The position numbers and the translations under genes are program-made. This document shows, one piece after another, positions 1-35,175 of a DNA stretch of 35,175 nt. Numbering within the stretch: position 1 is the stretch's first letter; the number at the start of each line of letters is the position of its first letter. Below the pieces are notes generated by a model, which had not been told where the DNA came from, did no database searches, and worked only from the letters and a program-made list of their open reading frames with translations. The stretch comes from Desulfobacteria bacterium (lineage in GTDB: Bacteria > Desulfobacterota > Desulfobacteria > Desulfobacterales > C00003060): assembly GCA_030145395.1 (NCBI GenBank), contig JAQYVR010000140.1, positions 1 to 35,175 of the forward strand. Direction: 5' to 3'.

Positions 1-1
1 C

Positions 2-925
2 ACCACCCAAGCCGATAGTGACGACAAGGTTTACATGATTCCGGCCATAGGTATATCCACTCCTATCGGCACTGGGCCCCGTTCCTGGAGATTCGGTATC
101 GCGGCCTATGGCGTAAGCGGCCTGGGGGTGGATTACCGAGATACTAGTTTGGACGGGGGGCCAGGGACTTATACACACCTGGCAATCATGAAATTTGCCC
201 CGGCCATTGCTTTTCAGCCCAGCCAGCAGCTCTCGCTCGGATTTGCCCCCCATATCAACTATTCAACGGTCGACCTGGAATCGGGCAATTCACATAATTA
301 TGGCTTCGGTGCTCAGGTTGGCGCCATATACAAGCCTATCGATACCCTTTCCCTGGGGGTCACATACATATCGGGGCTGAAAGTGGACCATGAAAATGTT
401 ACCCAGCACCCCGTGACGCTTGATCGAGGTGATCTTGAGCTGGAGTCCCCACAACAACTGGGCTTTGGTGTCGCGTGCCATCTCATGGGTGGTCAACTAT
501 TACTTGAGGCAGATGCCAAGTGGTTGAACTGGGCAGATGCCGAGGGATATGAAGATTTTGATTGGGATGACCAGTGGGTTTTTGCCGTGGGTGCTCAGTT
601 TGAAGCGATGCCTAACCTCTTTCTGAGAGCGGGGTTCAATTATGGGGAAAATCCCGTCAAAGAACACAATGGTTGGGTCGATCCTGGGAACGGGAGTATC
701 TATGGGTTCGAACGATTGAGAATTATCGGGTTCCCAGCCATAGTGGAAAGCCACTTGACGCTGGGATTTGGCTATCAGTTCTCACCCGCATTTTCATTGG
801 ACCTTGGGTATGTCCACGCCTTTGAGGAGACGATTAAAGAAAGTGGTACTATGGGCCAGCCGACCATGTTTGAGTCCTCCCTCAGTGAGGATAGCCTTGA
901 CTTCGGACTGACCTGGAGATTTTAG
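2..925 (+). CDS. OmpP1/FadL-family outer membrane transport protein, C-terminal part (5' end outside window)
   Basis: Frame is open to the window edge upstream of the listed Met at 35. Alternating beta-strand pattern, FadL-like 'P..GIS.P.G....WRFGIAAYGVSGLGVDY', terminal aromatic 'LDFGLTWRF' typical of outer membrane barrels. Confidence 0.8.
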   Translation, partial: TTQADSDDKVYMIPAIGISTPIGTGPRSWRFGIAAYGVSGLGVDYRDTSLDGGPGTYTHLAIMKFAPAIAFQPSQQLSLGFAPHINYSTVDLESGNSHNYGFGAQVGAIYKPIDTLSLGVTYISGLKVDHENVTQHPVTLDRGDLELESPQQLGFGVACHLMGGQLLLEADAKWLNWADAEGYEDFDWDDQWVFAVGAQFEAMPNLFLRAGFNYGENPVKEHNGWVDPGNGSIYGFERLRIIGFPAIVESHLTLGFGYQFSPAFSLDLGYVHAFEETIKESGTMGQPTMFESSLSEDSLDFGLTWRF

Positions 926-932
926 ATGGGGA

Positions 933-1003
933 TGACAAGAACTCTCTTTCATACTTCATAGCGGAGGCCCCGCTGCCTTGACGGCCAAAGAGAGTTCTTG
1001 TCA
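933..1003. repeat. Long inverted repeat: 17-bp perfect arms (TGACAAGAACTCTCTTT / AAAGAGAGTTCTTGTCA) around an inner AGCGG/CCGCT hairpin
   Basis: Arms at 933-949 and 987-1003 are exact reverse complements. Located between the FadL-like and DsrE-like genes. Confidence 0.85.
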
Positions 1004-1099
1004 CAAAACTTTTTAGGAAAAGATGTAGAGAGCATTACGGCATGGAATAATGAACAAAAGCTTTTCAACGACGTCATACATGGCAAGGAGGTACAGGCA

Positions 1100-1543
1100 A
1101 TGGAACAGGAAAAGATAAAAGCAGGTTTTATTTGTGTGAAGGATACCCTTGATGGGGCTTATCCGGCTCTTGTTTTGGGAATCAATGCAGCCCGGCAAGG
1201 CATGGAGAGCAAGATTTTTTATTCCTTCATGGGCCTGAACTTGGTGCTCAAAGGAGGGGCGGAAAGGGCCAAGTTCGTCCCGGCTGGCGTCATGGGAGCC
1301 ATTCCAGGCATGAGCACGATAGCTACTGGAATGATGAAGAAGAAAATAGACAAGGCGAACATCCCTAGCTTGGCTGAACTCCAGGAGGTGGCCCAAATTG
1401 AAGGGGTAGAACTGATTGCGTGCAAAATGACTATTGACATGATGGAAATCGACGAGGATAAGCTCATTGATGGTGCGGTGGTGTGGACTGCAGAAGATTT
1501 CCTAAAATATGCCGTGGACTGCAAAATCTGTCTCTTTACTTAG
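1100..1543 (+). CDS. DsrE/DsrF-like (DsrE2-type) sulfur-relay family protein
   Basis: Start chosen at ATG 1100, preceded by AAGGAGG with about 8 nt spacing. DsrE-fold sequence with conserved-type Cys in 'LIACKMTIDMM'. Confidence 0.7.
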   Translation: MEQEKIKAGFICVKDTLDGAYPALVLGINAARQGMESKIFYSFMGLNLVLKGGAERAKFVPAGVMGAIPGMSTIATGMMKKKIDKANIPSLAELQEVAQIEGVELIACKMTIDMMEIDEDKLIDGAVVWTAEDFLKYAVDCKICLFT

Positions 1544-1882
1544 GAGCGAAGAAAAAGGGGTCATTCGGATAAACTACAGGTGAAACATAGGTTCAGGGGC
1601 TTAGCCTATCTTAGATGCAATTGGCATTCTATTTATGGTTCTGGCAATGCAGTTTCAGATGCGCCGGATGAACTTCAAAATCGATCAACTCTTAACCCGT
1701 GAGTGACAGTGCTATGTGACCGGAAAACAAAAGCCTCGTACCCGGTCACACGGTCCTCGCCTGTGGATACTGGTTTGCGCCTGGTGCGTGGACGGTTGTC
1801 TGTGATCGCACTACAGGTATGTTGAAGCTTCTTGACCTTTGCGGAGCTGAAACAAGTTCGCAGTCGGACAGAATAGGTCTGT

Positions 1883-2935
1883 TCACCCCAGGGTCCTTTG
1901 CCTCAAGAAATGGTCCGCAATCACAAGCCTCACCATTGCCTCGCAAACCGGAACAATCCTGGGGACGGCTGACACATCGTGTCTCCCCTTGACTGAAATC
2001 GTTGTCGGTTTCATGTTGACATCCACCGTACGCTGTTCCTTCTCAATGGAGGAAATGGGCTTTACAGCAGCTCTCACCACGATCTCATCACCATTGGAAA
2101 TGCCCGCCAGGATGCCCCCGGAACGGTTTGTAACAAATCCTTCGGGCGTGATCTCATCATTACATTCAGAGCCTAACAGCCGGGCTGCGGCCAATCCCAC
2201 ACCAATCTCCACGGCCTTAACAGCCCCTATACTCATAACCGCCTTTGCCAGTTCAGCATCGAGTTTGTCAAAAACAGGTTCTCCCAATCCAGCCGGGCAG
2301 CCCTGAACAAGCACTTCCACGACCCCCCCGGCTGAATCTCCGGCGTTCTTAATTTCCATGATCTTTTCACGCATTTTGTCTGCTGCATCGAGGTCCGGGG
2401 TAAGGAATGGATTCTTGTCAATGACGTCCATGGCCATCTTTTCAGCCCTGACCCCTGCCAGCTCCAAGGTATAGGCCTTTACACTTATATGCTCTCGGTC
2501 CAGCAACTTTCTGGCTATAGCGCCTGCTGCAACCCTTGCCGCTGTTTCCCTTCCAGAGGCCCTTCCGCCACCCCTGTAGTCGCGTATCCCGTATTTCTTC
2601 TGATACGTGAAATCACCGTGCCCTGGTCTGAAGAGATCCTTGATCGAATCATACGATTCACTATCTGCATCCTTGTTGTGAATAAGGAGTGAGATGGGGG
2701 TTCCCGTGGTCACCCCTTCAAATGTGCCAGAGAGGAGTTGGACTTGATCCGGCTCCTTCCTGGGTGTGCTTGAAGGAGTGCTTTGCGGTCTCCTTCTGTC
2801 AAGGTCTTGCTGAATGTCAGATTCCCCAAGGGGCAATCCAGGAGGACACCCGTCGACAATCACACCTAAAGCCTTGCCGTGGGACTCTCCCCATGTCGTG
2901 ACCTTGAAAATCTGTCCAAACGTATTTCCAGCCAT
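1883..2935 (-). CDS. aroC: Chorismate synthase
   Basis: 'MAGNTFGQIFKVTTWGESHGKALGVIVDGCPPGLPL', 'RPGHGDFTYQKKYGIRDYRGGGRASGRETAARVAAGAIA' signatures. Confidence 0.97.
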   Translation of the reverse strand: MAGNTFGQIFKVTTWGESHGKALGVIVDGCPPGLPLGESDIQQDLDRRRPQSTPSSTPRKEPDQVQLLSGTFEGVTTGTPISLLIHNKDADSESYDSIKDLFRPGHGDFTYQKKYGIRDYRGGGRASGRETAARVAAGAIARKLLDREHISVKAYTLELAGVRAEKMAMDVIDKNPFLTPDLDAADKMREKIMEIKNAGDSAGGVVEVLVQGCPAGLGEPVFDKLDAELAKAVMSIGAVKAVEIGVGLAAARLLGSECNDEITPEGFVTNRSGGILAGISNGDEIVVRAAVKPISSIEKEQRTVDVNMKPTTISVKGRHDVSAVPRIVPVCEAMVRLVIADHFLRQRTLG

Positions 2936-3016
2936 GTTACCTCCGACAGTCGCTGCAAAACATTGCAGGATCGCTATTCGGACAATGTTATGAGCGAAAC
3001 GTTTACGTAACCCTCG

Positions 3017-3541
3017 TTACTTCACGAAGCCCCCCAGTTTCTGGACGATCTCATCCAGGATCTGCTCAATGCTCTTAGATGTCGTATCCACAGAGAAATC
3101 CATAGCCCCCCTGTAAAAAGGCTTCCTGAGTTCCAGCACCTCAACTATCTCTTCGTATGGGCCTTGTCCAGTCAGGCTTGGTCTTTGCTCTTCGGTCTTT
3201 TCGTCAGAACGCATTCGTTCAAGTATGGTTTGAGTTGTTGCCTCAAGTAACACGATGATGCCATTTTTTTTCAGATTCTCGACATTTTCAGCGTCCAGGA
3301 CCGCACCGCCACCCGCACCGATTATGTGTTCGTCAAAAGACGACAGCTCTTGGATCGCCTCTTTTTCCTTTGCTCGAAAAAAATCCCAACCTTCTTTTGC
3401 CACCATATCACTAATGGTTCTCTTGGCCTTCTCTTCTATGTAGTTATCAGCGTCACAAAAGGCCTTCCCAAGCCTTTTGGAGAGGGCCCGCCCCACGGAC
3501 GTTTTCCCAGTACACCTGTATCCGATCAAGACTATGTTCAT
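3017..3541 (-). CDS. aroK: Shikimate kinase
   Basis: 'IVLIGYRCTGKTSVGRALSKRLGKAFCDADNYIE' P-loop and shikimate-binding motif, 'GGGAVL'. Confidence 0.93.
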   Translation of the reverse strand: MNIVLIGYRCTGKTSVGRALSKRLGKAFCDADNYIEEKAKRTISDMVAKEGWDFFRAKEKEAIQELSSFDEHIIGAGGGAVLDAENVENLKKNGIIVLLEATTQTILERMRSDEKTEEQRPSLTGQGPYEEIVEVLELRKPFYRGAMDFSVDTTSKSIEQILDEIVQKLGGFVK

Positions 3542-3620
3542 GGGATAGTTGAGTAGTTAAGTGGTTGAGTCGTTAACCGGCCACCCAGTCAACTCATTGA
3601 CGAATTGACCATTTAACCAA
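3541..3620. repeat. Degenerate short-oligomer repeats (TTGAGT/TTAAGT units, then complementary TCAACTCATTGAC units) between aroK and aroA
   Basis: gtTGAGTagTTAAGTggTTGAGTcgTTAA ... TCAACTCATTGACgAATTGACCATTTAAC read directly from sequence. Confidence 0.6.
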
Positions 3621-4875
3621 GTGAATCGAGTTTTTCCCAGAAATCAGGGAACGATTTCTTTACACAGCCTGGGTCCTTGATTGAAATACCCTCTATGGCC
3701 AGGCCTGCTATGGCAAAACTCATGGCAATCCGGTGATCGTCATAACAATCTATTTCAGCCCCACGGGTAGCGATTCCCTGAATGATCATGCCGTCTGCTT
3801 TCTTTTCAACCCGTGCACCGAGCTTTCTTAGTTCATGTGTCAGGGCAGCAACCCTGTCTGATTCCTTAACCCGAAGATGCAATATATTTTGCAGAATGGT
3901 CTTTCCCTTCCTGAAGGCAGAGACCACAGCCAGTGCCGGAACCATGTCTGGCGCATCATTCAAATCAAAGGAAAGATCCTCTTGGTTGGATAACGGCCCG
4001 GTTACTTCAATCCCGTCTTCAGATGCGGACACCTTGCATCCCATTGTTTCCAGGATCTCCAATAGGCGCAAATCACCCTGAAGGGAGTTTCCGTTGATAT
4101 TAGGTATTCTTATCGTTCCACCAACAATGGCAGCTGCTGCCATGAAATAGGTGGCACTGGAGACGTCTCCTTCTATCGCATATTCTTTTGGCTGATAGGC
4201 TTGACGGGCCTTAATATGAAAGAATCTTTCTTCAGAGACCGAGACCTTGACGCCAAAGTGCGCCATGACATCCAGCGTCAGCTTAATATACGGCCAAGAT
4301 GGGACGAGGCTAGACATCCCGATCTCGATATCTTCTTGAGCGTAAGGTGAGGCCAAAAGGAGCGATGAAACGTACTGACTGCTGAGCGCCGTGTCCAGAC
4401 GCGTCTTCCCGCCCGGTAAGCCTTCGGCCTCGACTTGCACGGGCGGGCATCCGGTGCCTGCGACGCAGAAAGCCTTAACACCCATCTTGTTCAGGGCATC
4501 CACAAGGGGCTGGATGGGTCTTTGCCGCATGCGCCTGTTGCCGTCAAGCACAAAGGTGCCGTGCCCTATGGAAACCGTGCCTACAAGAAACCGGAGTCCG
4601 GTTCCGTTGTTTCCGAGGTACAGGGGCGAAGGGGGAGTAACCAGTTTGCCGCCAGTTCCCTCAACCACAAAATCGTGTCCCTGCTGAGTAATGTTAGCAC
4701 CCAGCACACTCAGGGCCTCAATCAAATGCTCGGTATCTTCCGAAATCAACGCATCTTTTATGACAGATCTTCCGGTGGCAAGCGCAGAAGTTATCAGGGC
4801 CCGCTGGGTATAGCTCTTGGAGCCGGGGACGCTGATCACCGTATTGATTTCTCTTATCGGCTTGATCCGCTTCAT
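3613..4875 (-). CDS. aroA: 3-phosphoshikimate 1-carboxyvinyltransferase (EPSP synthase)
   Basis: 'PGSKSYTQRALITSALATG', 'LGNNGTGLRFLVG', 'GNRRMRQRPIQPLVDAL', 'DHRIAMSFAIAGL'. Start assigned to Met20 of the ORF (MKRIKPIREI). Confidence 0.95.
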   Translation of the reverse strand: MKRIKPIREINTVISVPGSKSYTQRALITSALATGRSVIKDALISEDTEHLIEALSVLGANITQQGHDFVVEGTGGKLVTPPSPLYLGNNGTGLRFLVGTVSIGHGTFVLDGNRRMRQRPIQPLVDALNKMGVKAFCVAGTGCPPVQVEAEGLPGGKTRLDTALSSQYVSSLLLASPYAQEDIEIGMSSLVPSWPYIKLTLDVMAHFGVKVSVSEERFFHIKARQAYQPKEYAIEGDVSSATYFMAAAAIVGGTIRIPNINGNSLQGDLRLLEILETMGCKVSASEDGIEVTGPLSNQEDLSFDLNDAPDMVPALAVVSAFRKGKTILQNILHLRVKESDRVAALTHELRKLGARVEKKADGMIIQGIATRGAEIDCYDDHRIAMSFAIAGLAIEGISIKDPGCVKKSFPDFWEKLDSLG

Positions 4876-4949
4876 ATTATTCCAACGTAGCTCACAATTT
4901 GCCTGCCAACCGCCGGCCTCGACTTCAACCACACACTAAAGAAATATCA

Positions 4950-5139
4950 TTACAAAACTCGAAATCCGACACGAAGTGAAGCTTGCGCTAACCACGAAAT
5001 TCGAAACAAGCACGAATGACCAAAACCCAAAAACCAAAACAAGATGACTTGTTAGGCTGAAATATGAAGGCGACAGCCGAGGGATATTGCCTAGATTTGA
5101 ACATCGTTTTCAGCATTTGGTCATTTGATATTCGAATTT
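4950..5139. repeat. MITE-like/degenerate inverted-repeat element between aroA and aroE
   Basis: Left arm AAATTCGAAacaagcacgAATGACCAAA (4997-5024) is mirrored by right arm TTTGGTCATTtgatATTCGAATTT (5116-5139). Flanked by further CGAAAT/CCAAAA oligo repeats. Confidence 0.6.
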
Positions 5140-5141
5140 AT

Positions 5142-6278
5142 TCACTGCGCTTTTAGCCTATCCAGGACGAGGTTTTTCATTAGCTCCGCAGGGGCTTCTT
5201 TCCCGGTCCATATCCGAAACTGTTCCGTGCCCTGAAACAGGAACATCTCAAAACCGCTCGCCACCATGCATCCTGCTGCCTCCGCTTCCCTTAAGAGCAT
5301 GGTCTCAATCGGGTTATATATAACATCCGCCACCGCCTTAAATGATCCCAGCACACCCTTTGGAACGGGCATCTCGTTTTCTTCTGGATACATGCCTATC
5401 GGCGTCGTATTGACCAGGCAGTCTCCGCGAGCACTTTCGATTTCAGAAAGGGAAACAAAGGCACAATCAAATTCCTCGGCCAAGGCACGGCCCTTCTTCT
5501 CTGATCTGTTTACAACAACGGCCTCTCCCCCTTTAGTAGTTACGCCAAAAACGACAGCCCTTGCGGCTCCCCCTGCACCGATCACCACAAATTTATGATC
5601 TTTTATGGGAAGCAATGCCTCAAGACACCTGACGGCTCCAATCCAATCCGTATTGGTACCCCGCACCCCTTCTGTTCCAAAGACCAAGGTGTTGACGGCC
5701 CCAATTCTTTCGGCCGTATCATCAACTTTATCGATTAATGCAGATATCTCTCTCTTGAAGGGATGAGTCACGCTTGCCCCCTTGATTCCAAGGGCCTTCA
5801 TTCCGGCCACGGCGCCTTGCAGTTCTTGCACCTCAAAGGGGAGGTAGATAGCATCTATGCCCAGGAATCTGAATGCAGCATTGTGCATCAGGGGGCTCAT
5901 GCTGTGTGCTACGGGGTTTCCCAGAATACCATAAACGGAGGTATGTCCACTCAGCATGCCCGCGTCACTGTCAGCAGCCGATCTTATATGAGGTTCAGAG
6001 TCGTCTCCCCTTATATTAGACTGCAATTCTCTTGAAATCGAGATTATCTCGCCAAATATTCTGCTGACTTCCGAAGTGTTGAGAGGGCCCTCGTTGTGCT
6101 GGGCGAGATACCTGAATATCAACTCTTCCCTGCTATGGTCATAGATACTGAGACCGTCTTTGCCCTTCAGTTGGCCAATCTCGGAAGAAACCTCTGCCCG
6201 CTGGTTCAAAAGCTTTAGAAGGGCGCCGTCCAGATCTTCTATCCTGCGTCTCAGCCTGTCTAAGGCATCTTTGCTCAT
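5142..6278 (-). CDS. aroE: Bifunctional chorismate mutase (AroQ type) - shikimate dehydrogenase fusion
   Basis: N-terminal 'LRRRIEDLDGALLKLLNQRAEVSSEIGQLKGKDGLSIYDHSREE...IFGEIISISRELQ' (AroQ fold). C-terminal 'YGILGNPVAHSMSPLMHNAAF', 'NTDWIGAVRCLE', 'VIGAGGAARAVVFG' (AroE). Confidence 0.93.
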   Translation of the reverse strand: MSKDALDRLRRRIEDLDGALLKLLNQRAEVSSEIGQLKGKDGLSIYDHSREELIFRYLAQHNEGPLNTSEVSRIFGEIISISRELQSNIRGDDSEPHIRSAADSDAGMLSGHTSVYGILGNPVAHSMSPLMHNAAFRFLGIDAIYLPFEVQELQGAVAGMKALGIKGASVTHPFKREISALIDKVDDTAERIGAVNTLVFGTEGVRGTNTDWIGAVRCLEALLPIKDHKFVVIGAGGAARAVVFGVTTKGGEAVVVNRSEKKGRALAEEFDCAFVSLSEIESARGDCLVNTTPIGMYPEENEMPVPKGVLGSFKAVADVIYNPIETMLLREAEAAGCMVASGFEMFLFQGTEQFRIWTGKEAPAELMKNLVLDRLKAQ

Positions 6279-7381
6279 CCCCGAAGCTCCTCAATGGTCT
6301 CCACCACGACATCCGAAGGGATATCGGGCGTTACAAAAGGGACGCCTATCTCTTTTACCAGCACAAAGTGAAGCCGCCCTGCAACGACTTTTTTGTCGGT
6401 CTCCATGAACGCCACGATCCGGGATGTCTCCATGCCTGCCGGAATCTTGACAGGAAGCTCGTACTCTTTGATCAGGTCAATGATCCTTGTACAGGAATCC
6501 CCATCCAGGTAATTCAGCTTGTGGGAAATCTTTGCAGCACCCACCATTCCGATCGAGACCGCCTCGCCATGGAAAAGGCTATAACCCGACGACGCCTCGA
6601 GTGCATGCCCCAGAGTATGGCCAAAATTGAGAATACGCCTCAAGCCGAGTTCTTTTTCGTCCATCTCCACAATGTCTGCCTTTATCTTGCAGGAACGTGC
6701 AATCAAGCTTTTCATCAGAGAAGGACTACGCTTTTTGATCCCGTCTTTTTCGAGCTCAAGGAGTTCGAACAGATCGTGACTTCCTATTATGCCGTATTTT
6801 ATTATCTCGGCCAACCCATTGGCAAAATCCTTATCCGAAAGCGTTTTGAGGAATGACAGGTCTACGTAAACAGCCTTTGGCTGATAGAATGTCCCTAAAA
6901 GATTCTTGCCCTCAGGAAGATCCACCCCGGTCTTTCCACCCACGCTGCTGTCCACCTGGGCAAGAAGTGTTGTGGGAATCTGAACATAGGGAATCGACCT
7001 CATGTATATGGATGCGATGAAGCCCGTCACATCGCCCACCACTCCGCCACCCAGGGCAATAAGCAGCGATTTCCGGCTCACCCTTAGCTCAACAAGTTGC
7101 TTTGCCACTTCAAGGACGGTATTGAGTGATTTCGAAGCCTCACCAGCGGGTATTTCGATGATATCAACAGGGAGGGCCGTCTCCTTCAATTTCTCCTTTA
7201 CCACTTCTCCAAATAGCGGGTTGACATCTGAGTCTGTAACGATCACGTACCTGTCTGCATGATTCTTGATCTTGGTGACCAATTCCGCGCGGCCCATGAC
7301 ATCTTCACCGATAAGAATATCATATGAATCCTTGCAAGACTTTTCCAGATGCACCCTAATGCGCTCCATGAGCTTCTGCAT
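6275..7381 (-). CDS. aroB: 3-dehydroquinate synthase
   Basis: 'GGGVVGDVTGFIASIYMRSIPYVQIPTTLLAQVDSSVGGKTGVDLPEGKNLLGTFYQP', 'RRILNFGHTLGHALE'. Overlaps aroE start by 4 nt. Start could be 7381 or 7369. Confidence 0.96.
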   Translation of the reverse strand: MQKLMERIRVHLEKSCKDSYDILIGEDVMGRAELVTKIKNHADRYVIVTDSDVNPLFGEVVKEKLKETALPVDIIEIPAGEASKSLNTVLEVAKQLVELRVSRKSLLIALGGGVVGDVTGFIASIYMRSIPYVQIPTTLLAQVDSSVGGKTGVDLPEGKNLLGTFYQPKAVYVDLSFLKTLSDKDFANGLAEIIKYGIIGSHDLFELLELEKDGIKKRSPSLMKSLIARSCKIKADIVEMDEKELGLRRILNFGHTLGHALEASSGYSLFHGEAVSIGMVGAAKISHKLNYLDGDSCTRIIDLIKEYELPVKIPAGMETSRIVAFMETDKKVVAGRLHFVLVKEIGVPFVTPDIPSDVVVETIEELRG

Positions 7382-8393
7382 ACCCCTTTCTGACGATCTT
7401 TGCAATCGATTCAATTTCGCGCATGAGATCGTAGAATCTTTCAGGCTTCAGGGACTGAGGGCCGTCTGACAATGCGTGCTGGGGGTCCGGATGGACTTCT
7501 ATCATCAAACCATCGGCTCCAACTGCAACAGCGGCCTTGGCCAGGGGGAGTACGAACTTCCACTTGCCGATAGCATGACTGGGATCAACAATGACTGGCA
7601 GGTGTGTCTTATCCTTTAGCACCGGTACCGCACTGATATCAAGGGTGTTACGCATTGCGGTTTCAAAGGTGCGAATACCCCGCTCGCAAAGTATCACATT
7701 AGCGTTGCCAGATGCCAAGATGTACTCTGCGGACATGAGGAGTTCTTCCAGTGTGGTCATCATTCCTCTTTTTAAGAGCACAGGCTTCTTCGCCTGCCCC
7801 ACGGCCTTCAGGAGCGCAAAGTTCTGGACGTTCCTGGCCCCCACTTGAAGCACGTCGGCATAACCCTCAATAAGTTCTATATCCGAGGCCCTCATGACTT
7901 CGGTAACCACGGGGAGGCCTGTTTTCTCCCGAGCCTTGGCAAGGATTTTCAGCCCCTCTTCTCCCAGCCCCTGAAAACTGTATGGAGATGTCCTTGGTTT
8001 AAAAGCCCCTCCTCTCAGCATAGATGCGCCTCCTTTTTTTACAACAGAGGCGGCCTCCATAAGCTGTTCAGAGCTCTCCACGGCGCACGGCCCTGCAATG
8101 ACCACGCATTTCGGCCCACCTATCTCTACATCTCCGACCGTGATCACGGTATCCCCCTGCTTGGTCTCCCTGCTTGCAAGCTTGTACGGCTGCAAGATGG
8201 GCATAACCTTTTCAACCCCCGGCCAAGTTTCTACGGCTTTCAGAAAGACCTTTCCCCGCTCATCCCCGATAGCTCCGATAATGGTCCTTTCTACACCTTT
8301 AGATACGTGTGCTTTGTACCCTGCCGCTTCTATCCACTCGAGCACTTTCTCTACCGCCTTCTCATCGGCCTTATTCTTCATGACAATAATCAT
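7356..8393 (-). CDS. aroF: 3-deoxy-7-phosphoheptulonate (DAHP) synthase, type I-beta with N-terminal ferredoxin-like regulatory domain
   Basis: '[11 protein letters not shown]', '[23 protein letters not shown]', '[10 protein letters not shown]', '[19 protein letters not shown]'. SD GGGAGG 7 nt upstream of ATG 8393. Confidence 0.95.
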
Positions 8394-8422
8394 CGGTCAA
8401 CCTCCCTGACACGAAATAGAAT

Positions 8423-8452
8423 GGGCCGCGGTGATCTTTGCCGCCGCGGCCC
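8423..8452 (-). promoter_or_regulatory. GC-rich hairpin in the aroF 5'-UTR, downstream of the attenuator terminator
   Basis: GGGCCGCGG-N12-CCGCGGCCC perfect 9-bp stem, about 30 nt before the aroF ATG. Confidence 0.75.
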
Positions 8453-8456
8453 GTTA

Positions 8457-8502
8457 TCAAAAATAAAAAAGCCGGGGACAGGTCATCTGGCCTGCCCCCG
8501 GC
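8457..8502 (-). terminator. Intrinsic terminator (attenuator) upstream of aroF
   Basis: Minus strand: GCCGGGGGCAGG-ccagatga-CCTGTCCCCGGC (12-bp stem, one G-U) followed immediately by TTTTTTATTTTT. Confidence 0.9.
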
Positions 8503-8562
8503 TCAAAGTTTTTATGGCTGATTTCTTTCTAAGATATCCTCCCGTCAAGCCATGGGCAGACC
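8489..8562 (-). promoter_or_regulatory. Predicted antiterminator (2:3) pairing of the aro attenuator
   Basis: Region 2 GGUCUGCCCAUGGCUUGA (8545-8562) pairs with region 3 UUGAGCCGGGGGCAGGCC (8489-8506) with a single A-G mismatch. Region 3 includes the terminator 5' arm. Confidence 0.75.
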
Positions 8563-8630
8563 TGTCCATAGTGCCAATAATAATAGTAGCAAGTAAATAT
8601 GCCCATCTGTTTGTACCTTCTAATGTCCAT
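8529..8630 (-). CDS. aro operon leader peptide, 33 aa: MDIRRYKQMGIFTCYYYYWHYGQVCPWLDGRIS
   Basis: Minus-strand ATG at 8630, SD GGAG 6 nt upstream, stop TAG ending at 8529. Seven codons TAC TAT TAT TAT TGG CAC TAT (YYYYWHY) lie just upstream of the antiterminator and terminator segments. Confidence 0.85.
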   Translation of the reverse strand: MDIRRYKQMGIFTCYYYYWHYGQVCPWLDGRIS

Positions 8631-8653
8631 ACTATTCTCCACGTGTGCATCAG

Positions 8654-8682
8654 AAAATGCCACTTCTTATCCTTGGTGTCAA
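8654..8682 (-). promoter_or_regulatory. Candidate sigma70 promoter for the aro leader
   Basis: Minus strand TTGACA (8677-8682), 17-bp spacer, CATTTT (8654-8659, weak -10), about 24 nt before the leader peptide ATG. Confidence 0.5.
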
Positions 8683-8786
8683 GGAAAAAGATGGAGGGCC
8701 ATTGCCCACTTCACTGTCTCCCGAAGGGAAAGCAGGCAAGGAAATATACCCCCTTTTGCGGTTCGAGAGAGAAATTACTTTTTTCC

Positions 8787-8813
8787 TAAAGTTTTTCCGT
8801 AATTGTCCGAAAG
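8787..8813 (+). promoter_or_regulatory. Candidate sigma28 (FliA) promoter
   Basis: TAAAGTTT-N11-TCCGAAAG compared with consensus TAAAGTTT-N11-GCCGATAA. Lies 21 nt upstream of the ATG at 8835, which begins the flagellar-type pair. Confidence 0.55.
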
Positions 8814-8834
8814 AAAGAGTGAGGATGAGTCCCT

Positions 8835-9242
8835 ATGACTGTAACCACCTATCACATACATAATGTCCTTAGAACATACATTGCACGACTGGGCAAAGGC
8901 ACGCGACGTCGCCACAAAAAGGGCGACGCGAAGCAGAGATGTTTAGCCTGTGTTAACATCTTTGCTCGGGCAAGGCGAAAAGCTGTAATTGACAAGGTAA
9001 CATCGGACATTGTCGATAGGATAATCCTTAAGAGCCCGCGCGATGATGCGCAAAGGGAGAACCGCACGCAAGTTGGGCATCAAGGCGGAAATGGCACTTC
9101 GATGAAGAAAGAAGATGCCGAACTGGTTTTCAAGTTCATCGATAAAGAAAAACGGGAGGTAACAAAAACCATCTCTATCGGGAATTCCGGATTGCTGAAA
9201 AATCGGCAGCAAGAAAACACGGAGACCAGAGCGGATAACTAA
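8835..9242 (+). CDS. Conserved hypothetical protein of the type found beside flgM in delta-proteobacteria
   Basis: 'YHIHNVLRTYIARLGKG...ARRKAVIDKVTSDIVDRI' resembles the small conserved protein next to flgM in Desulfovibrio/Geobacter (from memory). Followed by a FlgM-like ORF. Confidence 0.5.
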   Translation: MTVTTYHIHNVLRTYIARLGKGTRRRHKKGDAKQRCLACVNIFARARRKAVIDKVTSDIVDRIILKSPRDDAQRENRTQVGHQGGNGTSMKKEDAELVFKFIDKEKREVTKTISIGNSGLLKNRQQENTETRADN

Positions 9243-9271
9243 ATGATTGCATTGCATACAGGGGTCTGTTC

Positions 9272-9544
9272 ATGAAGACTTACGTTATTGGGTACCGGAT
9301 AAACAAATGCGTCGATGATACCGCCTATAATCCTTGGAAGAGGAGAGGGGTCATCGAATTTGGACCAGACATCAGGTTTGACAAGGTCCGTGCCATCCAA
9401 GAAGAGATTCAAAGGGGAGATTACATAATAGACCATGACAGGATAGCCGAAAACATGCTGGGTGTCTTCACGGACGAAATGTCGGCTCCTCCTACTGTTC
9501 TACCCAAGGTTTTCCTCGTTCGATGCGTAGGCGTGCCTTCTTAA
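9272..9544 (+). CDS. flgM: FlgM-like anti-sigma28 factor (divergent N-terminus)
   Basis: 'DIRFDKVRAIQEEIQRGDYIIDHDRIAENML' matches the FlgM C-terminal pattern (R..kV..ik..I..G.Y.vd...iA..ml). Confidence 0.55.
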   Translation: MKTYVIGYRINKCVDDTAYNPWKRRGVIEFGPDIRFDKVRAIQEEIQRGDYIIDHDRIAENMLGVFTDEMSAPPTVLPKVFLVRCVGVPS

Positions 9545-9748
9545 CTCCTTGATGGATCCCCCCATGTTTTTCCGACTTTGCAGTGATTGAACCTTCCTGC
9601 CGCAAAGCGCCGACACGCCCCACCCATTTTGGCTTCACCCCCATCGAGTCTGATGACGACAGCATACCCTCTGGCGTTTCAAAACCAAAGAGAGTCGGTC
9701 TCTCGGCTATTGATAATAAGCATAATTTTGGCTATAAAAACGTCTACA

Positions 9749-10498
9749 ATGGTCACACAAAAGAACTCCAAGCAGCTTCACAAATTAATGGCCTACATCC
9801 TGGGGCGACGCCCCGATGAGTTTGGACTGGTGTTGGACGATCAGGGGTTTGTCCGCCTCAAGGATCTGCTCAAGGCAATTTCAGAGGAACCCGGATGGGG
9901 ATATGTAAGGAAATCCCACATCCAAGAGGTCCTCGTTGCTTCCGGCGAAAAGCCCTTCATTGCAGAAAATGAGAACATCCGGGCCGTTTTCCGCGATAAG
10001 ACCCCACAACCTGAAGATGGCGTAGCACCCCCAAAGCTTCTTTATCACCCCGTGCGTCGCAGGGCCTATCCTGTTGTTTGTGAGCATGGCATTTTGCCGT
10101 TAGGACAACCCCGGGTCTTCCTGACCACAACCCGGGACTTGGCACAGCGCATTGGAAAGCGCAGAGATTCGGAACCAGTGTTGTTGACCGTGCAAGCACG
10201 AAGGAGTTTTGAAGCAGGCGTGAGATTTTCAAAATACGGTGAAGTCATCTACATGACCGATCATGTCCCTGTGAGTTATTTCACGGGGCCACCCCTTCCA
10301 CAAGAAAAGAAGAAGGAAGCCCCTATACCCAAAAAAGAGCCGGCTGCAACATCCGAGGAGCTGCCAGGCAGTTTTGCCCTGGACGTGAAACGCTCCCAGG
10401 CTCTTCAGAAACAGTCATTGAAGCGAAAAGGGCTCAAGAAGGAAATTGCCTGGAAGAGAGATGCCCGAAGGTCGAGACGCAAGGGCAAGAAAAAGTAA
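9749..10498 (+). CDS. KptA/Tpt1-like RNA 2'-phosphotransferase family protein with altered active-site motifs and a Lys/Arg-rich C-terminal tail
   Basis: 'LHKLMAYILGRRPDEFGLVLDDQGFVRLKDLLKAI', 'LYHPVRRRAYPVVCEHGILPLGQPRVFLTTTRDLAQRIGKRR...GEVIYMTDHVPVSYF' parallels KptA domains. Start taken as Met55 of the listed ORF. Confidence 0.65.
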   Translation: MVTQKNSKQLHKLMAYILGRRPDEFGLVLDDQGFVRLKDLLKAISEEPGWGYVRKSHIQEVLVASGEKPFIAENENIRAVFRDKTPQPEDGVAPPKLLYHPVRRRAYPVVCEHGILPLGQPRVFLTTTRDLAQRIGKRRDSEPVLLTVQARRSFEAGVRFSKYGEVIYMTDHVPVSYFTGPPLPQEKKKEAPIPKKEPAATSEELPGSFALDVKRSQALQKQSLKRKGLKKEIAWKRDARRSRRKGKKK

Positions 10499-10583
10499 TA
10501 GGCCTCTATTATGATGACATAGGGCTTGATTTTTGTATGGATTGAGAGTAGGGTTTCAACGTAAAGAATCGGGGTAGAATTCT

Positions 10584-12863
10584 ATGGACGAAAATTCAAC
10601 AACGCTGGACAAAGAAGCCGAAGCGCTGTTTAAGCAGCTTGGCGGTATAGAAAAGCGAGAGACACTCAGCATAATCGGTGAGATTGCCAAGGCCTACCAG
10701 GATGAACAGGCACAGTCTGATCCCTGGAGGATCCTTTTGGGAGAACTGGTTCGTGGGATCTGTGCTGGTTTTCTCGATCACAAGTTGTTCAAAGAGCGCC
10801 AGACTGCGGAAGAGCATATCAGCCGCATTGTTGAAACAGTCAAAAAGCTCTCTGAAATGCCCGATCACGATGGGCAGATTTTGATCAGGTACCGAGGGCT
10901 TTTCAGTAGCGACATAAAGCCTGTTGAGCTTGACTATTTAGTATCGTTTGGAGACCTCATCATTACCCACGAATCTGCACTGGCTCTGTCCAGGCGTCAA
11001 CAAGACACCCATCCGCATCTGTATTCCCAACTCATTGAGGCGTTTAGTGTCTTTCGGGCCAACAATATCACGACACTCTTTATCAGGGTCCCTCAGAGCA
11101 GGCAGGAGGGTATGGAGTCTCTGGAGCCGTGCATTGAGGTCTTGTACCAATATTACCAGGCGGTCAAAGAGGGCAGCCCCATAGTGCTTGTCCACGAAGG
11201 GAAGGATATTCAGGTTCCTTTGATATCTGATCAGGATGACCAATTCGATCCGAACCTGACTATGTTGGCCGGCCTGAATCGCTTGGGCGAGACTGCTATG
11301 AAGACACTGGTGCAAGAAGCAGACAACTTCATAGAAGATGAGAGTGAAGACATCCCTTTATGTGACGTCACAAACGTGTTCAATGCGATTTTTGGCAGCG
11401 AGCAATTCAAAGACAGATTCGTCAAGCCGCCAATTGAGGTCAACAACGTCAAATGGCTCATGCTTTCGAGTGACCAGGAAATCCTCCAAAAACAAAAGAT
11501 GCAACTGGTCAATGCCATATTTGAGAAGTTTGGCGGCCCTTCTCAGGAAGCCGTACAAATCATCAACACCTTGTATGAGGGAGATTTCAACACCTTTTCG
11601 CCTTGCGACATTGGAGTGAGTCTTCAAAAAATCACCGGGATATTAGAGGAGATCGAGAGTCGTGATAAAGGAGAAGACGTTGAAAACGAACTCCTCGACA
11701 ATGTGGAAGACAGGCTGGATCCTTTGAAGGATGAACTCCTTGACGACCTGACTATCAACGGGAACCTCCTAGAAGCGAGCAGACCCGGTGAAGAACCCTT
11801 TTCGGCGAAAGTCCATGACAAGATAATCGACCTTGTGAAGTTCTTCAAGGGCCGCTCACAGACCAGAAAAAAACTAATAGCAATAATGACGCAGCGGGTT
11901 CGCTTTGATGAGCACGATTACGATACTATTGCAAGGATGTTTAGCATTTCTCTGGAAGACGCTCCCCGCCTGGTTCAAAATATAGAGGCATTGTTTGACG
12001 AAAAGGGTGGCTTTCTGAGAAAGGAATTTGAAGACAGAATCCCCGAGTTCGCAAGATACGGCGCGAATATATTCTTTTTCTTGTGGGTTTACCTGAAAGA
12101 GATGAGCAGAAAAAGCGATCGTGTAGCCTTCTTGAATGCCCTCCAGTTTCTGATTCCCAAGTTGGATCATCCAGAAGAGGGTATGAAGAAGCTTCTGGAA
12201 GATTTTGTCAGCAACCCCACAGAGGCCCTTTCCTCAGACAGGAATGCAATCATGCTGGCGACTATATTGCTCCGAAAAGAAAACTGGGAAATGGGGACCG
12301 AGATTGAAATAACACCTGAAGAAGTGCTCCTCGTAGAAGACAATATTAATGAAGAGGCTATCAAAGCCGCCTCAGATGCCGTAACGCAGGGACGAGATGA
12401 CTTCATCAGGAAGGTCGAGACAATTCACACAGATACCAAACAAGCGCTCTGGGGGTTCACTTCCGAGGATGAAGACCTGTCCGCAAAATACCTGCTGTCA
12501 CTTGAACGAGAAATATACATATTCCTTTCCATACTCAACCCTCCCATCGCCGGTCATGTGCTTAGAAATGCTGTCCAGGCGTATGGCGATCCACGCGGTC
12601 AGGTGTACGGCCTGAAGAAGAGCCGAGAAGACATCGATTTTCTCATAACCCTTCTGAGGATTATAGTTAGAGCATTGCAGAGAGTGGGTACCCCGGAAGA
12701 CCTCCAGTACCTGAGGCAGATCAAGGAGAAGCAATCAGAATTTGCCAGGCGAAAGGATGATCCTCGCTTTCTCGACATGCTGACCCGCGTCGTCCAGCAC
12801 TGTGATGAAGCCATTCAAGCTATTGAGAAAAGATCTTACCAAGGTAGCACGTCAACTACCTGA
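10584..12863 (+). CDS. Uncharacterised 759-aa, mostly helical protein
   Basis: Long ORF with coding-like composition. No domain recognised. 3' end overlaps the next gene start. Confidence 0.75.
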   Translation: MDENSTTLDKEAEALFKQLGGIEKRETLSIIGEIAKAYQDEQAQSDPWRILLGELVRGICAGFLDHKLFKERQTAEEHISRIVETVKKLSEMPDHDGQILIRYRGLFSSDIKPVELDYLVSFGDLIITHESALALSRRQQDTHPHLYSQLIEAFSVFRANNITTLFIRVPQSRQEGMESLEPCIEVLYQYYQAVKEGSPIVLVHEGKDIQVPLISDQDDQFDPNLTMLAGLNRLGETAMKTLVQEADNFIEDESEDIPLCDVTNVFNAIFGSEQFKDRFVKPPIEVNNVKWLMLSSDQEILQKQKMQLVNAIFEKFGGPSQEAVQIINTLYEGDFNTFSPCDIGVSLQKITGILEEIESRDKGEDVENELLDNVEDRLDPLKDELLDDLTINGNLLEASRPGEEPFSAKVHDKIIDLVKFFKGRSQTRKKLIAIMTQRVRFDEHDYDTIARMFSISLEDAPRLVQNIEALFDEKGGFLRKEFEDRIPEFARYGANIFFFLWVYLKEMSRKSDRVAFLNALQFLIPKLDHPEEGMKKLLEDFVSNPTEALSSDRNAIMLATILLRKENWEMGTEIEITPEEVLLVEDNINEEAIKAASDAVTQGRDDFIRKVETIHTDTKQALWGFTSEDEDLSAKYLLSLEREIYIFLSILNPPIAGHVLRNAVQAYGDPRGQVYGLKKSREDIDFLITLLRIIVRALQRVGTPEDLQYLRQIKEKQSEFARRKDDPRFLDMLTRVVQHCDEAIQAIEKRSYQGSTSTT

Positions 12864-14274
12864 TTTCCCCGAAATTGGTGCCATCTATCTTGTAGGCGGT
12901 TCCCTGCGCGATCGAATAATCAATCGTCGATCCCACGACTATGACTTCGCAGTGGGGGAGGATGCCAAGGCCTTTGCGGAAAAAGCAGCAGCAAAACTTG
13001 GCGTCCGCATGATCCAGATGGGTAAGGGAGATAAGGCGGTCTACAGGGTCGTATCAGGTGACAATGTCCTCGATTTCTCGCCCATACGCGGCAAGACCAT
13101 CCGCGAGGATTTGAAGACTCGCGACTTCACAATCAACGGCCTTGGATTTGACCTCTCTTCCGAAACCCTTATCGACGTTGTTGGGGGCCTGGACGATATC
13201 AAATCGAGGACCATCCGACTCATCTCAGAAGATGCAATCCTGGCTGACCCCCTGAGAATGCTCAGGGCATTCCGTCTTGCTGCTGTCTTGGGCTTTGAAA
13301 TTGCACCCCAAACCCTCTCTCTCATCAAAGACCACGCCGGACTTGTTATCCAGTCAGCCGGAGAACGAATAAGGGCAGAGCTTTTTGGGATGGCGGAAGC
13401 CGATAGATCTTTTTCCCACCTCAAGCAGATGTCCGAAACGGGGCTCCTGATGAAGCTCATCCCCGAGATGGGACCATGCGTTGATTGCCCGTCTGATGAC
13501 CATGGGCACAATATCTTTAAGCATCTCCTGCGCACTTATGAAGAGATGGAGATTCTTCTCGTCGAATATCCGTCGATCTGGCCCGAGTATGCCGAATTGA
13601 TTCGAAGTTATCTTGACCAGGGTAACCGGAAGGTACTCTTGAAATGGGCTGCTTTGTTTCATGACCTTGGCAAGCCTGCAACACGCAGTATCGATGCCAC
13701 AGGAAGGTTGCGATTTCTGACCCATGAGGAAAAAGGGGGTGCTATTGCCAGAAGCCTTTGCATGGGGCTCAGGATGTCTGGTCAGGAGCGATCATACATA
13801 GAGCTAATCGTAGGGAATCACCTTCACCCACTGCATCTCTTTGACTCTCACCAAAGGGGGTCTCTGACGAAGAAGGGCTTGGTTCGTTTTGTCAGAAAAT
13901 ATGAGGATGATGTTATTGGGCTCTTAGTTCACAGCATGGCAGACCAGCGAGCCAAGGACGGTCACAGTATTGAACATAGGGAGGCGTTTACGGTTTTCCT
14001 GAAAGAGATCCTTGATAAATATTTTACAGACTTAAAGCCCACCATGAGAGCCTCGAGACTGATTACCGGAAGAGATCTTATCGAACATTTTGGCCTCACG
14101 CCATCCGAACTTTTCGGGAAATTACTTTGGAAGGTCGAGGATGCAAGGTTGAACCGAGAAATCCGCACGAGGGAAGAGGCCTTGGAATTTGTGGCCAGAT
14201 TGCTTGAGATGGAGGGCGATGCCGGGATCGAACCGGCGACACCAAGCTCCGGAGGCTTGTGCTCTATCCGCTGA
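12802..14274 (+). CDS. CCA tRNA nucleotidyltransferase / poly(A) polymerase family protein with HD domain
   Basis: 'IYLVGGSLRDRIINRRSHDYDFAV' (GG..RD..DYD), 'TRDFTINGLGFDL', 'DPLRMLRAFRLA', HD motif 'ALFHDLGKP'. The last ~20 codons are antisense to the tRNA. Confidence 0.9.
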   Translation: MMKPFKLLRKDLTKVARQLPDFPEIGAIYLVGGSLRDRIINRRSHDYDFAVGEDAKAFAEKAAAKLGVRMIQMGKGDKAVYRVVSGDNVLDFSPIRGKTIREDLKTRDFTINGLGFDLSSETLIDVVGGLDDIKSRTIRLISEDAILADPLRMLRAFRLAAVLGFEIAPQTLSLIKDHAGLVIQSAGERIRAELFGMAEADRSFSHLKQMSETGLLMKLIPEMGPCVDCPSDDHGHNIFKHLLRTYEEMEILLVEYPSIWPEYAELIRSYLDQGNRKVLLKWAALFHDLGKPATRSIDATGRLRFLTHEEKGGAIARSLCMGLRMSGQERSYIELIVGNHLHPLHLFDSHQRGSLTKKGLVRFVRKYEDDVIGLLVHSMADQRAKDGHSIEHREAFTVFLKEILDKYFTDLKPTMRASRLITGRDLIEHFGLTPSELFGKLLWKVEDARLNREIRTREEALEFVARLLEMEGDAGIEPATPSSGGLCSIR

Positions 14275-14285
14275 GCTAATCGCCC
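14210..14285 (-). tRNA. tRNA-Arg (anticodon CCG), CCA encoded
   Basis: Minus strand GGGCGATTAGCTCAGCGGATAGAGCACAAGCCTCCGGAGCTTGGTGTCGCCGGTTCGATCCCGGCATCGCCCTCCA. Folds as a cloverleaf with anticodon loop CTCCGGA. Confidence 0.95.
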
Positions 14286-14515
14286 TCACAAATACCCGTT
14301 AAACCTCTTTCATATCGCCTTTTTTGTCAAGAGGAATCACTGTTTCCGCTTCATAACACCAGCAAACGCCCAACATTACAACTCGTTGCAGGGCTCGGGT
14401 CCAAATCTTGCCGAAATTCCTGCACTTTTCTACACTTGAATTATAGTCAGGCATGATTATATTATTGACCTGAGGGACAAAAAAATCATAATTTATACAA
14501 GAGAGATATGATGTC

Positions 14516-16282
14516 ATGAGCGAAAAAGAGGAAAAATTTCCGGATCCTAAGGATATTGAAAAAGAAATCAGCGAGTTCCTGTCAGAGAAATTTGGTGGCC
14601 GGGTAAAGCTTATCTCCCCTGTGGTTCTTCCTCAGGAAGCCTCCTTTGAGAAGGAAGAAGAAAAAGAGGAAGAACCTCCAAAAGAAAAGAAGCTCAACTT
14701 TTCGTTAAAGCCTGAGGAGCTTGAGGCCTATCTTGATCAATATGTTGTCAGGCAAGACCAGGGTAAGGCGATTTTGGCCACCAAGATCTGCACCCATTTC
14801 AATCGAATAAAACATTCTGAATCGTCCGGCGAAAAGAACAAAGGGCCGCTCGGTCAGATTAAGAACAACATCCTTATGATCGGGCCTACCGGAGTAGGCA
14901 AGACTTACATAATAAAACTGATAGCCGACAAAATCGGTGTCCCTTTTGTCAAAGGCGACGCCACGAAATTCAGCGAGACCGGCTATGTCGGAGGCGACGT
15001 GGAGGACCTGGTGCGGGATCTATTGCGTGAAGCCGATGACGACATCGAACTGGCTCAGTATGGTATCATCTACATCGATGAGATCGACAAGATTGCCTCC
15101 AGCACAAATCTCGTTGGCCCTGATGTTTCCCGGACGGGCGTCCAGCGAGCATTACTGAAACCGATGGAAGAGACAGAGGTTGACCTCAAGGTCCCTCATG
15201 ACCCCATTTCGATGCTTGAGGAAATCGAGCGCTACCGGAAGACAGGGAAAAGAAAGAAACAGGTAGTCAATACCAAAAATGTCCTTTTCGTGATGAGCGG
15301 TGCTTTTAACGAACTTGCAGAGTTTATCCGGAAGCGAATAGCGGATCAGAGCATCGGTTTCGGGGGATCGCTCACCAGCCAGTCAGAGCAGGTTGATTAC
15401 CTGCGGCATGTCAGGCCTGAAGATCTGATCAAGTTCGGCTTTGAGACCGAGTTTGTTGGACGGCTTCCGGTGACCGCGGTGTTTGAAAAACTCAGCGAGG
15501 ACGACCTTTACGCCATCTTAAAGAATCCGAACAATCCTGTCATAGTGAGCAAGAAACTCGACTTCGAGGCCTATGACATATCTGTCAAGTTTGAAGATGG
15601 GGCTCTGCGTGCCCTGGCGCACCTTGCTCAACAGGAGCAGACCGGAGCCCGGGGTCTGGTGAGCGCCATTGAGAAGGTCTTGTTGAGGTTTGAAAAGAAA
15701 CTGCCATCCACAGGTATAAAAAAGCTGCCGGTTACAGAAAAAGTGGTAAAGGATCCCGAAGGTGTGCTCCAAAAAATGCTCTCCTCTCCGGACCATGCCA
15801 AGTGGACAGAGTCTTATGAGAAGTTGGTCCGGGGTGAAAAGGAATCGGTCAAGCAATATATAGAGAACAACCAGACAGCGCTTGCAGAAAAATCTAAGAT
15901 ACCCATGACCCCTTCACGGATAGATTTGATTGCCGAAATCTATACCATGGGCACGTGCGGAATTAACGCTGTTATGGAAAAGATACAAACATACTATGAG
16001 CAAATCAAAAAGGTAGAGGCCTACTTTCATAAAACCCATGACTTGAATATTTGTCTGGACGAGGAGGCTATAGATGTTATTGTGTCGGATATGTTCTCTT
16101 CTCCGACAGCGCTTGGAGATTTATACAATCAGCTGACAACCGGCTTTGAATACGGCTTCAAACTAATCCGAGACAGGGTTGGCCAGGATACCTTCGTGAT
16201 TACCAAGGAGGCCCTTGAAAGCCCTGAAGGATTTTTCAACAAACTGGTTAAGAAAACCTGTGCTGAGCATCCCGAATCATAA
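14516..16282 (+). CDS. ClpX-like AAA+ ATPase lacking the N-terminal zinc-binding domain, with extended C-terminus
   Basis: Walker A 'GPTGVGKT', pore-loop 'GYVGGDVEDLVRDLL', Walker B 'IIYIDEIDKI', ClpP-type 'IGFG' loop. No Cys4 zinc finger in the first ~60 aa. Confidence 0.85.
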   Translation: MSEKEEKFPDPKDIEKEISEFLSEKFGGRVKLISPVVLPQEASFEKEEEKEEEPPKEKKLNFSLKPEELEAYLDQYVVRQDQGKAILATKICTHFNRIKHSESSGEKNKGPLGQIKNNILMIGPTGVGKTYIIKLIADKIGVPFVKGDATKFSETGYVGGDVEDLVRDLLREADDDIELAQYGIIYIDEIDKIASSTNLVGPDVSRTGVQRALLKPMEETEVDLKVPHDPISMLEEIERYRKTGKRKKQVVNTKNVLFVMSGAFNELAEFIRKRIADQSIGFGGSLTSQSEQVDYLRHVRPEDLIKFGFETEFVGRLPVTAVFEKLSEDDLYAILKNPNNPVIVSKKLDFEAYDISVKFEDGALRALAHLAQQEQTGARGLVSAIEKVLLRFEKKLPSTGIKKLPVTEKVVKDPEGVLQKMLSSPDHAKWTESYEKLVRGEKESVKQYIENNQTALAEKSKIPMTPSRIDLIAEIYTMGTCGINAVMEKIQTYYEQIKKVEAYFHKTHDLNICLDEEAIDVIVSDMFSSPTALGDLYNQLTTGFEYGFKLIRDRVGQDTFVITKEALESPEGFFNKLVKKTCAEHPES

Positions 16283-16318
16283 TTCCGGAATACTCTGAAC
16301 TGCTACAGCGAGCGCATT

Positions 16319-16338
16319 CCCCGCAGCTTGCTGCGGGG
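16319..16338. repeat. REP-like palindrome CCCCGCAGCTTGCTGCGGGG
   Basis: Perfect palindromic stem flanked by GAGCG-type sequence (agcgagcgcattCCCC...GGGGttagcgagcg). Confidence 0.7.
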
Positions 16339-16386
16339 TTAGCGAGCGAATCGAAAAATTGTAAAATTCCTTACAGTCGAAGATTT

Positions 16387-16404
16387 CCTGCAGCTTGCTG
16401 CAGG
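16387..16404. repeat. Second REP-like palindrome CCTGCAGCTTGCTGCAGG with the same GCAGCTTGCTGC core
   Basis: Same core as 16319-16338. Lies 30 nt before the ahbC ATG. Confidence 0.65.
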
Positions 16405-16432
16405 GAGCTTCAATTCCATGTGGTGATTACTT

Positions 16433-17617
16433 ATGATAGGTATATCTAAACTATACTGTGGCACTGTCGAGCCTTCAGACGCCCTGCGATATGGACGGCA
16501 ATCGGACAAGCTCCCATCCCATCTACTGCAGTTCTCCGCGGACAAACGGCCGGTGGTCGTGTGGAACGTGACCCGGAGATGCAACCTCAAGTGTATCCAC
16601 TGCTATGCCCATGCCAAAGACAAAGCCTTCAAAAATGAACTTAGTACGGACGAAGGAAAGGCCCTCTTGGACGATCTTGCCCAATTTGGTGTGCCGGTTA
16701 TCCTGTTTTCCGGCGGCGAACCATTTATCCGCAAGGACCTCCCGGAATTGGCCCGATATGCTGTGGAACGTGGCATGCGTGCGGTGGTTTCCACAAACGG
16801 CACATTGATTACTCCTGAAAGGGCCAGAATATTTAAGGAAATCGGTCTTTCTTATGTGGGAATAAGTCTGGACGGCATGGAGGAAGTCAATGACCGGTTT
16901 AGGGGTGTAAAAGGGGCCTTTAAAGGCGCCTTGGAAGGGATACGAAACAGCCAGGAAGCAGGCATAAAGGTTGGACTTCGCTTTACGATCAACAAACTGA
17001 ACGTGGGGGAAATTCCCAGGATATTTGACCTCGTTGAAGAGTTGAACGTGCCACGGATCTGTTTCTACCATCTGGTTTATGCCGGGCGCGGTTCCAAACT
17101 GATTGAAGAGGACCTGAGCCACGAGGAGACGCGGGCCGTAGTAGACCTTATCATGGAACGCACCAAGGATCTCCACGACCGAGACAAGCCCAAGGAGGTA
17201 CTGACGGTCGACAATCATGCGGACGGCCCTTATCTCTATCTGCGCCTCCTGAAGGAGGACCCAGAACGAGCCAAAGAGGTCCTGGAACTCTTGAAAATGA
17301 ATGAAGGGAACAGCTCCGGTCGCGGCATAGGATGTGTTAGTTGGGACGGCTCTGTCCATGCTGATCAGTTCTGGAGGCATTACAGTTTTGGCAACGTGAG
17401 GCAGCGCCCTTTTAGTGAGATCTGGACCGATACTTCTAACGACCTAATGAAAAGGCTCAAGGATAAGAAGAAGTATGTCAAAGGGCGGTGCGCCCTGTGC
17501 AAATGGCTCGATATCTGTGCCGGAAACTTCCGGGTTCGGCCTGAGGCGGTAACAGGAGACCTATGGGCCGCCGATCCTGCATGTTTTCTCACCGATAAGG
17601 AGATCGGCATACAGTAG
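16433..17617 (+). CDS. ahbC: 12,18-didecarboxysiroheme deacetylase-type radical SAM/SPASM protein (AhbC)
   Basis: 'NVTRRCNLKCIHCYAHA' CxxxCxxC, C-terminal Cys cluster 'GRCALCKWLDICAGNFRVRPEAVTGDLWAADPAC'. Adjacent to hemB and ahbD. Confidence 0.85.
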   Translation: MIGISKLYCGTVEPSDALRYGRQSDKLPSHLLQFSADKRPVVVWNVTRRCNLKCIHCYAHAKDKAFKNELSTDEGKALLDDLAQFGVPVILFSGGEPFIRKDLPELARYAVERGMRAVVSTNGTLITPERARIFKEIGLSYVGISLDGMEEVNDRFRGVKGAFKGALEGIRNSQEAGIKVGLRFTINKLNVGEIPRIFDLVEELNVPRICFYHLVYAGRGSKLIEEDLSHEETRAVVDLIMERTKDLHDRDKPKEVLTVDNHADGPYLYLRLLKEDPERAKEVLELLKMNEGNSSGRGIGCVSWDGSVHADQFWRHYSFGNVRQRPFSEIWTDTSNDLMKRLKDKKKYVKGRCALCKWLDICAGNFRVRPEAVTGDLWAADPACFLTDKEIGIQ

Positions 17618-17644
17618 GGAATGACTCAACACATTGGGCTTCCA

Positions 17645-17755
17645 CTCACTATAAGCCGTTTCAAAACCTGAGGGCAAGGCGTCCCGCTCAAAGAACGGGA
17701 CAACACCGCCATCGAGCGTTAGATGGGGTTCTTCAAAGGTTTTGAGTAGTGGGCA
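17645..17755. other. Structured intergenic element (three-way-junction-like inverted repeats)
   Basis: Outer stem TCAAAACCT (17661-17669)/AGGTTTTGA (17737-17745), inner hairpins GTCCCG/CGGGAC (17681-17701) and CCATC/GATGG (17709-17726). Confidence 0.55.
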
Positions 17756-17870
17756 TTCGGAGCAGTGTTGTTTTTCCTCTGTAAACCCATCACTCCATTA
17801 CTACAACCGGGGCGAAGCTCCTGCATGTTCCGATTCTTCTGACCACCCATCATTCTTGGAGGAGTGAATC

Positions 17871-18848
17871 ATGCTTTTTCCAGATTACAGACCGAGGCGT
17901 TTGCGGCAGAATGAGAATTTCAGGCGTATGATTCGCGAGACAAGGCTGTCGGTTGACAACCTTATCCTGCCCATGTTCTCCGTTGAAGGGAAGGGTGTCA
18001 GGAATCCGATTGACTCAATGCCCGGGCATTATCAGCTTTCTGTGGACAACGTTGTGAAAGAGGCCAAGGCTGCCCGCGATATGGGCATCCCGGCTGTGAT
18101 GCTCTTTGGCCTTCCAGACAGAAAAGACGCCTTGGCGACCTCGGCCTATGCCAAGGACGGCATCGTGCAGAAGACTGTAAGGACGCTGAAAAAGAAGGTC
18201 AAGGACCTGGTGGTCATAACGGATGTATGTCTCTGTGAGTATACCGATCACGGGCACTGTGGTGTGGTAGAAGGAGATACCATAGACAACGATGCGAGTC
18301 TAGATCTTTTGGCTCGTACTGCCCTTTCTCATGCTCAGGCTGGTGCTGATATGGTGGCCCCATCTGACATGATGGATGGTCGCGTGGCGGAGATACGCGA
18401 TGCCCTGGATCAGAACGGCTTTGCGTCCACGCCTATTATGTCCTATGCGGCCAAATACTGCTCCGCTTTTTATTATCCTTTCCGCCAGGCAGCCGAGTCA
18501 GCCCCGAAGTTTGGGGATCGCCGCACCTATCAGATGGACCCTGCCAACAGCTTGGAGGCGGTCAGGGAAGTGGCCATGGATGTTGAAGAAGGTGCTGATA
18601 TCATCATGGTGAAACCTGCGCTCGCCTACCTGGACGTCATCTCCCGGGTTAGGGAAGAAATAGACCTGCCCATAGCGGCATACAGCGTCAGCGGCGAATT
18701 TTCCATGATCAAAGCAGCCGACAAACTGGGGTGGCTTGACGGGAAAAAGATCATGATGGAATCTCTGGTTGCCATCAAGCGGGCCGGCGCAGATATGATC
18801 CTTACCTATTTTGCAAAGGAAGCGGCCAAGGAACTGCGAAAGGATTGA
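17871..18848 (+). CDS. hemB: Delta-aminolevulinic acid dehydratase (porphobilinogen synthase)
   Basis: '[18 protein letters not shown]', '[18 protein letters not shown]', '[15 protein letters not shown]', '[12 protein letters not shown]', '[10 protein letters not shown]'. Confidence 0.97.
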
Positions 18849-19015
18849 TAATTGACGATTGGCGATTGATGATTGAGGGCAACAGAACTCGGATGCGGAC
18901 GTGAAAGGCATACGCCACGGAAACGAAAATCACAGAAGAAATACGCATGAGCCGGCAACCTGAGGTTGAAGAAGACCAAAAGTTATTCAATCGACAATAG
19001 ACAATCACAAATCGA
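18843..19015. repeat. Degenerate GATTGA/TCAATC short-repeat inverted arms flanking the hemB-ahbD spacer
   Basis: GATTGATAATTGACGATTGGCGATTGATGATTGA (18843-18876) mirrored by TCAATCGACAATAGACAATCACAAATCGA (18987-19015). Confidence 0.6.
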
Positions 19016-19017
19016 CC

Positions 19018-20121
19018 ATGAACGATCACCAACATCCATCATCAAAGGGTACCCACCCTGGAAGCAAGGACCGGGAGTCGAGCCTTCGTCTGGTGGCCTG
19101 GGAGGTTACCCGCAACTGCAATCTTTCCTGCATACATTGCCGTGCTTCAGCCACTTTGGGACCCTACCTGAATGAACTGGACACGGATGCCGGCCTTGTA
19201 CTGCTCGACCAGATCAGTGAGGTTGGGAAACCTGTTGTCATCCTCACAGGTGGAGAACCTCTTCTTCGGCCAGACATCTTTCAGATAGCCCGCTACGGGA
19301 CCCAAAAGGGGCTTCGCATGGTCATGGCCCCCAACGGCACTCTCATTACTGAGGCGATAGCAACAGAAATGGCCGAGGCCGGTATTCAGAGGATCAGTAT
19401 CAGCTTGGATGGTTCTACAAAAGAAAGCCACGACAAATTTCGTCAGGTGGAGGGTGCTTTTGACGGAGCGCTCCGTGGCATCGAAAGGGCCAAACAGGCG
19501 GGCGTCGAATTCCAGATCAACACCACTATCACACAGCAGAACCTTGATGAGATACCAAAGATCCAAGAACTTGCTGAAAAGTTGGGTGCTGTAGCCCACC
19601 ACATCTTCCTGCTGGTCCCTACGGGACGGGGGAAATACATTGTCGATCAGGAAATTTCATCCGAGCAGTATGAAGAGACGCTGAACTGGTTCTATGATCA
19701 GAGAGACAAAGTCTCAATGCAGCTGAAGGCCACGTGTGCTCCGCACTATTACAGGATCTTGAGGGAGCGGACCCGGGAGGAAGGAAAGAGCGTCACGTTC
19801 AAAACCCACGGTTTGGATGCGGTTACCCGCGGTTGTCTGGGGGGGACCGGATTCTGCTTCATTTCCCATACGGGAATCGTTCAGCCGTGTGGTTTTCTGG
19901 ACCTCAACTGTGGCGATGTGAAGGAGAAACCCTTCGAGGTTATCTGGAGAGAATCAGAGATATTCAAAACCCTCAGAGATTTCAACAGCCTGAAGGGCAA
20001 ATGCGGTAAATGTGAGTATCGAAAGGTCTGCGGAGGATGCCGTGCCCGGGCCCATGAGGCAACAGGGGACTATCTTGCCGAGGAACCTCTCTGTCTGTAC
20101 GAACCAACACGCACTTGTTAA
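19018..20121 (+). CDS. ahbD: Heme synthase AhbD-type radical SAM/SPASM protein
   Basis: 'WEVTRNCNLSCIHCRASA', 'SISLDGSTKESHDKFRQV', 'GRGKYIVDQEIS', C-terminal 'CGKCEYRKVCGGCRARAHEATGDYLAEEPLCLYEP'. Confidence 0.88.
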   Translation: MNDHQHPSSKGTHPGSKDRESSLRLVAWEVTRNCNLSCIHCRASATLGPYLNELDTDAGLVLLDQISEVGKPVVILTGGEPLLRPDIFQIARYGTQKGLRMVMAPNGTLITEAIATEMAEAGIQRISISLDGSTKESHDKFRQVEGAFDGALRGIERAKQAGVEFQINTTITQQNLDEIPKIQELAEKLGAVAHHIFLLVPTGRGKYIVDQEISSEQYEETLNWFYDQRDKVSMQLKATCAPHYYRILRERTREEGKSVTFKTHGLDAVTRGCLGGTGFCFISHTGIVQPCGFLDLNCGDVKEKPFEVIWRESEIFKTLRDFNSLKGKCGKCEYRKVCGGCRARAHEATGDYLAEEPLCLYEPTRTC

Positions 20122-20209
20122 TCCTGCCCAAAACCCCCTCCGTGGTTCTTGACGAAGTCCAGCTTTCATAGTATTCTTTCAAAAAGTCTTTGGAAGAAGG
20201 AGAAGAGTT

Positions 20210-20818
20210 ATGCAGGTCGAGTCCCTGATGATCAAAGATCCCGTTACTATTTCAGATCGCACTTCAGTCCAGGAGGCGATTCACTTGATGCAGGACCACT
20301 CCATACGGCACCTTCCTGTGGTCGACCGATCCATGAAGCTCTTGGGGTGGGTCACTTTGTCGGACATGAAGCAGGGTCTTCTTCCTGCCATGGTCACCGG
20401 TCTATCCGTGGCAGACCTCATGATAAAGAACCCCATAACCATACACCGAGATGCTGATATAGAAGTAGTTGCCAGGATCATCCATGAAAAGAAGATTGGC
20501 GGCCTGCCCATTGTGGATGACGACAACAAAGTCGTGGGAGTCATGACGGTTACGGATCTACTCAACGCTTTCATCAATATCATGGGGATTCTTACCAATG
20601 GCACCCGGCTCGATGTAAATGTGGGTCAAGAACCTGACGGATTTGAAAGGGTTTCCAGCATCATTCGCGATCAAGGGGGCGAGGTGATCAGTGTAGGGAT
20701 TGCAGGCCATATAACCGACAAAAGAATCCATTACTTCCGTCTGAAACAGTGCCCTGTAGAGCCGATTATCAAGTCTCTTCAGGATCATGGATATGAGGCA
20801 ACTTCATCTGCGGGATAG
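20210..20818 (+). CDS. CBS-pair protein with C-terminal ACT-like domain (AcuB-like)
   Basis: Two CBS repeats ('VESLMIKDPVTISDRTSVQEAIHLM..', 'VADLMIKNPITIHRDADIEVVARII') followed by a beta-rich ~70-aa tail resembling ACT. Confidence 0.8.
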   Translation: MQVESLMIKDPVTISDRTSVQEAIHLMQDHSIRHLPVVDRSMKLLGWVTLSDMKQGLLPAMVTGLSVADLMIKNPITIHRDADIEVVARIIHEKKIGGLPIVDDDNKVVGVMTVTDLLNAFINIMGILTNGTRLDVNVGQEPDGFERVSSIIRDQGGEVISVGIAGHITDKRIHYFRLKQCPVEPIIKSLQDHGYEATSSAG

Positions 20819-21093
20819 CAGGGCCTTTACGTCTTCTTCACTTCGATTAAAGAGACTATGGCTTTCCATCTTCAAGGTGGCTGTAGCAGCCGCAAACCTT
20901 CCCGCCAGTTCCGGGACAACCCATTATACCCCATCTCCTTTGTTAGCAACGACTCGCGGTAGACGACTACAGCTTCGCCCTTGCTGCCTTGGATCTGGGG
21001 CATCCTATACTTTCGCTCAATTAGGGTTGAGGAAATCTGTGGTTTATGGCGTGAAGACGAACCTGTCAGAAGCTTTGTGGATATCTAATGAAG

Positions 21094-22611
21094 TCAAGAC
21101 GCCTTAGGCAAGGTAAAATGGAAGGTTGCGCCTTTTCCCTTTTCAGACTCTACCCAGACCCTTCCACCGTGGTTATTCACAATCCTCTCAACAATCGCGA
21201 GCCCCAAACCCGTTCCTTCCTTATCTTCTATTTCTTTCAAACGCCGGAACCTCTCAAATATCTTCCGGTGATCTTCTGGGGCAATCCCGATGCCATTATC
21301 CTTGACATAGAACTGATGAAATTCTGCCCTCTTCGCCCTCTCTTTGAATCCGATCTCGATGGTGGGGTTCTTGTTATCTCCCATAAACTTGATGGCATTG
21401 ACTATCAGGTTCTCAAAAGCCTGACAGACCCTCTCTCTGTCACAGCAGATAGTTGGAAGGCTGTCCGCCACAACAAGCTTTATCCTGTTTTCATTCAGTC
21501 TGTCTTGGAGCCCTGAGGTTACGGTTGCCAATATTTCATGGGATGGGACGTCTTTAAGAGTTTCGACTACCCGTCCGACGCCTGACAACGCAAGAAGGTC
21601 AGAGACCAGTACCTCCATTCGGTGAGCGCTGGTCTGGATCCGCTCGACGCAAGTCTGCCCTTGCTCGTCCAGGTCTTCCTTATACCTCTCGAGCAGGAGT
21701 GAAGAGAATCCCTTGATGTGCACGATGGGGGTTTTTAGGTCATGGGAGACAACATGAGCAAAGTTCGTGAGCTCTTCGTTCATCTTTCGGAGTTTCTCCT
21801 CTGCCCGCCTGCGCTCGGTAATATCGATGAGGAACGATTCGACCCCCACAATTCTTCCAGCCTGTAATACTGGGTTAGCAGAAAAAGTATGGTAGCCTAA
21901 AGATCCGTCCTTGTAACGCCTTGTTGACTCACCCGAGGGGATCGAATTCCCGGCGAGCAAGTTTTCAAAGTCCTTCTTAGCCTGATCCATGTGTTCATCG
22001 ACCTGAGTCAAAGCAAAATGTTTGCCGATCACCTCGTTGAGTGATGAGTAGCCGTGCATTCGTAACCAGGCTTCATTGGCGTCCTTTATCCTGCCATCCC
22101 GATCGATAAAACAATACCCGGCTTCACTTCCCTCAACAATATTTCGGAACCGCTCCTCACTCTCACGCAGCGCCGACTCTGCCCCCTCTCGAGCCATGCG
22201 ATCACCATGTTTCCGGACCACCTCTGGGAGTACTGCCGGCAGCAGATCCAAATAGCCCATTCCGGAGTCCTTGATGATATAGTCGTTAACGCCGGCCTTG
22301 AGGGCTTCAACGGCAAGCTCTTCGGACCCTCTTCCTGTCAAAAGTACCATGGGCAAGGGGATCCCTTCATCTAGAAGCTCCTTGCACAGGTCTAAACCGG
22401 ATATTCCGGGCAAACCATGGTCAATGACTATCAGATCGAACAGTGAAGCGTCGGAGCGAAGTGACTCCAAAGCTTCCTCAGCCCTTTCGCACTCTGTAAT
22501 TTCAAAGGAGACCTGACTCCTCTGGAATGCCCGGTGGAAGGCTATCCTGTCATGTTTGTGGTCTTCAACCAGCAGTATCCGAAGGGATGGTGATGACTGA
22601 GTTGGGCCCAT
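21094..22611 (-). CDS. Hybrid sensor: REC - PAS - HisKA - HATPase histidine kinase
   Basis: 'RILLVEDHKHDRIAF...LIVIDHGLPGISG', PAS with 'RIVGVESFLIDITERRRAEE', 'FAHVVSHDLKTPI', 'EGTGLGLAIVERIVNNHGG'. Confidence 0.92.
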   Translation of the reverse strand: MGPTQSSPSLRILLVEDHKHDRIAFHRAFQRSQVSFEITECERAEEALESLRSDASLFDLIVIDHGLPGISGLDLCKELLDEGIPLPMVLLTGRGSEELAVEALKAGVNDYIIKDSGMGYLDLLPAVLPEVVRKHGDRMAREGAESALRESEERFRNIVEGSEAGYCFIDRDGRIKDANEAWLRMHGYSSLNEVIGKHFALTQVDEHMDQAKKDFENLLAGNSIPSGESTRRYKDGSLGYHTFSANPVLQAGRIVGVESFLIDITERRRAEEKLRKMNEELTNFAHVVSHDLKTPIVHIKGFSSLLLERYKEDLDEQGQTCVERIQTSAHRMEVLVSDLLALSGVGRVVETLKDVPSHEILATVTSGLQDRLNENRIKLVVADSLPTICCDRERVCQAFENLIVNAIKFMGDNKNPTIEIGFKERAKRAEFHQFYVKDNGIGIAPEDHRKIFERFRRLKEIEDKEGTGLGLAIVERIVNNHGGRVWVESEKGKGATFHFTLPKAS

Positions 22612-23053
22612 GATCTCCTCCCGGAAGCTCGACCAATTGCCAGAAAATGTTGATGGCCCTCACTGCATTAGAAAAGTTCTCGAACCCGACCGGTTTGACA
22701 ATATAGGCGTTGACGCCGAGATTATAGCCTCTGAGTCTATCTTCTTCGGCCTTTGATGTGGTTAGGATGATGACCGGCAGATGGCGCAACTTCTCGTCCT
22801 TCCTGACATGCTCCAGAACGGTGAGACCGTCCATCTTCGGCATTTTAATATCAAGAAGAAGGATACCGGGCTGGGGGGCAGCCCCCGGTTCGGTGTACTT
22901 TCCTCGCTGGTGGAGATAGTCCAGACACTCTTCACCGTCGTTAACGATATGGAGTGTGTTGGCAATGTTATGTTGCTTCCATGCTCGTTTGGTGGCCACA
23001 ATGTCGTGTTCATCGTCCTCGGCGAGAAGGATTACTAAAGGTTTTCTGGTCAT
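22565..23053 (-). CDS. Single-domain response regulator (Rcp1-like)
   Basis: 'VILLAEDDEHDIVATKRAW', 'ILLLDIKMPKMDGLTVLEHVR', 'VIILTTS', 'YIVKPVGFE'. Overlaps both neighbours. Confidence 0.92.
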   Translation of the reverse strand: MTRKPLVILLAEDDEHDIVATKRAWKQHNIANTLHIVNDGEECLDYLHQRGKYTEPGAAPQPGILLLDIKMPKMDGLTVLEHVRKDEKLRHLPVIILTTSKAEEDRLRGYNLGVNAYIVKPVGFENFSNAVRAINIFWQLVELPGGDHGPNSVITIPSDTAG

Positions 23054-25398
23054 CTTGATCCCTCCGTTTGCGTCTCAGGCAGGGCAACAAAAAAGGTGCT
23101 TCCCTTTCCAACTTTCGATTCAACGCGGACCGTGGCGTGCAATTTACTCGAGGCTTTCTTAACGATAGCAAGACCGAGACCGGTGCCCTCATACTCGTTC
23201 CTAGTGTGGAGACGCTGGAAAACACGGAATATTTGTTGATGATGGCGAGGTTCAATCCCAATGCCGTTATCGCGTATGAACACTTCATAGCGTTCCCCTG
23301 CCAGAGGAAGCCAGCCGATTTCGACTCGTTTGTTTGCAGAAGTGTTGAATTTAATGGCATTGCCGATGAGATTCACGAAGATTTGCCGGAGAAGGGTAGG
23401 TTCAGCGTCCGTCGTGGGCCAATCGCTAGCCACCTCAATCCTGACATCTGAGGCCAAATCAAGAGGCTCTACTATGTCCTGAAAAAAAGTTCCGAGCTCG
23501 ATAGTTTCGGTCGGGCTTCTCAATGTGCCGACGCGAGAGAATTCCAGCAGATCCTCAACTAATTCTTCACCCTGACGGACCGCGTGATTGAGACCGTCAA
23601 GATACGTCTTTTGGTCTCCATCAAGTGTCGTTTCGAGGTCTTCGCCCAGGAAGTCGGCGTAGTTGCGGATGGCTCTAAGCGGTGCTTTGAGGTCGTGGGA
23701 CACAACGTATGCATACTGAGAAAGCTCTTCATTGGCTGCTTCGAGGTCGGTAGCCTTCTTTTCAAGTTCACTGTGCGCAGCACGAAGCGCCTTCTCAGCC
23801 CGCTTGCGCTCAGAGAGCTCAAGCTTCAACTGTTCCGTTGTCTCAGCCAGCTCAGCAGTCCGCTCTTGAACACGCTGTTCGAGCTCCTGGTGAGCTCTTT
23901 GCAGTGCCTCCTCTACGCGCTTCCGTTCGGTAATGTCCCTCAAAATATGGACACTGCCTACCGGAACCCCTCCACGGTTCAAATGTATGGCCGCGCTTAT
24001 GCTGACGTCAAGAGTCTTCCCGTCTTTGGTATAACGACGGCTTTCAACACCGGAGAAACTTTCTCCGGCCAACGCCTTATCAATCATCATTTGGGTTTCC
24101 GGCCAGTTTTCATCAGGGACATAATCTGGCTTCTTGCCCAGAAGCTCTTCTGGCATCCACCCGAAAAGCGTGGTGAATGCCGGATTTACGTAGATGCATT
24201 TACCCCCCATATCGTAGACAACAACAGGATCTGGAGATCCTTCCAGAACAGTGCGATATCTCTCCTGGCTATCCCGCAGCTTCTCCTCCGCCATCTTGCG
24301 CTCGGTGATGTCCACGATGTTGCCCAACACAGCAGGCTCTCCATTAAACTTTATTGTCGCGTTTCTTCTCGCAATCCATACGGTTTCACCTGCCTTTGTC
24401 AGCCCTCTTGCCTCATATTCTGACGGGGCTTTCTCCCCCTTTAGCCTCTTTGTCCTTATGTTGTTGGTGAAGGCTCTATCCTTTGGATGGACCAGCTCCC
24501 GGGAGTCCATGCCGACCACTTCATCTTTGGAGTAACCGTAAATCTCGGCAAATCTGTTGTTAGCAAATGCGACTTTTCCCTTCTGGTCGATATAGATCCC
24601 GGTCAGTGAGCTTTCAACCAAGGTACTGTATTGTTCTTCGGATTTCCGTAGAGCCTTCTCAGCCCTCTTGCGTTCGGTTGTGTCTATCATGTTTCCCATG
24701 ATAGCAGGTCTTCCTTCATACTCTATGATGGCTGCCATCATTTCGCACCAGATGGTTTTACCATCTTTTCTCAGTCTCCGGACTTCGTACCGCTGCGGGG
24801 CAGGTTCTCCCTTCAGTCTTTTCGAAGCGATTTCTCCCATGGCCGCCCTGTCATCAGGGTGTATCAATGTCAAAGGATCCTTCCCCTGCAATTCTTCGGG
24901 CTCATGGCCATGCATTTCCGCAAACCTATTGTTTACAAAGACATACTTTTTGTCTTGGTGAATGAATATACCTGTGAGGGAGCTGTCAACAAGTCTTTTG
25001 TGCTCCTCCTCAGACTTCCGCAGGGCCTCCTCAGCCGCACTGCGCTCTTTAATCCATTCTTCCTCAATGTGAAAAATGTCCCAGAACAGACGGGCGGAAA
25101 CATGGTCAATCAGACGGACATGGGCTGGTCTGGTTTGAAAGATTTCATCGGCAACCTCCTGACGACCTGTCAGTTCGATGATTATGTGGAGGTCTTTGAG
25201 TTTGTATAGATCGCGATGGTCTTTTGTAGTGTAGACGCCCCTTGCCTGAGCGTGAAGATAACCAACTGCCTCGGTATCTGTGGAGGCTACTCCGATGAGT
25301 CTCATGCGAAGCTGGCTGAGTTTTTCGGCAAATATCATGTCGACTATCGCCTTGCACCCGGGGCCGCCCCCCACAATTGCTACATTAAGAGGCTCCAT
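23050..25398 (-). CDS. Multi-PAS histidine kinase with N-terminal Rossmann-like (NAD(P)-binding type) domain
   Basis: N-term 'LNVAIVGGGPGCKAIVDMIFAEKL..RLIGVASTD', three PAS/PAC units ending '..DTTERKRAEK', '..DITERKMAEE', '..DITERKRVEE', 'YAYVVSHDLKAPLRAI', 'EGTGLGLAIVKK'. Start at Met20 with SD GGTGG. Confidence 0.88.
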   Translation of the reverse strand: MEPLNVAIVGGGPGCKAIVDMIFAEKLSQLRMRLIGVASTDTEAVGYLHAQARGVYTTKDHRDLYKLKDLHIIIELTGRQEVADEIFQTRPAHVRLIDHVSARLFWDIFHIEEEWIKERSAAEEALRKSEEEHKRLVDSSLTGIFIHQDKKYVFVNNRFAEMHGHEPEELQGKDPLTLIHPDDRAAMGEIASKRLKGEPAPQRYEVRRLRKDGKTIWCEMMAAIIEYEGRPAIMGNMIDTTERKRAEKALRKSEEQYSTLVESSLTGIYIDQKGKVAFANNRFAEIYGYSKDEVVGMDSRELVHPKDRAFTNNIRTKRLKGEKAPSEYEARGLTKAGETVWIARRNATIKFNGEPAVLGNIVDITERKMAEEKLRDSQERYRTVLEGSPDPVVVYDMGGKCIYVNPAFTTLFGWMPEELLGKKPDYVPDENWPETQMMIDKALAGESFSGVESRRYTKDGKTLDVSISAAIHLNRGGVPVGSVHILRDITERKRVEEALQRAHQELEQRVQERTAELAETTEQLKLELSERKRAEKALRAAHSELEKKATDLEAANEELSQYAYVVSHDLKAPLRAIRNYADFLGEDLETTLDGDQKTYLDGLNHAVRQGEELVEDLLEFSRVGTLRSPTETIELGTFFQDIVEPLDLASDVRIEVASDWPTTDAEPTLLRQIFVNLIGNAIKFNTSANKRVEIGWLPLAGERYEVFIRDNGIGIEPRHHQQIFRVFQRLHTRNEYEGTGLGLAIVKKASSKLHATVRVESKVGKGSTFFVALPETQTEGSR

Positions 25399-25589
25399 AT
25401 GTTCCACCCATCTTTGATCCTTTTGAACGATTTTGACGGAAAGAGCGAACCTCAACCCTCAGTGAGTCGAGGCTTCACTCCCTTGCCATCATGGGTAAAT
25501 TCAGACACCGCTCGAATACCATAAAAAGAACGGAATTGTCAACGTTGACCGGCTCGCTTCCCGGTAAGGAACATATACATTTTCATATA

Positions 25590-25631
25590 GCTCCCCTTGA
25601 CCCCGTCCTGAGGGACGGGCTTACGGGGAGC
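25590..25631. repeat. REP-like bipartite palindrome GCTCCCC-ttgac-CCCGTCC-tgag-GGACGGG-cttac-GGGGAGC
   Basis: Two nested 7-bp perfect stems with a symmetric internal loop, read directly. Confidence 0.75.
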
Positions 25632-25645
25632 AAGCCGGCCAAACT

Positions 25646-25715
25646 GTTTGAGGGCGTTAAGCCCGAGTTTTTGAATTTTGCGGAGCGAGCCTTAGAACGC
25701 TCAAAATGGGCAAAC
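25646..25715. other. Structured intergenic element (outer GTTTG/CAAAC stem, GGGC/GCCC hairpin, ATTTTG..AGCG/CGCT-CAAAAT hairpin)
   Basis: Complementary segments at 25646-25650/25711-25715, 25652-25655/25661-25664 and 25675-25687/25698-25707. Confidence 0.5.
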
Positions 25716-25830
25716 GAACGACGGCAGAAGCCACAAGAGCCACACCAATCGGAACGTTATTCTGACAACCGCTATAGAGTTCATTGTTGAACAGGTTGGT
25801 TATGGGCGGGGTGCTTTGGCAGGTGGGCTT

Positions 25831-26850
25831 TCACTGAGGTGATGACCAGCGTGAAAGGCGTTCGTCCAGATTGCCTGGCACGTCTTGGGATACGGCCTCG
25901 CCATTTCGATCCACCTTGATGTTGTATCTCTTGAGCTTGTATCTCAATGTTCGAGGGCTGATGTGCAGCATTCTGGCCGCTCGTTCCTTGTCGCCTCTCA
26001 GGCGATACAATACATCCAAGATGGCTTTGGTTTCGGCAGCCCTTCTCACTTCTTCCAGCTCCAGGGCCATTGAGCGTGCAGGCTCTCTGAAATGCCACAA
26101 AAAGTCAGACGGAAGCTGTTCCGTTCCTATCACATTTTGGTCGTTGACAATCAATATCCTTTCAACGAGATTCTTCAATTCCCTCACATTGCCGGGCCAG
26201 TCATATCGGCAGAAGACATCAATCACTTCCGGTGTGACCGATGGTAAAGGTCTTTTATGCTGGGCCGCCAGTCGGCCCAAGAAGTGATTCACCATCCTGG
26301 GGATGACCGCTTTTCTGTCTCTCAGAGGGGGTATGTATACAGGGACCACGTGCAGTCTGTAAAAAAGGTCCTGTCGAAACAGGCCCTTTGCGGCCAACTC
26401 CTTCAGATCCTTATTGGTTGCTGAGATGATTCTAACATCCGCCTCTATCAGCTTGTTTCCACCGATTCGAAGGAACCGAAAGTCTTCGAGTACCCGCAAG
26501 AAGTCCACCTGATTCTCCAGGGGAAGCTCTGAGACCTCATCCAGAAACAGGGTCCCCTTGTCGGCCATCTCAAAGCAGCCCATTTCCGTGCTTATGGCTC
26601 CCGTGAATGATCCCTTTTCATGCCCGAAGAGTTTGTCCTCGAACATAAGGCCTGAGAGGATGCCGCAGTTTACAGGCACGAATGGGTTTTCAGCTCTTGG
26701 GCTTTCCAGGTGAATGATCTTCGCAAGCATCTCTTTCCCGGTGCCGCTTTCCCCAACGAGGAGGACGCTGACATCGTACTTGGCGACTTCGTGGGCGAGC
26801 TTCATGATAGCCCGCATCACTTCGGACCCCAGGATAAACTCCTCCATCAT
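25831..26850 (-). CDS. Sigma54-dependent transcriptional activator (AAA+ - Fis-type HTH) without N-terminal receiver/sensor domain
   Basis: 'VGESGTGKEMLAKIIH', 'GHEKGSFTGA' (GAFTGA loop), 'GTLFLDEVSELPLENQVDFLRVLED', C-terminal Fis-like HTH 'RGDKERAARMLHISPRTLRYKLKRY'. Start probably 26850 or 26847 (AGGA upstream). Confidence 0.9.
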   Translation of the reverse strand: MMEEFILGSEVMRAIMKLAHEVAKYDVSVLLVGESGTGKEMLAKIIHLESPRAENPFVPVNCGILSGLMFEDKLFGHEKGSFTGAISTEMGCFEMADKGTLFLDEVSELPLENQVDFLRVLEDFRFLRIGGNKLIEADVRIISATNKDLKELAAKGLFRQDLFYRLHVVPVYIPPLRDRKAVIPRMVNHFLGRLAAQHKRPLPSVTPEVIDVFCRYDWPGNVRELKNLVERILIVNDQNVIGTEQLPSDFLWHFREPARSMALELEEVRRAAETKAILDVLYRLRGDKERAARMLHISPRTLRYKLKRYNIKVDRNGEAVSQDVPGNLDERLSRWSSPQ

Positions 26851-27128
26851 TGATTCCTGGAGGTGTTTAATGTATGGAGATTGCAGTTTCATCAGCAGCG
26901 TACGCAACAAATGGCATGGCAAGGTTGCAGATTATGCTTCGAAGGCCTCTCTCTAACCTGAAAGGGCGGTTCGTGTCAAATATATTTCCCCGAAAACGGC
27001 AAACTTTTGTTTGGTCCGGCAAAAACTTGCCAAGACTGTGGGTGGAGCTGTGAATCCTGGCGGATTTGAATAGGGAACTAGCCTTAAAGAACAACAAGTT
27101 AGCCTAATTATCGTCAACTCTCTGATTT

Positions 27129-27144
27129 TGGTATGACCCTTGCT
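27129..27144 (+). promoter_or_regulatory. Sigma54 (-24/-12) promoter
   Basis: TGGTAT-GACCC-TTGCT, with the GG-N10-GC spacing of the TGGCAC-N5-TTGCW consensus, 28 nt upstream of the CBS gene ATG. Confidence 0.8.
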
Positions 27145-27172
27145 ATTCAGTGCAGAAGTTGGAGGGAAGACC

Positions 27173-27664
27173 ATGTCTTCAGAAAGACTGATCAAAGATT
27201 TCATGTGTCCTTTGGACCGATATTATTACATCAAACAGGAAGAACCGGTCCAAGAGGCTGTTCGGCTGATGGGGCGGACAGTAGGGGAGGGCAGCCACCC
27301 ATGCCTCATCGTCGTTGGAGAAGAACCTTCTGAAAAGGATATCATCAAGGGCTTTGTAACCCCGACTGAACTTGTTTTTGGGTTGGCAGGCCATTTTTTG
27401 AAAGGAGCGCAAAAGAGTGGCCCCATATTCTGGGAGGGACAGTTTGAAGCAGAGTGCCTGGATGGGGCCAAAAAGCATGTGGGCGAAATCATGTTTCCGA
27501 TCAAAGCCTGTGTGCGCGATACCGAGATGCTCATGGAAGCCGTTTTCCTGCTCAACAAATATCAGGTCGATTTTCTTCCCGTTGTCAAGGAGGAGGATGT
27601 GGTGGGCATGATTCATCTTGAGGACATTATGAGAGAGATTGAAAGAATGGTGTTGAAAGACTAG
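27173..27664 (+). CDS. CBS-pair protein (paralog 1)
   Basis: 'IKDFMCPLDRYYYIKQEEPVQEAVRLM' and 'VGEIMFPIKACVRDTEMLMEAVFLLNKYQVDFLPVVKEEDVVGMIHLEDIM'. Inter-repeat motif 'GPIFWEGQF'. Confidence 0.85.
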   Translation: MSSERLIKDFMCPLDRYYYIKQEEPVQEAVRLMGRTVGEGSHPCLIVVGEEPSEKDIIKGFVTPTELVFGLAGHFLKGAQKSGPIFWEGQFEAECLDGAKKHVGEIMFPIKACVRDTEMLMEAVFLLNKYQVDFLPVVKEEDVVGMIHLEDIMREIERMVLKD

Positions 27665-27721
27665 GTCAAACGGGTGATGGTCTCATCACCTGTAAAAAGT
27701 TGTAAAGGAGGATTTTCTTGT

Positions 27722-29332
27722 ATGAGCCATGACATTGAACATGACGTAGGGGGGGGCGGAATCCTCGCAAACAAGACCTTGTGGATATGTGTGGGTGTAG
27801 GTATTTTTCTTCTGATCGCCCTTATCATGCCCACGCCCAAGTCTGTGACTACCGTTGTGGAAGAATATGGGTTTGCCAAGAAGATGATTGAATGGGAAAT
27901 CGCCCATGACGTGGAAGGTGCGGCCAACAAGACCATGATGGTCCTCGGCATCATTCCCATGGCGGTTATCTTCTTTGCCACCGAGGCCATCCCCATCGGG
28001 TTGACCGGAATTCTGATGCCGGTATTGGCTTACTTTCTCCACCTGCTTCCCATGAAGATGATCGGCAAGACCTTTTCAGGCGATGCGCCCATGTTCTTGC
28101 TCGGCGTGTTGGCCATGGGGGTCGCGGTTGTGGACGTGGGACTGCACAAGCGGCTGGCAGCCTGGCTTCTGGGTTGGACCAAGGGATTCCTTGTTCCTAT
28201 CTTCGTTTTGTGTGTCAGCATGTCCGTTGTGGGATCCTTCATCTCGGCCCATGCCATGTGTGCGTTCATGACACCGGTCATGGCAGCCGTCTATTTCGGT
28301 GCCGTGTCTGCAAAAAGTTCGGGAGGAAGGATCGAACACGACCCGGCCCTTGCCAAATTCCTGCTCTTCACACTCTGTTTCGCTTTGAACGTGGGCGGTA
28401 TCGGGTCGCCCGCAGCCGGTGGCCGTAACGTTATTATGATGGGCTTCTGGAGTGAATATAAGGTTCCCATGGACTTCTTTACATGGATGAAATACGGCCT
28501 TCCCCTGGCGCCGGTGCTAGGCGTTGTGGTGGCTGTCTATATGTTGGTTCTCTTTGGAAGGAAAATCAAGACCAGGGATTTGACCCCGGGGCTGGAAGCC
28601 ATTAAAGAAGAGACCAGGAAGATGGGCAAGATGCAATATGCAGAGTATGTGACGTTTGGGATGCTTCTCCTGATCCTGGTTCTCTGGATCTTGGGCGGAG
28701 AGGAACTCGGACTCGGAGGCCCTGCGCTCCTGGCACTTCTCATTCCGGTCATATTCAAGACGACGGAGTGGAAGAAGATACTCAATGGAATATCCTGGGA
28801 CGCATGGTTCATGTATTGCGGTGCCCTGACCCTGGGCGCCCTCCTCAAGGAAAGCGGTGCCGCCCTATGGCTGGCCCAGAGCTTTTTGAAGATTCTAAGT
28901 ACCGTGGGGATGAATGAAGGCTTGGGCCTGTGGATAGGGATGTCCGGTCTGTCCGGTTTGATGACCAACTTTATGTCGGACGCAGGAACCACCGCTCTGC
29001 TCGGACCCATTGTGATTCCAATGGGGATCATGACGGGCGTTCAGGGCGAACCCTGGGCAGTGGGTCTGGCCGTGGCTTTTGCTACGTCTTTTGCCCATTT
29101 CCTGATCGTGGGTACGCCGAATAACGCCATTGTATACGGCCTGGGGATATATCCGGATACCGGTGAGAAGATGCTTCACCCCATGGATTTCGTGAAATAC
29201 GGCTTTGTGCTCTGGGTCCTCTGTATGGTCGTGGTCTGGGTTCTCGGATTCATGGTTCTCTACAATGTGATTGGATTCCCCGAGGGTATACTTGAGACGG
29301 CCCGGGGTGTCATGGAGGCCGGCGCTCTGTAA
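27722..29332 (+). CDS. DASS/SLC13-family anion:Na+ symporter (sulfate/dicarboxylate-type)
   Basis: Polytopic membrane protein; 'FFATEAIPIGLTGILMPVLAYFLHLLP' and 'MTNFMSDAGTTALLGPIVIPMG' resemble the SLC13 signature. Start at ATG 27722 after AAAGGAGGA. Confidence 0.82.
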   Translation: MSHDIEHDVGGGGILANKTLWICVGVGIFLLIALIMPTPKSVTTVVEEYGFAKKMIEWEIAHDVEGAANKTMMVLGIIPMAVIFFATEAIPIGLTGILMPVLAYFLHLLPMKMIGKTFSGDAPMFLLGVLAMGVAVVDVGLHKRLAAWLLGWTKGFLVPIFVLCVSMSVVGSFISAHAMCAFMTPVMAAVYFGAVSAKSSGGRIEHDPALAKFLLFTLCFALNVGGIGSPAAGGRNVIMMGFWSEYKVPMDFFTWMKYGLPLAPVLGVVVAVYMLVLFGRKIKTRDLTPGLEAIKEETRKMGKMQYAEYVTFGMLLLILVLWILGGEELGLGGPALLALLIPVIFKTTEWKKILNGISWDAWFMYCGALTLGALLKESGAALWLAQSFLKILSTVGMNEGLGLWIGMSGLSGLMTNFMSDAGTTALLGPIVIPMGIMTGVQGEPWAVGLAVAFATSFAHFLIVGTPNNAIVYGLGIYPDTGEKMLHPMDFVKYGFVLWVLCMVVVWVLGFMVLYNVIGFPEGILETARGVMEAGAL

Positions 29333-29411
29333 TTGAATCCAGAAATCACGAAACAGGGTTTATTACTCGTGGATGTTCCGACAACATTATATTGAATATG
29401 AGGAGGATATC

Positions 29412-29720
29412 ATGCCCCAGTGTGAGAAATGCGGCAAAGGCGGCCTTTTTTTGAAGATTGAAAGAGATACGGGTCTTTGCCTCTCCTGCAATGTGGGTTT
29501 TGCCCAGGAGGGGAAGGTCTTGACCGAGAAGATTATGGAGGCCAAGAACAAGGCGGCCGCGACCAAGGACCAATCGGAGATTGCTGCCTCTTGCGCCGCA
29601 GTTGAGCGTTATGGAAATGAGCTTATTACCCTTCATCAGACCTACAATCTGCAGCAGAGCCAGGCATTGTTGGACCTGATAGAGGCGCACAAAAGAATAA
29701 GAAAAGAGGCTGAGAAATAG
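29412..29720 (+). CDS. Small protein with two CxxC pairs (zinc-ribbon-like) and helical tail
   Basis: 'MPQCEKCGKGGLFLKIERDTGLCLSCNVGF', SD GAGGAGG upstream of ATG 29412. Confidence 0.7.
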   Translation: MPQCEKCGKGGLFLKIERDTGLCLSCNVGFAQEGKVLTEKIMEAKNKAAATKDQSEIAASCAAVERYGNELITLHQTYNLQQSQALLDLIEAHKRIRKEAEK

Positions 29721-29778
29721 TTAAGCTGCGGCAAAATCACAATCCATTTTGAAGGAGCCGTGTGACTTAGGAGGATAT

Positions 29779-30255
29779 ATGGAAACGAAAAAAAAGGTAA
29801 AGGATCTGGTCATCCCACTGAGTGAATACCCACATATGCCTCACTGGGCAACGCTTAGGGAGGCGATCGCCCAGCTTAACGTCGCCTTTGAAACCGGACA
29901 CCACACGGTGCTGGTTTTTGATGAGGCGTACAAACTTGTGGGGATGCTTTTGCAGAAAGACATCTTGAAAGGGCTCGAGCCCAAATTTGCCGAGCATTCC
30001 GACAAGGGGGTCCCCATATTCTGGGACACCCTGCTTGAATCAGGGAGTGAGGAGAAGCTTGCCCGGCCTATCCAGGACTTTATGTCAGAGGCGGGAATTT
30101 CAGTCGACACCGAAGACAACATCTTGAAGGCTTCCCACCTGATGTTGCAACAAGACGCCTATGTGCTGCCGGTCATGGAGGAGGAGAAGCTCGTTGGCGT
30201 TGTGCGGATGGGCGACGTGTTTCATCATATCACCAATGCCGTACTGAAAGTGTAG
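29779..30255 (+). CDS. CBS-pair protein (paralog 2)
   Basis: 'ATLREAIAQLNVAFETGHHTVLVFDEAYKLVGMLLQKDILKG', 'IQDFMSEAGISVDTEDNILKASHLMLQQDAYVLPVMEEEKLVGVVRMGDVF'. Shares the 'PIFW' inter-repeat motif with paralog 1. Confidence 0.82.
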   Translation: METKKKVKDLVIPLSEYPHMPHWATLREAIAQLNVAFETGHHTVLVFDEAYKLVGMLLQKDILKGLEPKFAEHSDKGVPIFWDTLLESGSEEKLARPIQDFMSEAGISVDTEDNILKASHLMLQQDAYVLPVMEEEKLVGVVRMGDVFHHITNAVLKV

Positions 30256-30311
30256 CCCGGCTGAAGGAAAAGGCTTCCTTTAGAGCCTCGAAGAAGATGG
30301 GGGGTTCCCTG

Positions 30312-30453
30312 CGGACCCGCCAGATCCGATGGATCTGGATCAATCGGGCCGGGTCATGTGTGGCCTTTGCAGTTCAAAAGTCTTTAGATGTCGCGATGGT
30401 TGTATTGCAAGGACCCTGTCTGATCTCGTGTGATACGAGAGTCAGGCAGGGTC
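30312..30453 (+). ncRNA. Candidate structured 5'-leader (multi-hairpin) upstream of the PEP-synthase-like gene
   Basis: CCAGATCC-gat-GGATCTGG (30320-30338), enclosing GACCCG/CGGGTC, and a 42-nt hairpin GACCCTGTCTGATCTCGTgtgatACGAGAGTCAGGCAGGGTC (30412-30453). Confidence 0.45.
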
Positions 30454-30585
30454 TGTGCGTCAGGTGGTCCTAATGGGTCAATTTCGCTTGATTTAAGGCC
30501 GCGGCATGTTAGTAGTATTCAACGGGACTTATGTGCGATCATCAGGAAATCCAGGAACGTGTCATTGACAAGAGTTCTCTGACCC

Positions 30586-33162
30586 GTGGTTGATTCTTTC
30601 AGCAGGAAGAGGCAGCAAAAGGCCCTCAAAGATGAGGGTGACAGGGAGCGCTTTGTCTTCAAGTATAAGGCCTTTCGTGAGGTCATCAGATACAACAATG
30701 AAGTCCTGATGACGATAGCCGATATGCAGGAAAAGGCCACGGGCGCCTTCCTCTTTGATAACGCCTATGTCCAGTCTTCCTATCAGGCGGCAGCCGATGG
30801 GATGAGAGCGATGATTGATAACCTGAATGTCCTGGTAAATGAGAAATATAAGGCTCTCATTATTCCGTTTGAGAAAAGCGACGAGGCGATCCGAAATCGC
30901 CTTGCCGTTAAGGTAGCTATTCCCAGAACAAGGCATGTCCTTCCTCTGGAGGAACTTGGGAAAGAGGCCATTCCATCGGCCGGCGGCAAGCTTGCCCACT
31001 TGGGAGAGCTTGCCAACATCTTAGATCTTCCAGTTCCCCCCGGCTTTGTGGTAACCACCCACGCTTACCTGACCTTCGTGGAACACAATCAGATTCAGAG
31101 TGTTCTGCATGAAAGAACCAGCAAGCTTGACATCCGCAATCATGACGCATTGACGGCCGCGAGCCGGGAAATGCAGCAACTGGTCAGAAGGGGAGAAGTG
31201 CCGGCGGAACTTGAAGCGGCCATCCTTGATGCATATCGGACCATGTGTAGAAGGGCTGCGACAGAAAGACTGAACGTCTCTTTGCGGAGCAGCGCAATGC
31301 ACGAAGACATCATGGCCAGCTTCGCGGGCCAGTATGAAACGGCTTTGAACGTGCGTGGCGAGGAGCTTCTGGCTCAATACACCAATATCTTAGCCAGCCA
31401 GTTCACCCCTCGAGCCATTTTCTATTATAAGGACAAGGGATTCAACGTTGAGGAAATGGCCATGGCGGTGGGTGTCATCGGCATGGTCCTGGCCAGGGCC
31501 AGCGGCATCATGTACTCGCGTGATCCTGGGAATCCGAAAGAGGATGTCATACTGATTAATGCAGTTTGGGGGCTTGGGCCCTATGCCGTTGGAGGTGTGG
31601 TCCCCACAGATAACTACAGGGTTTCCGGAGACGGCAAAATAAAGATCAGTCGCGAAGAGTCCGGTCGTCAGGATGTTATGCTGGTCGGTGACGCAGAAGG
31701 TGGTACCAAAGAAGTCGCTGTGCCCGAAGAATTGATGGGAAGACCCTGCCTGAACGATGAACAGATCGCAGAACTTGCTTCCTATGCCCGTATGGTGGAA
31801 GCTCATTTTGGTCAGCCTCAGGATATGGAGTGGGCCATGGACCAAGAGGGGCGGCTGTATCTCATGCAGTCCCGGTCATTGCGTGTTGCGTCTTTTGCTG
31901 TGGCTGATGAGAAGCGGCCGACTGTGGCCAAAGGGCGCAAGGTTCTCCTGGACAAGGGGACCATTGCTTGTCGCGGCGTTGGTGCCGGCTCTGTTCACAT
32001 GGTGAGAAGCGAAGAGGACTTGGCCGATTTTCCTGAAGGTGGCGTTCTGGTGGTGAGACACACTCACAATGAGTTTGCGGTGGTGCTTCAAAAGGCCTCT
32101 GCTGTTGTCTCGGACATTGGTACTGTCCTGGGGCACCTCGCCACGGTGGCCAGAGAGTACAATGTGCCGGCTATCTTTAATACTGAGAAAGCGACCAAGG
32201 TCCTGAGCAATGGCATGCAGGTGACGGTGGATGCCCTGTGTGCCAATGTCTATGAAGGTGTCGTAGAAGAAGTGCTGAGGGCAAAGAAGACCGATAAGGC
32301 CCCTGAGGCGTCTCCTGCATTAAGGCAACTACGAGATATCCTGAAAATGATAGCCCCCTTGAACCTGACCGATCCCAAGAGTCCGGATTTTAACCCCAAG
32401 GGGTGCAAAACGTTTCACGACATAACAAGATTTGCACATGAAGTCTCTCTGCAGGCCATGTTTGACTTGAGCAACGAGAGTCATTTTGCCGATAGGTGCA
32501 CGAAGCAATTGGTCTGCGACGTTCCGATGCAGTGGTGGATTATTGACCTGGAAGACGGCATTAGAGAAGGTGTCGAAGGTAAGAAGGTCACATGCGAGGA
32601 CATTGTATCTATCCCTATGCAGGCGATATGGGAAGGCATAACAGCCTTGCCCTGGAAAGGCCCTCCGCCGGTAGATGAGAAAGGATTCCTATCGATTCCG
32701 TGCGGGGCCACGATGGATCCCGGTATGGATCCTTTGGTTCGAAAGCGATTTGTTGATAAGAACTATATGATCATTTCCAAACACTTCTGCAGCTTGAATA
32801 GCCGTCTGGGGTTTCACTTCTCAACAACGGAAGCATACGTTGGTGATAACCCGAATGAAAACTACGTGAGTTTCATTTTCAAAGGGGGCGCAGCCGATCT
32901 TGATCGGAGGGTGAGGAGGGTCCGGTTTGTTGCAAGGCTCTTGGAAGAGTTTGACTTTCGAATAGAGATCAAGGACGATTCGCTCTTGGCCCGTCTGACG
33001 GGACACGACCAGGATTATCTGAAGGAACGTCTTAAGGTCTTGGGACACGTCATGACTCATACCAGACAACTCGACATGGTCATGTACAATGATGCCATGG
33101 TGCAGTATTATTACGAAGACATGTTAAGAGCAATCGAGTCTTTCGTGAATATAGCCCGTTAG
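30586..33162 (+). CDS. PEP synthase/PPDK-like protein: ATP-grasp + phosphohistidine domain, with non-canonical C-terminal domain
   Basis: 'GGKLAHLGELANILDLPVPPGFVVTTHAY', 'LRSSAMHEDIMASFAGQYET', 'PQDMEWAMDQEGRLYLMQSRSLR', swivel-domain His in 'DIGTVLGHLATVAREYNVPAIF'. No PEP-binding TIM-barrel motifs seen. GTG start. Confidence 0.85.
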   Translation: MVDSFSRKRQQKALKDEGDRERFVFKYKAFREVIRYNNEVLMTIADMQEKATGAFLFDNAYVQSSYQAAADGMRAMIDNLNVLVNEKYKALIIPFEKSDEAIRNRLAVKVAIPRTRHVLPLEELGKEAIPSAGGKLAHLGELANILDLPVPPGFVVTTHAYLTFVEHNQIQSVLHERTSKLDIRNHDALTAASREMQQLVRRGEVPAELEAAILDAYRTMCRRAATERLNVSLRSSAMHEDIMASFAGQYETALNVRGEELLAQYTNILASQFTPRAIFYYKDKGFNVEEMAMAVGVIGMVLARASGIMYSRDPGNPKEDVILINAVWGLGPYAVGGVVPTDNYRVSGDGKIKISREESGRQDVMLVGDAEGGTKEVAVPEELMGRPCLNDEQIAELASYARMVEAHFGQPQDMEWAMDQEGRLYLMQSRSLRVASFAVADEKRPTVAKGRKVLLDKGTIACRGVGAGSVHMVRSEEDLADFPEGGVLVVRHTHNEFAVVLQKASAVVSDIGTVLGHLATVAREYNVPAIFNTEKATKVLSNGMQVTVDALCANVYEGVVEEVLRAKKTDKAPEASPALRQLRDILKMIAPLNLTDPKSPDFNPKGCKTFHDITRFAHEVSLQAMFDLSNESHFADRCTKQLVCDVPMQWWIIDLEDGIREGVEGKKVTCEDIVSIPMQAIWEGITALPWKGPPPVDEKGFLSIPCGATMDPGMDPLVRKRFVDKNYMIISKHFCSLNSRLGFHFSTTEAYVGDNPNENYVSFIFKGGAADLDRRVRRVRFVARLLEEFDFRIEIKDDSLLARLTGHDQDYLKERLKVLGHVMTHTRQLDMVMYNDAMVQYYYEDMLRAIESFVNIAR

Positions 33163-33357
33163 GTAAAATGATTCCCAAAATACGTATGGCCGGCTGGAGT
33201 TGACGGCTTGAAAGGATTCGTCACAAAGCAGCACTATTCATTTCAAGTCAACAAGGACACTCCATAGATCGAAAAACAACGAATAAGAACTCAGCAGCAT
33301 CCTTGGCCGAAAATGACGCACTTTGTGTCCGAATGACGAACATTGAAGGAGAGGAGT

Positions 33358-33756
33358 ATGCCACAAAGGATTCTGGTTGTTGATGACGAACTCGATACGC
33401 TGATGCTGTTGAGGGTAATGATTGAAGGCAGCACCGACTACGAAGTGGAGACGACCAGCAATGGGTTTGAGGCGCTGAAAATCCTCAAGGGAAAGGATAT
33501 TGACTTGATCATTAGCGACCTCAGTATGCCCGGCCTGAACGGGCTGGAGCTTTTTGATGAAGTAAAGAATATCCGACCGGATATTCCTATCATCATCGTC
33601 ACAGCCTACGGTTCGCTTGAAATAGCTGACGAGGCCATGAAAAAAGGGGTTGCCGACTTCATCACCAAACCTTTCAGGAAGGATAATATACTCTTTACCA
33701 TCAACAGGGTCCTGGAACTCGCCAGGGTTCAAAGGGAGAATATCGAGCAAAAATAG
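33358..33756 (+). CDS. CheY-like single-domain response regulator
   Basis: 'RILVVDDELDTLMLLRVMIE', 'DLIISDLSMPGLNGLELF', 'IIIVTAYGS', 'FITKPFRKD'. Start at ATG 33358 after GGAGAGGAGT. Confidence 0.93.
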   Translation: MPQRILVVDDELDTLMLLRVMIEGSTDYEVETTSNGFEALKILKGKDIDLIISDLSMPGLNGLELFDEVKNIRPDIPIIIVTAYGSLEIADEAMKKGVADFITKPFRKDNILFTINRVLELARVQRENIEQK

Positions 33757-33767
33757 GAGATGGAGCC

Positions 33768-33785
33768 CCACGGGTAAACCCGTGG
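33768..33785. repeat. Palindromic hairpin CCACGGGTAAACCCGTGG after the receiver gene
   Basis: 18-nt perfect palindrome, 10 nt downstream of the stop codon. Could be a terminator or a REP-like/IS-end hairpin. Confidence 0.6.
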
Positions 33786-33921
33786 TCTTCTGCGAAGGCG
33801 GATAAAGGAGTAAGGCCCTTAAACGCATCGTCGTTGTCCAACACAGGCGATAAGGCTTTGAGAGCATTTATAGTAATTCTCATAGGTATGTTCCGTTTGC
33901 GGCGGTCTTTCTAAGCTGGAG

Positions 33922-34126
33922 GGGGGCATCCCTTTTTCAATCAGGTCAATCCCCCTTTTCGCTCGTGGGAGCATAATGCACGGAACTCTACAGGATAGGC
34001 ACACGTCAACACCCCTATACACCTGGTAGCCTGTTTGCAAATCAATCAAGACTGTGCAGAAGACAGTGCCGTTGTGGCACCTTTCAGGAAATAATCAGCG
34101 CCCTGACGTCAAAAAGGGATGCCCCC
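33922..34126. repeat. Inverted repeat GGGGGCATCCCTTTTT ... AAAAAGGGATGCCCCC spanning about 205 bp
   Basis: 16-bp arms at 33922-33937 and 34111-34126 are exact reverse complements, in a non-coding interval. Confidence 0.75.
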
Positions 34127-34518
34127 TGACAAGCTACCTAAAATGGTTCAAAACGGAACCTATTTTTGAGAACCGCTCTATGATAGGGCAGGGACTTAAA
34201 GACCTTGCCTTTCTTCTTGTGTGCGCTCCCTTCAGAGACAGGAACATGTAGATCACCCGGACGCCAAAGCCGCCTGTTAAGGGAAGAAGCCCGGACGCCG
34301 ACGGTGTCTCCAAGATTTCGCCGAGTTCCCATTTTGAGAATAGCGCTGATGGTTGCGCGCAAGCGCTTGAGAAGCGGTACTTCGTGCGAAATCTGAGCCT
34401 GACGCAGTAATTGGGCAAAAGAGGGGGGGGCAAAGGTTTCCATGAGTCGACAAGGGGATCTTGTGAGGTTGTGAACGCCTTTGGCGGATTATCCGGAGTG
34501 AACTCGAGGAGGGGTCTG

Positions 34519-35175
34519 TCAGTCGTTCGGTTCGATGGGTTTGCCACCCTTGTTGACCCTTGAGTAGCTTAACAGGTTATCGATAAGCTTGGACATCCGA
34601 TTGGCTCCGTCCACGGCATACGTAATGTACTCGTCAGCATCGTTGCTGAGCTGGCCCTGGCAAATCCTCCGCAGCATTCGAAGATGAGTGTTCACCGTTC
34701 GCAGCGGCTCTTGCAGATCATGGGAGGCAACATGGGCGAATCTCTCCAACTCCTCGTTGCTGCGTTCCAGTTCAGTGGCATAGCGTTCCAACTGCTTCTG
34801 TAAACGCTTGTGCTCCGTTATTTCCATTGTCAGTTGTTCGGCTGTCATAGTCAGCTTGGCGGTGCGTTCTTCAACGAGGCGTTCCAGCTCATCGTGGGCC
34901 TTTCTTAACGCCTCCTCTGCCTGTTTCCGAGCCAGGCGATCACCATGCTTGCTCACCACATCCGGGAGTACTGCCGGCAGCAGATCCAAATAGCCCATTC
35001 CGGAGTCCTTGATGATATAGTCGTTAACGCCGGCCTTGAGGGCTTCAACGGCAAGCTCTTCGGACCCTCTTCCTGTCAGAAGTACCAATGGCAAGGGGAC
35101 TTTTTCATCGAGAAGCTCCTTGCACAGTTCCAAGCCGGAGATTCCGGGCAAGCCATGGTCTATGACTACCAGATC
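34519..35175 (-). pseudogene. Truncated hybrid sensor (REC - coiled coil - HisKA), HATPase domain missing; 5' end outside window
   Basis: REC 'MPGISGLELCKELLDEKVPLPLVLLTGRGSEELAVEALKAGVNDYIIKDSG', HisKA 'FAHVASHDLQEPLRTVNTHLRML', then stop after 'LLSYSRVNKGGKPIEPND' with no N/G1/G2 boxes downstream. Confidence 0.65.

Follow-up and report, generated by a model that had tools for sequence, protein, structure and literature searches.

The window, the whole stretch of DNA that was analysed (35,175 nucleotides; contig JAQYVR010000140.1), derives from a relative of sulfate reducers and carries on its minus strand a shikimate operon, aroF-aroB-CM/aroE-aroA-aroK-aroC, preceded by a Tyr-rich leader. 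A gene for a KptA/Tpt1-like RNA 2′-phosphotransferase adjoins the operon in divergent orientation (9587–10498, plus strand). The operon genes and the leader elements, all on the minus strand, are as follows.

1883–2935, minus: aroC, chorismate synthase (NF003793), the final operon gene in the window
3017–3541, minus: aroK, shikimate kinase (PF01202)
3613–4932, minus: aroA, EPSP synthase (TIGR01356)
5142–6278, minus: CM-AroE fusion, chorismate mutase-shikimate dehydrogenase (PF01817 and TIGR00507)
6275–7414, minus: aroB, 3-dehydroquinate synthase (TIGR01357)
7356–8393, minus: aroF, type Ib (B. subtilis/T. maritima-like) DAHP synthase with a ferredoxin-like domain (NF006421, TIGR01361, PF18152)
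8423–8452, minus: second hairpin T2 (5:6), GGGCCGCGGCGGCAAAGATCACCGCGGCCC, with segment 5 at 8452–8441 and segment 6 at 8431–8423
8459–8504, minus: terminator T1 (3:4), stem 8504–8469 followed by TTTTATTTTT; matched by a terminator scanner
8469–8483, minus: segment 4, the 3′ arm of T1, with segment 5 as an alternative partner by complementarity
8489–8506, minus: segment 3, antiterminator partner and 5′ arm of T1; 17/18 pairs with segment 2
8545–8562, minus: segment 2 (GGTCTGCCCATGGCTTGA), with its core GGTCTGCCC at 8562–8554; nearly fixed in nucleotides, pairs with segment 3
8568–8588, minus: control codons TAC TAT TAT TAT TGG CAC TAT (Tyr-Tyr-Tyr-Tyr-Trp-His-Tyr)
8600–8606, minus: segment 1 (ATGGGCA), 7 bp with its partner TGCCCAT of segment 2 (8558–8552)
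8529–8630, minus: predicted leader peptide ORF of 33 codons, MDIRRYKQMGIFTCYYYYWHYGQVCPWLDGRIS; orthologous Tyr-rich ORFs in 21 relatives
8637–8640, minus: Shine-Dalgarno GGAG of the leader ORF
8677–8682, minus: −35 box TTGACA, with a 17-nt spacer to a weak −10 CATTTT at 8659–8654

The TTGACA box, Shine-Dalgarno GGAG, 33-codon ORF, control codons, and terminator that a preliminary description had reported on the minus strand were all recovered at the same positions. The putative ribosome-binding site and short ORF lie between the promoter and the first gene, and the predicted peptide contains six Tyr, two Trp, and one Phe. A generic promoter scan of the window did not list a promoter at TTGACA 8682–8677, and the −10 (CATTTT) is poor; a TTGAC box is present at the equivalent place in 21 of 22 leaders. 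T1, an intrinsic terminator ahead of the first gene, comprises 14 pairs and a U-tract reaching 8459. Our analysis adds three observations to the preliminary description: the hairpin T2, a Phe sister leader, and the failure to find tyrA in the assembly. The U-tract of T2, ATTCTATTT, is weak in the window and stronger in relatives, and the terminator scanner did not call T2 in the window.

The 21 relatives with a Tyr-rich leader comprise 14 further members of the genus and seven more distant loci, in which AroF is ~70% (L021–L026) or 66–67% (L104) identical. The leader of one genus member (L017) lacks a start codon, apparently through a deletion. The chance rate was taken from 83 related loci rather than from the window's own genome: their 1.59 million strand-bases yielded 14 short ATG-initiated ORFs with at least four Tyr in seven codons, of which 12 were this leader; the window holds one such Tyr-dense short ORF, the leader itself. 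Codon choice at fixed Tyr positions alternates among the relatives (72 TAT, 33 TAC), indicating that the amino acid is what is kept. The conserved run points to Tyr as the amino acid concerned, though tyrA belongs to the operon in five relatives, after aroC, and not in the window. Segment 2 is conserved as nucleotides, matching its pairing with T1: a single C-to-U change in segment 2 of L012 is accompanied by matching changes in segments 1 (TGAAC) and 3 (GAGC), and L104 has ATRP in place of the VCP residues yet retains the RNA pairing with T1. The alignment of orthologous upstream regions therefore bears out what the preliminary description had expected of it, since the relatives share the Tyr-rich ORF, antiterminator segment, and terminator and the compensatory changes in T1 exceed all 500 shuffles.

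Three genus members, L006, L009, and L010, which lie apart from one another in the tree, have no leader, and unrelated coding sequence or repeats now occupy the DNA above. Of the three, L006 retains an intact T1, L009 has an eroded one, and L010 has none; a terminator kept after loss of the ORF, which the preliminary description had named as evidence against its reading, was thus encountered in L006 only. The coding sequence replacing the leader in L009 ends in a Cas6-like HFGCGTF motif, recognized by eye, and at this locus T2 remains intact.

Pairing analysis of the leader RNA gave a z-score of −2.96 against dinucleotide shuffles for the fold of 8457–8640. The pairing of 17 of 18 positions proposed earlier between segments 2 and 3 was confirmed, with a duplex energy of −30.1 kcal/mol and with the core of segment 2 set against GGGCAGGCC. 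This predicted antiterminator would exclude the terminator, overlaps the ORF, and is conserved: across 22 Tyr leaders, 2:3 complementarity was above shuffles in almost all (mean z −2.9), and in 15 genus sequences 82.7% of the 2:3 cells were paired in register versus ≤51% when slid. Covariation of 2:3 within the genus was not above shuffles, because the segment hardly varies. The 1:2 helix claimed for the window is present (7 bp, −12.2 kcal/mol), but across relatives it exceeds shuffles only moderately, with a mean z of −1.4 in which the automated choice misplaced the window's segment owing to an early Tyr, so that the window duplex was computed separately. Short and moderately conserved, 1:2 is the least supported helix. 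Folding had been suggested as a check on the switch and did not reproduce it. With ribosome masks applied, equilibrium folding favored 2:3 as long as segment 4 was absent and T1 in all ribosome states as soon as it was present. Equilibrium folding was therefore rejected as an uninformative switch model, and the switch would have to operate kinetically, like known attenuators.

Taken together, sequence and comparison support a leader ORF that can be translated and whose Tyr run is conserved, a segment 2 that could pair with either 1 or 3, a segment 3 common to the antiterminator and T1, and a T1 placed before aroF. Recurrence of the leader, retention of Tyr through TAT/TAC changes, and conservation of the antiterminator segment at the RNA level make ribosome-mediated attenuation the best reading: the element very probably attenuates transcription of the shikimate operon, mainly in response to charged tRNA-Tyr, with Trp and Phe contributing less. 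The position of tyrA in the five relatives and an analogous Phe leader in the same genome lend further support. A point against this reading is that tyrA was not found in the window's assembly (89% complete) or in 13 other genus assemblies, and that supply through phenylalanine hydroxylase was rejected because none was found across 22 genus genomes, the window's assembly included, which leaves no evident route by which induction could increase Tyr. When Tyr-tRNA is plentiful, the ribosome would clear the Tyr codons, 1:2 would re-form behind it, and segment 3 would pair with segment 4, ending transcription at T1. Under Tyr-tRNA shortage, the ribosome would stall over segment 1, leaving segment 2 to pair with segment 3, so that T1 would be blocked and the operon transcribed. 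In a possible extension, to which we assign about an even chance, the freed segment 4 would pair with segment 5 and T2 would also be disabled. Re-formation of 1:2 behind the ribosome would be needed in replete cells because a ribosome at the stop codon, 13 nt downstream of segment 2, hides only the end of that segment. The trp/phe/his attenuator logic invoked in the preliminary description is hence supported by comparison, but the location of the stop codon beyond segment 2, unlike in trpL, and the second hairpin depart from it.

Two other modes of control were considered and rejected. The leader had no T-box match in Rfam, none of the Rfam amino-acid leader families scored above the gathering threshold, and no T-box was found in the genome, which argues against a T-box or a known Rfam leader. 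TyrR-type repression was rejected because the TyrR-type HTH (TIGR04381, HTH_TypR) was not found in the assembly.

Whether T2 takes part in attenuation is finely balanced. We give slightly less than an even chance to a classical four-segment attenuator in which T1 is the sole functional terminator and T2 is a leftover or an mRNA-stabilizing stem, with no relay. T2 is conserved in most of the genus and in L021–L026, and the weak, uncalled T2 of the window, together with three loci (L090, L016, and L104) that lack T2 yet retain the leader and T1, fits such an arrangement. So does the 4:5 pairing in the genus, which shows no covariation and tolerates a C-C mismatch in five T2-bearing leaders; in the window, 4:5 carries a C-C mismatch and reaches −13.9 to −14.4 kcal/mol, no better than random terminator pairs (p = 0.21). 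On the other hand, the T2 U-tract is good in many relatives, and 4:5 energies within the same system (mean −20.8) lie far beyond those of cross-system pairs (−10.6 to −13.0) and of random terminator pairs (−11.2, sd 4.6). In addition, the arms of T1 and T2 changed jointly between lineages, from GCCGCGGC to GCCATGGC, giving 11 doubly changed cells (0/2000 shuffles), although this may represent a single event.

Sister leaders on other DAHP synthases bear on the same question. The window's own genome encodes, at L002, a DAHP synthase-prephenate dehydratase-ACT (aroF-pheA) fusion, its domains named by inspection, and upstream of it a Phe leader encoding MGKNSDNRVLFVFGLFLFIFRSVHPVV (relatives' version, GRFFFSFRSVHPVV). 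The sister leaders are listed below.

L002:2503–2706 (G000:C255), L114–L128, and L159–L166: Phe leader and tandem terminator-like hairpins before the aroF-pheA fusion, conserved across the order
L109, L112, L134, L148, L149, L151, L152, L156, and L158: Trp-rich leaders before a third DAHP synthase, in several order members
L050, L057, L059, L067, L071, and L074: leader FWYGFYFxPSxRG, in Geobacteraceae, Desulfuromonadales, and Thermodesulfovibrionales

In 21 Phe leaders from across the order, 2:3, 3:4, 4:5, and 5:6 are each 94–99% paired, and compensatory changes occur in all four helices, at or near the shuffle limit; 2:3 complementarity gave a mean z of −3.7 (n = 14). Tandem terminator-like hairpins occur in most Phe leaders. 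The first of them has no U-tract in L161 and L166, so only T2 can terminate there, and only a 4:5 relay would give the leader control over it. Leader ORFs rich in Trp (WRWWW, WCWWW, WWWR, and similar), with hairpins after them, precede a third type-Ib DAHP synthase in relatives, including the genus member G010; no Trp leader was seen before trpE or the third DAHP synthase (L003/L136) of the window's own genome. Geobacteraceae-type aroF homologues carry FWYGFYF-type leaders with two terminator-like hairpins, and their 4:5 energies of −19 to −28 are stronger than 3:4 in five of six. A separate conserved leader-like ORF (WRGRFFFGFTPVRLRAASG) precedes the aroF homologue of L034 and L035 (Nitrospinota and an unclassified bacterium). 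Overall, the two-terminator relay is well supported in the sister leaders and weak in the window itself. Weighing the joint change between lineages against the missing covariation in the genus, the C-C mismatch, and the near-random energy in the window, we consider the relay likely ancestral and its operation in the window uncertain.

A further question is which signal the attenuator reads. It could sense general aromatic starvation or a general slowing of translation through its Phe, Trp, and Tyr codons jointly, Tyr being merely the commonest, an option that we regard as fairly unlikely. Most genus leaders have two to five Phe and one or two Trp around the Tyr run, and the distant L025 and L026 read WWFYFYY. 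The operon of the more distant L021 includes aroD and a gene for the Phe-branch P-protein (chorismate mutase-prephenate dehydratase), and the leaders of the L021 group mix Phe, Trp, and Tyr in keeping with this gene. In C. glutamicum, moreover, the AroR leader with its Phe-Tyr-Phe motif is described in PMC11802643 as responsive to Phe, with no response to Tyr. Nevertheless, the window leader has six Tyr against one Phe and two Trp, Tyr is the sole residue conserved in long runs, and Phe is served by its own leader on the aroF-pheA fusion.

It is very improbable that the ORF encodes a genuine small protein or acts as a nascent-chain arrest peptide, the exit tunnel sensing its conserved GxVCP tail. 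VCP is indeed conserved over long distances, but the third codon positions of the tail hardly vary and complement T1, L104 retains the pairing although ATRP replaces VCP, and N-terminal residues vary freely. A chance Tyr-rich ORF before a constitutive terminator of an upstream gene would account for the T1 that persists without a leader in L006, but is scarcely credible, being already disfavored by the comparative data: such ORFs are rare, this one is conserved in 21 relatives, and T1 eroded (L009) or disappeared (L010) along with the leader.

Leader-peptide attenuators are a known class, and the Tyr leader shares with the enteric trpL and pheL a short leader ORF, a codon run, the alternatives 1:2, 2:3, and 3:4, and an intrinsic terminator before a biosynthetic operon. 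It differs from them in its Tyr-dominated run, a stop codon past segment 2, a second hairpin, control of the common shikimate pathway, and the lack of an Rfam leader match. The Salmonella his leader has segments A–F, of which B:C and D:E form in read-through and E:F is the one terminator (PMC4046918); the relay of 2:3 and 4:5 against 3:4 and 5:6 resembles this arrangement, except that here 3:4 and 5:6 both can be terminators with U-tracts, and the Phe sister leader shows the relay clearly, the window only weakly. Aromatic-codon leaders before DAHP synthase genes also have precedents. The aroR leader that precedes aroF in C. glutamicum (Neshat et al. 2014, as summarized in PMC11802643) is likewise a leader peptide ahead of a DAHP synthase operon and differs in its short Phe-Tyr-Phe motif and reported Phe response. 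Acholeplasma uORFC-13-1 before aroF (PMC8632094) similarly combines a uORF and a terminator, with Phe codons and in a different lineage and RNA.

Partly in related bacteria, attenuators have been predicted before tyrA operons, for example in Desulfovibrio vulgaris and Vibrio (PMC1173090, Table 7), and an unexplained RNA element was reported 5′ of Geobacter aroG-2 (PMC2700814). The passages concerned name no leader peptide or codon run; both are possible relatives of the Tyr leader, and the FWYGFYFxPSxRG leader may be the Geobacter element. For E. coli aroF-tyrA, an old proposal of a Tyr-tRNA attenuator (Camakaris 1980, as cited in PMC2659441) had the same logic and the same target step; control there is now attributed to TyrR repression, whereas no TyrR-type HTH was found here. 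A 2005 survey placed Tyr under T-boxes only, and his, thr, and phe under attenuators (PMC1262725). As T-boxes are the form in which RNA control of Tyr is generally reported (PMC1262725), a leader peptide dominated by Tyr would close a gap in the set of leader-peptide attenuators. We found no description of a Tyr-dominated, two-terminator leader in the openly searchable papers that were covered, so this novelty is provisional.

These comparisons suggest that leader peptides alone can suffice for feedback specific to each isozyme at the first aromatic step, in a genome with no detected TyrR-type HTH or T-box, and the two-terminator relay would be an extension of the his mechanism. Given the Phe leader on the aroF-pheA fusion and the Trp leader often found on the third DAHP synthase of relatives, the isozymes of DAHP synthase tend, as judged from their upstream regions, to have an aromatic leader each. 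More tentatively, and at somewhat less than even probability, three DAHP synthase isozymes of these bacteria may each be governed by their own leader peptide (Tyr, Phe, and Trp) through a shared relay with two terminators, both of which a single stalled ribosome would disable, by 2:3 and then 4:5. If true, this three-leader scheme would be an RNA-only counterpart of the enteric TyrR/TrpR control of DAHP synthase isozymes.
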